A stretch of DNA of 64,000 nt. Source: Ensifer adhaerens. Its GTDB lineage: Bacteria > Pseudomonadota > Alphaproteobacteria > Rhizobiales > Rhizobiaceae. The stretch spans positions 186,001 to 250,000 of the forward strand of contig NZ_LGAP01000004.1 of assembly GCF_001270265.1 (NCBI RefSeq), in the 5' to 3' direction. The number at the start of each line of letters is the position of its first letter. Position 1 is the stretch's first letter. Positions 1 through 64,000 of this stretch are shown in pieces. A model generated the notes under the pieces. The model saw only the letters and a list, made by a program, of their open reading frames with translations. It searched no databases and had not been told where the DNA came from. A program made the position numbers and the translations under genes.

Positions 1-2
1 CC

Positions 3-611
3 GGCAAGGGTTTTGCCGTCGTCGCACAGGAAGTCCGCGAACTTGCTCAACGCTCGGCAAACGCCGCCAAGGAGATCAAGACGCTGATCAACACCTCGGC
101 GGGCCAGGTGCGCGAAGGCGTCGACCTCGTCGGTCGCGCCGGTGGTGCGCTTGAAAAGATCGCCGAACAGGTGGTCCAGATCAACGGCCTTATCCGCCAG
201 ATCTCGAGCTCTGCTTCCGAACAGGCGGTCGGCCTCAAGGAAATCAACTCGGCCGTCAACCAGATGGACCAGGTGACCCAGCAGAACGCCGCGATGGTAG
301 AGGAAACCACCGCTGCCGGCATGGCGCTCAACGAGGAAGCACGCTCGCTCAGCACGCTGGTCGCCCGGTTCCGCGTCGCACAGCGTTCGACGCAGGCGGC
401 TCAGCCGACCTCAACGGAGATGCTGCGCGGCACGGCCGAGCGCATGCGCGCGGCGGAACGCCCGGCACCCGCCCCGGCCGCCGCCCCTGGCCGCGACGCG
501 CGTCCGGCACAGAGCGCTGCGCGCACCGGCTATACGCCGTCGACACAGCGCGTCCTGACTCAGACATCAGGCGCCAACGCGCTCGCCCAGGACAATTGGG
601 AAGAATTCTGA
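3..611 (+). CDS. methyl-accepting chemotaxis protein, C-terminal part
   Basis: Only the last 202 residues are in the window; the reading frame is open from base 3. The translation begins inside the highly conserved cytoplasmic signalling hairpin (GKGFAVVAQEVRELAQRSA), the part of a chemoreceptor that docks the CheA kinase and CheW. Coiled-coil heptads follow, then a long linker rich in Ala, Pro and Arg (residues about 120-190 of the visible part). The protein ends in NWEEF, which matches the C-terminal pentapeptide tether (NWETF-like) used by CheR and CheB in receptors with full adaptation. The ligand-binding part lies outside the window, so its stimulus cannot be named. An intrinsic terminator follows directly. 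Confidence 0.93.
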   Translation, partial: GKGFAVVAQEVRELAQRSANAAKEIKTLINTSAGQVREGVDLVGRAGGALEKIAEQVVQINGLIRQISSSASEQAVGLKEINSAVNQMDQVTQQNAAMVEETTAAGMALNEEARSLSTLVARFRVAQRSTQAAQPTSTEMLRGTAERMRAAERPAPAPAAAPGRDARPAQSAARTGYTPSTQRVLTQTSGANALAQDNWEEF

Positions 612-632
612 TCGGAAGCCCATAAAACAAAA

Positions 633-663
633 AAAACGGCGCCTCTCGGGGCGCCGTTTTCTT
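633..663 (+). terminator. intrinsic terminator after the chemoreceptor gene
   Basis: A perfect GC-rich stem (AACGGCGCC pairing with GGCGCCGTT, four-base loop) begins 22 bases after the chemoreceptor stop. It is preceded by an A-run and followed by TTTTCTTTT, so it could stop transcription in both directions. Confidence 0.85.
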
Positions 664-679
664 TTGTGATTTCGGCCTT

Positions 680-780
680 AAGCGCGTCGCGATCTTTCAG
701 ATCCGCCACTGCACTTTAGGTTCTTGTTTTTTCGCATGTCCTTGTCGCAAAACCGCTGAACACTTTTGCGCGACATGCTC
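680..780. repeat. RIME-like intergenic repeat, type A copy 1
   Basis: About 100 bp that closely matches the segment at 2750-2850. Shared landmarks are GCGATCTTTCAGAT near the left end, TTCTTGTTTT in the middle, and GCAAAACCGC then CACTTTTGCGCGACATGCTC at the right end. It ends eight bases before the nucleoside hydrolase stop codon. I take it as one of the small dispersed palindromic elements common between rhizobial genes. Confidence 0.75.
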
Positions 781-787
781 AATGCGA

Positions 788-1732
788 TCAGATGCGTGCC
801 AGCCGCTCCGTCAACAGGTCGAAGAAGCCCTGATCGTCGATGAAACGCATGACCTTGGCATTGTGCTTGCGGCCCGTCACCTGCCACCAGTCGACCACGG
901 TCATGCCCGCAGTCAGCGGCGACTGAACTTCGATCTCGACGTTGCAGTCGCGACCGGTGAAAAGCTCAGGCCGCAGCAGGTAGGCGATGACGGTCGGATC
1001 GTGCAGCGGGCCGCCGTCCGTGCCGTATTTCTCGATGTCGAACCGCTCGAAGAATTCCAGCATCTCCGCCATGGCGATCGCCGGTGCGCTGCCGATCTCG
1101 CGGATTTTTAGCACGCGCGCCTTGTGCGTCAGCACCCGGTGGGTGACGTCGAGCGGCATAATGACGATCGGAATGCCCGAACGGAAGACAATGTCGGCCG
1201 CTTCCGGGTCGACATAGATGTTGAACTCGGCAGCCGGCGTGATGTTGCCGCCCTCGAAGAAGCCGCCCCCCATCATCACCAGCTCGCGCACCCTCGGCGC
1301 TATGTCCGGCGCCTTCTGAAGGGCGAGAGCGACGTTGGTCAGCGGACCAAGCGTGCAGAGCGTGACCGTGCCCGGCGCCTCAGCGCGCAGCGTCTCGATG
1401 ATGAAATCGACGCCATGCTGGGCCTCGAGCGCCATCTTCGGCTCGTCGAGTGTCGGACCGTCGAGACCGGTCTTGCCATGCACGTGCTCGGCGGTGACGA
1501 GCGGGCGAGCGATCGGCCGGTCGGCGCCGGCGAAAACCTTGACGTCGGTTCTGTTGCACAGTTCGCAGATGATGCGGGCGTTGCGCGCGGTCATTGCCAA
1601 GGGAACGTTGCCGGCTACCGTCGTGATCCCCAGGAGGTCGATTTCTTCCGGACTGCCGAAAGCAAGCATGATAGCGGCGGCATCGTCCTGCCCGGGATCA
1701 GTGTCTATGATTATTTTTCTCGGCACGGGCAC
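788..1732 (-). CDS. nucleoside hydrolase (IunH/RihA family)
   Basis: Hydrolyses the N-glycosidic bond of ribonucleosides for purine or pyrimidine salvage. The N-terminal calcium-binding signature is clear (IIIDTDPGQDDAAAIMLA), and further family blocks are present (GITTVAGN, VTLCTLGPLTNVALAL, ELVMMGGGFFEGGNITPAAEFNIYVDPEAA split over neighbouring stretches). The reading frame is open further upstream, but I choose the GTG at 1732 because GGAGGA lies 8 bases before it and homology begins there; this gives 314 residues, normal for the family. The exact substrate (inosine, uridine or other) cannot be read from the sequence. A type A repeat adjoins its 3' end. Confidence 0.9.
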   Translation of the reverse strand: MPVPRKIIIDTDPGQDDAAAIMLAFGSPEEIDLLGITTVAGNVPLAMTARNARIICELCNRTDVKVFAGADRPIARPLVTAEHVHGKTGLDGPTLDEPKMALEAQHGVDFIIETLRAEAPGTVTLCTLGPLTNVALALQKAPDIAPRVRELVMMGGGFFEGGNITPAAEFNIYVDPEAADIVFRSGIPIVIMPLDVTHRVLTHKARVLKIREIGSAPAIAMAEMLEFFERFDIEKYGTDGGPLHDPTVIAYLLRPELFTGRDCNVEIEVQSPLTAGMTVVDWWQVTGRKHNAKVMRFIDDQGFFDLLTERLARI

Positions 1733-1798
1733 GCTTGTGTTCCTCCTTGGATTCTCGCGCTGCGGACTATGATTTGCGTGCACGTCGGAGGCAAGCGG

Positions 1799-1828
1799 CT
1801 TGCGCTCATTGCGCACAGCTACCATATT
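1799..1828 (+). promoter_or_regulatory. candidate RpoH (heat-shock) promoter for the small heat-shock gene
   Basis: CTTGCG at 1799-1804, a 17-base spacer and CCATATT at 1822-1828 resemble the rhizobial sigma-32 consensus (CTTGAA, about 17, CCTATAT). The site is roughly 60 bases before the heat-shock gene start. This is inferred by eye from consensus and gene function. Confidence 0.5.
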
Positions 1829-1890
1829 GAGGAGAGGATGCTGCTTGGCAGGTCCGGTTAATGGTCGCTTGATCTTACAAGGACTTGGGA

Positions 1891-2322
1891 ATGAGCAGAA
1901 TTACGCCCTTCACGAGCCCACTGCTGCTGGGTTTCGACACGATGGAAAAGACCCTTGAGCGCATCGCCAAGGGAAATGACGGCTACCCGCCCTACAATAT
2001 CGAGCGTATCCGCGGGGACGATTCGGTCGACGCGCCGGAGCGTTTGCGCATCACGCTCGCCGTCGCCGGCTTTTCCGAAGAAGATCTCGACGTGACGACC
2101 GAGGAAAACCAGCTCGTCATTCGTGGCCGCCAGGTCGACACCGGCGATCGCGACTATCTGCACCGCGGCATTGCCGCCCGGCAGTTCCAGCGTACATTCG
2201 TGCTTGCCGACGGGATGAAAGTCCTCGGCGCGGAATTGCGCAACGGCCTGCTCTCGGTCGATCTCGTTCGTCCGGAACCGGTGCGTATGGTAAAGAAAAT
2301 TAACATTTCAGTTCCAGAGTAG
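1891..2322 (+). CDS. small heat-shock protein, Hsp20/IbpA family
   Basis: A 143-residue ATP-independent holdase chaperone. The alpha-crystallin domain spans roughly residues 30-130: YNIERI, then LRITLAVAGFSEEDLDVTTEENQLVI written here in parts, then RTFVLADGMKVLGAELRNGLL. It lies within the IbpA-like class common in rhizobia. I start at ATG 1891 with AAGGAC six bases upstream, rather than the TTG two codons earlier. A heat-shock-type promoter lies upstream, and a DUF1150 gene follows 47 bases later, a pairing usual in Rhizobiales. Confidence 0.93.
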   Translation: MSRITPFTSPLLLGFDTMEKTLERIAKGNDGYPPYNIERIRGDDSVDAPERLRITLAVAGFSEEDLDVTTEENQLVIRGRQVDTGDRDYLHRGIAARQFQRTFVLADGMKVLGAELRNGLLSVDLVRPEPVRMVKKINISVPE

Positions 2323-2369
2323 GATAACCGGCGGGATTTTCCCCTGGCCGGCGACCACGGAGTACCACC

Positions 2370-2627
2370 ATGGGACTGAAAGCCATCACCTCGTCATTGT
2401 CCATGAACGACCTCGCACATCTCGGCGAGGGCGAAGTCGGCTATATCAGAAAGATGCGTTCGGAAGAGGTTTCCCGCTGCTTCCCGGAAGCACCGGAAAT
2501 GGGACCGGGAATCGATCTGTGGGCCCTGTTCGGTGCGGACGGCACGCCGATCCTGTTGACCGACAACCGCTCCAGCACCTTCTACAAGGCCGCTGAGGAC
2601 GAATTGCGCACGGTCAGCCTGCATTGA
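2370..2627 (+). CDS. DUF1150 family protein
   Basis: An 85-residue acidic protein of the DUF1150 family, whose members usually sit immediately after an hsp20 gene in Rhizobiales, as here. Conserved-looking parts are LGEGEVGYIRKM in the first half and WALFGADGTPILLTDNR in the second half. There is no membrane segment or signal peptide. The biochemical role is unknown; co-transcription with the small heat-shock gene suggests a part in stress physiology. The ATG at 2370 has GGAGTACCACC upstream. Confidence 0.88.
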   Translation: MGLKAITSSLSMNDLAHLGEGEVGYIRKMRSEEVSRCFPEAPEMGPGIDLWALFGADGTPILLTDNRSSTFYKAAEDELRTVSLH

Positions 2628-2662
2628 TCGCCAGCCGCGGCGAACGTCGCCGACGGAACGCC

Positions 2663-2709
2663 ACAGTGCCGCGCGTCAACTCTGACGCGCAACGTAGGCA
2701 GCAACGCTT
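2663..2709. repeat. degenerate half of a type B RIME-like repeat
   Basis: Aligns with the first palindrome of the type B repeats (compare 3606-3653): ACAGTGCCGCGCGTCAAC, then TGACGCGCAA, then AACGCTT, with scattered substitutions. The second palindrome is missing. Probably a decayed copy. Confidence 0.5.
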
Positions 2710-2749
2710 CGAGTGTCCTGAATAGTCTGTGCGGTAGACCGCCGCCTAA

Positions 2750-2850
2750 AGCGCGTCACGATCTTTCAGATTCGCCTGCTGCGCTTTAAGTTCTTGTTTT
2801 CGCGCATGTCGTTTTCGCAAAACCGCAGCACACTTTTGCGCGACATGCTC
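2750..2850. repeat. RIME-like intergenic repeat, type A copy 2
   Basis: Near-identical in length and landmarks to 680-780 (GATCTTTCAGAT, TTCTTGTTTT, GCAAAACCGC, CACTTTTGCGCGACATGCTC). Its right end runs into the trmB stop codon: on the minus strand the gene ends TAG and continues AGCATGTCGCG, which is the repeat. Confidence 0.75.
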
Positions 2851-3548
2851 TAAACGCGGCGGAAGGTGAGATAGGCGGAACTCCGCCCTTCCCTGCGTGC
2901 CTTGGCCTCGTAGCGCGTGCTCGGCCAGCCCTCGTAAGGCGTCAACCAGTCCGATGCCTGTCGGGCCGTCCATTCGAAGGCCGCATGGTCGCCGCAGTGC
3001 AGCAGCGTCCAGTTGACGTAAGTATCGATATCGGACGCAAAGCAGAAAAGACCGCCCGGCTTCAGCACACGCGCGAAGCGGTCGAGATTGACGCTGGAGA
3101 CGAAGCGGCGCTTCCAGTGCTTGCGCTTCGGCCAGGGGTCCGGATAGAGCAGGTCGATCTGGTCGACGCAAGCCGCCGGCATCCAATCCAGCACCTGCGT
3201 GGCGTCGTCATTGTAGAGACGAACGTTGGAAACGCCCTTCTCCTCGATCTGCCCCACCAGCTTCGCCATCGAATTGACGAAGGGTTCGACGCCGATGAAA
3301 CCGGTCGACGGATCTTCGGCCGCGCGATGGATCAGATGCTCGCCGCCACCAAAGCCGATTTCCATACGAAGGCGATCGATCGGCTCGGGAAAGAGCGACT
3401 TCATGTCTTGCGGCGCGGCGGTACCGAGATCGAGCTTCAGTTTCGGCAGAATGGTTTCGAGATGAGCAGCCTGACGCTCACGCAGGGGCTTACCCTTGCG
3501 GCGTCCGAAGAAGGCTTCCGTGGCGCGGCTGCGGCGCGGTTCAGTCAT
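2850..3548 (-). CDS. trmB: tRNA (guanine-N7-)-methyltransferase
   Basis: Makes m7G46 in the variable loop of tRNAs using S-adenosylmethionine. The 232-residue protein has the TrmB hallmarks: the SAM-binding glycine region [10 protein letters not shown] (about residues 63-72) and the catalytic signature [18 protein letters not shown] (about 134-151). It lies downstream of metK on the same strand, so the SAM producer and a SAM user may be co-transcribed, although about 200 bases with a hairpin and a repeat separate them. Its stop codon is the first codon-sized piece of a type A repeat. Confidence 0.96.
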
Positions 3549-3569
3549 GACAATCTTCCTTCAACGAGT

Positions 3570-3600
3570 AAGGCGGACACCCTTTTGGGGCATCCGCCTT
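3570..3600 (-). terminator. hairpin between metK and trmB
   Basis: AAGGCGGA and TCCGCCTT pair perfectly, with an inner CCC/GGG pairing. It lies between the 3' end of metK and the start of trmB. No T-run follows on the minus strand, so it may be a leaky terminator, a processing site or a 3' stability hairpin rather than a true intrinsic terminator. Confidence 0.4.
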
Positions 3601-3605
3601 TATCT

Positions 3606-3709
3606 CTACAGCGCCGCGCGTCAAGTATGACGCGCAAAGGACGCTGTATCGCTTCAACTCGCTGCATAATTTTTTCCTTAAATCGATTCCGATTTAAGGA
3701 ATTATGCAG
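3606..3709. repeat. RIME-like two-palindrome repeat, type B copy 1
   Basis: About 104 bp made of two imperfect palindromes. The first, CTACAGCG...CGCTGTA, contains GCGCGTC...GACGCGC. The second, CTGCATAAT...ATTATGCAG, contains CCTTAAATCG...CGATTTAAGG. Four other full copies are at 16560, 33549, 41987 and 63736. Confidence 0.85.
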
Positions 3710-3748
3710 ACGCGGCCGGACGTTCTCTGTCCGGCAAATGTCGAAGCG

Positions 3749-4987
3749 TCAAGCCCCGATGGCGTCCTTGAGCGGCTTGACTAGGTCAAGCTTCTCCCAG
3801 GAGAAGGAGCCGTCACGGCCGGCCTTGCGACCAAAGTGGCCATAGGCCGCGGTCTTGGCGTAGATCGGCTTGTTGAGGTCGAGGTGGCGACGGATGCCGG
3901 TCGGCGACAGGTCCATCGTCTTGCGGATCGCGTCTTCAACCTGGTCCTCGGAGACCTTGCCGGTGCCGTGCAGGTCGACATAGACCGAGAGCGGCTGGGC
4001 AACGCCGATGGCGTAGGAAAGCTGGATCGTGCAACGGTCGGAAAGACCGGCAGCAACGACGTTCTTGGCGAGGTAGCGGGCTGCATAGGCAGCCGAGCGG
4101 TCGACCTTGGTCGTGTCCTTGCCCGAGAAGGCGCCGCCGCCATGCGGAGCTGCGCCACCATAGGTGTCGACGATGATCTTGCGGCCCGTCAGGCCGGCGT
4201 CACCATCGGGACCGCCGATGACAAACTTGCCGGTCGGGTTGATGTACCAGGTGCAATCGCCGGCGATCTTCAGATCGTCGAGAGCTTCGCGGATATAGGG
4301 CTCGACGACCGCACGAACCTTGGCCGAATCCCAGCTCTCGTCGAGATGCTGGGTGGACAGAACGATCGAGACGACCTCAGCCGGCTTGCCGTCGACATAG
4401 CGCACGGTGACCTGGCTCTTGGCGTCCGGGCCGAGCTTGGCGACTTCGCCGTCGCCCTTCTTGCGGGCTGCAGCGAGCAGATGCAGGATGCGGTGCGAAT
4501 AGTAAAGCGGCGCCGGCATCAGCTCCGAGGTCTCGCGGCAAGCGTAACCGAACATGATGCCCTGGTCGCCGGCACCCTCTTCACCCTGCTTGTCGGACGC
4601 GTTGTCGACGCCCTGGGCAATGTGTGCGGACTGGAAGTGCAGGAGAACGTCGATCTTCGCCGTCTTCCAGTGGAAACCGTCCTGTTCGTAACCGATGTCG
4701 CGGATCGCCTTGCGTGCGGCCGACTTGAACTTCGAGGGGTTGATGACGTCGTTGCCGTCCTTGTCCTTCTTCAGAAGGCTCGGCGGCAGGCGGACTTCGC
4801 CGGCGATCACAACGCGGTTCGTCGTTGCCAGCGTTTCGCAGGCAATACGCACGCCCCAGGGATCGACACCGGTCTTGGCAGCTTCGCGGTAGACCAGATC
4901 GACGATCTCGTCGGAGATACGGTCACACACTTTGTCCGGATGGCCTTCGGCTACGGATTCACTCGTGAACAGGTAGTTTGCACGCAT
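3749..4987 (-). CDS. metK: S-adenosylmethionine synthetase
   Basis: Condenses methionine and ATP to S-adenosylmethionine in the cytosol. The 412-residue protein has the N-terminal ATP/methionine site [20 protein letters not shown], the [12 protein letters not shown] hexapeptide region (about residue 130) and the phosphate-binding GGGAFSGKD loop (about 280). The ATG at 4987 has GAGGGG about 10 bases upstream. A dyad resembling an ArsR-type SahR operator lies about 80 bases upstream of the start (5065-5080), and I see no SAM riboswitch. trmB lies downstream on the same strand. Confidence 0.98.
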
Positions 4988-5064
4988 GCGGGAATTCCCC
5001 TCAAGAAGATAAGCGCTGGCATCGTGTTAGTGGTTTTGCGACCGAAAAACAAGCGAACAACGAC

Positions 5065-5080
5065 ATAAATATATCTTTAT
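5065..5080 (-). promoter_or_regulatory. AT-rich dyad in the metK leader, possible SahR-type operator
   Basis: ATAAATATATCTTTAT is a 16-base inverted repeat with a single mismatched pair, in otherwise GC-rich DNA, 78 bases before metK. From memory it resembles operators of SahR, an ArsR-family regulator of SAM-cycle genes in proteobacteria. The assignment is an inference; no sahR gene is in this window. Confidence 0.4.
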
Positions 5081-5130
5081 ATCGACATCGGCGCCAATCA
5101 CTTCGAATATCAGAGGAAAACGGCGCGCAA

Positions 5131-5157
5131 GAAAAAAGCGGCGCAAATGGCCGCTTT
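5131..5157 (-). terminator. intrinsic terminator of phrR
   Basis: AAAGCGGC (5135-5142) pairs perfectly with GCCGCTTT (5150-5157). Read on the minus strand the stem is followed by TTTTTTC, a classical intrinsic terminator located 28 bases after the phrR stop. It separates phrR from metK. Confidence 0.85.
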
Positions 5158-5184
5158 GTTTTTCAGTCCCGATGGGTTTTGGGA

Positions 5185-5601
5185 CTATTCGCTTTCTGCT
5201 TCCGCAGCCAGCGCCTTGACGAGATCAACGAGTTTGCGGCGCACCTTCGGATCGTTGATCTTAACGAAAGCGCGATTGAGCTGGAGCCCTTCTGATGAGG
5301 AGAGGAAGTCGACGACGTAGTTCGAGCTCGAGGCTTCGGCCAGGCCGGAAGCGCCTGTGTTTTCGCCGGGAGCATCCTCGAAGAAGAAGGAAACAGGGAC
5401 GTTCAGGATGCTGGAAATGTTCTGCAACCGGCTGGCGCCAACGCGGTTCGTGCCTTTTTCATACTTCTGGATCTGCTGAAAGGTGATCCCCAGGCTTTCG
5501 CCGAGTTTTTCCTGGCTCATGCCAAGCATCGTGCGGCGAAGGCGAATCCGGCTACCGACGTGAATGTCGATCGGGTTCGGCTTCTTCTTATTTTCCATCA
5601 T
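5185..5601 (-). CDS. phrR: XRE-family regulator, PhrR/PraR type
   Basis: A 138-residue DNA-binding protein with a cro/cI helix-turn-helix at about residues 12-66 (IRLRRTMLGMSQEKLGESLG, then ITFQQIQKYEKGTNRVGASR). The C-terminal half is acidic and alpha-helical. It matches in size and arrangement PhrR of Sinorhizobium medicae, an acid-inducible regulator next to the acid-tolerance gene actA (lnt), and PraR of Azorhizobium and Rhizobium, which affects biofilm and symbiosis genes. Here too lnt lies directly upstream on the same strand. ATG 5601 is followed by a second ATG at 5598, and AGGAACG lies upstream. Function is inferred from the family and its neighbour. Confidence 0.85.
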   Translation of the reverse strand: MMENKKKPNPIDIHVGSRIRLRRTMLGMSQEKLGESLGITFQQIQKYEKGTNRVGASRLQNISSILNVPVSFFFEDAPGENTGASGLAEASSSNYVVDFLSSSEGLQLNRAFVKINDPKVRRKLVDLVKALAAEAESE

Positions 5602-5748
5602 ATCTGCGTTCCTAAACACGCTGTTTCGTTCATCCACCGGCTGGCGTGAGGACATCGCACACCGCTGCAACCGCCACGGTGAAGACAAAAGAGGCGCCAC
5701 AGCACAAACCAATGGTTCGGACCACTATGCAATTTTAGGGGTTTTAGG

Positions 5749-7344
5749 TCAATTCTTCCTAATATTAAAACTAACGCGCGAGAAGACTGCAACCAGCAGG
5801 AGGAAAATTGCGCACAACCCAAAAATTCGGCTACGTGTGACCTCATCCGTGGGCGTAGGCATCCTTCCCGGCAGAATTGTGTCGACCACTCCCCTATAAT
5901 TGTAGGCTAATCCTACCACTAAAACCCCACGTGCATCAACAATTGCTGATATACCATTATTGGCTGCACGGATAAGGGGTATTCCTCCCTCAACTGCACG
6001 CAACTGCGCCTGATGGAAGTGCTGGCGGGGGCCCGGCGTGTCGCCGAACCAGGCATCATTGGTGATGTTGAGCAGGGCGTCGGCGATGCGCGCATCAGCC
6101 CCGATCTCGGCGGGGAAGATCGCCTCGTAGCAAATGAGCGGGTAGAATGTGCGCCCGCCGGGCAAGGTCAGCAGGGAACGGGTCTTGGCGGCCGAGAACC
6201 CGCCCGGCATGGCGGCTGCAACCGAGCTCAGCCCCCAGGACGAGAGCAAGTCCTCGAACGGCAGATACTCGCCGAAAGGAACAAGGTGAACCTTGTCGGC
6301 GGCGCCGATGATCTGCCCGCGTCCATCGATGACGTAGATCGAGTTGTAATAGCGTGGCGGCAGGCCGGCGCCGGCATCTTCCGCTCGCACCGCGCCTGCA
6401 ATGAGGATCTGTCCGTCGTCGAGCACTTCGGCAATGCGCGCGAGCGCATCTGGGCTGTCGGTGAGGATGAACGGGATCGAGGTTTCCGGCCAGACGACGA
6501 GATCGGGCTTCTTGGCTCCGCCTTCGGCAGGCGTCGCGGTCAAAGCGAGATGCTCCTCGAAGATGGCCCCGCGCTCGCTATCATCGAGCTTCTTTGCCTG
6601 ATCGATCACCGGCTGGACGAGGCGAACGGCAAGCGGCTGATCCGGCCCGGAGGGGGCCGGCATCGCAAGCCGATAAAAGCCGAAGCCGATATGTGCCGCA
6701 CAAAGCGCGACGGCAAGGCTGAGACCAATACGGCTGCCCTTGCCTGTCACGATCAGGGCGGGTGCTGCAAAGACGAAGACCGCCAGCATGTTGATGGTCG
6801 CGAGGTTGACGACGCTTGCCGACTGCATCATCAGCGGCATCGGCATCGCCGCATAGCCGATCGCATTCCAGGGAAACCCGGTGAAGATGACGGAGCGCAG
6901 CCATTCGGCGAGGCCAAAGGCCAATGCCAGTGCCGCGATCCGGCCCACGCCATCCGACCAGAGGATGCGGGCAATCAGCGCGGCGAGCGCGTAGAACAGG
7001 GCCAGGGACGCTGGCAGGCCGACGACGGCCAACGGCAACGCCCAGGCAAAAGTATCCGCCTCCACCAGCAGCGCGTTTCCAAGCCACCAGAGGCCGCCGA
7101 GGAAATAGCCGAAGCCGAACGCCCAGCCGATTGAGACCGCCGGCCAGAGCCGCCGGATCAGGCCGCCGTCCGGGTGGCCGGTTGCGCCATCGAGCAGCCA
7201 GACGAGGATCGGAAAGGAGAGGAAGGCGGCCGCAAAGATGCCGAACGGCGGCTGTGTGAGAACAGCCAGGAGCCCCGCGACAAATGCGAGAAACAGCCGG
7301 GGCGCGCCCGACAGAAGCATGATCCTGCCAGCCTGTCTTTCCAT
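5749..7344 (-). CDS. lnt: apolipoprotein N-acyltransferase
   Basis: Adds the third acyl chain to the N-terminal cysteine of lipoproteins at the periplasmic face of the inner membrane. The 531-residue protein has six to eight hydrophobic segments in its first 220 residues and a C-terminal nitrilase-like domain. The Glu-Lys-Cys triad is visible in VVWPETSIPF, KVHLVPFGEYLPF and LICYEAIFP. A last hydrophobic stretch near the C-terminus (IFGLCAIFLLLVAVFS) anchors the end. GGAGG lies six bases or so before ATG 7344. The S. medicae orthologue is actA, needed for acid tolerance. The final 80-90 codons are noticeably less GC-rich than the rest. Confidence 0.96.
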   Translation of the reverse strand: MERQAGRIMLLSGAPRLFLAFVAGLLAVLTQPPFGIFAAAFLSFPILVWLLDGATGHPDGGLIRRLWPAVSIGWAFGFGYFLGGLWWLGNALLVEADTFAWALPLAVVGLPASLALFYALAALIARILWSDGVGRIAALALAFGLAEWLRSVIFTGFPWNAIGYAAMPMPLMMQSASVVNLATINMLAVFVFAAPALIVTGKGSRIGLSLAVALCAAHIGFGFYRLAMPAPSGPDQPLAVRLVQPVIDQAKKLDDSERGAIFEEHLALTATPAEGGAKKPDLVVWPETSIPFILTDSPDALARIAEVLDDGQILIAGAVRAEDAGAGLPPRYYNSIYVIDGRGQIIGAADKVHLVPFGEYLPFEDLLSSWGLSSVAAAMPGGFSAAKTRSLLTLPGGRTFYPLICYEAIFPAEIGADARIADALLNITNDAWFGDTPGPRQHFHQAQLRAVEGGIPLIRAANNGISAIVDARGVLVVGLAYNYRGVVDTILPGRMPTPTDEVTRSRIFGLCAIFLLLVAVFSRVSFNIRKN

Positions 7345-7562
7345 GCAGCCTCCTGTTGGCGCAGGTCGCAGAACACGACGCCGCGCGGGAAGAACAACCG
7401 AATCAGTTGCCGGCAGTCTTCCAAAAAAGTGGCTGCTTGTCCCCTTTGGAGCACCGCGCGTCGAAATTGACGCGAAAAAGCGAGACCACCGACCGTCGAT
7501 CGGTGGCCGTTCGCAGCGAAGACCGAGATCGAGCTTCGCTGCGCATTCGGTTCACGGAAAGC

Positions 7563-8726
7563 CTATTGCTCGCTGGCCGACGCCTGCTGCGACTCGGTGC
7601 CATTGCCACGATTGGCCGGCACCTGTTCCTGTGCCAGTTCGCTTTCGGAGCGCACCACGCGGCGACGCGCCGGCGGACGCTTGCGCATGATGCGCACGCG
7701 CTTGACGCGTCGAGGATCGGCGTCGAGGATCTGGAACTCGAAGCCAGGCAGCGCCTGCACCACCTCGCCCCGGACCGGGATCCGCCCCAGCGACGCGAAG
7801 ATCAGGCCGCCGAGCGTATCGACATCCTCAAGCTGTTCGCGGACATCGAAATCGGAGCCGATCGCCTCTGCGATCTCCTCCAGTTCGACGCGGGCATCGG
7901 CGACAAAAACATCCTCGGAGGTCTTGGCGAACATGACCTCGTCGTCATCGTGCTCATCCTCGATGTCGCCGACGACCATCTCGACGATGTCTTCCAGCGA
8001 AACGAGACCGTCCGTGCCGCCATACTCGTCGATGACAAGCGCCATCTGGATGCGGGCGGCCTGCATGCGCTGCATCAGATCCGATGCGAGCATCGACGGC
8101 GGCACGAACAGGAGCTGGCGTATAATGCCCGCTTCCTCCAGCGACTTGCCGAGATCGACACGCGACAGATCGAAGGTCGCCTTCGGTGACCTCGGGGCCT
8201 TTTCGGCCGAAGCGGACGCGCTGGCGGCCTGCGTCTTGCCGGTGCGACGGCGGTTGCGGGCCTGCTTGGTCACATAGGCGAGCAGGTCGCGAATGTGGAC
8301 CATGCCGCGCGGATCATCGAGGCCTTCGTTGTACACCGGCATGCGCGAGCGGCCGGACTCCTCGAAGATCACCATCAGCTCGCCGATGGTGATGCTCTGG
8401 TCAACGGCTTCGATATCGGCGCGCGGAACCATCACGTCTTCGACACGGACTTCGCGGAAGCGCAGGATGTTGTTGAGCATCGCCCGCTCTTCGGGGGAAA
8501 ATGCCGTGTTGCTGTCGGCGTCGGTCAGCAGCGCGTCAGCAAGGTCCTCGCGCAAGCTCGAAGGATTTGCACCGCGCAGAATGCGCGCGGCTCGGCTCCA
8601 GAAGGACGATGTGGATTTGGTGCCCTCTTGTCGAGTGGCGGTGCTACTACTGCCCGCCTCCGCCTCTCCGGAGGCATCGGCCTCCTCGGTCGCCAGTGCG
8701 ACGGGCTGTGTTTTAAAGTCGCTCAT
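7563..8726 (-). CDS. CBS-domain hemolysin-like protein, CorC/TlyC family
   Basis: A 387-residue cytosolic CorC-type protein without the N-terminal membrane domain (DUF21) of longer relatives. It contains a CBS-domain pair (about residues 85-265; VEDVMVPRADIEAVDQSITI opens the first, and ALVIDEYGGTDGLVSLEDIVE lies in the second) and a C-terminal transporter-associated CorC domain (about 280-355). Such proteins are linked to magnesium or cobalt efflux and membrane stress. The order ybeY then corC-like gene, 12 bases apart, is widespread in proteobacteria, so operon expression with ybeY and phoH is likely. The tail is Gln- and Ser-rich. Confidence 0.9.
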   Translation of the reverse strand: MSDFKTQPVALATEEADASGEAEAGSSSTATRQEGTKSTSSFWSRAARILRGANPSSLREDLADALLTDADSNTAFSPEERAMLNNILRFREVRVEDVMVPRADIEAVDQSITIGELMVIFEESGRSRMPVYNEGLDDPRGMVHIRDLLAYVTKQARNRRRTGKTQAASASASAEKAPRSPKATFDLSRVDLGKSLEEAGIIRQLLFVPPSMLASDLMQRMQAARIQMALVIDEYGGTDGLVSLEDIVEMVVGDIEDEHDDDEVMFAKTSEDVFVADARVELEEIAEAIGSDFDVREQLEDVDTLGGLIFASLGRIPVRGEVVQALPGFEFQILDADPRRVKRVRIMRKRPPARRRVVRSESELAQEQVPANRGNGTESQQASASEQ

Positions 8727-8738
8727 TGGTCCAAACTG

Positions 8739-9245
8739 TTAATCCGGGGATCGGTCCCCGTAGGGATCAGATAAGCCAAGACGCGCCAAAATGCGAGTCT
8801 CCAGGCTTTCCATTCTTTCGGCTTCATCATCTACCATATGATCATAACCGAAAAGATGCAGGAATCCATGCACGAGAAGATGCGTCAGATGCGCGTCGAA
8901 CGACTTCTCCAATTCCTGCGCTTCGCGCTCCAGCGTCTCGCGCGCCACGATGATGTCGCCAAGCATCGGCCCCGGCATTTTTCCGGGCGTCACCGGAAAT
9001 GCCGGGAAGGAAAGCACGTTGGTCGGCTTGTCCTGCTTGCGCCACTCGGCATTGATCGACCGCATGGAGGCATCGTCGGTGAAAACCAGCGACACTTCGG
9101 GCGGCATCTTCGGAAGCGGCTGGCCTTCTTCCGCGACGAGGAAAGCGGCCGCAGCCTCGAGCACCGGCGACGAAAGGGCGAGAAGCGCCTCTTCGTCGGG
9201 CCAATTGCCCTCTTCGACGCTGATCTGGATATCCAATGCGGTCAT
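8739..9245 (-). CDS. ybeY: endoribonuclease YbeY
   Basis: Metal-dependent RNase for 16S rRNA 3'-end maturation, ribosome quality control and sRNA metabolism; well studied in Sinorhizobium meliloti. The zinc-binding signature H-x3-H-x5-H is present as [15 protein letters not shown] (about residues 123-137). I start at ATG 9245 (168 residues). An upstream in-frame TTG at 9263 would touch the phoH stop. The gene follows phoH with an 18-base gap and precedes the CorC-like gene. Confidence 0.95.
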
Positions 9246-9263
9246 GATCGCGACAACCGCCAA

Positions 9264-10319
9264 TCAGCGGTCGCTCTGCTCGCTTTCATCGTGCACGGCC
9301 GTCTGCGCCTCGTAGGCCCGGACGATGCGCGCCACCATCGGATGGCGCACGACGTCGACGTCCTTGAACCGGATGACCGAGACGCCCTCGACGCCCCGCA
9401 GGATCTGCAAGGCTTCGACCAGCCCGGACTTGACGCCGCGCGGCAGGTCGACCTGGCTCGGGTCACCCGTCACGATCATCCGGCCGTTCTCGCCGAGACG
9501 GGTCAGGAACATCTTCATCTGCATCGATGTGGTGTTCTGGGCTTCGTCGAGGATGACGGCGGCATTGGCGAGCGTGCGACCACGCATGAAGGCCAGCGGC
9601 GCGATTTCGATGACGCCTGCCGTGATGGCACGCTCGACCTTGTCGCCCGGCATCATGTCATAGAGCGCATCGTAGAGCGGCCTCAGATAGGGATCGACCT
9701 TCTCCTTCATGTCGCCCGGCAGGAAGCCGAGGCGTTCGCCGGCTTCGACGGCCGGACGGGAGAGCACGATGCGGTCAACCGCGCCACGCTCCAGAAGCTG
9801 CGCTGCATGGGCAACGGCGAGGTAGGTCTTGCCGGTACCGGCCGGGCCGACGCCGAAGACGAGCTCGGAACGCTCCAGCGCGCGGATATAGGCATCCTGC
9901 ATCGGCGTGCGGGCGACGATCGTCTTCTTGCGCGTTGAAATCTGCGCCATCGTCAATTTGGCTTTTTTCTCCATGGTCGGCAATTGCAGCTGGTCATCGG
10001 CAGCAACCGCCATGCGGATCGCGCCTTCCACATCCGACGTATCGATCGATCCGCCACTCTGCAACCGTCCATAGAGAAAATCGAGTGCGCGACGCGCCTG
10101 ATTGGTGGCGACGACATCACCTGAGATCGCGACGGAATTGCCGCGGGGATGCGCTTCGATCCGCAGCCGCTGCTCAAGGAGCTTCAGATTCTGGTCGAAC
10201 TGCCCGAAGAGCTCGCTGGCGAACCGGTTGTTCTCGAAAGTGAGCACGAAGTGATTGGCGTCTGTCGCAGTTGTTTTCGACTGGCGCGATGATGAAGAGA
10301 TCAGTTCGTGTCCGTTCAA
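9264..10319 (-). CDS. phoH: PhoH-like ATPase
   Basis: A 351-residue PhoH-family P-loop ATPase, usually paired with ybeY and thought to act in RNA metabolism. Walker A is GPAGTGKTYLA (about residue 158-168) and Walker B is VILDEAQNTT (about 258-267). A small KH-like region precedes the ATPase core. The start is a TTG at 10319 with AGGAG ten bases upstream; no in-frame ATG occurs until well inside the protein, so the TTG is the best choice. miaB lies 26 bases upstream on the same strand. Confidence 0.93.
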   Translation of the reverse strand: MNGHELISSSSRQSKTTATDANHFVLTFENNRFASELFGQFDQNLKLLEQRLRIEAHPRGNSVAISGDVVATNQARRALDFLYGRLQSGGSIDTSDVEGAIRMAVAADDQLQLPTMEKKAKLTMAQISTRKKTIVARTPMQDAYIRALERSELVFGVGPAGTGKTYLAVAHAAQLLERGAVDRIVLSRPAVEAGERLGFLPGDMKEKVDPYLRPLYDALYDMMPGDKVERAITAGVIEIAPLAFMRGRTLANAAVILDEAQNTTSMQMKMFLTRLGENGRMIVTGDPSQVDLPRGVKSGLVEALQILRGVEGVSVIRFKDVDVVRHPMVARIVRAYEAQTAVHDESEQSDR

Positions 10320-10345
10320 GCGGTTCAGGCTCCTGTTTTCGGTCC

Positions 10346-11743
10346 TTACCCGATCATCTCGGCAAACAGACTGTTCGGCCCGGCCTTGATGATTCGCACC
10401 TTGATAATGTCACCGATTTGCGATGCTTTTGCATCAACATTCACAGGCTGCAGCCACGGCGAACGACCGACGAGCTGCCCGGGCATGCGGCCCGGCTTCT
10501 CCAAAAGCAGATCTATTTCGCGCCCGACACAGGATTCGGCAAAGGCGCGCTGCTGTGAAATCAGCAAAGCCTGCAATCTTTCCAGGCGCTTGGCTTTGAC
10601 GTCCTCGGCAACCTGGTCGTCGAGCTCCGCGCCGGGCGTGCCCGGACGGGTGGAATATTTGAACGAAAATGCCTGTGCATAACCCACGGCCTCGACCAGC
10701 TTCATGGTCGCTTCGAAGTCCTCGTCGGTCTCGCCGGGGAAGCCGACGATGAAATCGCCCGACAGCGCGAGATCCGGCTGCACCGCGCGGATGCGCTCGA
10801 TGAGCGCCAGATACTCGGCCACCGTATGCCGCCTGTTCATCGCCTTGAGGATGCGGTCGGACCCCGCCTGCACCGGCAGGTGCAGATAGGGCATCAGCTT
10901 CGGCATCGATCGATGCGCCTCGATCAAGCTGTCGTCCATGTCGCGCGGATGGCTGGTGGTGTAGCGCAGCCGTGCCAACCCCTCGATGTCGCCGAGACAC
11001 TGCAGGAGATCGCCAAGGCCCCATTCGCGGCCATCGGGACCAAGACCATGCCAGGCGTTGACGTTCTGGCCGAGCAGGGTGATCTCGCGCACGCCGGCTT
11101 CGACCAGCTTCTCCGCTTCCGAAACGATCTGGGCGACGGGACGGGAAACCTCCGATCCGCGCGTATAGGGAACGACGCAGAAGGTGCAGAACTTGTCACA
11201 ACCTTCCTGCACGGTCAGGAAGGCTGTGACGCCGCGCGCGCGGGTCCTGGCCTTGTCGGGGGCCGGCAGATGCTCGAACTTGTCCTCGACGGCATAGTCA
11301 GTCTGGACGACCCGCTCGCCGTTGCGGGCGCGCTTCAGCGCTTCCGGCAAGCGGTGATAGGTGGTCGGTCCGATGACGAGGTCGACGGCCGGCGCGCGGC
11401 GCAGGATCTCGTTGCCCTCGGCCTGGGCAACGCAGCCGGCGACGCCGATCACCATCTCGCGGCCCTCGAGCGCCTTCGCTTTTTTCAGATCGCGCAGCCG
11501 GCCGAGCTCGGAATAGACCTTCTCTGCCGCTTTCTCGCGGATATGGCAGGTGTTGAGCAAGACGAAGTCGGCATCTTCCAGCACATCCGTCGAGACATAG
11601 CCGTCACGCGTCAACGCATCCGACATGCGGTCGGAATCGTAGACGTTCATCTGACAGCCATAGGTTTTTACGAAAACCTTGCGGGCCGGCGTGCGTTCGT
11701 CGCCCGTTGCGGGCGTCGTCAGAAGAGCTGTTTCCTGGGTCAT
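10346..11743 (-). CDS. miaB: tRNA-2-methylthio-N6-dimethylallyladenosine synthase
   Basis: Radical-SAM methylthiotransferase that converts i6A37 to ms2i6A37 in tRNAs. The N-terminal UPF0004 domain carries three cluster-binding cysteines ([17 protein letters not shown] and [11 protein letters not shown]). The radical-SAM motif is [15 protein letters not shown] (about residues 184-198), and a C-terminal TRAM domain follows (about 400-460). At 465 residues the length is normal. It starts the miaB-phoH-ybeY-corC-like run seen in many alphaproteobacteria. Confidence 0.97.
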
Positions 11744-11814
11744 GCCGGTTCTTTAGTGCAAAGCGGCCCAAAGTTGAAGTATTTTCGCCTGTCGGCTTTC
11801 ACGCGCTGGCCGCG

Positions 11815-12606
11815 TCAGGCCCGTCCGCGCAGGCGGTCCGACAGCATCGAACGAATGCGCTGCTCGATCACGCGGCTGACTTCCTTGCGGTTGGTGTGGT
11901 GGTCGTAATCGACGGCCTCGCCGAAATCGACATCGACCTCGATCGCCCCCTCACGCAGGATACCGAGCAGATGCGGCGCCAGGCCGGTATCGCCAGGCCA
12001 GGCGGCGATCGGCCGGTTGAAGCGTCCCATCGGCATTCCATGAATGCCCGTATAGGAGATGGCGACCGGCTGGACGTGAACCATGCCCGTCGGCGAATGC
12101 GGCACGGCAGACGCGGCTGCGCCGAACAGCGACGTCTTGATCTCGAGCAGACGGTTGCCGTCCGACGTCGTGCCTTCCGGGAAAAGAACGACGATCTCGC
12201 CGTCGGCGAGCCGCTGACCGATCTCGCTGACCTGCTTTCCCGTCGCGCGCTTCTGCTCGCGCACGACGAAGATCGACGCCTGCAACCGTGAGAGAATGCC
12301 GAAGACCGGCCATTCCTTGACCTCGGACTTGGCGACGAAGACGACGTCGGCGACCGAAGACAGCACCAGGATATCTTTCCACGAGGCGTGGTTGGCGCAC
12401 AGAAGCAGCGGTCGGCGGCGCTCCGGCATGCCATGGACGCGCACCTTGATGCCGAGCAGGTAGCAGGCCATGCGGTGCCAGTAGCGCGGCAACAGGCGCC
12501 GCGGCTTCAGATCCAGCCAAAGGCAGACGATCTGGATCGGCATCAGCACGAGCGAGGCCAGCGCCAGCACCAACGCGAACAATGCGATCCGCAGCCAATT
12601 GATCAT
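11815..12606 (-). CDS. plsC: 1-acyl-sn-glycerol-3-phosphate acyltransferase
   Basis: Acylates lysophosphatidic acid to phosphatidic acid at the inner membrane. After an N-terminal hydrophobic segment (residues 1-30), the acyltransferase block NHASWKD carries the HX4D catalytic motif (written H-A-S-W-K-D), and FPEGTTSDG is the phosphate-binding block. I use ATG 12606 (263 residues), where the membrane segment begins and AGGAA lies about 10 bases upstream; the frame is open to 12669. It may act on general phospholipid or on ornithine-lipid precursors; the sequence does not decide. Confidence 0.9.
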   Translation of the reverse strand: MINWLRIALFALVLALASLVLMPIQIVCLWLDLKPRRLLPRYWHRMACYLLGIKVRVHGMPERRRPLLLCANHASWKDILVLSSVADVVFVAKSEVKEWPVFGILSRLQASIFVVREQKRATGKQVSEIGQRLADGEIVVLFPEGTTSDGNRLLEIKTSLFGAAASAVPHSPTGMVHVQPVAISYTGIHGMPMGRFNRPIAAWPGDTGLAPHLLGILREGAIEVDVDFGEAVDYDHHTNRKEVSRVIEQRIRSMLSDRLRGRA

Positions 12607-12699
12607 CGAAAAGGATTTCCTGCGCCGGTCACCCGCCACTCCGCATGGTTGTGCGAGGGCCCGGCTCATCCGGGGCGTGCCAAACCAATCCGGTTCGGA

Positions 12700-13197
12700 C
12701 TAGCGAAGATCGAGCCGCATGACAAGCGCGGCAGTGCGCTGTCCTGCCTTGTCCTGGTAATAGGCACGGCGTTCGCCGACCTTGAGGAAGCCGAGCTTGC
12801 GGTAAAGCCCGATTGCAGCCTGATTGGTCTCGTCCACTTCGAGGAAAAGCCTATCCGCCCCCTTGACCGAAGCTTCGCGCATCGCGGCCTGCATCAGCCG
12901 CCAGCCGAGGCCGGAACGGGCATAACGCGGATCGACGCCGATCGTCAGTATTTCGGCCTCGCCGGCGACGGCACGCAACAGCACGAAGCCGCCGAAGGCA
13001 GGCCGGAACGAACCATTGGTCTGGCGGGCGACAAAACCGAACACCGTTTCCTGGACGAGCAAGGCGTGGATTTCACCATCGCTCCAGGGAGCCGCGAAGC
13101 GCTGGCGATGGAGAGCGGCGGCAGCGATGAGATCTGGTTCCTCCAGCGGGAAGATGTCGAACTCGGTACGGCGCGTGAAGTAGTCGGTGAAACTCAT
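12700..13197 (-). CDS. rimI: ribosomal-protein-alanine N-acetyltransferase RimI
   Basis: A 165-residue GNAT enzyme predicted to acetylate the N-terminal alanine of ribosomal protein S18. Acetyl-CoA-binding motif A is seen as ILTIGVDPRYARSGLGWRLM (about residues 76-95), followed by LFLEVDETNQAAIGLYRKLGF typical of RimI (written here as the family block around residue 117). It begins six bases after the tsaB stop, the tsaB-rimI pairing common to many bacteria. Confidence 0.9.
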   Translation of the reverse strand: MSFTDYFTRRTEFDIFPLEEPDLIAAAALHRQRFAAPWSDGEIHALLVQETVFGFVARQTNGSFRPAFGGFVLLRAVAGEAEILTIGVDPRYARSGLGWRLMQAAMREASVKGADRLFLEVDETNQAAIGLYRKLGFLKVGERRAYYQDKAGQRTAALVMRLDLR

Positions 13198-13203
13198 CGG
13201 TGT

Positions 13204-13863
13204 CTATGCTCGGGCAACGGCAAAGCCCGCTTGCGGCTTGGCATCGGGACCCCGAAGATATAGCGGCTTCGGCTTGGCCGAGGCTGGATCTGCGATCGCG
13301 CCAAGCCGCGCGACCAAGGCGATATCGACGAGATCGGAAGTCTTGACCGGCGTCGTCGCGGTGACGAACCCAGCGCCCGAACCGGCGATGAATCCCTCGA
13401 AACCGGCAAACCGGTCGCGAGCGGCCGTGACCGACAGCGCCTCCGGCTCGGTGACGGGATGGCCTGCTGCGTCGAATGCCTGGACGTAGACCTCGTCGCG
13501 CTTGGCGTCGATTGCGACCAGCACCGATTTGCCCGGTGCCGCGGCGCGGGCTTCCTCCGCAATAACGTGAAGCGAGGAAACACCGACCGCGGGTTTGCCG
13601 AGCGCAAGCGCCAGGCCGCGCGCCGTCGCAACCCCGACACGGATGCCGGTGAACGACCCCGGACCAATGGTCACGGCGATGCGATCGATATCGCCAAGCG
13701 GGCGATCGGCGGCTTCGAGCGCCCCGTCAACGAACTCCATCAGCCGTTCGGCATGGCCGCGGCCGATATCGGCCCCGGACTGTCCGAGAATGGACATCGA
13801 ACCACTGTCATAAATGGCAGCGGAACAGCCGGACCCTGATGTGTCGATGGCAAGTACGATCAT
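13204..13863 (-). CDS. tsaB: tRNA threonylcarbamoyladenosine biosynthesis protein TsaB
   Basis: Scaffold partner of TsaD in making t6A37 on ANN-decoding tRNAs. The ASKHA-type N-terminal nucleotide fold is evident (VLAIDTSGSGCSAAIYD), and the conserved TIGPGSFTGIRVGVATARG block lies about residue 65-83. At 219 residues from ATG 13863 the length fits TsaB. An in-frame start at 13893 cannot be excluded. rimI follows after six bases. The partner genes tsaD, tsaE and tsaC are not in this window. Confidence 0.93.
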   Translation of the reverse strand: MIVLAIDTSGSGCSAAIYDSGSMSILGQSGADIGRGHAERLMEFVDGALEAADRPLGDIDRIAVTIGPGSFTGIRVGVATARGLALALGKPAVGVSSLHVIAEEARAAAPGKSVLVAIDAKRDEVYVQAFDAAGHPVTEPEALSVTAARDRFAGFEGFIAGSGAGFVTATTPVKTSDLVDIALVARLGAIADPASAKPKPLYLRGPDAKPQAGFAVARA

Positions 13864-13980
13864 TTCAGTTGCAGCGATTTCCAGACGCATCATCCCGCGA
13901 GGCCACGATCGGCATCGCGGTTACGCTTACTCGAGATCGGCCGCAGCCTCGGAAAGGCGCAGCCGCTCGCCATCGCGATA

Positions 13981-14547
13981 TCAGACGGCTTCGACGGCTT
14001 CTACTTCGGGAACGAAATGCCGCAGCAGATTCTGCACGCCATGCTTCAGGGTCGCCGTCGACGACGGGCAGCCCGAGCAGGCACCCTTCATGTTCAGGAA
14101 CACGGTGCCGTCCTTGAAGCCGCGGAAGGTGATGTCGCCGCCGTCCTGCGCCACAGCCGGGCGAACCCGGGTTTCGAGCAGTTCCTTGATGGTAGCGACA
14201 ATGGTCTCGTCGCCCGGCTCGAAGAATTCGTCTTCCTGATCCATCTGCTCGGCACGGCCTGCTCCGGCCATGATCGGCGCGCCGGACATGAAGTGCTCCA
14301 TGATCGAGCCGAGGATGGCGGGCTTCAGGTGCTGCCACTCCTGCCCTTCCTTGCTGACGGTGATGAAGTCGTAGCCGAAGTAGACGCCGCTGACTCCGGG
14401 GATCGAGAACAGCCGGGCAGCAAGCGGCGAACCGGCGCGCGCTTCTTCCTCGTCACGGAACTCGGCAGTGCCGTTTTCCAGAACCACCTTGCCCGGCAGG
14501 AACTTGAGCGTGGCCGGGTTCGGCGTGGCTTCGGTCTGGATGAACAT
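13981..14547 (-). CDS. NifU-domain iron-sulfur scaffold (Nfu type)
   Basis: A 188-residue Fe-S carrier of the Nfu/NfuA class. The N-terminal Nfu_N domain (residues 1-90, opening FIQTEATPNPATLKFLPG) is followed by a C-terminal NifU domain with the cluster-binding CSGC motif (about residues 155-158). I start at ATG 14547 because GGAGAGAG precedes it and homology begins exactly there, though the frame is open to 14601. It probably passes clusters to client enzymes; miaB in this window is a plausible type of client. Confidence 0.93.
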   Translation of the reverse strand: MFIQTEATPNPATLKFLPGKVVLENGTAEFRDEEEARAGSPLAARLFSIPGVSGVYFGYDFITVSKEGQEWQHLKPAILGSIMEHFMSGAPIMAGAGRAEQMDQEDEFFEPGDETIVATIKELLETRVRPAVAQDGGDITFRGFKDGTVFLNMKGACSGCPSSTATLKHGVQNLLRHFVPEVEAVEAV

Positions 14548-14652
14548 GTCTCTCTCCGTCTCGCCGGGAAGGCTCTCAACCGGCTCTTTAGAATAATTCA
14601 AAAGAATATAAGGGCTTCGTTCGGCCCTCGCAAGGGCGCAAAGAGACGCAGC

Positions 14653-14923
14653 TTAGGGTCAGGACCTATTAAATTCATCCATTCTGTTCAGGTCCATGGG
14701 ATTGGATGGAAGGAAACAAGCGCAAGGCAAGACCCGAAGGTCTTGTCGAGCATTGTTTGCGATCAGACGGCCCATGGACCTGAACCCGAAGGGCGAGGCG
14801 GATTTCGCGCCTGACTGCGTCGGAAAGATTTGAAAATGTTCGTGCATTTCCTGCATCTTCCCTCCTTGTCAGACACGAAATCCACCACGCAGAATGGATG
14901 AATTTGATAGGTCCTGACCCTAA
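14653..14923. mobile_element. MITE-like inverted-repeat element, about 270 bp
   Basis: The outer 34 bases (14653-14686 and 14890-14923) are inverted copies with one mismatch; each end reads TTAGGGTCAGGACCTAT inward. A second, inner 14-base inverted pair, TTCAGGTCCATGGG, sits at 14687-14700 and 14771-14784. TA lies at both outer edges (TA-GGGTC and GACCC-TA), compatible with a TA target duplication as in IS630/mariner-type elements, but it could equally be part of the repeat. No transposase is encoded, so it would be non-autonomous. The right end supplies the stop codon of the universal stress gene. It holds one 65-codon reading frame with a strong ribosome-binding site (14659-14856, minus). 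Confidence 0.75.
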
Positions 14924-15411
14924 CTGAGCGCGTCGATTTCCTCGTCGGTCAAGAGATCCGGTATCACCGTCACCGGGATCGGGAAGGCCGCCGCCTTGCC
15001 GGCGATCGACGACACGAGCGGACCGGGGCCCTCTTTTGCCGACCCTGCGGCCAGAACCAGGATGGCGATGTCGCGATCCTCCTCGATGGCCGAATGGATC
15101 TGCTCGGTTGCAGCCCCTTCGCGGATGACAATTTCGGGTTCTATCCCGATGCGCTCGCGCACGGACTGCGCCACCTTGGCAAGCGTCGCTTCCGCCTCTT
15201 CGCGCGCTTCGGCACGCATGATTTCCTCGACCCCCAGCCATTGCTGGAAGTCGCCGTCGGCGATGACAAAGAGCAGGACGAGACCGCCATTGGAATTTTT
15301 GGCGCGCATGCCAGCATAGTGGACAGCGCGGCCGCATTCCGGGGTATCGTCGATCCCCGCCATGAATTTGCGGCGGTGACCTTCAAGTCGTGAGAGTCGG
15401 GTCGAGACCAT
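14920..15411 (-). CDS. universal stress protein, UspA family
   Basis: A 163-residue single Usp domain. The start of the Rossmann-like fold is KFMAGIDDTPECGRAVHYAG, and the later block DIAILVLAAGSAKEGPGPLVSSIAGKAA resembles the ATP-binding G-x2-G-x9-G-S/T region, partly altered. The final residues EEIDALS are followed by a TAG that belongs to the right arm of the inverted-repeat element at 14653-14923, so the native C-terminus may have been trimmed or changed by insertion. trpS lies upstream on the same strand. Function is general stress survival; no specific role can be read. Confidence 0.88.
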   Translation of the reverse strand: MVSTRLSRLEGHRRKFMAGIDDTPECGRAVHYAGMRAKNSNGGLVLLFVIADGDFQQWLGVEEIMRAEAREEAEATLAKVAQSVRERIGIEPEIVIREGAATEQIHSAIEEDRDIAILVLAAGSAKEGPGPLVSSIAGKAAAFPIPVTVIPDLLTDEEIDALS

Positions 15412-15463
15412 ACGGCGAACATTACATTCCAGATAAACCGCCGCAAGGTCTCATTTTCGCCTT

Positions 15464-16528
15464 TTACTGCAGAAACCCGATGATTTCGCGAACCTCGCCC
15501 ATCGTCTTTTCCGCACGCGCCCGGGCACGCTCGCCGCCGCTGCGAAGGATCGCATCGATGTGAGCCGTGTCGCCCATCAGGCGGCGCATTTCGCCGGTGA
15601 TCGGCGACAGAACTTCGACCGCCAGGTCCACCAGCGCCGGCTTGAACACCGAGAACTGCTGGCCACCGAATTCGCCCAGCACCTCTTCCTTGGTCTTGTC
15701 GGAAAGTGCTGCATAGATGCCGACGAGGTTTTCCGCCTCGGGGCGTCCCTTGAGGCCGTCGAGTTCGCTCGGAAGCGCATCCGGGTCGGTCTTGGCCTTG
15801 CGGATCTTCTTGGAGATCGTCTCGGCGTCATCCATCAGGTTGATGCGCGAAAGATCCGACGGATCGGACTTCGACATCTTCTTGGTGCCGTCACGCAGCG
15901 ACATGACGCGCGGCGTTGCGCCACCGATCAGCGGCTCCACCGGCGGGAAATAGGCATGGATCGGCTCTTCGCCGACGACCATATCGACGCCATAGCCGCG
16001 GGCGCGGATATGCTCCATGAAGTCGATGTTGAACTTCTGGGCGATGTCGCGCGTCAATTCGAGATGCTGCTTCTGATCGTCGCCGACCGGAACATGGGTG
16101 GCGCGATAGACGAGGATGTCGGCGGCCATCAGGCTCGGATAGGCAAGCAGGCCGAGCGAGGCGTTCTCGCGATCCTTGCCGGCCTTGTCCTTGAACTGGG
16201 TCATCCGGTTCATCCAGCCGATGCGGGCGACGCAGTTGAAGATCCAGGCGAGTTCGGCATGCTGCGGCACGGCCGACTGATTGAAGACGATATGTTTTTC
16301 CGGATCGATGCCGGAGGCGATGAAGGCGGCGGCGATCGAGCGGATCTGCCCCTTCAGGTCCTCGTGCACGAGCTGCGCGGTGAGCGAATGCAGGTCGACG
16401 ACGCAATAGATGCAATCGTTGTTTTCCTGCAGCGCCACGAACTTGCGGATCGCGCCGAGATAGTTGCCGAGATGGAGATTGCCCGTCGGTTGCACACCGG
16501 AAAATACGAGCGGCTTGAATTCGTTCAT
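15464..16528 (-). CDS. trpS: tryptophanyl-tRNA synthetase
   Basis: Class I aminoacyl-tRNA synthetase charging tRNA-Trp; 354 residues. The HIGH-equivalent motif is [13 protein letters not shown] (residues about 15-27) and the KMSKS loop is KKMSKSDPS (about 211-219). [10 protein letters not shown] and the [17 protein letters not shown] block are typical of TrpRS. The gene lies between murJ and the universal stress gene, with a type B repeat upstream. Confidence 0.97.
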
Positions 16529-16559
16529 GTCGTCCTCAATAGGCTGGTGGAGGGCCTCC

Positions 16560-16663
16560 GCATGTTTTTTCCTTAAACCGCAACCGATTTAAGAAAAAAA
16601 CATGCAGCAATTCAAAGTGCTACAGCGACCCTTGCGCGTCCCATAGGACGCGCGGCGCTGTAG
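16560..16663. repeat. RIME-like two-palindrome repeat, type B copy 2
   Basis: Inverted relative to the copy at 3606. It begins GCATGTTTTTTCCTTAAA and ends GGACGCGCGGCGCTGTAG. The left palindrome has drifted (CATGTTTT...AAAACATG). It lies in the gap between murJ and trpS, and nothing else was recognised in 16664-16786. Confidence 0.8.
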
Positions 16664-16786
16664 GGCTGATCGCCCATGTTGCTAACGGCATGGCTTATGC
16701 ACGTCGGGCGGAGCGCAATCAAGTGGTCCGAATGCGGGTTGTCGACGCTGATTGGAGTCGGCATCGCCGCGTGATCGTCAGGTTCA

Positions 16787-18391
16787 TCAGGCGTCTGCGT
16801 CAGGCATCGTTGACGGTTCGACCTTGGCCTTCGCCTTGCGCTTCAGGTTGCGGCGGATCATGCCGAGATTGGCGCCGCCGATAGCGAAGGCGAGCGCGAA
16901 ATAGATCACCATGGCGGCGGCCACCAGACCGCAAAGCGTGGTTGCGCGCACGATCAGAGGCGCTGCCGACGACACTTCGTAGGTCAGCCACTGCAGGGCA
17001 AAATGCAAAGCGGCCGCCATGCCGGCCGCGGCGATGACGAGACGGGGAATGCGGGTCAGAAGCGAGATGTCACGGCCCCAATGGCCGCGCCAGACGAGCA
17101 TACCGAACAGGAGCACGGCATTCACCCAGCCGGCGACGATTTCCGCCGTGGCGATACCGCTTGCGCCCAGCCGCGGAAACAGTGTCAGCGCCAGAGACAC
17201 GTTCACGGCAACAGAGATACCGGCAAAGATCATCGGCGTGCGGGTATCCTCGCGGGCGAAGAAGCCGGGAATGAAAGCCTTGATCAGCACGAAGGCCGGA
17301 AGGCCGAGGCCGTAGATTGCCAGGATATGGCCGACGACCACGGTCGACGACGCCTGGAATTCGCCACGCTCGAATAAAAGCCGGACGATCGGCTCGGACA
17401 TCACGAGCAGCGCTGCCGCCGCCGGCAACGTCAGGAACAGGGTGAACTCGACGGAGCGGTTTTGCAGGTTCGACGCCTCGTTGATATTGCCGGAGCGCAG
17501 CGCGCGCGCCAGTTCCGGCAGCAGCACCGTCGCGACCGCAATGCCGACGACGCCGAGCGGGAGCTGGTAGATCCGGTCGGCATAGACGAGCGACGACACC
17601 GCACCTTCCTGCGCCGAGGCGATGTTGGTGTTGATCAGGAGGTTGATCTGGGTGATGCCGCCGGTGATCGCGGCCGGCAACGCCAGCACCAAGAGCCGCC
17701 TGACATTGGCCGTCAGCCGCGGGCGGCGGAAGCCGATCTTGATACCGGCATCGCGCACCGCGACCCAGACGATCGCCAGTTGCACGAGGCCGGCGGCCAT
17801 GACGCCCCAGGAGAGGCCGTAGCCGACGGCAATCGGATCCTGGCCGATATACCAGGCATAGCCGAGGATGCCGATCAGGATGATGTTGAGGAACACCGGC
17901 GCGATCGCCGCGGCGAAATAGCGGTGCAGCGAATTGAGCATGCCGGCCATCATCGCGGCGAGCGACATGCAGGCGAGATAGGGGAACATGATCGTCGCGA
18001 AGACGATGGTATTGCCGAGTTTTGCCGGATCGTTGGCAAAGCCGGGCGCGATCAGGTTGCTGACGATGAAGGGCATCGTCAGTTCCATCGCCACCGTCAG
18101 GAACAAAAGCACGGTGAAGAGAACGCCGAAGACTTCCTCGGAGAAGCGCCGCGCCCCTTCCATGCCGTTCGCCTCGATCTCCTTGGCAAAGAGCGGCACG
18201 AACGCGGAATTGAAGGCGCCCTCGGCAAAGAGCCGGCGAAAGGTGTTGGGCAGGCGGAAGGCGGTGTTGAAGGCATCGGCGACCGGGCCGGTGCCAAGCG
18301 CTGCGGCCATGAAGGTTTCGCGGATGAAGCCGAACAGACGGCTGCCGAGCGTGGCGCCGCCGACGGTTGCAAATTTCTTGACCAGACTCAT
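16787..18391 (-). CDS. murJ: lipid II flippase MurJ
   Basis: A 534-residue MATE/MOP-fold inner-membrane protein that flips lipid II for peptidoglycan synthesis. About 14 hydrophobic segments can be traced. The N-terminal block [25 protein letters not shown] (quoted here as its landmarks) and [20 protein letters not shown] are the MurJ/MviN signature. It overlaps the glnD stop by four bases, so translation is probably coupled; glnD-murJ adjacency is typical of Rhizobiales. Confidence 0.96.
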
Positions 18392-21279
18392 GTTTCGGCT
18401 TTTGTCGTTCTTTGAGCGGAGGGCGTGCCTGCGGCAGGCGCGATGATGCCGGATGGCATGCGATCTCGAACCTCGTCGGCCTCGTCGGCCATGACGGCCT
18501 TGAGGCGAGCGGCGATGTTCATCTGGCGGTTCTCGCTGGTGACCTTCTGGCCGACGAGATCGGTGATGTAGAAGGTGTCGATGACCTTCTCGCCGAAGGT
18601 GGTGATGTGCGCCGAGGCAATGTCGAGCGAAAGATCCGACAGGACGGCGGTGATCTCCGACAACAGGCCGGGGCGGTCAAGGCCCTCGACCTCGATGACC
18701 GTGAACTTGTTCGACAGCGTGTTGCTGATCGTCACCTCCGGCGTGACGGTGAAGGCCTTGTTGCGCTTCTTGACCTTGGTGCGGCTGGCGATCACCTCGG
18801 GCAGACGCTTGCGGCCGGACAGCACATCCTCGATCAGCTTGCCGATGCTGGCCGCCCGGCGCGTCTCGTCGCCGTCGACGGAAAATTCCCGATTGACCAG
18901 AATGGTATCGAGCGCCCGGCCATCCGAGGTGGTGAAGATCTGCGCGTCGACGATGTTGGCGCCGGCCGCGGCACAGGCGCCGGCGATGACCGTCAACAGC
19001 CGCGGATGGTCGGGCGACAAGACGGTGATTTCGGTGATCGCATGGAACTGGTGCGTGCGCACCATGGTCGACAGCGCCTTGCCGGCGACATCGGCCTCGC
19101 GGATGAAGCGGGCATGACGGACCTGATCCTCGAGCGCCACCGTCAGCAGATAGGGCTGATAGTGCAGCCGCACATAGGCTTCGCGCTCGCTTGCCGGCCA
19201 GTCGGTCAGCGCATCGCTCAGCATCGTCGCCGCATGCGCCGCGCGCTCCTTGCGCGACAACTCGGAGAAGCCGCCCGAAAGCAAGAGTTCGGTCTCATAA
19301 TAGAGCGTGCGGAGCAGTTGCCCCTTCCAGCCGTTCCACACACCCGGGCCGACGGCGCGGATGTCGCAGACGGTGAGGATCAGCAGCATCTTCAGCCGGT
19401 CGAGCGACTGCACGCGCTCGGCGAAATCGACGATGGTCTTGCGATCGTTGAGGTCACGGGTCTGGGCGACCATCGACATCGTCAGGTGCTCGTCGATCAA
19501 CCAGGCGACAAGCTCGGTCTGCTTCGGCGTCAGGCCGAAACGCGGGCAGAGCCGGCGCGCCACCTTGGCGCCGGCAACCGAATGATCCTCCGGCCGACCC
19601 TTGGCGATATCGTGCAGAAGCACGGCGACATAGAGCACCTCGCGCTCCTCGATGCCGGGCATCAGCTTGGCGACCAGCGGATGGGCGTCCTCCTCGATGC
19701 CACGTTCGACGCGCGAGAGAACATCGACCGCCCGCAGCAGATGCTCGTCCACCGTGTAGTGGTGGTACATGTTGAACTGCATCATCGAGACGATCTTGCC
19801 GAAATCCGGGATGAAGCGGCCGAGCACGCCCGCTTCGTTCATGCGGCGAAGGATCAGCTCAGGCTTGCGGCGCGAGGTCAGGATCGACAGGAACAGCCGG
19901 TTCGCCTCCTCGTTCTCGCGCAACTGCGGCTTGATCAGGCCGAGCGAGCGCGTCACCTGGCGCAGGGCTGCCGGGTGGAACTCGAGATTGTTGATGTCGG
20001 CGATATGGAAGAAGCGCAGAAGGTTGACCGGATCGCGCTTGAACACATCGGGGCTGACCAGCGCGATGCGCCCGCCGTCATCGACGAAATCGAGCGTGCC
20101 GGCGATCTTGCGGCTGCGATGGGTGAAACGGCCGATGATACCGGAAAGGCCCGGCGCGTCCTTGGCCTGCTGATCTTCGAGCGCGGCACAGAAGATGCGG
20201 GTGAGATCGCCGACGTCCTTGGCCACCAGGAAGTAGTGCTTCATGAAGCGCTCGACCGCCGAAAGGCCGGGGTGGTCGTGATAGCCGAGCGCTTCGGCGA
20301 TCTCGCGCTGGATATCGAAGGACAGGCGTTCCTCGGCCTTGCCGGTCAGGAAATGCATGTGGCAGCGTACGGTCCAGAGGAAATCCTCGGCCTTCTGGAA
20401 CAGCTTGTACTCCTGCCTTGAGAGAACGCCGAGCTTCACGAGGTCGGCCGAATCCTTGACCCGATAAAAATACTTGGCGATCCAGAACAGCGTATGCAGG
20501 TCGCGAAGCCCGCCCTTGCCTTCCTTGACGTTGGGCTCGACGAGGTAACGCGTGTCGCCGGCCTTGCGGTGGCGCTCGTCGCGCTCGGCCAGCTTGGCGG
20601 CAATGAAATCCGGTCCGGTGTTGCGCACGATCTCGTGGTCGAAACGGGTCTCGAGTTCGGCGGCCAGCGTTTCGGAACCGCAGATGTAGCGGGTTTCAAG
20701 GATTGCGGTACGGATCGTCATGTCGGCGCGCGAGAGCCGGATGCACTCCTCGATCGTGCGTGTGGCGTGACCGACCTTGAAGCCCAGATCCCACAGAATG
20801 TAGAGCATGAATTCGATCGCCGGCTCTGCCCAGACGGCCTTCTTCACCGGAAGCAGAAAGAGCAGGTCGATGTCCGAGCCCGGTGCCAATGTGCCACGGC
20901 CGTAGCCGCCGACGGCGGCCACGGCGATGCGGCTTGCCGGCGGTGCATTGGCCGCGTCGAAGACTTCATTCAGCACGAAATCATGCAGCACGGTGATCAG
21001 TTGGTCCTGCAGCCAGGAAATGCGTTCGGCGCAGAGAATCCCGCCGCCGTCGCCCGAAAGCAGCTCGCGCGCCTTGGCCCGGCCGGCAAGGTTTGCCTGC
21101 TTGAAGGCGGCAAGCAGCGCCTGGCGCATCGGCTCGCGCTGCTCGGCATGCGCCGAGGCGATGAAGTCGCATTTCGCCCGAAGCGCTGCGACATCGAGAA
21201 TTTCTGGAAAGGAAGTTTCGTGTCTGCCCATGAAGTGCCGAGGGGCGTCCTGTCCGACTGGTTGCGTGGTCCGCTGCAT
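18388..21279 (-). CDS. glnD: bifunctional uridylyltransferase/uridylyl-removing enzyme GlnD
   Basis: Nitrogen sensor that uridylylates and de-uridylylates PII proteins according to glutamine. Domains in order: nucleotidyltransferase ([19 protein letters not shown], with the G-S-x-D-x-D catalytic site), an HD phosphohydrolase ([13 protein letters not shown]) and two C-terminal ACT domains (about residues 750-830 and 860-940) that bind glutamine. I use the ATG at 21279, which has AGGAG eight bases upstream (963 residues). An ATG at 21231 would give 947 residues, nearer the usual length, so the start is uncertain. rpoN and ptsN, also in this window, belong to the same nitrogen network. Confidence 0.95.
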
Positions 21280-21433
21280 GAAGAGCGCTCCTGCATGCTC
21301 CCATCCGATCAAGGCCGAACCGGGACCGTGCAGCATTTCAAATTACTACCGGCTCATCGCCACGCCCTTTGAAGGCGCGCGGCGCTGTATAGCCTTTTTC
21401 ACCGGCGCATGCACAGGAAAAACGGAATGCCCG

Positions 21434-24178
21434 TCAACGGGCACTCAGTTCCTTCTTCAAAGCGTAAAGTGCATCCAGCGCCTCGCGCGGCGTCATATCG
21501 TCCGGGTTGAGCGCCTTCAGCGCCTCGTCAACCCTGGAGTTCCCAGCGGGTTTGGCCTCTTCGCGCCGGATCGCCACCTGGAACAGCGGCAAATCGTCGA
21601 TCAGCTGGCTTGCCGGATTCTTGCGATCGGCGTCCTCGAGCTTGGCCAGCACATCCTTGGCCCGGGCGACGACCGAAGCCGGCAGGCCGGCGAGACGGGC
21701 GACCTGAATACCATAGGAACGGTCGGCGGCACCCGGCCCGACCTCGTGCAGGAAGATCACGTCGCCGTGCCATTCCTTGACGCGCATGGTCGCATTCGAG
21801 AGCCGGCCAAGTTTCTCCGAAAGCACGGTCAGCTCGTGGAAGTGGGTTGCGAACAGGCCACGGCAGCGGTTCGCCTCGTGCAGGTGCTCGACGGCCGCCC
21901 AGGCGATGGAGAGACCGTCGAAGGTGGCGGTGCCGCGACCGATCTCGTCGAGGATCACCAGCGAGCGATCGGTCGCCTGATTGAGGATCGCCGCCGTTTC
22001 GACCATCTCGACCATGAAGGTCGAGCGACCGCGGGCGAGATCGTCCGAGGCGCCGACACGCGAGAACAGGCGATCGACAATGCCGATATGGGCGCTTGCG
22101 GCGGGTACGAAGGTGCCCATCTGCGCCATGATGGCGATCAGCGCGTTCTGGCGCAGAAAGGTCGACTTACCGCCCATGTTCGGACCGGTCAGAAGCCAGA
22201 TCGCCCCACCCTCTTCGCCCGCCGGCGGCGACAGATCACAGCCATTGGCGACGAAGGCGTTGGCCGCCTGACGCTTCAGCGCCTGCTCGACGACGGGATG
22301 GCGGCCGCCCTCGATGGCGAACATGCGCGACTGGTCGACGACCGGGCGGGCATAGTTCTGCTCTTCGGCAAGCGTCGCCAGCCCAGCCGAAACGTCGACC
22401 GTCGCAAGCGCCAGCGCCGCGGCCTTGATGATCTCGGCCGCCGCCACGACGTCTGCCGTCATCGCCTCGAAGGCGGCCAGTTCGATCGACAGAGCCCGGT
22501 CGGCGGCGTTGGCGATCTTGCTCTCAAGCTCGGCAAGCGCGGTGGTGGTGAAGCGCATCGCGTTCGCCATCGTCTGGCGATGGATGAAGCGGGCGCGGCC
22601 GTCGTCCGTGTCGGTCATCGAGCCGGCATTGCCCGCCGTCACCTCGATGAAATAACCGAGCACGTTGTTGTGCTTGATCTTCAGCGACTTGATGCCGGTC
22701 TCTTCGGAATATTGCAGCTGCAGCCCGGCGATGACCCGGCGCGACTGGTCGCGCAGCCCGCGCACCTCGTCGAGATCGGCACTTGCCCCCTCCCGCAGGA
22801 AGCCGCCGTCGCGCTTGAGGAGCGGCAGTTCGTCGGCGAGCATCGTATCGAGGTGATTGAGGACGGCCGAAGGCAAGGCGTCGATCGCCGCGCGGGCCTC
22901 GACAAGCTCCTCAGAAAGATTGCCCGAGGCCATCAGCCGCGAGATCGTTGCCGCCGCCCTGAGGCCGGCCTGGATGGCGCCGAGATCGCGTGGGCCGCCG
23001 CGGCCCAGTGCCAGTCGCGACAGCGCACGCGGCATATCGGGCGCGCGCCGCAGCGAATCGCGAAGGTCGCCGGCAAAGGACGGCTGTCCGGCCAAAAGCT
23101 CGATCGAATCCAGCCGCTGGTTGATGCGATCGGGATCGGTCAGCGGCGACATCAGCCGTTCGGCCAGAAGCCGCGCGCCGCCGCTCGTCACGGTTCGGTC
23201 GAGCGCTTTCAGAAGCGTGCCTTCGCGCGCACCCGACAGGGTCTTGACGAGTTCGAGATTGGCCCGCGTCGCCGGATCGATGAACAGTGTCGAGGCCGCG
23301 CTCTCGCGCTCGGGCGTGCCGAGCGCCGGGCGTTCGGCAAGCTGGGTCTTTTCGACATAGGAGATGGCAGCGGATGCGGCGGCCAGTTCGGCGCGCGAAA
23401 AGCTGCCAAAACCATCGAGCGTCTTGACGCCGAAATAGCGGGCGATGCGGCCCTCGGCGGTGGCACTGTCGAACAGCACGGCCGGTTGCGGCACGGCCAC
23501 GCGGCCGAGCACGTCGAACACGGGGCGCAGTTCCGGATCGTGGAAAACGGTGTCGGCGAGGATCAGTTCGCGCGGCTCGATGCGCAGGATATCGGCAAGC
23601 AGCCGGCTCTCGCCCGTTTCGGCAAGCCTGAAGATGCCGGTCGAGATATCGATCCAGGCAAGCGCATAGACCGGTTCCGAACCACTCTTGATGCGCGCGA
23701 GCGCCATCAGATAGTTGGTCTCCGAGGGCGAAAGCAGCTTTTCCTCGGTGATCGTTCCCGGCGTCACCAGCCGTACGACGTCGCGGCGCACGACCGATTT
23801 GCTGCCGCGCTTCTTGGCTTCGGCCGGATCCTCGACCTGTTCGCAGACCGCGACGCGAAAGCCGAGACCGATCAGTTTCTGCAGATAATCGTCGGCCGCA
23901 TGCACCGGCACCCCGCACATCGGGATTTCCTGCCCCATGTGCTGGCCACGTTTCGTCAGCGTGATGCCGAGCGCGCGCGAGGCTTCGACGGCGTCCTGGA
24001 AGAACAGCTCGTAGAAGTCGCCCATGCGGTAGAAAAGCAGCGAATCCGGGTTGTTCGCCTTGATCTCGATGAACTGCTCCATCATCGGCGTCGCCGAGGA
24101 ACGGCTCTCCTCGGTCGCCAGATCGGCTGCAGAAAACACCTCGCCGGAGCGGCTCGATTGGTCTGTGACGAAATTCAT
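21434..24178 (-). CDS. mutS: DNA mismatch repair protein MutS
   Basis: Recognises mismatches and small loops. The 914-residue protein shows the mismatch-contacting Phe-x-Glu in [10 protein letters not shown] (about residue 50), connector, lever and clamp regions, and the ATPase domain with Walker [14 protein letters not shown] (about 665) and the Walker B region [17 protein letters not shown]. It is longer than E. coli MutS (853) because of an N-terminal extension of roughly 30 residues. tme is divergently transcribed from a 103-base gap. Confidence 0.97.
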
Positions 24179-24281
24179 GATTGTCCCGAAAAAAGAGATG
24201 GCACACTATCCGCAAGCAATTATAGACGACAACCATAAAGAGGCGCCCCGATAGGGTCGCCCACAGGAGGATAGAGGAAAC

Positions 24282-26567
24282 ATGCCGGCCACCGACAAGA
24301 CCGATCGCACAATGACGAGCGTCACCGCGCAGGAAGCACTCGACTTTCACTCGCAGGGTCGTCCCGGAAAGCTGGAGATTTCCCCCACCAAGGCCATGGC
24401 CACGCAGCGCGACCTGTCGCTTGCCTATTCGCCCGGCGTTGCCGTACCGGTCAAGGCGATCGCCGCGGACCCCTCCACCGCCTACGACTACACGACGCGC
24501 GGCAACATGGTCGCGGTCATTTCCAACGGCACAGCCATCCTCGGCCTCGGCAATCTCGGGGCGCTCGCCTCCAAGCCGGTCATGGAAGGCAAGGCGGTGC
24601 TGTTCAAGCGCTTTGCCGACGTCGATTCGATCGACCTTGAGGTCGACACAGAGAACGTCGACGAGTTCATCAACTGCGTGCGTTTTCTCGGCCCGTCCTT
24701 CGGCGGCATCAACCTCGAGGACATCAAGGCGCCGGACTGTTTCATCATCGAGCAGAAGCTGCGCGAGGTCATGGACATTCCGGTGTTCCATGACGACCAG
24801 CACGGCACGGCGATCATTGCCGCTGCCGGCCTCATCAACGCGCTGGCGCTGACCGGCCGCGACTTCAAGACGACGAAGCTCGTCTGCAACGGCGCCGGGG
24901 CGGCGGCCATCGCCTGCATCGAACTCATCAAGGCGATGGGCTTCAACCCGGAAAACGTCATCCTCTGCGACACCAAGGGCGTGATCTTCCAGGGCCGCAC
25001 CGAAGGCATGAACCAGTGGAAGTCGGCGCATGCGGTCAAGACGGACCGCCGCACGCTCGCCGAAGCGATCGACGGCGCCGACGTGGTCTTCGGTCTTTCC
25101 GCCCAGGGCGCGCTGTCCGAAGACATGGTCCGCTCGATGGCGCCGCGGCCGATCATCTTCGCCATGGCCAACCCGGATCCGGAAATCACCCCGGAGGAAG
25201 TCGCCCGCATCCGTGACGACGCGATCGTCGCGACCGGCCGTTCGGACTACCCGAACCAGGTCAACAACGTGCTCGGCTTCCCCTATATCTTCCGCGGCGC
25301 ACTCGACGTGCGCGCCTCGACCATCAACGATGCGATGAAGATCGCCGCGGCCGAAGCACTGGCAAGCCTTGCCAAGGAAGACGTGCCGGACGACGTCGCG
25401 GCCGCCTACCAGGGCAACCGTCCGCGCTTCGGCGCGCAGTACATCATCCCGGTTCCCTTCGATCCACGCCTGATCTCGGCGATCCCGATGGCGGTTGCCA
25501 AGGCGGCGATGGAAACCGGCGTCGCACGCAAACCGATCACCGATCTCGAAGCCTATGGCCGCCAGCTCTCCGCCCGCCGCGATCCGATCGCCTCGACGCT
25601 GCAGCGGATCTACGAGCGCGTCCGGCGCCAGCCGAAGCGCATCGTCTTTGCCGAAGGCGAAGAGGTGCAGGTCATGCGCTCGGCGATCGCCTATGCCAAC
25701 CAGCAGCTCGGCACCGCGATCCTGCTCGGCCGCGAGGAGCGCATGCGCGAGACGGCGGAGCGCGAGGGCATCGATCTCGACCGCCCCGGCATCCAGATCG
25801 TCAACGCCCGGCTTTCCAAGCGGGTCGGCGCCTATACCGACTATCTCTACGCAAGGCTGCAGCGCAAGGGCTACCTGTTCCGCGATGCCCAGCGCCTGAT
25901 CAACAACGACCGCAACCATTTTGCCGCCTGCATGGTCGCGCTCGGCGATGCCGACGGCATGGTCACGGGCATCACCCGCAACTATTCGACGGCGCTCGAA
26001 GACGTGCGCCGCTGCATCGATCCGAAGCCGGGCCACCGGGTGATCGGCGTATCGATCGCGCTCTGCCGCGGCCGGACTGTGCTGGTGGCCGATACGGCCG
26101 TGCACGACATGCCGTCTTCCGAAGAACTCGCCGATATCGCCGAGGAAGCAGCCGGTCTCGCCAAGCGCCTGGGCTACGTGCCGAGGGTGGCGATGCTCGC
26201 CTATTCGACCTTCGGCCATCCCTTGGGCGAACGCTCCGAGCGGGTCCGCGAGGCGGTCAACATTCTCGACAAGCGCCGCGTCGATTTCGAATATGACGGC
26301 GAGATGGCCGCCGACGTGGCGCTCAATTCGCGGGTGATGGAGCAGTATCCCTTCTGCCGGCTTTCGGGCACGGCCAACGTGCTCGTCATGCCGGCGTTCC
26401 ACTCCGCGTCGATCTCGACCAAGATGCTGCAGGAACTCGGCGGCTCGACCGTTATCGGGCCACTGCTCGTCGGCTTCGACAAATCGGTGCAGATCGTTTC
26501 GATGTCCGCCAAGGATTCCGACATCGTCAACATGGCCGCAATCGCCGCCTACAACGCCGGAATGTAA
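24282..26567 (+). CDS. tme: NADP-dependent malic enzyme with phosphotransacetylase-like domain
   Basis: Oxidative decarboxylation of malate to pyruvate with NADP. The 761-residue protein has a malic enzyme N-terminal half ([36 protein letters not shown], then NAD-binding [12 protein letters not shown]) and a C-terminal phosphate acetyltransferase-like domain (about residues 440-755) with regulatory rather than catalytic function in this class. This architecture is that of S. meliloti Tme; the NAD-linked Dme is a separate gene in that species. ATG 24282 is preceded by AGGAGGATAGAGGAAAC, and mutS is divergent. Confidence 0.95.
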
Positions 26568-26593
26568 ATTCGGCAACCGCTGTCCGGTTTCGG

Positions 26594-26628
26594 GACACAC
26601 CCTGCTCCATCGGCGAACAGGGTGTGTC
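26594..26628 (+). terminator. hairpin after tme
   Basis: GACACACCCTG (26594-26604) pairs perfectly with CAGGGTGTGTC (26618-26628), 27 bases after the tme stop. There is no T-run after it, so termination is likely factor-assisted or inefficient. Confidence 0.55.
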
Positions 26629-26668
26629 GGGCCGACGCAGAAACTGCATGGATCTGCGCACAAAAGAA

Positions 26669-26701
26669 GAGCTCGACACCCTTGGGAAAGGGGGCGAGCT
26701 C
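26669..26701 (-). terminator. terminator facing olsB
   Basis: GAGCTCG (26669-26675) pairs with CGAGCTC (26695-26701), with a further CCCTT/AAGGG pairing inside. On the minus strand it is followed by TTCTTTTG, which suits termination of olsB transcripts. The rest of the convergent gap (26702-26915) is AT-rich with no gene recognised. Confidence 0.6.
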
Positions 26702-26915
26702 AATACATAATGGAAGACTTACTTCCGCTGCGATGAAAATAATATGGAGATAGAGCGCAATATACGCCAATCTCATGTGAAGCTGGCGGTTCTCTCCGTT
26801 ATTTGTTCTATTCTTTCGTCATGAAACCAAAACACTTCTTGACAAGACTAGTCTCTCTTTCGGGATCGAAAGTCAAACCCATCCTTAATATCTAGTTAAT
26901 TGCGTCGACCGCCTG

Positions 26916-27815
26916 TCAGGATACTGACGTGGCAAACCGTCCGGCATCCGCGCCGTAATAATTGAGGTAGCGGCCGGAGATATTGCTGATCGGCAGAACG
27001 ATCAGCACGTCGGTGGTGCGGAACGCATGATCGACCACGGCGCCGTCGCCGACCATGGCCCCGAGGCGCATGTAGCCCTTGATCAGAGGCGGCAAGGCGG
27101 CCAGCGCCTTCTTCGGATTGATGGCCTCGACCGGCATCATGTCCATGGTCCGGTGCAGTTCGGCGCGGGCGCTGACGGCCCATTCATCGCGAGCACGGAT
27201 ATTGTGGTGAAGGAAGGAAAGCGCCAATGCATGCTCGGCGGGAACGACGCCCGGGAATGAACCGCAGCCGAACATGGCATCGACGCCGTATCTGAGCGCG
27301 TAGGCCCAGTTGCCCTGCCAGAGCAGCTCCACCGTACGCTTCGTGCGGTAATCCGGCAGCACGCAGGAGCGACCGAGCTCCATGAAGCGCTTGTTGGGAT
27401 GGCGCGAGAGAAGTGCGCCGACATCGAATTCCGAAGCGGAGTAGAAGCCGCCGGCACGCTCGGCCACGTCCTGGCGCAGCAGGCGATAGGTGCCGACGAT
27501 CTGATCTTCCGGATCGCCCTCGATCGCCGTGTCGAGCACGAGCAGATGGTCGCAGATCGCATCCCAGCTATCGACGTCGCGCTTGCGGCGATCGAGATCA
27601 GGGCCGACCTGCGCCTTCATCTCCTCGACGAAGACCTTGTAACGCACCGCCTGCGCCGCATCGATCTCCGATGCGCTGCGTGCAAGTCGGGTCTCAAGGT
27701 TCGCTATTCGGCCGAGAACGTCGGTCGCCGGGGCGGTCATTGTCTTGCCGACGCAAGCCTGAGAAGTGTCTACCACGCTCGTCGAATCCAGAAGCTCGAT
27801 CGTCATCCGCGTCAT
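26916..27815 (-). CDS. olsB: L-ornithine N-alpha-acyltransferase (ornithine lipid synthesis)
   Basis: Transfers a 3-hydroxyacyl chain from ACP to ornithine to make lyso-ornithine lipid, a phosphorus-free membrane lipid induced under phosphate limitation in rhizobia. The 299-residue protein has the GNAT-like OlsB core: AAQAVRYKVFVEEM, GTYRLLRQ, and ELGRSCVLPDYRTKRTVELLW. The assignment rests on this pattern, its length and the tme-olsB adjacency I recall from S. meliloti. The start may instead be the ATG at 27806. Its partner olsA is not identified here; the plsC-type gene at 11815 is a more general acyltransferase. Confidence 0.9.
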   Translation of the reverse strand: MTRMTIELLDSTSVVDTSQACVGKTMTAPATDVLGRIANLETRLARSASEIDAAQAVRYKVFVEEMKAQVGPDLDRRKRDVDSWDAICDHLLVLDTAIEGDPEDQIVGTYRLLRQDVAERAGGFYSASEFDVGALLSRHPNKRFMELGRSCVLPDYRTKRTVELLWQGNWAYALRYGVDAMFGCGSFPGVVPAEHALALSFLHHNIRARDEWAVSARAELHRTMDMMPVEAINPKKALAALPPLIKGYMRLGAMVGDGAVVDHAFRTTDVLIVLPISNISGRYLNYYGADAGRFATSVS

Positions 27816-27927
27816 CCCGAATCATTCATATCTGCCGGGCTTAGACCACGTTTCTGCAACAACATAGTGACACGAAAAACGGCATACAACCCCCGCTCGG
27901 ACGTTGATACCGTTACGACCTGAGCGC

Positions 27928-30195
27928 TTACCGTATCTCGAGAAGGCTGCTGATTTCCGCCATCAGCCGCTGCGGATCGGCCGGCTTCGGCAACACGACA
28001 TCCGCACCGGCCGCGACGAGCCGGTCCCTGATCTCCAGGCGCGCGTCCGATGTCAGCACGACCACCGGAAGACGTCGTTCCGATCCCCTCGCCTCGTTCT
28101 CACGCAGGCGTTTCAGCATCGAAAATCCGTCGCCGCCCGGCATGTTGAGATCGGTGACGATCAGTTTCGGCATCGGCTGAGCCTGATCGCCGGCCCCGGA
28201 AAGGATCTGATCGACGGCGCCAAAATCGGTCACCAACCGGACTGTCTGTCCCGCACGCTCCAGCACGGTGCGCACGATCAGCGCATTCACCGGATCGTCC
28301 TCTGCCAACAGGATGCCGCGCGGGCTCGACTTGACCGGAGCAATCGTCGGCTCCTCGCGAAGGATCGGCCGGTTGTCATTGATGGCGTCGCGCTTCTCGA
28401 TGCCCTTCAATCGCCCAAGCAGCACTTCGACCAGCGACTTCTCGCGCAAGGGGCGGATCAGCCAGGCCTCATAACCGTCCATCTGGTCGACCGGGTGAGT
28501 GTTGCGCTCCTCCGGGTTGATCAGATAAGTCCGGCGGACGTCGAGGCGGGCGACGGCCGGCTGCAGGGCGAGAAGCTGCTTGAACTGGTCGGCGTGGCGA
28601 TGGTCCACAATGATGTCGGTCAATGGCGCACCGCCGGAGAGAACATCCGAGATGACATTCTGCGCGGCCGCCAGCGTCGTTGCCCGGTGGCAGCGTCCGC
28701 CGAGCGTGGCAATGGTGGCAGAGAGCGCTGCGGACGCCGGCCCATCCGGCGCCATCACCAGCACGTGCGATCGTGCAAGCCTCAGGCGTCGTTCCGGCGT
28801 TACCCGCTCGACTTCGGCAAGCGGCAGGCGGATCTCGAAGCGGCTGCCGCGGCCGGGGGCGCTCGATGCCGTCAGGCTGCCGCCGCAGGCCTGCATGATC
28901 CGACGCGAGATCGCCAGCCCGAGCCCGGTGCCTTTGGCTCGCTGCTCGTCACTACCGGCCTGCTCGAACTCGTCGAAGATGCGCTTCAGGTCGTCGCCCG
29001 CCATGCCCGGACCGGTGTCGTCGATGAGGATGCGCACACAATCCTCGACGATGTCGGCACTGACGAAGACGCCGCCGACCTCCGTGAACTTCACCGCATT
29101 GCCGATGACATTGAACAGGACCTGGCGCAGACGCGCCGCGTCGAACTCCATCAACGCCGGCACGTCGGCCGTCACGGTTGCCCCGATCTCGATGCCCTTT
29201 TCATGCGCCCGATTGGAGAGCATCTCGACGACGCTCTCGATCACGGCGCGCGGATCCTGTCGCGAGGGGCGGAACTGGAACCGCCCAGCCGACAGCGACG
29301 AGAAATCGATCAGGTCCTCGACAAGCTGTACCAGGGCACGGCCGGATTGCTGCATGCCGGCCAGATAGTTCTTCTGCTCGCTCGACAGCCGGGTCTGGCC
29401 GAGCAGGTGGCTCATGCCGAGAATGCCGGAAAGCGGCGTGCGGATCTCATGGCTGACGGTTGCGAGCAAGCGAGATTTCGCCTGGCTTGCCTCTTCGGCG
29501 CGGCGCCGCGCGTCTTCGCGTTCACGCGCGGCACGGGCCTCCTCCGTCACGTCTCGCGCGATGCTGTGGCGCATCAGCCGTCCGCTTGCCGGATCCCGGG
29601 CGATGACGTCGTGCCAATCGTAGAGGCGGAGGCCCTCGGGCGCGGTAATCCGCACGGGGTAGTGATTGGGTTCAATCTTCGGCTCAAAGTTCAAGCCGAT
29701 GGCGGCGCAGGTCAGCCCCCTGGCATCGTCGAGGCCGCAGGCCCGATGAAAGGCCGCATTGGCGTGGACAATCTTGCCATCCATGCCACGCATGATCGCA
29801 AGGTCTCCGAGCGCATCATGAATGGTCGAAAGCAGGGTCGAGGTTTCCAGGCGGTCCCAGTCGCCGTCCTGCCTCGTTTCCACGCTCTGCCTGTCGCCGT
29901 CGACCGCTCTGATGCCATCGGCTATCAGGAGCAGCACGCCCGCAAGGCCGGCCGCCGCAACCGCCGCGGAAAACAGGTAGAGACCGGCGGCAATACCGAT
30001 CGCAAGCACGAGGCCGGAGGCGATGACCCCGAGAGATGCCAGCGACAGGCGGCGCAGGGAGTAAGCCGGCGCCGCGGGCTTCGACATCGCCCTGGTGCCA
30101 TCCGCCATGCCGGCAGCAGGTCTCGCACCACTGGCTCGGGCTCCCGCACCGAAACCGGATTCGATCTGCTCTAGCAATCGTGACGGCTCGCTCAT
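27928..30195 (-). CDS. hybrid sensor histidine kinase with receiver domain
   Basis: A 755-residue inner-membrane kinase. Two adjacent hydrophobic segments lie at about residues 55-95. A PAS-like domain follows (HDALGDLAIMRGMDGKIVHA), then HisKA with phosphorylatable His in SHEIRTPLSGILGM (about 265), HATPase with NVIGNAVKFTE and DTGPGM, and a C-terminal receiver (about 630-750) with acidic pocket AEDD and phospho-acceptor Asp in VTDLNMPGGDG. A second, degenerate receiver-like region may lie between them. The frame stays open far upstream in the shadow of lspA; ATG 30195 is chosen because homology starts there. Signal and partner are unknown. Confidence 0.9.
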   Translation of the reverse strand: MSEPSRLLEQIESGFGAGARASGARPAAGMADGTRAMSKPAAPAYSLRRLSLASLGVIASGLVLAIGIAAGLYLFSAAVAAAGLAGVLLLIADGIRAVDGDRQSVETRQDGDWDRLETSTLLSTIHDALGDLAIMRGMDGKIVHANAAFHRACGLDDARGLTCAAIGLNFEPKIEPNHYPVRITAPEGLRLYDWHDVIARDPASGRLMRHSIARDVTEEARAAREREDARRRAEEASQAKSRLLATVSHEIRTPLSGILGMSHLLGQTRLSSEQKNYLAGMQQSGRALVQLVEDLIDFSSLSAGRFQFRPSRQDPRAVIESVVEMLSNRAHEKGIEIGATVTADVPALMEFDAARLRQVLFNVIGNAVKFTEVGGVFVSADIVEDCVRILIDDTGPGMAGDDLKRIFDEFEQAGSDEQRAKGTGLGLAISRRIMQACGGSLTASSAPGRGSRFEIRLPLAEVERVTPERRLRLARSHVLVMAPDGPASAALSATIATLGGRCHRATTLAAAQNVISDVLSGGAPLTDIIVDHRHADQFKQLLALQPAVARLDVRRTYLINPEERNTHPVDQMDGYEAWLIRPLREKSLVEVLLGRLKGIEKRDAINDNRPILREEPTIAPVKSSPRGILLAEDDPVNALIVRTVLERAGQTVRLVTDFGAVDQILSGAGDQAQPMPKLIVTDLNMPGGDGFSMLKRLRENEARGSERRLPVVVLTSDARLEIRDRLVAAGADVVLPKPADPQRLMAEISSLLEIR

Positions 30196-30251
30196 GCCAT
30201 CCGGGTTAACATGGCAAGCGTTCCGAATGGCTTCAGCGCATCGATAAAATC

Positions 30252-30743
30252 TTAAGCGTCGGTCTTTTTCGCCTGCAGCAGCTCGTCGAGAATGATCGCG
30301 CCGGCGCCAACGGTGATGAAACTGTCGGCCAGGTTGAAGACGGCGAAGGACCACGTCTGCGTATGAAAGAGGATATAATCGATGACATAGCCGAAGATCA
30401 GCCGGTCGACGAGGTTGCCGAGCGCGCCGGCAATGATCAAGGCATAGCCGAAATGCGCGAAGAACCTGTCCTTCGGCGTGCGCCGCCAGAGCCACAAAAC
30501 GAAGGCAACGACGACAAGGCGCATGCCAACGATAAACCAGCCTTCCATGCCCGACAGCATCGAGAAGGCGACGCCGTAGTTGTAGGTGCGGTAGAGCGCC
30601 AGCATCGGCACGACAGGAACCGCTTCATTGAACGGCAGATAGGCTTCGACCAGATACTTGATCAGTTGGTCGGCGGCGAGCGCAAGGACGATGAAGACCG
30701 CGATCGGCAGCGGCCGGGAAAACAACACCTGCTTTTCGGTCAT
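30252..30743 (-). CDS. lspA: lipoprotein signal peptidase (signal peptidase II)
   Basis: Cleaves the signal peptide of prolipoproteins at the inner membrane. The 163-residue protein has four hydrophobic segments and both catalytic-aspartate blocks, [15 protein letters not shown] and [11 protein letters not shown]. It starts within the last codons of the upstream methyltransferase gene (four-base overlap). It works in the same pathway as lnt at 5749, which performs the last lipoprotein modification step. Confidence 0.96.
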
Positions 30744-31600
30744 GCGCCGGCATCCAGCGCCAGCAGATGGCGTCGCGCCTCAAACAGCATGATGCCGGTG
30801 GCGATCGCCAGATTGAGGGAATCGGCGCGCCCCGCCTGCGGAATGCGGGCAAGCGCTCCGGCCTCACGGGCAAGTTCTTCAGGAAGGCCAGCCTGTTCGT
30901 TGCCCATCAGGAGCACGACCGGTTTCGATTTGTAGTCGATCGTCCGGTAGTCGACCGAACCGGCAAGATGCGTGGCCACGACCTTCACCCCGGCCTGCTT
31001 CTGCCATTTGACGAAATCGTCGGCGCTGGCGCGCACGACCGGCATGGCGAAAACCGAGCCCATCGTCGCCCGCACCGTCTCGAGCGAGAACGGATCCGTG
31101 GTTTCGCCGATGAGAATGATGCCGGCGGCACCGGCAGCATCAGCCGTGCGGATGATCGTGCCGAGATTGCCCGGATCACGAACGCGATCGAGCGCCACAT
31201 AGGTCTCGCCGAGCTGCGGACGGATCTCCTTCAGCGCCCGGTAGCGCTGTTCGAAAATGCCGACAACCATCTGCGGATTGTCGCGCCGGGTGATCGTCGA
31301 GAGCACCTTCTCGCTGACTTCCAGCACCAGCCCGCCGCGGGCAAAGGTCTTTGCCGCGACCTGCTCCACATGCGGCTTGCTCTTGGCCGCCTTGGCGTAG
31401 ATCAGTGTCTTGATCTTCCAGCCGAGATCGAGCGCATCGATCACCAGCTTCAAGCCCTCGGCCATGAAGGACCGCGTCTCGTCGCGGTGCTTCTTCTGCG
31501 CCAGCAACTTGATGTCCTTGATGATCGGATTGGTGAGGCTGGTGACTTCCTTCACCTGCCCGACCCGGCCCGCGCCGTGTTCGCTTCTGTCATTGCTCAT
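30740..31600 (-). CDS. TrmH/SpoU-family RNA 2'-O-methyltransferase
   Basis: A 286-residue SPOUT methyltransferase. The trefoil-knot motifs are visible: [22 protein letters not shown] (motif 1), [16 protein letters not shown] (motif 2) and [23 protein letters not shown] (motif 3, quoted as its landmarks). A N-terminal substrate-binding domain with [15 protein letters not shown] precedes. Likely acts on rRNA at a 2'-OH, but the target nucleotide is not evident. The gene overlaps both neighbours by four bases, so the three genes are probably translated in a coupled manner. Confidence 0.9.
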
Positions 31601-32751
31601 TGCGGCACCCAGCGGCTGAAGAGAGATGTCGAAAGCGCCCGTCCGGGCTCGTGGCCGTCGAGGCCGCCTTCGCGGATGATGAGTTCGCCCGATTCCACCC
31701 GGCCGCCGCGGCCGCGCATCGTCTCGCGCATCAGTTCATGGATCGAATAGAAGCTGGCTCGGATCGAATAGGCCGTCAGCACCAGGCCCCTCGCCTCGGG
31801 CGACAGGATTTCGCGGCAGATGTCGAGCATCGCGGCCAAGTGATCGAAAAGCTGCCAGACCTCGCCGTTCGGACCGCGTCCGAACTTCGGCGGATCGGTC
31901 AGGATGATGTCATAGCGGCTGCCGCGACGTTCCTCGCGCTGGATGAATTTCATCGCGTCGTCGCAGATCCAGCGGATCGGCAGCTTTTCCGCGCGCGCCA
32001 ACGCCTGGTTTTCCCGTGCCCAGCCGATCGCCTTCTTCGAGGCGTCGACATGGGTGACCTCGGCGCCGGCCTTGGCCGCGATCAGCGAGGCGACCCCGGT
32101 GTAACCGAAGAGGTTGAGGACCTTCAGGGGGCGGCGGGACGCCTCCACCTGATCCTTCACCCAGCTCCAGTGGGCAAGCTGCTCGGGGAACACGCCGACA
32201 TGACGGAAAGAGGTGAAACGGCCGTGGAAATCCGTGCCGAGAAGCTGCATCGGCCAAGTCTCGCCAAGAACGGCGCCCGGGAAGCGCCAGCGGCCCATGC
32301 CGTCCTCGTCGGTGTCACCAGTGAAGATCGCGTCCGCGTTCGCCCACACGCCGTCGGGCAGGTTTCGCGGCCAGAGCGCCTGCGCCTCGGGGCGCACGAT
32401 GCGGTACGGTCCGTACTGCTCGAGCTTTTCGCCAGCGCCGCTGTCGATCAGGTGATAACCGGAAACGCCTGACGTCTCGAGAATGAGCGGGATGTGCTCG
32501 CCCGGCTTGTCGCCGGAGCGCCGCGGGATGAGGCGAACCGAAGCCTCGCTCTCGGGCTGCACCCGTGTGGCCTTCTCGCGCGGCTCTGCGGCCTTCGCCG
32601 GCGCATGGCCGGCGGCGCGTTCCTTGAAATCGCCTGACTTGGCAAAAGGCGGACGCTTCTTTTCATGGCGGCCACCGCCGCGCGCCTCGGCTCCACGGCC
32701 CTTAGCCGTCGTCACGGAGGCATTCTTCGACCGCCGATCCTTTTCCTTCAC
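31597..32751 (-). CDS. class I SAM-dependent rRNA methyltransferase (RlmI-like)
   Basis: The conserved core starts near HIPLILETSGVSGYHLIDSG and has the SAM-binding block VLNLFGYTGVASLIAAKAGA and the catalytic-region DIILTDPPKFGRG. It resembles RlmI/RlmK-type rRNA methyltransferases but lacks the classical N-terminal PUA domain. The first 80 or so residues are Lys/Arg/Ala-rich low-complexity sequence, possibly an RNA-binding tail. The start is uncertain: I use GTG 32751 (384 residues), with AGGGA seven bases upstream; ATG 32829 is the main alternative. Confidence 0.8.
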   Translation of the reverse strand: MKEKDRRSKNASVTTAKGRGAEARGGGRHEKKRPPFAKSGDFKERAAGHAPAKAAEPREKATRVQPESEASVRLIPRRSGDKPGEHIPLILETSGVSGYHLIDSGAGEKLEQYGPYRIVRPEAQALWPRNLPDGVWANADAIFTGDTDEDGMGRWRFPGAVLGETWPMQLLGTDFHGRFTSFRHVGVFPEQLAHWSWVKDQVEASRRPLKVLNLFGYTGVASLIAAKAGAEVTHVDASKKAIGWARENQALARAEKLPIRWICDDAMKFIQREERRGSRYDIILTDPPKFGRGPNGEVWQLFDHLAAMLDICREILSPEARGLVLTAYSIRASFYSIHELMRETMRGRGGRVESGELIIREGGLDGHEPGRALSTSLFSRWVPQ

Positions 32752-33067
32752 GCTGAGATCCCTGGGCTTAGTTTTGTCACGAGGCGCCTGCCCTCCCCCG
32801 AATATCGGATATGAATGAGCCGGCACCATGAGGTATGCCGCCGCACCCCGGATTTCGAGGCATGGCGTCTTCTGTTGGTGCAAATAGCACCGCTCATGCT
32901 CTTGGCAAAGCCGTTTCCGATTTGCCAAGATCAGTGCGGGAGCGACGCTGCCATAATTTAATCGGCCGGAACCGACGCCGGGACACGTTTGTACAACGAA
33001 TTCAAAAGATTACATCAACCTCGCGCGTCCTGTTCGATGCGCGGCACCGTCAAGGGGAGGAAAGCGC
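32752..33067. other. divergent intergenic region
   Basis: The gap between the divergent methyltransferase and coxG-like genes. It contains no supported gene. The only clear element is GGGGAGGAAAGCGC just before the coxG-like ATG. If the methyltransferase starts at 32829, part of this belongs to it. Confidence 0.5.
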
Positions 33068-33526
33068 ATGGACATGACCGGCGAAGAACGCATCTCGGCA
33101 TCGCGCGATGCCGTGTGGCGTGGCCTCAACGACCCGGAAATCTTGAAGCGATGCATCCCGGGCTGTCAGTCGATCGAGATGAAATCTCCGACCGAGCTTT
33201 CGGCCGTGGTCAAGATCAAGATCGGCCCGGTCTCGGCCTCGTTTACCGGCGACGTGATCCTGTCGAACCTCAATCCGCCCGAGAGCTACACGATCTCCGG
33301 AGAGGGCAAGGGCGGCATTGCCGGATTTGCCAAGGGCGGTGCGGATGTAACCCTGGTCGACGACGGTGCGGAGACCCTGCTGCGCTACGACGTCAAGGCC
33401 CAGGTCGGTGGAAAGCTGGCGCAGCTCGGCTCCCGGCTGATCGATTCGACCGCCAAGAAGCTGGCGCAGCAGTTCTTTACGGATTTCGGCGCCGCAGTCG
33501 GCGGCCCGGCGGAAGCGGCCGGCTGA
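33068..33526 (+). CDS. CoxG-like SRPBCC-domain protein
   Basis: A 152-residue member of the carbon monoxide dehydrogenase subunit G (CoxG) family with an SRPBCC lipid/ligand-binding fold. Landmarks are GEERISASRDAVWRGLNDPE, CIPGC and SGEGKGGIAGFAKGGADV. Despite the family name, no CO dehydrogenase genes are nearby, so it is best called a CoxG-family protein of unknown role, perhaps membrane- or cofactor-associated. GGAGG lies upstream of ATG 33068. Two repeats follow its 3' end. Confidence 0.88.
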   Translation: MDMTGEERISASRDAVWRGLNDPEILKRCIPGCQSIEMKSPTELSAVVKIKIGPVSASFTGDVILSNLNPPESYTISGEGKGGIAGFAKGGADVTLVDDGAETLLRYDVKAQVGGKLAQLGSRLIDSTAKKLAQQFFTDFGAAVGGPAEAAG

Positions 33527-33548
33527 AGAGCATAGCCGCCCTCGACCC

Positions 33549-33651
33549 TACAGCGCCGCGCGTCTTATCAGACGCGCAAAGGTCGCTGTAGCACTTTGAA
33601 TCGCTGCATGTTTTTGTCCTTAAATCGGATACGATTTAAGGAAACATGCAG
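33549..33651. repeat. RIME-like two-palindrome repeat, type B copy 3
   Basis: Same orientation as the copy at 3606. TACAGCGCCGCGCGTC opens the first palindrome, and CTTAAATCG...CGATTTAAG forms the core of the second, ending ACATGCAG. It is directly followed by a type A-related element. Confidence 0.85.
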
Positions 33652-33653
33652 TA

Positions 33654-33755
33654 GAGCGTTTCCGATTCAGACGGAGTCGCAGAAACGCTCTATCTCTCTG
33701 TTTTTACGCATTTCCTGACGGAAAACCGCTTCGCACTTTTCCTGGAAATGCCCTA
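33654..33755. repeat. type A-related repeat, diverged copy 3
   Basis: Begins with a palindrome (AGAGCGTTTC...GAAACGCTCT at 33654-33693), then GGAAAACCGCTTCGCACTTTTCC and ends GAAATGCCCTAG. The second half keeps the same pattern as copies at 680 and 2750 (AAAACCGC, CACTTTT, then a short arm). Its last three bases are the lapA stop codon on the minus strand. Confidence 0.65.
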
Positions 33756-34097
33756 GTTCTGTGGGGCTGCGAGTGTCGCCTGGGTGGCCAGCTTCTCGGC
33801 CTGGCTGCGCTGCTTTTCAGCTTCGCGGTGCCATTTCAGCGCCTCGGTCGCCTCATTGCGGGCGCGGCGACGGTATTTCCCCTGGCTGAACCAGGTGGCG
33901 GCGGCCCCGAGGATCAAACCAACGACGACCGCCAGAAACAGGAAAACAAAGAACGGCGCGCTGACGGACAGGACGCTGTCTTCGGGACGGAACGGATTGA
34001 GGGCCAGCGTGACGCTCTGGCGATTGGCGACGCTGAGCACGATCAGGATGACGCCGACCGGAATGAGAACAACGATGTTGACCAGTTTCTTGAGCAT
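33753..34097 (-). CDS. LapA-domain (DUF1049) membrane protein
   Basis: A 114-residue inner-membrane protein with two hydrophobic segments (about residues 5-24 and 44-67) and a cytoplasmic charged coiled-coil tail rich in Lys, Glu and Gln (about 72-105). This is the LapA_dom/DUF1049 pattern; E. coli LapA helps regulate LPS synthesis. The ihfB-lapA neighbourhood is common in alphaproteobacteria. The stop codon is part of a repeat. A gap of 84 bases separates it from ihfB. Confidence 0.88.
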   Translation of the reverse strand: MLKKLVNIVVLIPVGVILIVLSVANRQSVTLALNPFRPEDSVLSVSAPFFVFLFLAVVVGLILGAAATWFSQGKYRRRARNEATEALKWHREAEKQRSQAEKLATQATLAAPQN

Positions 34098-34181
34098 TCA
34101 GCCGCTCCAGTTTTCCGGATCGTCGCACAGGCCATGGCGGCGATGAGGACAATCCGGATTCATGACGATCGGGCGGGATGA

Positions 34182-34484
34182 TCAGTCTTCATCGTCCCCG
34201 TTCATGCCCGGGTTCAGCCGCTCGCGCAGCTCCTTGCCGGTCTTGAAGAACGGCACCCACTTTTCTTCGACGAAAACGGAATCGCCGGTGCGCGGGTTGC
34301 GACCGGAGCGCGACGGCCGGTTCTTGACCGAGAAAGCGCCAAAACCGCGCAGTTCGACACGGTTTCCGGCAGCCAGCGCGTCTGTGATCTCATCGAGCAC
34401 CGCGTTGACGATGTTTTCGACGTCGCGGTGGTAGAGATGCGGATTGCGCGCTGCAACAATCTGCACCAGTTCTGACTTGATCAC
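34182..34484 (-). CDS. ihfB: integration host factor, beta subunit
   Basis: A 100-residue DNA-bending protein (HU/IHF fold) that works as a heterodimer with IhfA. It contains [16 protein letters not shown] and the DNA-intercalating arm [12 protein letters not shown]. It begins with a GTG at 34484 preceded by AGGGGG five to six bases upstream, and this start aligns with IhfB from other species. The C-terminal tail is acidic (GDDED). IHF commonly assists RpoN-dependent promoters; rpoN is 3.6 kb away. Confidence 0.96.
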
Positions 34485-34613
34485 TATCGCCCCCTTAAAT
34501 TCTTGTTTGTTTTGCTTTTTCGGTCTGCATTGTGATTGCCGCAAGAATATGGCCGGCGCTCACCTGGCGCGGGCGGCCATGTCACGGATTAGGCTGGGCA
34601 TATGCTGCCATCC

Positions 34614-35573
34614 TCATTGAGCATCAACCTGCCAAACCGAAACAAGACCGTCAAGAAACAACTTGTCACCCCCGATTTTTTCGAGGCCTTTCATGGCCGG
34701 AAAAGCGTCATATCCCAACATCTTGACCCACTCGGAGACGGCCGATCCGAGGCCGAAAGGCAGGGTGTGGCTCGGAGCCTCCCAATCAACCACAGGAAGG
34801 TCCTTCGACACTTTCTTGTCGGCGAGGAAGGTGCGGATTTCGTCATCGCCACCGAGCTTGTCGACAAGCTTGAGGCCAAGCGCCTGGCGGCCGGTGAAAA
34901 TCCGCCCGTCGGCAAGCAGGAGAGCCTCGGCGCGCGGCAGCTTGCGGCGCTCGGCGACCAGATCGACGAACCAGCCATAACTGTCGTCGATCATCGCCTG
35001 GATCATCGCCTTGGCGTCATCGCTCGGCGGATGGAAGGGGGACGGCTCGGCCTTCAGCGGCTTGGACTTGATTGATTCCAGCGAAACGCCAAGCTTGTCC
35101 ATCAGCTCCTTGACCTGAGGATACTGGAAGATGACGCCGATCGAGCCGGTGATCGAGCTTTCGCCGGAAATAATCGTATCACCGGCAAGCGCGATCATGT
35201 AACCGGCTGAGGCGGCCAGCGTGCGAATATCGGAAACGACCGGCTTCTTGGCGGCGACCTTGCGGATCGCCTTGTAGATAACCTCGCCGCCATAGGTGGT
35301 GCCGCCGGGCGACGAGATAGTGACCACCAGCGCCTTGACGGAATCGTTGTCCTCGATCCGCTGCAGCCGCTCCAGCAACTCGCGATCGTCCTGGATCAAT
35401 CCGGAGATCTTCACGCGGGCGACATGAGCACGGGCGCGCCCTGCGGTATCCGCCCAACCCGACCAGGACAGGATTACCAGAGCCACGACTGCGAGCAGGC
35501 CGGCGACGATCCAGCGCCAGAAGCTCAGCTTCCTGCGCAGGCTGCGACGATCGGCGATGGCAAGTTCATCCAT
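34614..35573 (-). CDS. sppA: signal peptide peptidase SppA (S49 family)
   Basis: A 319-residue membrane-anchored serine peptidase that digests cleaved signal peptides. One N-terminal transmembrane segment (about residues 19-41) is followed by the S49 domain, with Ser nucleophile in the TLAASAGYMIALAGDTI region (about 122-138) and the general-base Lys near SIKSKPLKAEPSPF. It is the short, single-domain form typical of alphaproteobacteria. It lies upstream of ihfB on the same strand. Confidence 0.93.
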   Translation of the reverse strand: MDELAIADRRSLRRKLSFWRWIVAGLLAVVALVILSWSGWADTAGRARAHVARVKISGLIQDDRELLERLQRIEDNDSVKALVVTISSPGGTTYGGEVIYKAIRKVAAKKPVVSDIRTLAASAGYMIALAGDTIISGESSITGSIGVIFQYPQVKELMDKLGVSLESIKSKPLKAEPSPFHPPSDDAKAMIQAMIDDSYGWFVDLVAERRKLPRAEALLLADGRIFTGRQALGLKLVDKLGGDDEIRTFLADKKVSKDLPVVDWEAPSHTLPFGLGSAVSEWVKMLGYDAFPAMKGLEKIGGDKLFLDGLVSVWQVDAQ

Positions 35574-35834
35574 GTGGGTTCTCCCGAATTTGTTGGCGCA
35601 GCTCCTGTCAGTTTCCGATGGAACATGCTATCTGCGCGGCAAGTGGCATATTCAATAGACGCGGTCGGTCACGGTTAAAAGCCGTGCCCGCCGTTTTCCT
35701 GTCTTCACGAAGTTTTTTGCGGCGCCATTGTACGGCGGCAAAAAGTATCCATATTTGCGACGACTTACACGAATGTATGTAAAATGCGGTTCGCGCGGGC
35801 CCGCGGAAAAGCAACGGAACCAACAGGTCTTCAC

Positions 35835-36503
35835 ATGTTAGATCATGCGCCAGCCCCCGGCTTCTTTGCCGATACGGGTGCGAGCTCTTCGGACGCCTAC
35901 GCGCTCGCCGCGCGGCATTCGGCGCGCGTCAGACGTTTGAAGATCATTCTGCCTGTGGTCGCCGGCATCATCGCGGCAATCTTTGCGGTGATTTCCTTCG
36001 TGCGCGCCTTCATGCCGGTCGATCTGCAACTCGATAGCGCAACGATCGAGGACGGCAAGATCGTCATGCAGAACCCGGCGATTGCCGGTCGCAACAAACA
36101 GGGCATCAGCTATTCAATGAAGGCGCAGCGCGCGCTGCAGGATATCGCCAATCCTGATATCATCACGCTGCAGACGATCCATGCGGAAATGCCGGTGAAC
36201 GACAAGCTGATCGCCACGGTGGACGCGACCAACGGCATTTACGACCGCGGCGCCAACACGCTCGATATGAACGCCCCGTTCACGATTACAATGAATAATG
36301 GCGTCAACGCCGACTTCCAGTCGGCCTATCTGGACATCAATGCCGGCGAAATGGAAACGAAACAACCGATTGCGATCAGCATGAAGGGCGGTTCGATCAT
36401 TGCGCAGCGGCTGCGAATGACGGATAAGGGACGCATAGTAACATTTGAGGGCATGGTGCGGGTCAATCTCGAACCCACCGCCATTCGCAAGAACACGAAT
36501 TAG
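35835..36503 (+). CDS. lptC: LPS export ABC transporter periplasmic protein LptC
   Basis: A 222-residue bitopic inner-membrane protein of the Lpt bridge. A single transmembrane segment (about residues 37-58, IILPVVAGIIAAIFAVISFV) is followed by a periplasmic beta-jellyroll region (LptC/YrbK). I start at ATG 35835 (preceded by AACAGGT); the frame is open back to 35784. lptA follows after 14 bases and lptB directly after that, forming the expected lptC-lptA-lptB order. Confidence 0.9.
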   Translation: MLDHAPAPGFFADTGASSSDAYALAARHSARVRRLKIILPVVAGIIAAIFAVISFVRAFMPVDLQLDSATIEDGKIVMQNPAIAGRNKQGISYSMKAQRALQDIANPDIITLQTIHAEMPVNDKLIATVDATNGIYDRGANTLDMNAPFTITMNNGVNADFQSAYLDINAGEMETKQPIAISMKGGSIIAQRLRMTDKGRIVTFEGMVRVNLEPTAIRKNTN

Positions 36504-36517
36504 GATCTGGTGCATCC

Positions 36518-37078
36518 ATGTCGGTTAGACCCGCTATTTTTTTCAGGATTTCAGCCAGCCTGGCCGTTGCCGGCATCGGCGCATTGATGATTGTTTCGGG
36601 CGCTGCCGCCCAGGCCACATCGAGCAAGATGAAGGGCCTCGAATTGTCGAACGACAAGCCGATCCAGATTGAAAGCGACAAGCTTGAAATCAAGGATCCG
36701 GAAAGCAAGGCGATCTTCACCGGCAACGTCAAGGTCGTGCAAGGCACGACGACGCTCCAGGCCGGCAGCATGACGGTCTTCTACAAGTCCGGCGCCGGCT
36801 CGGTTTCGAGCGGCGACGCCGACATCGACCGCATCGAAGTCAGCCAGCGCGTCTTCCTCAGCTCCGGCACCCAGCAGGCAACCGCCGACAGCGGCGAGTT
36901 CGACATGACCAAGCAGACCTTGGTATTGAAGGGCGACAAGGTCGTTCTGTCGGAAGGAAAGAACGTGTTCGTCGGCTGCCAGTTGAATGTGCAGATGAAC
37001 ACGGGTGAAGCGCAGCTCGAAGCCTGTGGCGGTCGGGTGCAGATCCAGCTCGACCCGAAGTCGCAGAAAAAGAACTGA
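36518..37078 (+). CDS. lptA: LPS transport periplasmic protein LptA
   Basis: A 186-residue periplasmic protein that bridges LptC and the outer-membrane LptD. An N-terminal signal peptide (hydrophobic core SLAVAGIGALMIVSGAAA, cleavage after AAAQA) precedes an OstA-like beta domain (DKPIQIESDKLEIKDPESKA, FTGNVKVVQGTTTL). It sits between lptC and lptB. Confidence 0.92.
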   Translation: MSVRPAIFFRISASLAVAGIGALMIVSGAAAQATSSKMKGLELSNDKPIQIESDKLEIKDPESKAIFTGNVKVVQGTTTLQAGSMTVFYKSGAGSVSSGDADIDRIEVSQRVFLSSGTQQATADSGEFDMTKQTLVLKGDKVVLSEGKNVFVGCQLNVQMNTGEAQLEACGGRVQIQLDPKSQKKN

Positions 37079-37091
37079 CGTAGACCCGCTC

Positions 37092-37910
37092 GTGCAACTC
37101 CCCTTCCTTCACAAGCGCAAGCGCGTCCGCAAGCCGTCGGCGGCCACACCTGCCGCAGCCGGTCACGCGGTCGACAAGGCGCGCTATGACGGCACGCTGA
37201 TCGCCCGCGGCCTTACCAAGGCCTATCGTGAGCGGCGCGTGGTCAACGGCGTGTCGCTGGTCGTTCGCCGGGGCGAAGCCGTTGGCCTGCTCGGCCCGAA
37301 CGGCGCCGGCAAGACCACCTGCTTCTACATGATCACCGGCCTGGTGCCGGTCGACGAAGGCTCGATCGAGATCAACGGCAACGACGTGACGACGATGCCG
37401 ATGTATCGCCGTGCCCGCCTCGGCGTCGGATACCTGCCGCAGGAAGCCTCGATCTTTCGCGGCCTGACGGTGGAAGAAAACATCCGCGCCGTGCTGGAAG
37501 TGCACGACAAGAACCTGGAACGGCGCGAGAGCAAGCTCAACGACCTGCTTGGCGAGTTCAACATCACGCATCTGCGCAAATCGCCGGCGATTGCCCTTTC
37601 CGGCGGCGAGCGGCGACGTCTCGAAATTGCCCGTGCGCTTGCCACCGACCCGACCTTCATGCTGCTCGACGAGCCCTTTGCCGGCGTCGACCCCATTTCC
37701 GTCGCCGACATTCAGGCACTGGTGCGGCACCTGACATCGCGCGGCATCGGCGTACTCATCACCGACCACAACGTGCGCGAGACCCTCGGCCTGATCGACC
37801 GGGCCTATATCATCCATGCCGGCGAGGTGCTGACCCACGGCCGCGCCAACGATATCGTCACCAATCCGGACGTGCGCCGGCTCTATCTCGGCGATAATTT
37901 CAGCCTTTGA
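37092..37910 (+). CDS. lptB: LPS export ABC transporter ATP-binding protein LptB
   Basis: A 272-residue cytosolic ATPase powering LPS extraction. Walker A is GPNGAGKTTCFYMITG, the signature LSGGERRRLEIARALA, and Walker B LLDEPFAGVDPIS. An Arg/Lys-rich N-terminal extension of about 30 residues precedes the ATPase domain. The start is uncertain; I use GTG 37092 just after the lptA stop, since an earlier start would overlap lptA extensively. The lptFG permease genes are elsewhere. rpoN follows, the common proteobacterial lptB-rpoN-hpf-ptsN order. Confidence 0.94.
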   Translation: MQLPFLHKRKRVRKPSAATPAAAGHAVDKARYDGTLIARGLTKAYRERRVVNGVSLVVRRGEAVGLLGPNGAGKTTCFYMITGLVPVDEGSIEINGNDVTTMPMYRRARLGVGYLPQEASIFRGLTVEENIRAVLEVHDKNLERRESKLNDLLGEFNITHLRKSPAIALSGGERRRLEIARALATDPTFMLLDEPFAGVDPISVADIQALVRHLTSRGIGVLITDHNVRETLGLIDRAYIIHAGEVLTHGRANDIVTNPDVRRLYLGDNFSL

Positions 37911-38053
37911 CGCGATCCGCGGGCGAATCCGGCACCTCACCCCGCGGTCGCGCTTGACCAAACCCCTCCAATAAGCAATTTTTGGGCCAAATGAAAAACC
38001 GGCCCGTGCAATGACGCGACCGGTGGAGATCTCATCGGGAGTTTCACGTCCGC

Positions 38054-39613
38054 ATGGCATTGTCGGCCAGCCTTCATCTGCGCCAGTCACAGTCGCTGGT
38101 CATGACCCCGCAGCTGATGCAATCGATTCAGCTGCTGCAGATGACGCATCTCGAACTCAATCAGTTCATCGCGCAGGAAGTCGAGAAGAATCCACTGCTC
38201 GAGCTTCACGGCAATGACGACGAGTTCGGTGCGAGCTACGAGGACGGCAGCCGCGAAGACGCGGGGCAAACATCCGGTGAAGACTTCGGCGGAACGGATG
38301 ACACGCCCGGCCAGCGCGATCTCTACGACAACGCCATGGCGACCGGCGGCGAGCGGCTCAACGAACAGCTCGATGCGGATTTCGGCAATGTCTACCAAGA
38401 CGACACGGCGCCGCAACGCGCCGACGCGCCGGAGCTGCTCGGCCAATGGAAATCGATGCCGGGCAGCGGCGAAGGCGGCGACTACGATTTCGATGACTTC
38501 GTTGCCGGCCGCAAGAGCCTGCGCGAGACGCTTCTGGAGCAATTGCCCTTTGCGCTGTCTGACGCATCCGACCGGCTGATTGCCCAGAACCTGATCGACC
38601 AACTCGATGAGGCGGGCTATCTTCAGGCCGATCTGGACGAGGTCGCCGAACGCCTCGGCGCATCCGGTGCCGACGTTACGCGCGTCCTGCTCACCCTGCA
38701 GCAGTTCGACCCGCCGGGCGTCTTTGCGCGCACACTCAGCGAATGTCTCGCCATTCAGCTGCGCCTTCGCGATCGCCTCGATCCGGCGATGGAGGCCCTC
38801 GTCGCCAATCTCGAGCTTCTGGCGCGGCGCGATTTCGCCAGCCTCAAGAAGATCTGCGGCGTCGACGAAGAAGACCTGATCGACATGCTCGCCGAGATCC
38901 GCAAGCTCGACCCGAAACCGGGAACGAGCTTCGAGACCAGCGTCAGCGAGGCGATCGTTCCCGATATCGTCGTGCGGGCGGCGCCTGACGGAACCTGGCT
39001 CATCGAGCTCAACCCCGACGCCCTGCCGCGCGTCCTCGTCAATCAGGCCTATTTCACCACGGTGTCACGCGGCACCGAGAAGAACAGCGCCGACCAGGCG
39101 TTTCTCAACGAATGCCTGCAGAACGCCAACTGGCTGACCCGCAGCCTCGATCAGCGCGCCAGGACGATCATGAAGGTCGCGACCGAAATCGTTCGCCAGC
39201 AGGACGCATTCCTCGTCCATGGCGTCGGGCATCTGCGGCCGCTGAACCTGAAAACCGTTGCCGATGCGATCAAGATGCACGAGTCGACGGTGAGCCGCGT
39301 CACCTCGAACAAGTACATGCTGACCCCGCGCGGGCTGTTTGAACTGAAGTATTTCTTCACCGTTTCGATCGGTTCGGCCGAGGGCGGCGACAGCCATTCG
39401 GCAGAGTCCGTGCGTCACCGCATCCGCACGATGATCCAGCAGGAAAGGGCCGACGCGGTGCTTTCCGACGACGATATCGTCGACAGCCTCAAGCAGGCCG
39501 GCGTCGATATCGCGCGGCGCACGGTGGCGAAATATCGCGAGGCGATGAACATCCCCTCGTCCGTGCAACGACGGCGCGAGAAGCGGGCAATGGCCAAAGT
39601 ATCGGGCTTCTAA
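38054..39613 (+). CDS. rpoN: RNA polymerase sigma-54 factor
   Basis: Alternative sigma factor for nitrogen assimilation, nif/fix, dicarboxylate transport and other activator-dependent promoters. The 519-residue protein has Gln-rich region I (LRQSQSLVMTPQLMQSIQLLQM), an acidic region II (about residues 50-140), the core-binding and DNA-binding parts, and the RpoN box ARRTVAKYREAMN near the C-terminus. The leader (37911-38053) shows no clear regulatory site that I can defend. Confidence 0.97.
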   Translation: MALSASLHLRQSQSLVMTPQLMQSIQLLQMTHLELNQFIAQEVEKNPLLELHGNDDEFGASYEDGSREDAGQTSGEDFGGTDDTPGQRDLYDNAMATGGERLNEQLDADFGNVYQDDTAPQRADAPELLGQWKSMPGSGEGGDYDFDDFVAGRKSLRETLLEQLPFALSDASDRLIAQNLIDQLDEAGYLQADLDEVAERLGASGADVTRVLLTLQQFDPPGVFARTLSECLAIQLRLRDRLDPAMEALVANLELLARRDFASLKKICGVDEEDLIDMLAEIRKLDPKPGTSFETSVSEAIVPDIVVRAAPDGTWLIELNPDALPRVLVNQAYFTTVSRGTEKNSADQAFLNECLQNANWLTRSLDQRARTIMKVATEIVRQQDAFLVHGVGHLRPLNLKTVADAIKMHESTVSRVTSNKYMLTPRGLFELKYFFTVSIGSAEGGDSHSAESVRHRIRTMIQQERADAVLSDDDIVDSLKQAGVDIARRTVAKYREAMNIPSSVQRRREKRAMAKVSGF

Positions 39614-39849
39614 GCACGCCCGAGGCGATGGCTTAGGTTAAGGCGCGTTAACTTTTTTGCGACCTACAATTGACTCTCCGCGACGCAGGGGATATGAGCC
39701 CGCCGCAATTGCCGAGGACACGGTCTTCCTCGGGCGGCCGCACGGCCGGCAGGTGCGACAGAGAGGCTCCCGCAAGCGTGAAAGGCTTGGATGACGGGAC
39801 CGCTTGGAATAGACTGGCTACGCAAATCACGAACGAGAGAGGAAACTCC

Positions 39850-40419
39850 ATGAGTGTGCGTGTATCCGGTAAACAGATGGAAATCGGCGATTCGTTCCGC
39901 GCCCGCATCGGCGACCAGATCGAGCAGGCCGTTACCAAATATTTCGACGGAGGATATTCAAGCCAGGTCACTGTGGAAAAGTCTGGGCCGCGCTTTAGCG
40001 CCGACTGCAAGCTTCATCTCGATACGGGCGTGGTTATGCAGGCGAGTGGACAAGCGAACGACCCTCAGGCTGCCTTTGACGCGGCGTCGGAGCGCATCGA
40101 AAAGCGCCTTCGTCGCTACAAGCGCAAGCTCAAGGATCACCACAACGGTAACGGTCTAGGTACCGAGGTGGCTTACACAGTGATGGACTCGGTGCCGTTC
40201 GAGGATGACGAAGTCCCCGAGGATTACGCACCGACGATCGTCGCCGAAAGCTCGAAACAATTGAGGACGATGTCTGTCGCGGGCGCTGTGATGGCGCTCG
40301 ACATGACGGATGAACCCGTCCTGATGTTTCGCACGCCCGGCAAGGCAGAACTGAATATCGTCTACAGACGCAACGACGGAAATATTGGCTGGATTGACGC
40401 TGCCAATATCAAGGGATGA
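39850..40419 (+). CDS. hpf: ribosome hibernation promoting factor, long form
   Basis: A 189-residue HPF with an N-terminal S30AE/YfiA domain (MSVRVSGKQMEIGDSFRARI, about residues 1-105) and a C-terminal dimerisation domain (about 125-185) that joins 70S ribosomes into 100S dimers. ATG 39850 has AGGAAA seven bases upstream; the frame is open much further upstream, but homology begins here. It lies between rpoN and ptsN, its usual place. The 236 bases before it show no gene. Confidence 0.93.
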   Translation: MSVRVSGKQMEIGDSFRARIGDQIEQAVTKYFDGGYSSQVTVEKSGPRFSADCKLHLDTGVVMQASGQANDPQAAFDAASERIEKRLRRYKRKLKDHHNGNGLGTEVAYTVMDSVPFEDDEVPEDYAPTIVAESSKQLRTMSVAGAVMALDMTDEPVLMFRTPGKAELNIVYRRNDGNIGWIDAANIKG

Positions 40420-40591
40420 GTGGAAAGAGGGAGTGCCGGTGTGTCGGCGCTCCCGCCACTTGGATCAGCGGACAGGCCGGAAAGTACGACTTTTCTGTGC
40501 ATGGCGCCCGCCAAGACAAAGATGGTTAGAGCCATTGCGACGCATTTGTGATGATGTTGTCCGGCTCTAACCGGCGAACGAGGACAAAAGA

Positions 40592-41056
40592 ATGGCATTG
40601 GCAGGTCTACTGCACCAAAATGCGATCATCCCGGCCATGAGGGCCAACTCGAAAAAACAGCTCCTTCAGGAATTGGCGGCTAAAGCGGCAAAGATTACCG
40701 GACTTCCGGAACGCGAAATCTTCGATGTCATCCTGCAGCGTGAGCGGCTGGGCTCCACGGGTGTGGGCAACGGCATTGCCATCCCGCACGGCAAGCTGAA
40801 CAACCTGCCTTCGATCATCGGGATCTTTGCGCGACTGGACACGCCGGTCGATTTCGAAGCCCTCGACGACCAGCCGGTTGATCTCGTCTTCCTGCTGTTG
40901 GCGCCCGAAGGCGCCGGCGCCGACCATCTCAAGGCATTGTCGCGCATCGCCCGCGTATTGCGCGACCACGACATGGTGGTAAAGATCCGATCGAGCGATT
41001 CCGCCAGCGCGATCTACACGCTGCTCAACGAGGACACGACCTCTCACGCCGCCTGA
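40592..41056 (+). CDS. ptsN: nitrogen-PTS EIIA protein (PtsN)
   Basis: A 154-residue EIIA-Ntr, end acceptor of the nitrogen phosphotransferase relay that regulates potassium transport, carbon and nitrogen balance and nutrient sensing. The phospho-acceptor His lies in GNGIAIPHGKL (about residue 66), and the second conserved region is PVDLVFLLLAPEG. It completes the lptB-rpoN-hpf-ptsN block and converges on the LuxR-type gene 19 bases later. Confidence 0.95.
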   Translation: MALAGLLHQNAIIPAMRANSKKQLLQELAAKAAKITGLPEREIFDVILQRERLGSTGVGNGIAIPHGKLNNLPSIIGIFARLDTPVDFEALDDQPVDLVFLLLAPEGAGADHLKALSRIARVLRDHDMVVKIRSSDSASAIYTLLNEDTTSHAA

Positions 41057-41075
41057 AGCGGCCCTCAACCGGCTG

Positions 41076-41882
41076 TCAGTAGAGCTGACGCCGGTTCAAA
41101 TGATCAATGAAAATCCGAAACAATGCGCCCTGGCTCGAAATGTCGAGCCGGCGATAAATGTTCTTGCGGTGAATGCGGACGGTTCCTTCGGCGATGTTCA
41201 TCGTCTTGCCGATCGACAGGTTGCTGTGCCCCCGCAGGATCAGCCGCACGATGTTGCGTTGCTGCCGGGTCAGGCGATCGGCACAGAGGCTGTCGAACGC
41301 GGTCTCGATCGCGTCGTCATCCCTCGGTGGTGCCGGGGCGGCGTGGTTTTTCTGGCGCCAGTTCGAGCGCACGGCCTCTCGCACGATCGGCTCGTAGATC
41401 CTCAGGCGCTCCAGTTCGTCGTCGCTGAACGGCGAGCCGCCGCGGCCGCGCATCAGGGAATAGGTAGCCTGCACCCCGTCATCGAGCGGAATGACGAAAC
41501 CGATCTCCTCGACCAGGACTCCGCTTTCCATCGAGATGCAGGGATGCACCTCGGCCGAGCTTGAAAAATCCGAATGGAAGAACTGGTCGGGCGCCAGCTC
41601 ACGCATGCGCCACAGGCCCGCAGGCTGATCGCCGCTGCAGGCGACATAGAACGGGTCGAGCAGATAGGCACCGCCGAGATAGGCGGCAAGCGCGCTGGCG
41701 GACACCTTGGCGGTATAGCCGTCATGCAGCACGATCGGCCTGTTGTCATAGGGATAGGCGAAGGCGACCGAGAGGTCGAAGCTTGCGACCGAGCGCAGCA
41801 TGCGGTCGAGCGCTCCGCCGAAATCCTGTGTTCCGATCAATCCGATCAAGGCCGAAATATCGGCCGATTCCCGAGCCAGCAT
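41076..41882 (-). CDS. LuxR-family transcriptional regulator
   Basis: A 268-residue regulator with a C-terminal LuxR-type helix-turn-helix (about residues 200-260: LTRQQRNIVRLILRGHSNLS, then IAEGTVRIHRKNIYRRL). The N-terminal 170 residues are not the canonical acyl-homoserine-lactone domain: I cannot place its invariant Trp/Tyr/Asp set. They may form a GAF-like or unrecognised sensor. The gene is divergent from the SDR/FAD-oxidase pair (42122-44139), separated by a type B repeat, and may regulate it. The repressing or activating signal is unknown. Confidence 0.85.
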   Translation of the reverse strand: MLARESADISALIGLIGTQDFGGALDRMLRSVASFDLSVAFAYPYDNRPIVLHDGYTAKVSASALAAYLGGAYLLDPFYVACSGDQPAGLWRMRELAPDQFFHSDFSSSAEVHPCISMESGVLVEEIGFVIPLDDGVQATYSLMRGRGGSPFSDDELERLRIYEPIVREAVRSNWRQKNHAAPAPPRDDDAIETAFDSLCADRLTRQQRNIVRLILRGHSNLSIGKTMNIAEGTVRIHRKNIYRRLDISSQGALFRIFIDHLNRRQLY

Positions 41883-41986
41883 CCGCGTCGAACTCCCCCT
41901 TCCCCGTATCCCCCATGGGATATCGACAGCCGCCGCTTCGTCAACAATAATTCATCCCGTGAGGGACCGAGATCGTCGCACCGCAT

Positions 41987-42089
41987 TACAGCGCCGCGCG
42001 TCAAATATGACGCGCAAAGGACGCTGTAACGCTTAAACCTGCTGCATAATATTCTCCTTAAATCGATTCCGATTTAAGGAATTGTGCAG
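41987..42089. repeat. RIME-like two-palindrome repeat, type B copy 4
   Basis: Same orientation as 3606 and very similar: TACAGCGCCGCGCGTCAA, TGACGCGCAAAGGACGCTGTA, then CTTAAATCGATTCCGATTTAAG. It lies between the divergent LuxR-type and SDR genes, so it may also affect the promoter region of the latter, whose ATG is 32 bases away. Confidence 0.85.
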
Positions 42090-42121
42090 TAGGCGCGGCG
42101 CTTGAGCGCGAGGAGGATGCG

Positions 42122-42889
42122 ATGGCAGGCAGGCTTTCCGGAAAAGTGGCTTTGATCAGCGGTGGCGCCGGCGGCTGTGGGCTTGCCGCATCCGAACTCT
42201 TTGCCCGTGAAGGGGCGAAGGTCGGCATCGTCGATCTGCCGCGCAGCAAGGGCGAAGAAGTTGCCGCCGCCATCCGTGCAAACGGTGGCGAGGCGGTCTT
42301 TGCGCCCGCCGACGTCTCGATTTCTGCGGAGGTAAGCTCGGCCGTCAAGACTGTCGAGGCGGCCTTCGGCGCCATCACCGTCCTCTTCAACCACGCCGGC
42401 ATCCTGGCGGTCGGGCCCTTCCTCGAAACGGAAGAGGACGAGTGGGACCGGCTGATGGCCGTCAACGTGCGCAGCATGTTCCTGATGACCAAGGCGGTGC
42501 TTCCGGGCATGCTGGCCGCCGGCGGCGGCAGCATCGTCTGCACCTCGTCGATCTCGGCGGTTGCGGCGACGCCGATGGAGGTGCTCTACGACACGACCAA
42601 GGGCGCCTGCCATATGTTCGCCCGGGCGATCGCCGTCGAATTCCGCGACCGCGGCATCCGCTGCAACGCCGTCTGCCCGGGCTTCATCGCCACCGACCAC
42701 GGCAAGCGCGAACTGGTCGGCCTCAGCAAATACGGCGTCGACGTCTCCGAGGCGGCGATCGCCGCGCAGCAGGGCCGCATGTGCGATCCGAAGGAAGTGG
42801 CGAACGCCGCTCTGTTTCTCGCCAGCGACGAGGCCAGCTTCGTCAACGGCACGCATCTGTTCGTCGACAATTGCTTCACAGCGGTTTGA
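42122..42889 (+). CDS. short-chain dehydrogenase/reductase
   Basis: A 255-residue classical SDR. The cofactor-binding glycine block is ISGGAGGCGLAASELFAREG, the structural NHAG replaces NNAG, and the catalytic Ser and Tyr-x3-Lys are in CTSSISAVAA and LYDTTKGA. The Asp in VDLP following the second strand suggests NAD preference. It is followed after 14 bases by a sugar-lactone oxidase-like flavoprotein, so the two may act in one sugar or polyol pathway. Substrate unknown. Confidence 0.9.
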   Translation: MAGRLSGKVALISGGAGGCGLAASELFAREGAKVGIVDLPRSKGEEVAAAIRANGGEAVFAPADVSISAEVSSAVKTVEAAFGAITVLFNHAGILAVGPFLETEEDEWDRLMAVNVRSMFLMTKAVLPGMLAAGGGSIVCTSSISAVAATPMEVLYDTTKGACHMFARAIAVEFRDRGIRCNAVCPGFIATDHGKRELVGLSKYGVDVSEAAIAAQQGRMCDPKEVANAALFLASDEASFVNGTHLFVDNCFTAV

Positions 42890-42903
42890 GAGAGGGGAAA
42901 GAT

Positions 42904-44139
42904 ATGCTTCAGGCGGGCGGCCATTGGCGCAACTGGGTCGGAAACCAATCCTGCATCGTGCGCCATCGCGGCGCGCCCGAGAGCGAAGCGGCGCTCGCCG
43001 AGATGGTCCGCGAGGCGACGTCTCAGGGGCTCAATGTCCGCTGCGCCGGCTCCGGCCATTCCTTCACGCCGGTGGCGCTGACCAGCGGGCTGCACCTGAC
43101 GCTCTCCAGCATGCAGGGCGTGGTCGACATCGACCAGGCGCGCAAGCGCGTCGCAGTCAGGGCGGGAACGACGATCAACCAATTGGGTAAGGTGCTGAAG
43201 TCGAACGGCCTCTCCCTGATCAACCAGGGCGACATCGACAGCCAGGCGCTGGCGGGGGCGTTGACCACCGGTACGCACGGCACCGGCGCTGCGCTCGGCA
43301 ACATGGCCTCGCAGATCGTCGGCATGCGGCTGGTAGAGCCGGATGGCAGCATTCTCGTCGTCGATGAGACGACGCCGGATCTGCTGGAGGCGGCCCGCGT
43401 CTCGGTCGGCATGCTCGGCGTCATCTCCGAGATCACGCTGCAGGCAATGGACAGCTACAACCTGCACGAAAAGCTGTGGCGCTGCGACTTCGACGAATGC
43501 ATGGAGCAGCATGACGAACTCGCCGCCAAGCACCGGCATTTCGGCTTCTTCTGGTGCCCGGTTCCCGAAAGCCGGCACTGCTACTGCCTGCCGGACACGT
43601 CCTCGGTCTCCACGACGACGAAGATCGCCGATGTCTGCGAGATGAAGGTGATCGACATCACCGACCGGCCGCCGATGGAACAGGGCTTTGAGAAGATCGC
43701 CTATTCCTCCGAAATCTACCCGATCGAATATGTGCCGAACTTCCACGAGCTCGAATATGCAGTGCCCGTCGCCCACGGCAAGGATGCCGTCAGAGCGGTG
43801 CGCAAGCTGATGCTGGAAAAGCACCCCACCTGCATCTACCCGATCGAATACCGCTTCACGGCCGGCGACACCGGCTGGATCAGCCCGTTCTACGAGCAGG
43901 ATTCGATCACGCTTTCGGTCTCCGGCGAGCCGGGCACGGACTACTGGCAGTATCTCAGGGATGTCGATACGATCCTGCGCCAGTACGGCTCGCGGCCGCA
44001 TTGGGGAAAGCTGCATTTCCTCGGCGCCGAGGACGTGACCGCGCTTTATCCGCGGTCCGGCGACTTCCGGGCATTGCGGGCAAAGGTCGATCCGGAAGGG
44101 CGCTTCCTCAACGATCACCTGCGGCAGTTGTTCGGTTGA
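42904..44139 (+). CDS. FAD-linked oxidase, D-arabinono-1,4-lactone oxidase family
   Basis: A 411-residue flavoprotein with an N-terminal PCMH FAD-binding domain (CAGSGHSFTPVALTSGLHLT; GALTTGTHGTGAALGNMASQ, quoted as landmarks) and a C-terminal ALO domain with RPHWGKLHF, the HWxK motif of the L-gulonolactone/arabinonolactone oxidase group. ATG 42904 is preceded by GGGGAAAG. Likely oxidises a sugar, polyol or aldonolactone using oxygen or another acceptor. Pairing with the SDR supports a small sugar-oxidation module; the substrate is unknown. Confidence 0.88.
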   Translation: MLQAGGHWRNWVGNQSCIVRHRGAPESEAALAEMVREATSQGLNVRCAGSGHSFTPVALTSGLHLTLSSMQGVVDIDQARKRVAVRAGTTINQLGKVLKSNGLSLINQGDIDSQALAGALTTGTHGTGAALGNMASQIVGMRLVEPDGSILVVDETTPDLLEAARVSVGMLGVISEITLQAMDSYNLHEKLWRCDFDECMEQHDELAAKHRHFGFFWCPVPESRHCYCLPDTSSVSTTTKIADVCEMKVIDITDRPPMEQGFEKIAYSSEIYPIEYVPNFHELEYAVPVAHGKDAVRAVRKLMLEKHPTCIYPIEYRFTAGDTGWISPFYEQDSITLSVSGEPGTDYWQYLRDVDTILRQYGSRPHWGKLHFLGAEDVTALYPRSGDFRALRAKVDPEGRFLNDHLRQLFG

Positions 44140-44174
44140 TACCAACCTGCGCCGACATGACTGCCAAAAACGAA

Positions 44175-44206
44175 AACGCCGCGCATCCGGATGGACGCGC
44201 GGCGTT
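44175..44206. terminator. bidirectional hairpin between converging genes
   Basis: A perfect 10-base stem AACGCCGCGC (44175-44184) with GCGCGGCGTT (44197-44206), preceded by AAAA, between the converging FAD oxidase and grpE. Likely terminator for both, although the T-run on the plus strand is absent; on the minus strand TTTTCG follows. Confidence 0.7.
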
Positions 44207-44226
44207 GAAATGGATCAGAGCGCAGC

Positions 44227-44838
44227 TCAGGCGGCCGGGCTATCGCCTTCCGCAACAGCCGCCTTCGGGCCGCCCTTGGACACGCCGACCATGGCCGGGC
44301 GCAGGACGCGATCGCCAATGGTGTAACCGGCCTGAACGACCTGCAGCACCGTGTTGTTGGGCACATCGGCGTTCGGGATTTCGAACATAGCCTGGTGGAA
44401 GTTCGGGTCGAACTTCTGGCCTTCCGGCTCCAGCTTCTTCACCCCATGGCGCTCCAGCGCCGACAGCATGGCGCGCTCGGTCATCTCGACGCCTTCGATC
44501 AGGGTGTTGAGGCCCGCTTCGCCGGCTTCCTTCGCTTCGGCCGGAATGGCATCGAGAGCACGACGCAGATTGTCGGAGACAGCGAGCATGTCGCGGGCGA
44601 AACCGGCGACCGAATAGGACTTGGCATCCTTGACGTCGCGCTCGGTGCGGCGGCGCAGGTTGTCCATTTCGGCAGCAAGCCTCAGGTACTTGTCGCGCAG
44701 GTCGTTGTTCTCCGCCTTGGCAAGCTCCAACGGATCGGGTTCGGCAACCGGCGCCGCTTCCACAGCCTCGGGCTCGGCGTTGACTGCCTCGTCGGTCGCG
44801 GCAGCTTCGTGTCCGTGCTTGTTTGTTTCGTCGGTCAT
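44227..44838 (-). CDS. grpE: nucleotide-exchange factor GrpE
   Basis: Accelerates ADP release from DnaK. The 203-residue protein has an acidic N-terminal tail (about residues 1-45), a long helix ([20 protein letters not shown], then [13 protein letters not shown]) and the C-terminal beta domain ([32 protein letters not shown]). It lies downstream of hrcA, with 165 bases and a promoter-like site between them; dnaK/dnaJ are elsewhere. Confidence 0.96.
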
Positions 44839-44941
44839 GACGTTCTCCGGTGTATCGTCTGTCTTGTCTTCTGCATTCCGACGCCCGCGCGCAACGTTGG
44901 CCGCATGGCGTAAAAATGCCCAGTGACTGGATTTGATGCCG

Positions 44942-44970
44942 ATATCGAGGTTTAGGGCCGAAAAATCAAG
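44942..44970 (-). promoter_or_regulatory. candidate promoter for grpE
   Basis: On the minus strand, CTTGAT (44970-44965), a 17-base spacer and CGATAT (44947-44942). This fits both the housekeeping rhizobial consensus (CTTGAC, 17, CTATAT) and roughly the RpoH one. It is about 100 bases before grpE, giving grpE expression independent of hrcA. No CIRCE dyad was seen. Confidence 0.5.
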
Positions 44971-45003
44971 GGTTCAATGCTGACTGTGGCCAAATGCGCC
45001 GGA

Positions 45004-46083
45004 TCAACGCGAAAGCCGCGACATCAACTGCGCGGTATAATCGACCATCGGCACGATGCGCGAGTAATTGAGCCGCGTCGGACCGATGACGCCGACGGCG
45101 CCGACGATCCGCTCTTCGCTGTCGCGATACGGCGCAACGATCAGCGACGAACCGGACAACGAAAACAACTTGTTCTCCGAACCGATAAAGATCCTGACGC
45201 CCGGGCCGCTCTCTGCGAGATCGAGCAGCTCGATCAGGCTGTCCTTCTTTTCCAGGTCGTCGAAGAGCATGCGCAGGCGGTCGATATCTTCGGTTCCCTC
45301 CAGACCCTCGAGCAGGTTCGCGCGACCGCGAACGATCAATCGTGCCGGCTTTTCATCACCCTCATTGCCGGACCAGATCGCCAGCCCACGCTCGACCAGA
45401 TCCTGGGACAGGGCATCGAGTTCGCTACGGACCGTCTGTTTGACCGTTTCGAGCTGCGAGCGCACCTCGCCGATCGTCTGGCCGGCGAGATGGGCGTTCA
45501 GGAAATTTGCCGCTTCCGTCAATTGCGAGCTCGTCACGCCGGCGGGAAGCTCGATGATGCGGTTTTCGACCTGATCATGCTCGCCGACGAGCACGGCAAG
45601 CGCCTTGGTTGGCGCCAGCCGGATGAACTCCACATGCTTGAGCACCGGATCGTTCTTGGCCGTGATGACGAGACCGGCGCCGCGCGACATGCCCGACAGC
45701 ATCTGGCTCGCCTCTGCCAACAACGTATCGACCGGCTGGGCATGGTCGCTCAGCCGCACGTGCCGATCGATCGAGGCACGATCTTCCGCGGAGAGATTGC
45801 CGACCTGCATGAAGGCATCGACGAAGAAGCGCAGGCCCGTCTGCGTCGGCAGGCGGCCGGCGCTGATGTGCGGCGAATAGATCAGCCCCAAATCTTCCAG
45901 GTCGCTCATCACATTGCGCACGGAGGCCGGCGACAGCGACATCGGCAACAACCGCGAAAGGTTGCGTGAGCCGAGGGGTTCTCCGCTGTTCAAATAGGTT
46001 TCGACGATGCGACGGAAGATTTCACCGGAACGCTCGTCCAGCGCCGCCGCGATATCGGTCACTCCGGGATTGCGCAGTACCAT
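45004..46083 (-). CDS. hrcA: heat-inducible transcription repressor HrcA
   Basis: Represses CIRCE-bearing chaperonin operons (groESL). The 359-residue protein has an N-terminal winged helix (EIFRRIVETYLNSGEPLGSR; PMSLSPASVRNVMSDLEDLG) and the HrcA effector domain (SGMSRGAGLV; FIGSENKLF). ATG 46083 is preceded by GGAG; the frame continues upstream into the shadow of rph, which is divergent. hrcA-grpE adjacency is ancient and common. Confidence 0.95.
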   Translation of the reverse strand: MVLRNPGVTDIAAALDERSGEIFRRIVETYLNSGEPLGSRNLSRLLPMSLSPASVRNVMSDLEDLGLIYSPHISAGRLPTQTGLRFFVDAFMQVGNLSAEDRASIDRHVRLSDHAQPVDTLLAEASQMLSGMSRGAGLVITAKNDPVLKHVEFIRLAPTKALAVLVGEHDQVENRIIELPAGVTSSQLTEAANFLNAHLAGQTIGEVRSQLETVKQTVRSELDALSQDLVERGLAIWSGNEGDEKPARLIVRGRANLLEGLEGTEDIDRLRMLFDDLEKKDSLIELLDLAESGPGVRIFIGSENKLFSLSGSSLIVAPYRDSEERIVGAVGVIGPTRLNYSRIVPMVDYTAQLMSRLSR

Positions 46084-46242
46084 GTCGCTCCATGTTCGCA
46101 GGCCAATCCTGCCGCCGGAAATATAGTGATCCCCGCGCCCGATGGCAAAAGGGAAAAATCGCCCTGATCGCCCGCCATCCACCGGTTCCCTTTGGCACCG
46201 CCATGCTCTAGAAGGCTCACCAGATACGATAGGAGTTTGATG

Positions 46243-46962
46243 ATGCGGCCATCCGGCAGAAAAATCGACCAAATGCGCAAGGTTTCGTTCGAGCGCAATT
46301 TCTCCAAGCACGCGGAAGGCTCCTGTCTGGTGCGGTTCGGCGATACGCACGTGCTGTGCACCGCCAGCCTTGAGGAAAAGGTTCCGGCCTGGCTTCGCAA
46401 CGGCGGCAAGGGCTGGGTGACGGCCGAATACGGCATGCTGCCCCGCGCCACGGGCGAACGCATGCGTCGCGAAGCGTCGACCGGCAAGCAGAGCGGCCGT
46501 ACGCAGGAGATCCAGCGTCTGATCGGCCGGTCGCTGCGCGCCGTCGTCGACCTGCCCGCACTCGGCGAACGCCAGATCTCGATCGACTGCGACGTCATCC
46601 AGGCTGATGGCGGCACGCGCACGGCCTCGATCACCGGCGCCTGGGTGGCACTGCACGACTGCCTGAAGTGGATGGAAGCCCGCAACATGGTGAAGGTCGA
46701 GAAGGTCCTCAAGGACCATGTCGCCGCCATCTCCTGCGGCATCTTCGCCAACCAGTCGATCATCGATCTCGACTACATCGAGGATTCCGCCGCCGAGACC
46801 GACGCGAATTTCGTCATGACCGGAACCGGCGGCATCGTCGAGATCCAGGGCACGGCTGAAGGCAAGCCCTTCAGCGAAGAAGAATTCGCAAGCCTGCTTG
46901 GGCTCGCAAAGACCGGCATTGCCGAGCTTGTCGCGCTGCAGAAGCAGGCGATCGCCGGCTGA
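46243..46962 (+). CDS. rph: ribonuclease PH
   Basis: Phosphorolytic 3'-5' exoribonuclease trimming tRNA 3' ends. The 239-residue protein begins [20 protein letters not shown] and contains [10 protein letters not shown], the RRE(A)[20 protein letters not shown] region and [22 protein letters not shown] use ATG 46243, seven bases after AGGAG, rather than the adjoining ATG 46240. It begins a plus-strand run rph, VOC gene, rdgB, hemW, matching the conserved hrcA/rph/rdgB/hemW order of alphaproteobacteria. Confidence 0.96.
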
Positions 46963-46979
46963 CAGGAGGGACGCAGACG

Positions 46980-47399
46980 ATGGCCCCGGCGCTGGAAGGT
47001 ATTCTTGAAACCGCCCTCTATGCGGAAGATATCGACGGCGCCGAGGCCTTCTACGGCGGCGTGCTTGGGTTGGAAAAGATCACGCGCGCCGGCAAGCGGC
47101 ATGTGTTCTTCCGCTGCGGCCCAGGCGTTCTCCTGATTTTCAATCCGGCGGAAACGGTCAAACCGCCTTCGCCGGATGCCCCCCTGCCGGTGCCGCCGCA
47201 TGGCTCCACCGGCCAGGGACACATGTGCTTTCACGTTTCCGCTGAGGCGCTCGACGCATGGAAGGCAAAGCTGGAAACGGCAGGTGTCGCGATCGAGGCC
47301 GATATTCGCTGGCCGAACGGCGCGCGCTCCTTCTACTTCCGCGATCCGGCCGGTAACAGTCTGGAATGCGCGGAACCGGGCCTCTGGTCCATCGAATGA
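46980..47399 (+). CDS. VOC-superfamily (glyoxalase/bleomycin resistance-like) protein
   Basis: A 139-residue single-chain VOC protein with two beta-alpha-beta-beta-beta modules: LETALYAEDIDGAEAFYGGV at the start and GHMCFHVSAEALDAWKAKLE in the middle. Possible metal ligands are His/Glu residues near GQGHMCFHV and the C-terminal SLECAEP. It is inserted between rph and rdgB, with GGAGGG nine bases before the ATG, so it is probably co-transcribed. Role unknown; perhaps dioxygenase- or glyoxalase-like. Confidence 0.85.
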   Translation: MAPALEGILETALYAEDIDGAEAFYGGVLGLEKITRAGKRHVFFRCGPGVLLIFNPAETVKPPSPDAPLPVPPHGSTGQGHMCFHVSAEALDAWKAKLETAGVAIEADIRWPNGARSFYFRDPAGNSLECAEPGLWSIE

Positions 47400-47438
47400 A
47401 CCGCGGCCCCACGCCGCTCCTTTAAGAGACGACACATC

Positions 47439-48086
47439 ATGCGCACACTGGATGACAAGACGCTCGTCGTCGCCAGCCACAATGCCGGCAAGATCCGCGA
47501 GATCCGCGACCTGATCGGGCCGCTCGGCTTCGAGGCCAAATCGGCAGCCGATCTCAACTTCGTCGAGCCGGATGAAACCGGGACGACGTTTGAAGAAAAC
47601 GCGACGATCAAGGCGCTCGCCTCCGCCAAGGCCTCTGGCCTGCCGGCGCTTTCCGACGATTCCGGCCTGGCGATCGACGCGCTTGGCGGCGCGCCTGGTG
47701 TCTACACCGCCAATTGGGCCGAGCGTGAAGACGGCAGCCGAGACTTTGCCATGGCCATGCAGAAAGTGGAAGACGCGCTGCAGGACAAGGGCGCGAGCGC
47801 ACCTGAAAAGCGCACCGCCCGGTTCGTCTCCGTGCTCTGCCTTGCCTGGCCGGACGGCCATGTCGAGCTCTTCCGCGGCGAGGTCGAAGGGCATGTCGTG
47901 TGGCCGCCGCGCGGCGACAAGGGATTTGGCTACGATCCGGTCTTCCAGCCGCTCGGTTACGACACCACATTCGGCGAGATGAGCGCAGACGAGAAACACG
48001 GTTGGAAGCCGGGCGACGCCCAAGCCCTGTCGCACCGCGCCCGTGCCTTCAAGCTTTTCGCCGAAACCTGCCTTGGAGCGGGATGA
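47439..48086 (+). CDS. rdgB: XTP/dITP (non-canonical purine NTP) pyrophosphatase
   Basis: Removes ITP, dITP and XTP from the nucleotide pool (HAM1 family). The 215-residue protein opens [19 protein letters not shown]; active-site blocks are [39 protein letters not shown], and [13 protein letters not shown]. The last codons, LGAG and TGA, lie inside the left arm of a palindromic repeat (48074-48184), so the repeat encodes the C-terminal end. Confidence 0.95.
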
Positions 48087-48184
48087 AGAAAAGTGTATGC
48101 GGTTTTCCGCACCATCCCGCTCCAATTTATTAGGAGCGATCACGTTCATGACGTTGGGTCGATCGGCCCAAAGTCATCGGGATC
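48074..48184. repeat. two-palindrome rhizobial repeat overlapping the rdgB stop
   Basis: GGAGCGGGATG (48074-48084) pairs perfectly with CATCCCGCTCC (48112-48122), enclosing GAAAAGTGTATGCGGTTTTCC. A second imperfect palindrome covers about 48138-48184 (GATCACG...ATGACGTTGGGTCGA...CCCAAAGTCAT...GGGATC). The inner AAAAGTG...CGGTTTTCC relates it to the type A repeats. It fills the whole rdgB-hemW gap. Confidence 0.75.
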
Positions 48185-48205
48185 TACCGCATGAGAGACG
48201 CAACG

Positions 48206-49387
48206 ATGCAGACGGCCACGCTATCGGCAATCGGTGACGGCATGGATCCCGGCTTCGGGATCTATGTGCACTGGCCGTTCTGCGCGGCCAAATGCCCCTA
48301 TTGCGACTTCAACAGCCATGTGCGCCACCAACCGATCGACCAGCCGCGTTTCGTCGCCGCCTTCCTCAAGGAAATGGCGGAGGCGCGCGAGCTTTCCGGT
48401 CCACGCACGGTCACCAGCATCTTCATGGGCGGCGGCACGCCATCGCTGATGGATCCCGCCACCGTCGACGCGATCCTCTCGGGCATCGCCCGTGAATGGC
48501 ATGTGCCCGATGGCATCGAGATCACCATGGAGGCGAACCCTTCGAGCGTCGAGGCGACGCGCTTCCACGGCTACCGCGCCGCCGGCGTCAATCGCGTTTC
48601 GCTCGGCGTCCAGGCGCTGAACGATCGCGACCTCAAATTTCTCGGCCGGCTGCACAATGTCGAGGACGCGCTGAAGGCAATCCGGCTGGCGCGCGACATC
48701 TTCCCGCGCATGTCCTTCGACCTGATCTATGCCCGGCCCAACCAGACCGTCGAGCAATGGGAGCGCGAGCTTAAAGAAGCCGTCTCCTATGCCGTCGACC
48801 ACCTGTCGCTCTACCAGTTGACGATCGAGGAAGGCACGCCCTTCTTCGGCCTGCACAAGGCCGGCAAGCTGATCGTTCCGGACGGTGAACAATCGGCGGT
48901 CCTCTACGAGGCGACCCAGGACATCACCGCGTCAATCGGCATGCCCGCCTACGAGGTGTCCAACCACGCTCGGCCGGGTGCCGAAAGCCGGCACAACCTA
49001 ACCTACTGGCGCTATGGCGACTATGCCGGCATCGGACCTGGCGCCCATGGCCGCCTCAGCGTCGGCGGCGCCAAGGTGGCGACGGCAACCGAACGCAAGC
49101 CGGAGGAATGGCTGCGACTGGTCGAAACCTACGGCCACGGCATGGTCGAGCGCGAGGTGCTCGACCATGAAGCCCAGTCGGACGAATTGCTGCTGATGGG
49201 CCTGCGCTTGAAGGAAGGCGTCGATCTCGCCCGCTGGCAGACGCTCTCCGGCCGCGATCCCGATCCGGACCGCGAGCAGTTCCTGATCGATCATGGCTTC
49301 ATCGAACGGCTTGGCAATTCGCGCCTGCGCTGCACGCCCGCCGGCATGCTGATCCTCGACGCCGTCGTTGCCGACCTCGCCTGCTAA
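48206..49387 (+). CDS. hemW: radical-SAM heme chaperone HemW
   Basis: HemN-related protein now regarded as a heme chaperone rather than a coproporphyrinogen oxidase. The radical-SAM cysteines are in HWPFCAAKCPYCDFNSHV (C-x3-C-x2-C), with GGGTPSLM and the C-terminal HNLTYWRYGDYAGIGPGAHG typical of HemW. I place the start at ATG 48206, with GAGAG eight bases upstream, giving 393 residues; ATG 48191 (398 residues) abuts the upstream repeat and has no ribosome-binding site, and ATG 48242 is also possible. Confidence 0.93.
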   Translation: MQTATLSAIGDGMDPGFGIYVHWPFCAAKCPYCDFNSHVRHQPIDQPRFVAAFLKEMAEARELSGPRTVTSIFMGGGTPSLMDPATVDAILSGIAREWHVPDGIEITMEANPSSVEATRFHGYRAAGVNRVSLGVQALNDRDLKFLGRLHNVEDALKAIRLARDIFPRMSFDLIYARPNQTVEQWERELKEAVSYAVDHLSLYQLTIEEGTPFFGLHKAGKLIVPDGEQSAVLYEATQDITASIGMPAYEVSNHARPGAESRHNLTYWRYGDYAGIGPGAHGRLSVGGAKVATATERKPEEWLRLVETYGHGMVEREVLDHEAQSDELLLMGLRLKEGVDLARWQTLSGRDPDPDREQFLIDHGFIERLGNSRLRCTPAGMLILDAVVADLAC

Positions 49388-49426
49388 CAACCCGCCCATG
49401 CGCATCAATCACGACGCGCCGAAGGC

Positions 49427-50041
49427 TCAATCGTGCGTCTCGCCGGAAAGCGGCGTCGCGCGCATGGATGGCCGGTCCTCAAAGGCATCGAACCAGGCGG
49501 TCAGCCTTCTCCGGTCACGGAACGACGGCAACTCGCGGAATGCCATCCAGGACAGGGCCGTGGCGAGAGCGATGTGGCCGATATCGAGCGGCGCGTCGAC
49601 ATCGAGCGTCTGTTCCAGCCAGTCATAGGTCTGCTCGACCTTTTCGGTGTAGCCGTCGGCCAGCGCCGGGTAGCGCAGGGCTGCCGGGCGCCGATCCGTT
49701 TCCCAGCGCAGCCCGATGCCGGCCTGGGCCAGCCCTTGCGCGACAGCCTGCAATCGCAAGGAGCGCCAACGCGCCTCGCCGCTTTCGGGGATCAGCCTGC
49801 GGCCATCATGCAACGTATCGAAATAGGCGCAGATGACGTCGGAATCGAAGATCGCCTCTTCACCGGGGCGCAAGAGCACCGGCACCTTGCCGAGCGGGTT
49901 TTCCGCATGGACCTTTTCGTTGCGCAACGTCGGGCTGGTCTCGTGATGGATTACCTGCAAGCGCTCGGCGATCCCCACCTCGTGGGCGAAGACAAGCGCT
50001 TTACGGGCAAAGGGGGAATGGGTCTGATAATAGAGGATCAT
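49427..50041 (-). CDS. glutathione S-transferase family protein
   Basis: A 204-residue GST-like protein. The N-terminal thioredoxin fold has YQTHSPFARKALVFAHEVG (Ser before Pro could activate glutathione) and NPLGKVPVLL with the cis-Pro, then FDSDVICAYFD. A helical C-terminal domain contains DIGHIALATALSWM. A terminator lies between it and the ECF42 operon upstream, so it is likely its own unit. Substrate unknown. Confidence 0.88.
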   Translation of the reverse strand: MILYYQTHSPFARKALVFAHEVGIAERLQVIHHETSPTLRNEKVHAENPLGKVPVLLRPGEEAIFDSDVICAYFDTLHDGRRLIPESGEARWRSLRLQAVAQGLAQAGIGLRWETDRRPAALRYPALADGYTEKVEQTYDWLEQTLDVDAPLDIGHIALATALSWMAFRELPSFRDRRRLTAWFDAFEDRPSMRATPLSGETHD

Positions 50042-50109
50042 GGGGTGCCTCGCGGGTTTGTGGGAAAGTCCTTGGTCCCGCGAAGATGTATTGCATCCAA
50101 AGAGAGAAA

Positions 50110-50130
50110 GGCGCTCTGTTTCAGAGCGCC
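50110..50130 (-). terminator. intrinsic terminator ending the ECF42 operon
   Basis: GGCGCTCTG (50110-50118) pairs perfectly with CAGAGCGCC (50122-50130) across a three-base loop, followed on the minus strand by TTTCTCTCTTT. It lies 23 bases after the DUF1801 stop and marks the end of the operon. Confidence 0.85.
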
Positions 50131-50152
50131 CTTTGCAAGTTTGTTTCGCCGT

Positions 50153-50521
50153 TCAAGATTTGAACGGATCGCCCTTCTCGGCGTTGAGCGCGATGCCCCT
50201 GGCCACCAGCCGCGCCATCTGCGCTTGGTCGACCTCTCCCACCACCTTCACCTTGATATAGGCCATGTCGCCCTTGCCGCCGCCCTTGGCCAAACGCGGG
50301 TCGAGGTCGAGCATGTCGGCGCCGCGCCAGAAGCCGAGGGTCACGTGATCCTTGGCTGCCTTGATCAAACAGACCGGTCCGCCGGCCTCATAGACCGCGT
50401 GGCCCCATTTCACGATATCCTTTGTACCGCCGGCCGCGAGAATGGCACCGTGCAATTCCTTCGCCACCTCCGCCGGCGTGCCTGAAAGACCCGCGATATA
50501 GTCGTTGACTGTTTTGCTCAT
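50153..50521 (-). CDS. DUF1801 domain protein
   Basis: A 122-residue YdhG/DUF1801-like protein. The core includes WGHAVYEAGGPVCLIKAAKD and VTLGFWRGADMLD, as in the family. It is the last gene of the ECF42 operon (27 bases after doxX-like gene, terminator following). DUF1801 genes are frequent companions of SRPBCC and VOC genes in such operons. Biochemical role unknown. Confidence 0.85.
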   Translation of the reverse strand: MSKTVNDYIAGLSGTPAEVAKELHGAILAAGGTKDIVKWGHAVYEAGGPVCLIKAAKDHVTLGFWRGADMLDLDPRLAKGGGKGDMAYIKVKVVGEVDQAQMARLVARGIALNAEKGDPFKS

Positions 50522-50548
50522 GGTTCAAGGTCTCCTTGTCGGCAGCGT

Positions 50549-50962
50549 TTAGTTCGTGAACGGTATCAGGTCGCGCACGCGACGATCTCTCAGCCACAGA
50601 CCGGCCCAGGCGATGACGCCGAGATAGAAGCCGAACAGCAGATGAGTGAAAATCGGGCTGTCCGCACGCAGATGGGTCGCCATGGCGCCGCCGAGATAAC
50701 CGGTCAGCAGAATGGCGCCGAGCACCGACGTTCTCGGGATCGCGTAGAGCAGCGCGCACAGAAGCGTCAGCACGCCGAGCAGGCGGGCAAGGCCCGCATC
50801 GGCAGGATAACCGAGCACTGCCAGCGTCTCGGTCACCACGTCCAATGGCACGAGCTTGATCGCTCCGTCGAATGTCAGGAACAGAACAACCAGACCGCTC
50901 AACACGCGGCCGAGAATCACCGTTTTTCCAGCCGGAGCCGTCATAACAAGAGCAGTGTTCAT
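50549..50962 (-). CDS. DoxX-family membrane protein
   Basis: A 137-residue protein with four hydrophobic segments (about residues 16-38, 55-72, 79-97 and 107-124). The motif LSGLVVLFLTFDGAIKLVPL and GVLTLLCALLYAIPRTSVLGAI fit DoxX/DoxX-like proteins, small quinone- or redox-linked membrane proteins. It is in the ECF42 operon between the SnoaL-VOC fusion and DUF1801. Precise function unknown. Confidence 0.85.
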   Translation of the reverse strand: MNTALVMTAPAGKTVILGRVLSGLVVLFLTFDGAIKLVPLDVVTETLAVLGYPADAGLARLLGVLTLLCALLYAIPRTSVLGAILLTGYLGGAMATHLRADSPIFTHLLFGFYLGVIAWAGLWLRDRRVRDLIPFTN

Positions 50963-51003
50963 TCGGGGAGGTCTCCTCGTTTTCCGTTGTCACAAATCGT
51001 TTT

Positions 51004-51870
51004 TCAGTCTGTTTTCTTCACCGGCCCGACGATGCCCCAGCGGATGCCGAAGGGATCGCGCAGCTGGCCGTAGAGATCGCCCCAGAAGGCGACCGCAAGC
51101 GGCATCGTCACCTCGGCGCCGGCGGCAACCGCGCGGTCCCACCAGAATTGCGCGTCCTCGACCACCAGATGCAGGACGACACCCTGGGGTGCGGCATAGG
51201 GCATGCCGTGTTCCGGGAAGGGATCGTTGAGCATCAAGGCGCCGCCGTTGATCGTCAGATGGCAATGCATCAGTCGCTTGCCATCGTCGGCGAGCATCCG
51301 CCCGCCATCGGTTGCGGCAAAGGCATTCACGTAGAAGTCGGCGGTCGCGTTCGCATCCTCGACGCAGAGATAGGCGATCGGGCCCGGCATCGGCGGCGGC
51401 GCAGGCGCTTGCCAATCGACCGTCGATTTCGGATTGAGATCGATGGCCGCCTTGAGGCTGCCATCCATGTAGAACGGCACGGACTCGTGCTGGTGTGCGA
51501 TCTTCCAGCCGGCCGCGGTGCGCTTCAAACCGAGGGTCTGGCGGAACCAGACCGATATTTTTCCAGCATCGACCTTCTCGCCGGAAAGCTCGGTGAGCAT
51601 GGTGACGAAAGCAACGTCGCCGCCGACCGAGATATCGAGACCCTCGAAGCGATAGCCGAGCGGTCCGCGCCAGGTAGAAAACCACTGTTCGAGCCCGCCT
51701 TCGCTGGCGTCGGAGGTCTTCAGCGGCGGCGCCAGCGAAAAGAGCACGCAATCCGGCGTCCCATGGCCGATAACACCTTTCGCATCCTTCACCCGTAGGG
51801 CATCCGCCCAATCATCGATCACCGCACGGATTTCGGCGACGGCAGCACTCTTGTTGTCGATCACGGACAT
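51004..51870 (-). CDS. SnoaL-like / VOC fusion protein
   Basis: A 288-residue two-domain protein. Residues about 8-135 form a SnoaL/DUF4440-like NTF2 fold (IRAVIDDWADALRVKDAKGV; FVTMLTELSG; WFRQTLGLKRTAAGWKIAHQ), and residues about 155-285 a PhnB/VOC domain (AYLCVEDANATADFYVNAFA; HCHLTINGGALMLNDPF; DPFGIRWGIV). A Pro-rich linker APAPPPMPGP joins them. Each domain is more often found alone; fusion suggests both act on one small molecule. Located in the ECF42 operon; substrate unknown. Confidence 0.88.
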   Translation of the reverse strand: MSVIDNKSAAVAEIRAVIDDWADALRVKDAKGVIGHGTPDCVLFSLAPPLKTSDASEGGLEQWFSTWRGPLGYRFEGLDISVGGDVAFVTMLTELSGEKVDAGKISVWFRQTLGLKRTAAGWKIAHQHESVPFYMDGSLKAAIDLNPKSTVDWQAPAPPPMPGPIAYLCVEDANATADFYVNAFAATDGGRMLADDGKRLMHCHLTINGGALMLNDPFPEHGMPYAAPQGVVLHLVVEDAQFWWDRAVAAGAEVTMPLAVAFWGDLYGQLRDPFGIRWGIVGPVKKTD

Positions 51871-51933
51871 GGTGGGTCTCCTTTCCCCATGGTGGCAGGC
51901 GCGAGGGCGAAGCCCTTCGAGCCACGGACTTGA

Positions 51934-52416
51934 TCAGAGTTGCTTGGCTGTGCCTTCGAGCTGGCTGGCGCATTGGCCCCAACCCTGGTGAAAGCCCATC
52001 TTTTCGTGGACCTCGCGATCCTCGGCGGACCAGTGGCGAACGCGGGCCGTATAGCGGGTCTTGGCCCCGACATCCTCGAAGGTGATGGTCACGACCATGA
52101 ACGGCTTGTCGGATGGCGCCCACGCATCGGTGAAGGCATCGGTGAAGACCAGCTTCTCGTTCGGCACCACTTCGAGATAAACGCCGAGATTGGGATAATC
52201 CTCGCCCTCGGGCGAGCGCATGACGATGCGGTTGGCGCCGCCGGCGCGAACGTCGAGCTTTGCCTCCGGCGTCGTCCAGGGCAAAGGCGCGAACCACTTC
52301 TTCAGCAGTCCGGCATCGGTCCAGCAGCGGTAGACGAGTTCACGCGGCGCATCGATCAGCCGAGTGATGACCAGTTCGCGGTCGTCGGCAGCTTTGATTT
52401 CAGTGACAACGGTCAT
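51934..52416 (-). CDS. SRPBCC (AHSA1/START-like) protein
   Basis: A 160-residue AHSA1-type ligand-binding protein: TRLIDAPRELVYRCWTDAGL, LKKWFAPLPWTTPEAKLDVR, and the C-terminal HEKMGFHQGWGQC with SQLEG, typical of the family. I use ATG 52416, with GGAGAAG six bases upstream. An ATG at 52443 is unlikely because it would coincide with the transcription start expected from the promoter-like site at 52450-52476. Common in ECF41/ECF42 operons; function unknown. Confidence 0.9.
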   Translation of the reverse strand: MTVVTEIKAADDRELVITRLIDAPRELVYRCWTDAGLLKKWFAPLPWTTPEAKLDVRAGGANRIVMRSPEGEDYPNLGVYLEVVPNEKLVFTDAFTDAWAPSDKPFMVVTITFEDVGAKTRYTARVRHWSAEDREVHEKMGFHQGWGQCASQLEGTAKQL

Positions 52417-52449
52417 TGTTGGCTTCTCCGTCAGCGGGTTCATTCCAAG

Positions 52450-52476
52450 GACGAAGCTGCAAGCGCGGTCCCGACA
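52450..52476 (-). promoter_or_regulatory. candidate ECF42 promoter before the SRPBCC gene
   Basis: On the minus strand: TGTCGG (52476-52471), a 17-base spacer and CGTC (52453-52450). It matches the site at 54166-54192 in spacing and in flanks: both read TTGTCG and CGTCCTTG. The published ECF42 consensus, as I recall it, is TGTCGA at -35 and CGWC-like at -10. Confidence 0.6.
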
Positions 52477-52493
52477 ACCGCCGACAGGATTTT

Positions 52494-53768
52494 TTATCTT
52501 TCTTCTTTTGCGAGGTCTTTTTCACCCGCATCCCTGCTCAAATGATCGAGCTGCATGCGAATGTGGGAAGCTTCCGCCGCATTGGTGGCAAGGGCGATGG
52601 CACGGTCGAAGGCGATGCGCGCCTCGCGGACCCGGCCCGCCTGCTTCAACAGCGCCCCGTTCAACCCATGGAAGTAGAAGTAGCCGGCGAGTTTTTCGGC
52701 AAGCGGCTCGATCAACGCCAGGGCTGCTTCCGGCCCGTCCCGCTTTGACACGGCGACGGCGCGGTTGAGCGTGATGACCGGCGACGGCTGCAGCCGCTCC
52801 AGCGCCTGATAGAGCAGGTCGATCTCTTCCCAGTCGGTTTCTTCGGGGCGTGTAGCGCGCGCATGTAGCGCGGCGATCGCCGCCTGGATCTGATAGGGGC
52901 CCGGCTGACGATGGCGCACCGCCTTGTCGATCATGGCCAACGCCTCGATGATCAGTGGCTTCTTCCAGAGGCTACGATCCTGATCATCGAGCAGGATGAT
53001 GCCGCCATCGGCATCGAAGCGCGCACGCGAGCGCGAGTGCTGCAGCAGAAGCAGGGCCGTCAGCCCCATCATTTCAGGCTCGGAGGGGAACAGCCGCAAG
53101 AGCAGCCGCGCGAGCCGGATCGCCTCCTCGCAAAGATCGGCCGAGACACCGTCCGGCCCATTCATCGCCGAATAGCCTTCGTTGAAAACCAGGTAGATCA
53201 TCGTCGCAACCGCCGCCAGCCGCTCCGACCGGTCGGCCGCGTCAGGCGTTTCGAAGGCGATGCCGGCGGCGGCGACACGGGACTTCGCCCGGGTGATGCG
53301 CTGCTCCATCGCCGCCTCGCCGACGAGAAAGGCGCGGGCAATCTGCTTGACCGAAAGGCCGGAAACGATCCGCAGTGCCAGCGCGATCTGCTGCGTTGCC
53401 GGAAGGACCGGATTGCTGCAGACAAACAACAGCTTGAGAATATCGTCACGATAGTGGGAACCATCCAGCCGTTCGGCAAGATCGCTCTCCTGATCCTCGA
53501 GATCGGAGAGCAATTCTTCCGGCGGCAGCGCGGTCTCCCGCGACTGGCGGCGCACCTTGTCGATGCCGCTGTTGCGGCCGACGAAGATCAGCCAGGCGGC
53601 GGCATCGCGCGGCGGGCCGCTCTTCGGCCAGGTCTTCAATGCCCGGATACAGGCCTCCTGAAATGCTTCCTCGGCCGTATCGAGATTGCGGAAATAGCGC
53701 AGAAGCGCGCCCATTGCCTGCGGCCGAGCGGAAACAAGTGCGAGGTCGATCCAGGTCGTGTCTGTCAT
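52494..53768 (-). CDS. ECF42-type RNA polymerase sigma factor
   Basis: A 424-residue sigma factor. Sigma region 2 (residues about 10-75: YFRNLDTAEEAFQEACIRAL) and region 4 (about 105-160: LRIVSGLSVKQIARAFLVGE) are followed by a DUF6596/TPR-like C-terminal extension of about 250 residues (PYQIQAAIAALHARA; YFYFHGLNGALLKQAGRVRE). This long extension, no anti-sigma gene and a DGPF (YCII) gene immediately upstream (overlap four bases) are the hallmarks of ECF42. It is the second gene of the operon. Confidence 0.93.
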   Translation of the reverse strand: MTDTTWIDLALVSARPQAMGALLRYFRNLDTAEEAFQEACIRALKTWPKSGPPRDAAAWLIFVGRNSGIDKVRRQSRETALPPEELLSDLEDQESDLAERLDGSHYRDDILKLLFVCSNPVLPATQQIALALRIVSGLSVKQIARAFLVGEAAMEQRITRAKSRVAAAGIAFETPDAADRSERLAAVATMIYLVFNEGYSAMNGPDGVSADLCEEAIRLARLLLRLFPSEPEMMGLTALLLLQHSRSRARFDADGGIILLDDQDRSLWKKPLIIEALAMIDKAVRHRQPGPYQIQAAIAALHARATRPEETDWEEIDLLYQALERLQPSPVITLNRAVAVSKRDGPEAALALIEPLAEKLAGYFYFHGLNGALLKQAGRVREARIAFDRAIALATNAAEASHIRMQLDHLSRDAGEKDLAKEER

Positions 53769-54139
53769 GCGGGAAACTCACTTGGCTTGTAGATGGCAAG
53801 GGGACGAATTTCATAGGAACCATCAGCCGGATTGGCTGCACTCAGCTCACGGGCGAAATCGAGCGCTTCGTCCAGCGAAGCGCAATCGACGACGTAGAAG
53901 CCGAGCAGTTGCTCCTTCGTTTCGGCAAACGGACCATCAATGACGACGGTCTCGCCAACAGTGTGTCGCAGGGTCGTTGCCGCTGTCGTCGGCAGCAGCC
54001 GCGCCACCGGTCCCAGCTTGCCGGCATCGCCATATTTGCGCTGGACGGCGGCAAGATCGCGCATGACCTTGTCGTCCTCCTCCTTCGTCCAGTTGGCGGT
54101 GACGTCTTCCTGGTTGTAGCAAAACACGGCGTAAAGCAT
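53765..54139 (-). CDS. YCII-related DGPF-motif protein
   Basis: A 124-residue YCII/DGPF-domain protein. It begins MLYAVFCYNQEDVTANW and bears IDGPFAETKEQLLGFYVVD, the DGPF motif of the family. It overlaps the ECF42 gene by four bases, indicating coupled translation. In other bacteria DGPF proteins are genetically linked to ECF42 factors and are proposed partners or targets; function is unproven. ATG 54139 has GGAGAG upstream. An ECF42-type promoter precedes it. Confidence 0.92.
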   Translation of the reverse strand: MLYAVFCYNQEDVTANWTKEEDDKVMRDLAAVQRKYGDAGKLGPVARLLPTTAATTLRHTVGETVVIDGPFAETKEQLLGFYVVDCASLDEALDFARELSAANPADGSYEIRPLAIYKPSEFPA

Positions 54140-54165
54140 TGGAACTCTCCTGCTCCTGTCACAAG

Positions 54166-54192
54166 GACGATCTGACGAAGAGATAGTCGACA
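54166..54192 (-). promoter_or_regulatory. candidate autoregulatory ECF42 promoter before the DGPF gene
   Basis: On the minus strand TGTCGA (54192-54187), 17 bases and CGTC (54169-54166), 27 bases before the DGPF start. Exact match to the consensus I recall for ECF42, and near-identical to the second site at 52450-52476. Confidence 0.65.
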
Positions 54193-54200
54193 AGACAGAC

Positions 54201-54225
54201 AAAAAAAATACCCGCAACCGCGGGT
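54201..54225 (-). terminator. intrinsic terminator of the DMT-transporter gene
   Basis: ACCCGC (54210-54215) pairs with GCGGGT (54220-54225), followed on the minus strand by ATTTTTTTT. It lies between the transporter gene and the ECF42 operon, isolating the two. Confidence 0.85.
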
Positions 54226-54290
54226 TCAAACATGAAGACCGCGGCAGGCACTTGCGCGCCGCCGCGGCCATTCAGCAGGACTGACCGATT

Positions 54291-55253
54291 TCAGATATTC
54301 TCACCGCAGGCGAGATCAGGATCGACCGGTGCCTTGCGCCGGAAACGCCGAAGCAGGCGGCCGTCGATGGCGGCAAGGCCGGCTGCGATCAGCGCCATGC
54401 CGAAGAAATGCTTCGGCTCGAGGCTTTCGCCGAGGAACAGGGCACCGAGCAGAATGGCGCTGACCGGGATCAGAAACGTCACCAGCATCAGATTGGTGAC
54501 CCCCGCAGTTTCGAGGATGCGGAAGAACAGCACATAGGCAAGCGCTGTCGAGATCAGGGCGATGCCGACGATCGCGCCCCACACCTCAAGGCCCGGCGCG
54601 GTCAAGGCCCAGGGACGATCGACGAGAAGCGCGATCGGCACCAGCATGATACTCGATGCACTGACCTGCCCCGTCGCGGTGACGATCGGCGCCACGCCCA
54701 TCCGCTTGAAACGACGGGCAAATACCCCGGCAAAGGCATAGGAAAGGGCAGCCCCCAGCACGGCGAACTGCGCCAGCACATTCGAACCAAGGCCACCGAG
54801 CGCCGCCGGGCCGATCATCACCGCCACGCCGAGAAAACCGAGCAGCACGCCGGAGAGCTTGTTGGCGGTCAGCTTTTCGTCGTCCGTCAGCAGGTGGGCG
54901 ACGACGACGCCGAAGAGCGGCGTCGTCGCATTGAGGATGGACGCAAGGCCGCTGGCGATATGGGTCTGGCCCCAGACGATCAGCGAAAACGGGATCAGAT
55001 TGTTGAGCAGGCCCATGCCGAAGAAGGCAAGCCAGATGCGAGGGTCGCGGGGCATCGAGCGCCCGGTGAAACGCAGGAAGATCAAAAGTGCCGCGGCTGC
55101 GAGGCTGACCCGCAATGCGACGATAGTGAAGGGCGGAAGCGCCTTGACGGAGACGCCGACGAAGAAAAACGAGCCGCCCCACAGCAGGGACAGAGCGATC
55201 AGCATCGCCCACTCGCCGGCGCCCATCACCTTTGCATTCGCCGGTCCAGACAT
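54291..55253 (-). CDS. EamA-family (DMT) transporter
   Basis: A 320-residue inner-membrane protein with about ten hydrophobic segments in two EamA repeats (about residues 15-140 and 155-290). Typical features are LLWGGSFFFVGVSVKALPP and, near the end, VSAILLGALFLGESLEPKHF. Likely a metabolite exporter or drug/metabolite carrier; the substrate is unknown. It is divergent from a LysR-type gene, which probably regulates it. It ends in an intrinsic terminator. Confidence 0.9.
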   Translation of the reverse strand: MSGPANAKVMGAGEWAMLIALSLLWGGSFFFVGVSVKALPPFTIVALRVSLAAAALLIFLRFTGRSMPRDPRIWLAFFGMGLLNNLIPFSLIVWGQTHIASGLASILNATTPLFGVVVAHLLTDDEKLTANKLSGVLLGFLGVAVMIGPAALGGLGSNVLAQFAVLGAALSYAFAGVFARRFKRMGVAPIVTATGQVSASSIMLVPIALLVDRPWALTAPGLEVWGAIVGIALISTALAYVLFFRILETAGVTNLMLVTFLIPVSAILLGALFLGESLEPKHFFGMALIAAGLAAIDGRLLRRFRRKAPVDPDLACGENI

Positions 55254-55399
55254 CTTCGCACCCCTTCAATGATTTAATTTTACACTCATGACTCCATGAT
55301 GTTGTCATCAATCACGGAATTTACATGAATATTGTCAGTATGTTATGATTTATTCAAACGAGCATTTCTCTCTCAATGATTGAGGCTAGCTAAATCATT
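55254..55399. promoter_or_regulatory. divergent control region with a LysR-type dyad
   Basis: The gap between the divergent transporter and LysR genes is AT-rich. A perfect 7+7 inverted repeat AATGATT (55375-55381) and AATCATT (55393-55399) with the T-N11-A LysR-box geometry touches the lysR ATG. A third AATGATT lies at 55268-55274, 14 bases from the transporter start. Confidence 0.6.
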
Positions 55400-56281
55400 A
55401 TGACCTCGCTTCCCTCCCTTTCGGCCCTCAGAGCCTTCGAAGCCGCCGCCCGACATTTGAGCGTCACTCTGGCCGCGCGCGAACTCAACGTCACGCCAGG
55501 GGCCGTCAGTCTGCAGGTGCGCGAACTGGAGCAGACGCTGGGCGTCACGTTGTTTGAGCGACGCCCTCGGCAGCTCGTTCTGACCGAGGATGGCAGCACC
55601 TATTTTTCGACGCTGCGGCGCGCCTTCCGCATGATGCGGGAGGCGACCGAGGACCTGACGGCGCGAAATCGCGCGCCGGTGCTGACGGTGAGCTGCACCC
55701 CAACCTTTGCGGCACAATGGCTGGTGCCGCGGGTCAGCGATTTCGAGCAGCGCCTCAATGGCATCGACATTCGCATCAGCGCCTCCAACCGGCTGGCGGA
55801 CTTTGTGTCCGATGGCGTCGACATCGCCATCCGCCACGGCTTCGGGCGCTACGAGGGCCTGGCGAGCGAGCGGCTGATCGATGACGACCTGGTGCCGGTC
55901 GTCAATGCGGCGCTCGCCCGCAAGCATCCGCTCTCCACGCCGGCCGATCTTTCCGCCCATATATTGCTGCATGACGTTCAAAGGCTGGACTGGCAGCTCT
56001 GGCTGGAAGCCGTCGGCGCCGAAGGCATCGAGACCACGCGCGGCCCGGTCTTCGTCAACAGCAATGGCGCCATTGAGGCTGCAAAAGCTGGCGACGGCGT
56101 CGCTCTCGTTCGCCTGTCACTGGTTTCGCGCGAGCTTGCCGAGGGCGTGCTGGTCGCGCCGTTCCCGATCGGCATTGCCACCGACCTCGCCTATCACCTG
56201 GTCTACCCGCCATCGGCGCTCGACCGGCCGACCGTTGCGTCTTTCCGCGCCTGGGTCGTCGAGCAGGCACGCAGCGTCTGA
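55400..56281 (+). CDS. LysR-family regulator (GcvA-like)
   Basis: A 293-residue regulator. The N-terminal helix-turn-helix lies at residues about 5-65 (LSALRAFEAAARHLSVTLAA; VTPGAVSLQVRELEQTLGVT), followed by a substrate-binding domain of the GcvA/AmpR type (SCTPTFAAQWLVPRVSDFEQ). ATG 55400 has no clear ribosome-binding site and directly adjoins a LysR-box dyad, consistent with autorepression. Divergent transporter is the probable target. Effector unknown. Confidence 0.92.
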   Translation: MTSLPSLSALRAFEAAARHLSVTLAARELNVTPGAVSLQVRELEQTLGVTLFERRPRQLVLTEDGSTYFSTLRRAFRMMREATEDLTARNRAPVLTVSCTPTFAAQWLVPRVSDFEQRLNGIDIRISASNRLADFVSDGVDIAIRHGFGRYEGLASERLIDDDLVPVVNAALARKHPLSTPADLSAHILLHDVQRLDWQLWLEAVGAEGIETTRGPVFVNSNGAIEAAKAGDGVALVRLSLVSRELAEGVLVAPFPIGIATDLAYHLVYPPSALDRPTVASFRAWVVEQARSV

Positions 56282-56291
56282 AACGAAAAAA

Positions 56292-56309
56292 GCCCGGTTT
56301 CCCGGGCCT
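56292..56309. terminator. terminator between lysR and dnaA
   Basis: GCCCGG, three T, CCGGGC within AAAAAAGCCCGG...CCGGGCCTTTCTC, 10 bases after the lysR stop and 30 before the end of dnaA. A-run and T-run at the two sides suit bidirectional termination of the converging genes. Confidence 0.8.
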
Positions 56310-56338
56310 TTCTCGTAATCAGAATGCAAGTCTGACGC

Positions 56339-57886
56339 CTATTCGTTGATCAGGCGCTTCAGAAGCTCGATCTCATGGCTGAGCTTGGTATCGCCGGAGA
56401 TCAACTCCTCGATCTTGCGCACGGCATGCAGAACCGTCGTGTGATCGCGGCCACCGAAGCGACGGCCGATTTCCGGGAAGGACCGCGGCGTCAACGTCTT
56501 CGACAGATACATGGCGATCTGGCGCGGCTTGACGATGACGCGGGTGCGGCGGTTCGAAACCAGCTCCTGGCGCGAAACATTGTAATGCTTGGCAACAACG
56601 CGCTGAATGTCCTCGATACGGACGCGGCGCGGCTCGCCGGCATTGACGAGATGGCCGAGCAGTTCGTCAACCCGTTCGATCGACAGCTGCGGCTCGAACG
56701 AGCGACGGAAGAGCAGCTGGTTGAAGGCGCCTTCAAGTTCGCGGCCGCTGGCGGTGATGTTGCGTGCAACGTGGCTCAGGATATCGCCGGGAATGTCCAG
56801 CGAGGTATCGTCCTGACGGGCAGAGTCGAGCCGACGCTTCAGCATTTCGAGGCGCATGTCGTAGTCCGGGCCGTCCATTTCGATGGCGACACCGCCCTGC
56901 AGGCGCGAGCGAACGCGGCTATCGAGCGATTCCAGCTCCCAAGGGGCGCGGTCGGCGGCGACGACGACCTGCTTGGCCGAGTCGAGCAGCATGTTGAGCA
57001 GGTGGCAGAACTCGTGCTGGATCGACTTGCCCTGCAGGAACTGCATGTCGTCGATAACAAGCAGATCGATGTTGCGCAGCGATTCCTTCAGCGACAGCGC
57101 GTCGTTGTCGCGGATCGCGGTGGCAAAGCGCCACATGAAGTATTCGGCCGTCAGATAGACGACGCGCGGCGCCCGGGCGCTCTGGAGGGCCTGGATAGCG
57201 ATCGCCTGCAAGAGGTGGGTCTTGCCGAGCCCGACGCTCGAATGAATGAACAGCGGGTTGAAGCGCACAGCACCGGCGCCGGCCTCGGCGATCGTGCGGG
57301 CGGCTGCAAGGGCAACACGGTTGGAAGAGCCCTCGACGAAGCTGTCGAAGGTGTAGCGCTGATCGAGCGGCGAACCGAAAAGCGGCGCCTGGGTCGGCCG
57401 TTGAACGCTGGCGACCGCAGCGGCTGCGACCGAGGCCACGGACTGAGCCGTGGTCGGGCGGCGCGCCGGCGCTGCCGGAGCCGTTTCAGCTGCCTGCGGC
57501 AGTGTTTCTTCCTGCGAAGCCGGACGGGCGCCGCGGGTGGCGGTACGCACCAAGATCTCCACCTTCAAGATCTCGCCGTCTTCCTGCTGGAAGATCTGGG
57601 TGATGAGATCGAGATAGCGGTTGTTGATCCAGGACTTCAGGAATGTCGTGGGCACCGAGAGACGCACGACGCTCTTGGAAGTCGAATGGAGCTTCAGGCG
57701 CCCAAACCAGCTAGCGAAGACATCGGGACCGACCTGGGCTTTCAAACGCGCACTCACCCGCTCGAACAGTGCGTCATGCCTCATGTCGTGCTTATCTCCC
57801 GCCGCCTGAGATAGATTGCTTCCGGACTGAAATGCGTCGCCGTCCTTTTGAAACGCGCCCGCCGCCGTCGCCACATTCATCTGCAT
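56339..57886 (-). CDS. dnaA: chromosomal replication initiator DnaA
   Basis: AAA+ initiator protein. Domain I (about residues 36-110: [20 protein letters not shown]), a variable Ala-rich linker (about 130-165), ATPase domain with Walker [16 protein letters not shown] and Walker [14 protein letters not shown], and domain IV (about 420-515) with the DnaA signature [18 protein letters not shown]. The ATG at 57886 has GGAAGG seven bases upstream (515 residues); a second start at 57784 (481 residues) also has a plausible site and fits the classical length. As far as I recall, S. meliloti oriC lies near hemE, not here. Confidence 0.97.
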
Positions 57887-58775
57887 TTTGCCGCCTTCCG
57901 ATTATGTTCAGACGCCGTCATCTCTGCCGGCCCCATCTCTTGTGTCCGGCACCCGCGGCTTCCTCAATGAGGTCATGCCGCTTCACCGAACGTCACAGTC
58001 GCAATCCAACCGGGCTCCTCATCTCCCGACCGGCTGCGCGCTACGCGCATCTGCCAGACCTCATCGGTCGGCTGATGTCCCCTCGCGCCTCATCGTCAAC
58101 AAATCCCCCGGTCCGCCCTGGACCGTGCCGGATCCTCCTCCTCGTCAACAACTGTCTCGCACCCTCGTACGAAGCGGACAGCCGAGCGCTGGATTTTACC
58201 TCTCGTCAGGCACCGCTTGCACCTGACTTTGAGGAGCGGCGACACCGGCAACCAGAAGTCGAAAGGTCCTCGTCCGGAATGGCTGGTCCATCCGGTTTTT
58301 CGTTCTCGACTTGTCTGATTGAACGACGTGGAGCCGCCCTGATACAGGGAACAGAAAGCCTGAAACCATTTCGTTGAAATGGCCTCCGTACTTCCCTTTA
58401 CAGATATGGTCCGTGTCCCCTGTGGAGGGCATTTAGGCAGGATCGATGGGCAAGATCAATCGCGATTTTTACGCAACCTTAAGCGCTGCCCGTTGACTCT
58501 CATGCTGCCTTTTGCTTGCCGCAATCCGAGTCCGGGAAGAATCGCTTTTGAATCAAGGGTTTTGATTTTCAGCTCTTTGATTAGCTGGCGAAAAAGAAAA
58601 AAAATAAAAATTCGCTTGACTCATCGCGGGCCCAGAAGACCCCCATCCAGAGACACGCCCTTGCCAATGACCTCTCGTAAGCCGCTGAAATAACTAGAGA
58701 AATTCTGTCATCGCATTGACACGAGAAAGGCCGGGCAAGTTAACCATCGCGATGACACATGTATGAATCGGAAAA
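57887..58775. other. long non-coding region upstream of dnaA
   Basis: About 890 bases between dnaA and the rpsT terminator with no coding evidence; the short frames in it lack ribosome-binding sites and family features. It should contain the dnaA promoter(s), which I cannot pinpoint. Notable contents are five GANTC sites within 58495-58622, an A-rich tract at 58590-58610 and TTAACCAT (CtrA-like half-site) at 58741-58748. By eye, no good DnaA box (TTATCCACA, one mismatch allowed) is present. Confidence 0.7.
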
Positions 58776-58797
58776 GCCCGGCGCAAGGGCCGGGCTC
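58776..58797 (-). terminator. intrinsic terminator of rpsT
   Basis: AGCCCGGC (58776-58783) pairs with GCCGGGCT (58790-58797); read on the minus strand it is followed by TTTTCC. It lies 28 bases after the rpsT stop. Confidence 0.8.
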
Positions 58798-58824
58798 TCA
58801 ATTCACAGATTTTTATTAGCCGGA

Positions 58825-59091
58825 TTAGGCCGAAAGTGCCTTCACGCGCTGTGCAAGGCGCGAAACCTTACGCGAAGCGGTGTTGGAATGCAGCACGCCC
58901 TTGGTGGCAGCGCGCATCAGCTCAGGCTGAGCGGCCTTCAGAGCGGCGGCTGCGACTGCCTGATCGCCGGTTGCGATCGCTTCTTCGACCTTGCGGACGA
59001 AGTTACGGACGCGCGAACGACGGGCTTTGTTCACTGCAGTGCGGCGTGCGATCTTGCGGGTCGCCTTTTTCGCCGAAGTTGTATTGGCCAT
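58825..59091 (-). CDS. rpsT: 30S ribosomal protein S20
   Basis: An 88-residue, strongly basic S20: [20 protein letters not shown], then [13 protein letters not shown] and the C-terminal [17 protein letters not shown]. Binds 16S rRNA in early 30S assembly. ATG 59091 is preceded by AGAGAGGCATCA on the minus strand. rpsT next to dnaA is common in Rhizobiales. Confidence 0.97.
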
Positions 59092-59283
59092 TGATGCCTC
59101 TCTTCGAAAACTGACATGAACTCCGCCCTCGCCGTGCCGGGTCACTGCGACCTGTCATCAAAGCAATTCGGGAGCATTATCGGAAAGCCCAGATTTGGCG
59201 TTCCAAACTGAGGGCGGCATATAGCGAGAAACAGCCGCCCCGTCAACGCGCAATTTGGAGAAAACTGCGCGTCGCCCCTTGAT

Positions 59284-60057
59284 CTACCTGTGTTTGAACT
59301 CCGCCTTGCGCTTCGCCGCAAAGGCCGCCATGCCTTCCTTCTGATCTTCCGTGGCAAACAGCGAATGGAAAAGCCGGCGTTCGAACCGCAGACCTTCGGC
59401 AAGCGTCACCTCCAGCGAGCGATTGACCGCCTCCTTGGCCATCATCACCGCCGGCAGCGAGAACGATGCGATCTTCTCGGCCGCGGCCAGCGCCTCCTCC
59501 ATTAATTTCTCCGGCGCCACCACACGCGAAACGAGTCCTGCGCGTTCCGCCTCGGTCGCGTCCATCATCCGTCCGGTCAGGACCAGATCCATCGCTTTCG
59601 CCTTGCCGACGGCACGGGTGAGACGCTGCGACCCGCCCATGCCCGGGATGACGCCGAGGGTGATTTCCGGCTGACCGAACTTTGCGGTCTCGGAGGCGAT
59701 GATGAAGTCGCACATCATGGCCAATTCGCACCCGCCGCCGAGCGCATAGCCGGAAACGGCCGCAATGACCGGCTTGCGGGCGGCCGCCACCTGATCCCAG
59801 CCGCCGATGAAATCGCCGAGATAGCTTTCGACGAATTCGAGCGTCTGCATTTCCTTGATGTCGGCGCCGGCAGCAAAGGCCTTCTCCGAACCGGTGATGA
59901 CGACGGCGCCGATCTCCTTGTCGGCATCGAATGCCTTCAGCACAGCGGCGAGCTCGCGCATAACGGTCGAGTTCAACGCATTCAGCGCCTGTGGGCGATT
60001 GAGCGTGACCAGGCCTACGCGTCCACGCGTCTCGACCAGCGGCGTCTCGTAACTCAT
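59284..60057 (-). CDS. fadB1: enoyl-CoA hydratase
   Basis: A 257-residue crotonase hydrating trans-2-enoyl-CoA. Oxyanion-hole blocks are [10 protein letters not shown] and the catalytic Glu-containing [16 protein letters not shown] and [20 protein letters not shown] (with both Glu residues). Most like short-chain enoyl-CoA hydratases of fatty acid or branched-chain breakdown. ATG 60057 has GGAGGGG upstream; the open frame extends further upstream as a shadow of mutM. The symbol follows the S. meliloti name as I recall it. Confidence 0.93.
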
Positions 60058-60110
60058 TCTCGTCCCCTCCGAATTCGTGTCAGCGCCCGGGCCCGGCAGG
60101 GCCGGGATGT

Positions 60111-61001
60111 TCATTTCGGGCAGCGCGGGCAATGGACCGTCGAGCGGCCCGCCTGCACGATGCGGGCGACCGTACCGCCGCAACCCGGCGTGCGGCAAGC
60201 CTCCCCTTCCCGGTCGTAGACGGAAAAGGAATGCTGGAAATAGCCGAGCGACCCGTCGGCCTGGATATGATCCTTCAATGATGAGCCGCCCGCGGCGATG
60301 GCGTCGGCAATGACCTCGCGGATTGCGACCGTCAGGTCCTGCAGCTCCGGTCTCGGCCCACCTTGGCTGTCGACGAGCGCGCCGGCCGGCTTCAGCGGCG
60401 ACAATCCGGAACGCCAGAGCGCCTCGCACACATATATATTGCCAAGGCCGGCAATGTTCTTCTGGTCGAGCAGGGCTGCCTTCAGCGGCTGCGCCTTGCC
60501 GGCAAAACGGCCGGCGAGATAGGCGGCGTCGAGAGCGTTGCCGGTCGGCTCCTCCCCGAGCGCGCGGAAGAAAGCATGGGCCGAGACCGTCTCCCGGCGG
60601 GCCAGATCCATGAAGCCGAAACGGCGCGGATCGTTATAGATGACGCGGGCCGGGCCGGCGGCACTTTCCAGATGGAAGATCACATGATCGTGTTTCTCAT
60701 CCTTGCCGCGCGGGTGGTGAAACCCGCCCGGCGTGGCCGGCAGCGCACCCTGTTCGATGCGGAACGAACCCGACATGCCGAGATGGGCAATGATGACGTC
60801 GCCGGCCTCGAGATCGATCATCAGATACTTTGCCCGACGCGACAGCGAGACGATGCGCTGGCCGGCAAGGGTGGCGGAAAAATTGACAGGGAAGGGAAAA
60901 CGCAGATCCGGCCGGCGCAGTTCGGCATTGACGATAACCGCCCCTTCCATCGTCGGCGCCAGACCCCGCTTGACCGTTTCGACCTCCGGCAATTCCGGCA
61001 T
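60111..61001 (-). CDS. mutM: formamidopyrimidine-DNA glycosylase
   Basis: Excises 8-oxoguanine and formamidopyrimidines. The 296-residue protein begins [14 protein letters not shown] (catalytic Pro1 after Met removal, Glu2), has the helix-two-turn-helix region [20 protein letters not shown] with the lesion-recognition Lys/Asn, and ends in a zinc finger ([10 protein letters not shown]...VHCPRCPK). Divergent from ubiE, with a 174-base gap. Confidence 0.97.
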
Positions 61002-61175
61002 GCGTCGTCTCCTTCTTTCTTAACCACCATAAGCCCGGCGGTTGGCATTTCCTTGGCGGACTACTTATCCTATAGGGGTGCGCTGTGCCGCAGCCATGAC
61101 CCTGCCCCCGAGATAGCGCGGGCCGGGCGATTTCGCTATGGTGCCGGCAAAATTGGTTCAGGTGGAGTTCTTCGT

Positions 61176-61952
61176 ATGACGGATCAGCGGGTATCGGCCA
61201 ATGGCGGCATGGAAACCTCCTTCGGTTTCCGCAACGTCGGTACGGGCGAAAAGCAGCCGCTCGTCAACGACGTCTTCCACAAGGTGGCCAAGCGCTACGA
61301 CATCATGAACGACGTGATGTCGGCCGGGCTGCATCGCGCCTGGAAGGATGCGATGATCGCCGCGCTCAATCCGCCGCGCCGCGAGGGCTACAGAACGCTC
61401 GACGTTGCCGGCGGCACCGGCGATATCGCCTTCCGCATCATCGAAGCCTCCGATCGCAAGGCGCATTCGACCGTTCTCGACATCAACGGCTCGATGCTCG
61501 CCGTCGGTGCGGAGCGGGCGGCAAAGAAGAAGCTTTCGGCCAACCTCGATTTCGTCGAGGCCAATGCCGAAGAGCTGCCGTTCGAGGCGAATTCCTTCGA
61601 CGCCTATACCATCGCCTTCGGTATCCGCAACGTGCCGCGCATCGATGTGGCGCTCAAGGAAGCCTATCGTGTGCTGAAGCGCGGCGGCCGTCTGCTGGTG
61701 CTCGAATTCTCCGAAGTGGAGATGCCGCTTCTCGACCGGTTTTACGACGCCTGGTCGTTCAACGCGATCCCGAAGTTCGGCAAGCTGATCACCGGCGACG
61801 AAGCGCCCTATCAGTATCTGGTGGAATCGATCCGCAAGTTCCCGAACCAGCGCGATTTTGCCGCCATGATCAAGGAGGCCGGCTTCTCCCGCGTCTCCTT
61901 CACCAATTACACCGGCGGCATCGCAGCGCTGCATTCCGGCTGGAAAATCTGA
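61176..61952 (+). CDS. ubiE: demethylmenaquinone/2-polyprenyl methyltransferase UbiE
   Basis: C-methyltransferase in ubiquinone synthesis. The 258-residue protein has the UbiE blocks [23 protein letters not shown]-binding [14 protein letters not shown] and [23 protein letters not shown] 61176 is preceded by GGTGGAG. ubiB follows four bases after the stop, so the two form an operon; a mutM-ubiE-ubiB neighbourhood is usual in Rhizobiales. Confidence 0.97.
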
Positions 61953-61956
61953 TCTT

Positions 61957-63531
61957 ATGAGTACAGCTGGAGCATATGTCCGCCTCGTGCGGATCGGCTG
62001 GGTTCTTGTGCGCGAAGGCGTCGTCTCCGCGATCCCGGCCGAACACCTGCCGCCCTTTGCCCGCTTCGCCCAGAAGGCAGCCGGGCTTTTTGCCCGCCGC
62101 AAGGTGCCCGGCGAGGAGCGCAGCGACCGGCTGTCGCGCGCGGTTGCCCGCCTCGGGCCCTCCTATGTGAAGATCGGCCAGTTCCTGGCAACCCGTCCCG
62201 ATGTCGTCGGCGCGGAGTTTGCCGCCGACCTGTCGCTGTTGCAGGACCGGATGGCGACCTTCCCGCAAAGCGCGGCCAAGGCCGCGATCGAAGGGTCGCT
62301 CGGCCGTAAGGTCGACGACCTCTACGCTGAATTTTCCGAACCGATGGCGGCTGCCTCGATCGCCCAGGTGCATCCGGCGATCGTCATGCGTGACGGCCAG
62401 CCGGATAGGGTTGCCGTCAAGGTCATCCGTCCCGGCATTCGTCAGCGCTTCGCCTCCGACATCGAGGCGATGTATCTCGTCAGCCACATGCAGGAACGTT
62501 TCCTGCCCTATACGCGGCGACTGAAGCCGGTCGAGGTCACCAAGACGATCGAGCAGACGACCAAGATCGAGATGGACCTGCGGCTCGAAGCCGCCGCCCT
62601 TTCCGAACTCGGCGAGAACACCAAGGAGGATTCCGGCTTTCGCGTGCCGAAGGTCGATTGGGAACGCACCGGCCGCGACGTCGTCACCATGGAGTGGATT
62701 GACGGCGTCAAGATGTCCGATATCGACGGGCTGAAGGCGGCAGGCCACGACCTCGATGCGCTGGCCGATACGTTGATCCAGTCCTTCCTGCGCCACACGC
62801 TGCGCGACGGCTTCTTCCATGCCGACATGCATCAGGGCAACCTGTTCGTCGACGACGCGGGCCACATCGTCGCCGTCGACATGGGGATCGTCGGCCGCCT
62901 CGGCAAGAAGGAGCGCCGGTTCCTCGCCGAAATCCTGTTCGGTTTCATCACCCGCGACTACCAGCGCGTCGCCGACGTGCATTTCGAGGCAGGCTACGTG
63001 CCGTCGCATCATGATGCCGCGAGCTTCGCCCAGGCGATCCGCGCCATCGGCGAACCGATCCACGGCCAGCCGGCAGAAACCATCTCGATGGCGAAGCTAC
63101 TGACACTGCTGTTCGAGGTGACCGAGCTCTTCGACATGCAGACGCGGCCCGAGCTGGTCATGCTGCAGAAGACCATGGTGGTCGTCGAGGGCGTCGCCCG
63201 CACGCTCAATCCACGTTTCAATATGTGGAAGGCCTCCGAGCCCGTCGTCGGCAAGTGGATCCGCGACAATCTCGGACCAAAGCGGATCGTCACCGATCTG
63301 CGCGACGGCCTGCGTGCGGCCCTTCGACTGGCCGAAGCAGCACCCGAAATCGCGGCCCGCACGGAAAAATTCTCCCACGAAATCATGGCCATGAGCGAAA
63401 ATGGCCTGCGCTTCGATGCAGAAACCGCACATGCCATCGGTAAGGCCGAGGCACGCCACACGCGCTCCGGCCGCGTAGCGCTGTGGCTGATCGCCGCCAC
63501 GCTGATCTACATCGCCTGGCAGGTGACCTGA
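61957..63531 (+). CDS. ubiB: ubiquinone biosynthesis protein UbiB (atypical kinase/ATPase)
   Basis: A 524-residue ADCK-family protein. The KxGQ motif YVKIGQFLATRPD (about residue 70), the A-rich nucleotide loop AAASIAQVHPA, invariant Lys in VAVKVIRPG and DMHQGNLFVDDAGHIVAVDMGIVG (DxxxxN and DMG/DFG-like) are all present. A hydrophobic C-terminal segment (ALWLIAATLIYIAWQV) provides membrane anchoring. It supports lipid-soluble ubiquinone intermediates together with ubiE. Confidence 0.96.
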   Translation: MSTAGAYVRLVRIGWVLVREGVVSAIPAEHLPPFARFAQKAAGLFARRKVPGEERSDRLSRAVARLGPSYVKIGQFLATRPDVVGAEFAADLSLLQDRMATFPQSAAKAAIEGSLGRKVDDLYAEFSEPMAAASIAQVHPAIVMRDGQPDRVAVKVIRPGIRQRFASDIEAMYLVSHMQERFLPYTRRLKPVEVTKTIEQTTKIEMDLRLEAAALSELGENTKEDSGFRVPKVDWERTGRDVVTMEWIDGVKMSDIDGLKAAGHDLDALADTLIQSFLRHTLRDGFFHADMHQGNLFVDDAGHIVAVDMGIVGRLGKKERRFLAEILFGFITRDYQRVADVHFEAGYVPSHHDAASFAQAIRAIGEPIHGQPAETISMAKLLTLLFEVTELFDMQTRPELVMLQKTMVVVEGVARTLNPRFNMWKASEPVVGKWIRDNLGPKRIVTDLRDGLRAALRLAEAAPEIAARTEKFSHEIMAMSENGLRFDAETAHAIGKAEARHTRSGRVALWLIAATLIYIAWQVT

Positions 63532-63735
63532 ACGCCATCTGCAATCCGGTCGCCGAACCGGCTTGCATTTCCACTCCCGCTTGTTATCGTTCCAGCATGG
63601 ACAATCGTTCGATGCTCGCAATGGTGCTTTGCACGCATACCCTGGGGTGTGCGGGAGACCACGTGCGTTAAGCGGACTGTCCCCCGACCAACCCTGCCGA
63701 GGCGAGCAGGGTTTGGTCCTGTTTCCTCGGAGCTA
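63532..63735. other. intergenic region after ubiB
   Basis: No gene supported. It contains a 24-codon frame (63598-63669) without a good ribosome-binding site and a hairpin ACCCTGC/GCAGGGT (63691-63697 with 63706-63712) without a T-run, which may be a weak terminator for ubiE-ubiB. In S. meliloti a pantothenate-pathway gene follows ubiB, as I recall; here the next gene is a GNAT enzyme. Confidence 0.5.
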
Positions 63736-63840
63736 CTGCATAATTCCGTGAATCGGATCCGATTTACGGATGAAATTATGCAGCAAGTTAAAAGCGTTAC
63801 AGCGTCCTTTGCGCGTCATATTTGACGCGCGGCGCTGTAG
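63736..63840. repeat. RIME-like two-palindrome repeat, type B copy 5
   Basis: Inverted relative to 3606: CTGCATAATTCCGTGAATCG opens it, and TTTGCGCGTCATATTTGACG then CGCGGCGCTGTAG closes it. The order of the two palindromes is reversed, as at 16560. It ends 18 bases before the GNAT gene. Confidence 0.85.
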
Positions 63841-63858
63841 TGAGCCAGAGAGGAAACA

Positions 63859-64000
63859 ATGATCGAAGCCCACACCTCCCCGATACTCAAGATCCGAGCG
63901 GCGCGCATCGTCGATTGGGAAGCGATCGCCGCGCTGATGAGCCAGCCGGGCATCCGCTCCGGCACGCTCAGACTGCCCTATTCGACCCCTGAGCAGACAC
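63859..64000 (+). CDS. GNAT-family acetyltransferase, N-terminal part
   Basis: Only the first 47 residues are inside the window: KIRAARIVDWEAIAALMSQPG, then RSGTLRLPYSTPEQT. This resembles the start of YhhY/L-amino-acid N-acyltransferase-type GNAT proteins, in which a MxxxxG and LPY/LPF turn are usual. AGGAAA lies before ATG 63859. The acetyl-CoA-binding motif is beyond the window edge, so the assignment is tentative. Confidence 0.7.
   Translation, partial: MIEAHTSPILKIRAARIVDWEAIAALMSQPGIRSGTLRLPYSTPEQT

Follow-up and report, generated by a model that had tools for sequence, protein, structure and literature searches.

The locus examined here raises the question of whether an ECF42-type sigma factor of Ensifer adhaerens drives its own operon from two matching promoters, one before the first gene (P1) and one inside the operon (P2), as a preliminary description of the sequence had proposed. 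The stretch analyzed, called the window below, covers 64,000 nucleotides of contig NZ_LGAP01000004.1, and the features found in it and at related sites are collected in Table 1. The P2 transcript was predicted to start at 52441, by reference to the start mapped in S. meliloti, and the P1 transcript near 54157, by reference to the S. meliloti P2 start. Because an in-frame ATG at 52443 precedes the predicted P2 RNA start, the start codon of the SRPBCC gene was set at 52416. The 12-pair hairpin after the DUF1801 gene is the likely operon end.

Table 1. Operon features, predicted promoters and related sites (window positions, unless a contig, C, or locus, L, is given)
Feature	Position	Strand	Remarks
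EamA gene	55253-54291	minus	gene upstream of P1
Intrinsic-terminator-like hairpin and T run	54210..54225	minus	between EamA gene and P1; weak
P1, predicted ECF42 promoter of YCII-sigma transcript	54162..54193	minus	TTGTCG-N18-CGTCCTTG
YCII/DGPF-type protein, 124 aa	53765..54139	minus	Pfam PF03795; SMc01151 orthologue by position and family
ECF42-type sigma factor, 424 aa	52494..53768	minus	Pfam Sigma70_r2, Sigma70_r4_2, DUF6596; RpoE10/SMc01150 orthologue
P2, predicted internal ECF42 promoter before cargo genes	52446..52477	minus	TTGTCG-N18-CGTCCTTG
SRPBCC/AHSA1 protein, 160 aa	51934..52416	minus	PF08327; SMc01149 orthologue; start codon inferred
SnoaL-like and VOC (glyoxalase) fusion, 288 aa	51004..51870	minus	PF13474, PF00903; SMc01148 orthologue by position
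DoxX-like membrane protein	50549..50962	minus	PF13564
DUF1801 protein	50153..50521	minus	PF08818
Terminator-like hairpin, 12 pairs	50107..50133	minus	after DUF1801
VOC	C9:83049, C56:40583		core site before gene, own genome
PhnB-type	C12:720532, C38:20796		core site before gene, own genome
DUF1428	C12:720676		core site, divergent from PhnB, own genome
GST	C25:16247		core site before gene, own genome
Second YCII	C29:54204		core site before gene, own genome
Alpha/beta hydrolase	C41:23140		core site before gene, own genome
Inverted-repeat loci	L039-L047, e.g. L040 after sigma stop		clade with DoxX after P2

The sigma factor was analyzed using Pfam, a structure model and a fold search. Pfam matched PF04542 (5.3e-12), PF08281 (1.2e-07) and, at residues 183-283 of 424, DUF6596 (8.8e-34); no further sigma domain and no TPR domain was matched by Pfam in this protein. 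The predicted structure had helices from residue 177 to 423, with block pLDDT values of 72-95 for residues 211-410 and 67 for the whole chain. In the fold search, the best PDB matches were TPR proteins (Tom70, consensus TPR and Pex5) with low TM-scores; the best E value for the sigma model was 2.4e-04, and three matches had an E of 0.001 or less. Several traits of ECF42 factors were found at this locus, besides the restriction to sigma2 and sigma4 among the sigma domains: a C-terminal extension of about 200 residues, made up of DUF6596 and the modelled helices; a YCII/DGPF gene (PF03795) directly upstream of the sigma gene; and, as predicted target promoters, P1 and P2 with the sequence elements TGTCGR and CGTC. 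A YCII/DGPF neighbour is presumably also present beside the ECF42 gene in S. venezuelae, X. campestris and P. putida. These data support the view that the window protein is ECF42-like. In the available parts of PMC8999054 and PMC8103513, ECF42 of S. venezuelae and X. campestris and ECF-10 of P. putida are described with a TPR-rich C-terminal extension of about 200 residues; they are like the window protein in being extended C-terminally, but their hosts and contexts differ. The S. meliloti orthologue, RpoE10, was assigned to ECF42 by ECFfinder (PMC6180224, cited here and below from the accessible part of the article), and the S. meliloti 4H41 protein is 85% identical to that of the window. The window protein was the sole DUF6596 match in its genome. 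All 16 genus genomes searched had an orthologue, and so, at E 1e-100, did 122 of the 297 genomes sampled from the family. The closest among the named relatives listed, a list that may omit records very near the window, was Ensifer sp. LC163, with a 99% identical sigma protein.

Both minus-strand sites lay where they had been described, before the YCII/DGPF and SRPBCC genes, with the core TGTCGR-N17-CGTC spanning 54192-54166 (P1) and 52476-52450 (P2). The spacer of 17 bases given for them applies when the -35 element includes the purine that follows TGTCG; counted from TTGTCG, it is 18. The elements of P1 and P2 equal those of the three promoters that Table 1 of PMC6180224 gives for RpoE10. A scan of the window with spacers of 16-18 gave 12 motif matches, against 1.7 expected in shuffles, and between 49000 and 54100 it found none but P2, in agreement with the claim that the operon has no third copy. 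A promoter scan found no sigma-70-type promoter on the minus strand before the YCII gene. In the genome of 7,459,544 bases, the exact 14-base pair at the P1/P2 spacing had two copies, P1 and P2, and 7 additional sites were one mismatch away. The genome-wide search for TGTCGR-N17-CGTC suggested in the preliminary description was less specific: it returned 69 sites (33 + 36), against 23 (12 + 11) for the reversed control, and 12 of the 69 lay between genes and had a gene start no more than 100 nt away, the genes being called by a codon-usage script that misplaced some starts. Because the short core is this common, the evidence is carried by the extended motif and its context.

The conservation of P1 and P2 was examined in the best 80 loci of 290 named relatives, partly of the same species; spacers of 16-18 were allowed and 17 was favoured by half a mismatch. 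The best P1 site had a perfect core in 73 of the 80 loci and was within one mismatch in 79, with a spacer of 17 in all 80. P2 was found within one mismatch in 52 of the 80 (perfect in 47), and the spacer was 17 in each of the 52. This comparison with relatives had been named as a check of the two promoters, and the outcome that was to refute them, a lack of conservation, did not arise. Among 16 genus loci, P2 was present in all and P1 with TGTCG in 15; the P1 variants were C for the purine in L037 and CGTCG in L033, and the gene after P2 was SRPBCC in seven and DoxX in nine. A further 25 family loci had P1 in 24 (the -35 of L161 was changed) and P2 in 16. The spacing of both sites was nearly always kept; the one exception was L158, which has one extra spacer base at P1 and at P2 in comparison with L159, their sigma proteins being very similar. 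Seven loci carry a second sigma gene (40-42% identical), and in none of them did a site lie directly before the YCII-like gene. In two of them, L052 and L053, a core was found about 900 nt before the second sigma gene, far ahead of the start of the YCII-like gene. The second ECF42-like sigma genes at these two loci (41-42% identical) lie about 3 kb from the first ones (L046 and L044).

The presence of P2 followed the cargo genes. The 52 loci with P2 were exactly the 52 in which a cargo match began no more than 300 nt from the sigma stop (SRPBCC in 46, DoxX in 4 and VOC in 2). The other 28 loci lack P2, and their best-scoring match in the same gap had 2 to 3.5 mismatches, which indicates the background level. 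In 14 of these (8 Neorhizobium, 3 Rhizobium, 2 Rhizobiales and 1 Pseudorhizobium), an SRPBCC match was located 499-2004 nt downstream, and in all 14 a perfect core lay 74-117 nt before it. The last 14 loci had neither a cargo match, that is, a tblastn match at E 1e-8 with the cargo query set, nor a plus-strand core downstream of the sigma gene. Since P2 is present with the cargo or displaced alongside it, the motif goes with the cargo gene rather than with the 3' end of the sigma gene.

The claim that P1 and P2 have different surroundings needs correcting, as each of them is preceded by an A/T run that lies 9-21 bases before TGTCG (TATTTTTTTT at P1 and ATAAAAAAT at P2). Among the named relatives, an A/T run of at least 5 occurred 25 to 8 bases upstream in 78 of 79 P1 and 48 of 52 P2 sites, compared with 12 of 158 control stretches taken 62-100 bases upstream of P1. 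By its sequence, the A/T block resembles an UP element. At P1 of the window it doubles as the T run of the hairpin between the EamA gene and P1; the hairpin search gave 8 such sites in the region against 5.1 expected in shuffles, a weak excess. A terminator before P1 as a general feature was rejected, the counts being 17 of 79 P1 sites, none of 52 P2 sites and 23 of 395 shuffled stretches. A second kind of hairpin was seen in the nine genus loci with DoxX after P2, where an inverted repeat of 6-9 bases around TCCTTGGA/TCCAAGGA overlaps the ribosome site; the repeat was listed for eight of these loci (Table 1), the ninth being identical to one of them over the compared stretch. Since the -10 region contains its 5' arm, this hairpin could be formed by read-through RNA only, and P2 transcripts would lack the 5' arm. 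A 7-base version was present at the PhnB promoter of the window's own genome, and of the 92 sites that carry CTTG or CTAG, 14 had arms of at least 7 bases, where shuffling would give 3.9. As an explanation for the present operon the ribosome-site hairpin was dropped, as P1 and P2 of the window lack any such repeat.

The two-site arrangement was already known, because it has been reported for the orthologous operon of S. meliloti, SMc01151-rpoE10-SMc01149-SMc01148 (Lang et al. 2018, PMC6180224), whose genes are the first four of the window's operon and which has the motif before the first and the SRPBCC gene, as in the window. In that work, RpoE10 was overexpressed (rpoE10 log FC 4.9) and arrays showed six genes up in total, with log FC of 1.6 for SMc01149, 1.8 for SMc01148, 1.3 for SMb20475 and 1.1 for SMb20474. 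The SMc01149 promoter was published as CCCTGTCGGCAGGCGGCATCCTCCTTCGTCCTTGGAATg, with the start in lower case, and the authors attribute this start to earlier RNA-seq (their reference 22); the accessible main text of PMC3616915, a paper on S. meliloti start sites, names neither SMc01149 nor SMc01151. Locus L157 carries the published S. meliloti P2 sequence at the orthologous place. A near-identical motif precedes SMc01151 and overlaps its 5'-RACE start, and SMc01151 was not raised by RpoE10 overexpression (PMC6180224). Thus, in S. meliloti the start of the internal promoter is mapped and the cargo is raised by the sigma factor. P2 of the window carries the same motif, and the RpoE10 dependence and start site demonstrated in S. 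meliloti would by analogy apply in the window's species. That P2 is an ECF42 promoter is strongly supported, and the proposal that cargo genes rise above the sigma gene would be in line with the S. meliloti result. Autoregulation is contradicted in S. meliloti because SMc01151 did not respond to RpoE10 (PMC6180224). The original claim that the sigma factor drives its own operon is partly supported: the part concerning P2 has behind it the S. meliloti start, the log FC of the two cargo genes and the co-occurrence of P2 with cargo, while the part concerning P1 met a negative result in that species, and autoregulation through P1 is a possibility for the window's species.

The two operons differ in other respects. 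Both are located between dnaA and a hemW-type gene, as identified by Pfam in the window and by annotation in S. meliloti Ak57; in the window, but not in S. meliloti, the operon extends to DoxX and DUF1801, a GST gene follows, and the stretch from dnaA to P1 holds LysR and EamA genes. When positions 48191-57886 of the window were compared with L335, LysR, EamA, DoxX, DUF1801 and GST were absent from the dnaA-hemW interval of S. meliloti Ak57, which reflects gain in one lineage or loss in the other. In the ECF42/rpoE10 literature, as far as its text was accessible, no further paper on this operon was found.

P1 and P2 were then compared in the four bases after CGTC. At P2 these were CTTG in 33 and CTAG in 3 of 47 sites, and at P1 they were TTCA in 20, ATTG in 12, CTTG in 5 and CTAG in 1 of 74. 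In the 46 loci with both cores, which are related and not independent events, CTTG or CTAG stood at P2 alone in 30, at P1 alone in 1, at both sites in 5 and at neither in 10. These data suggest a P1 weaker than P2 in most of the species, in agreement with the S. meliloti result. The window, L234, L235, L236 and L292 have CGTCCTTG at both sites (P1 of L292 has C for the purine), whereas P1 of S. meliloti 4H41 (L255) has CGTCTTCA, so the window's clade may differ from the others in P1 strength. L252 encodes a sigma protein with 99% identity to that of the window and has CTTG at both sites, but a mismatch in the -35 of P1.

The reading that we consider very probable is that the encoded RpoE10 orthologue reads both P1 and P2. 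P2 would drive SRPBCC, SnoaL-VOC, DoxX and DUF1801 apart from the sigma gene, and P1, heading the YCII-sigma transcript, would give weak or conditional positive feedback, perhaps dependent on lineage, as it was not seen in S. meliloti. A signal acting through the C-terminal TPR-like domain would raise the cargo more than the sigma factor, and the same factor probably also serves dispersed small-enzyme genes that carry the motif. A somewhat doubtful alternative is that only P2 works as an ECF42 promoter, with P1 a relic or the promoter of another sigma factor and the YCII-sigma transcript free of feedback. The unchanged level of SMc01151 and its 5'-RACE start over the motif (PMC6180224), the 30 to 1 split of CTTG/CTAG in favour of P2 among the 46 loci, and the -35 mismatch of L252 all point this way; however, the P1 core was kept in more loci than P2 (79 and 52 of 80) at a fixed spacing, P1 has CTTG in the window's clade, and a relic would hardly retain an A/T block in 78 of 79 cases. 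At the other extreme, P1 and P2 could be equal, full-strength ECF42 promoters in the window's clade, with strong autoregulation that is absent in S. meliloti. This agrees with CGTCCTTG standing twice in the window and four other loci where S. meliloti 4H41 has CGTCTTCA at P1, but the role of CTTG in promoter strength is deduced from conservation, and L252 combines CTTG at both sites with a defective match at the P1 -35, so we regard it as unlikely. Since P1 differs between S. meliloti and Ensifer, swapping the four bases after CGTC would put autoregulation to the test.

A chance match of the paired sites in a GC-rich genome has next to no probability. The short core occurs 69 times, with 12 sites in the intergenic position, as chance would allow, but the conservation of the sites and their co-occurrence with cargo rule this out, and the S. 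meliloti start also stands against it. Taken as a whole, the preliminary description had identified a true feature and its reading was mostly correct: the internal promoter is firm, and autoregulation was negative in S. meliloti. The core design and the internal promoter are known from the S. meliloti orthologue (PMC6180224); the co-occurrence rule, the A/T block, the difference between P1 and P2 and the dispersed target set are new here.

The dispersed motif sites were examined in the window's own genome and in its relatives. Ten of the 12 intergenic core sites were P1, P2 and the eight sites before the VOC, PhnB-type, DUF1428, GST, second YCII and alpha/beta hydrolase genes in Table 1; the remaining two were at a TetR gene and an uncertain start. 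The longer motif TGTCGR-N17-CGTCYTTG had 86 sites in the 16 genus genomes, against 3 for the reversed control. Outside the operon, the 15 other genus genomes had 53 such sites, of which 49 had the start of a gene of a recognised family in the next 110 nt and 4 had none. The families behind the 49 were 15 VOC, 14 RibD_C-type, 11 PhnB and 9 others, as judged by short motifs drawn from these same proteins, with Pfam support on representatives; one of the starts (L226) opened a frame of 16 codons only. The motif preceded VOC in all 15 genomes, RibD_C-type in 14 and PhnB in 11. The RibD_C-type gene of the window's own genome has CAGTCGG at -35. A 40-residue VOC fragment gave no Pfam match, whereas the whole VOC protein did. 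In the order-wide search, TGTCGG-N17-CGTCCTTGG was found in 50 of 297 genomes, the window's own included, with one reversed-control match in the table.

The spacer dependence was analyzed by allowing 13-21 bases in the genus, which gave 371 matches (48 in the reversed control), with 86 at 17 and an average of 36 at the other eight spacers. Spacers of 15 and 18 were frequent among the matches listed, many in coding frames, and these off-spacing matches were judged to come mostly from codon phase. Because other spacers give many coding-frame matches, the reversed control was too lenient and was replaced by genome position. In the window's own genome, 4 of 6 N17 sites were in promoter position, compared with none of 20 with other spacers (21 were found and one identical copy was dropped). 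At C12:720528-720706 (L085 and L069), two divergent motif sites lie about 115 bases apart, before PhnB-type and DUF1428 genes, and form a candidate ECF42 promoter pair. On contig C29 (27510, 31003 and 33712; L317-L319), three copies of the same 32-base motif-like stretch with N18 lie within about 6 kb; those that were classified run antisense to coding sequence, which suggests repeated genes.

Dispersed motif sites before genes were more numerous in the window's species than in S. meliloti, for which six RpoE10 targets are reported, including SMb20475-SMb20474 (PMC6180224); a PhnB-like frame follows the published SMb20475 promoter. Judged by their upstream motifs, the dispersed genes form a candidate regulon that is wider than the one published for S. 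meliloti, and this wider set (VOC, RibD_C-type and others) was not found in the accessible text of the ECF42/rpoE10 literature. We tentatively propose, as a view with slightly less than even chances, that Ensifer ECF42 governs a dispersed detoxification-type regulon in addition to a graded P1/P2 pair whose feedback can be off or on between lineages. The regulon would include VOC, PhnB, RibD_C-type reductase, DUF1428, GST, second YCII and hydrolase genes, and in some genomes ABM and MFS genes, and it would share with the operon one promoter class with an upstream A/T block. The -10 extension of P1 may have been tuned weaker in most Rhizobiaceae and have returned to consensus in the window's clade. 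Sigma factors of the ECF42 group are widespread, but few have been studied, according to the available parts of two reviews (PMC8999054 and PMC8103513). A promoter that travels with its cargo, together with a conserved list of genes under the same promoter, offers a direct means of defining the regulon and of guessing the stress to which it responds.
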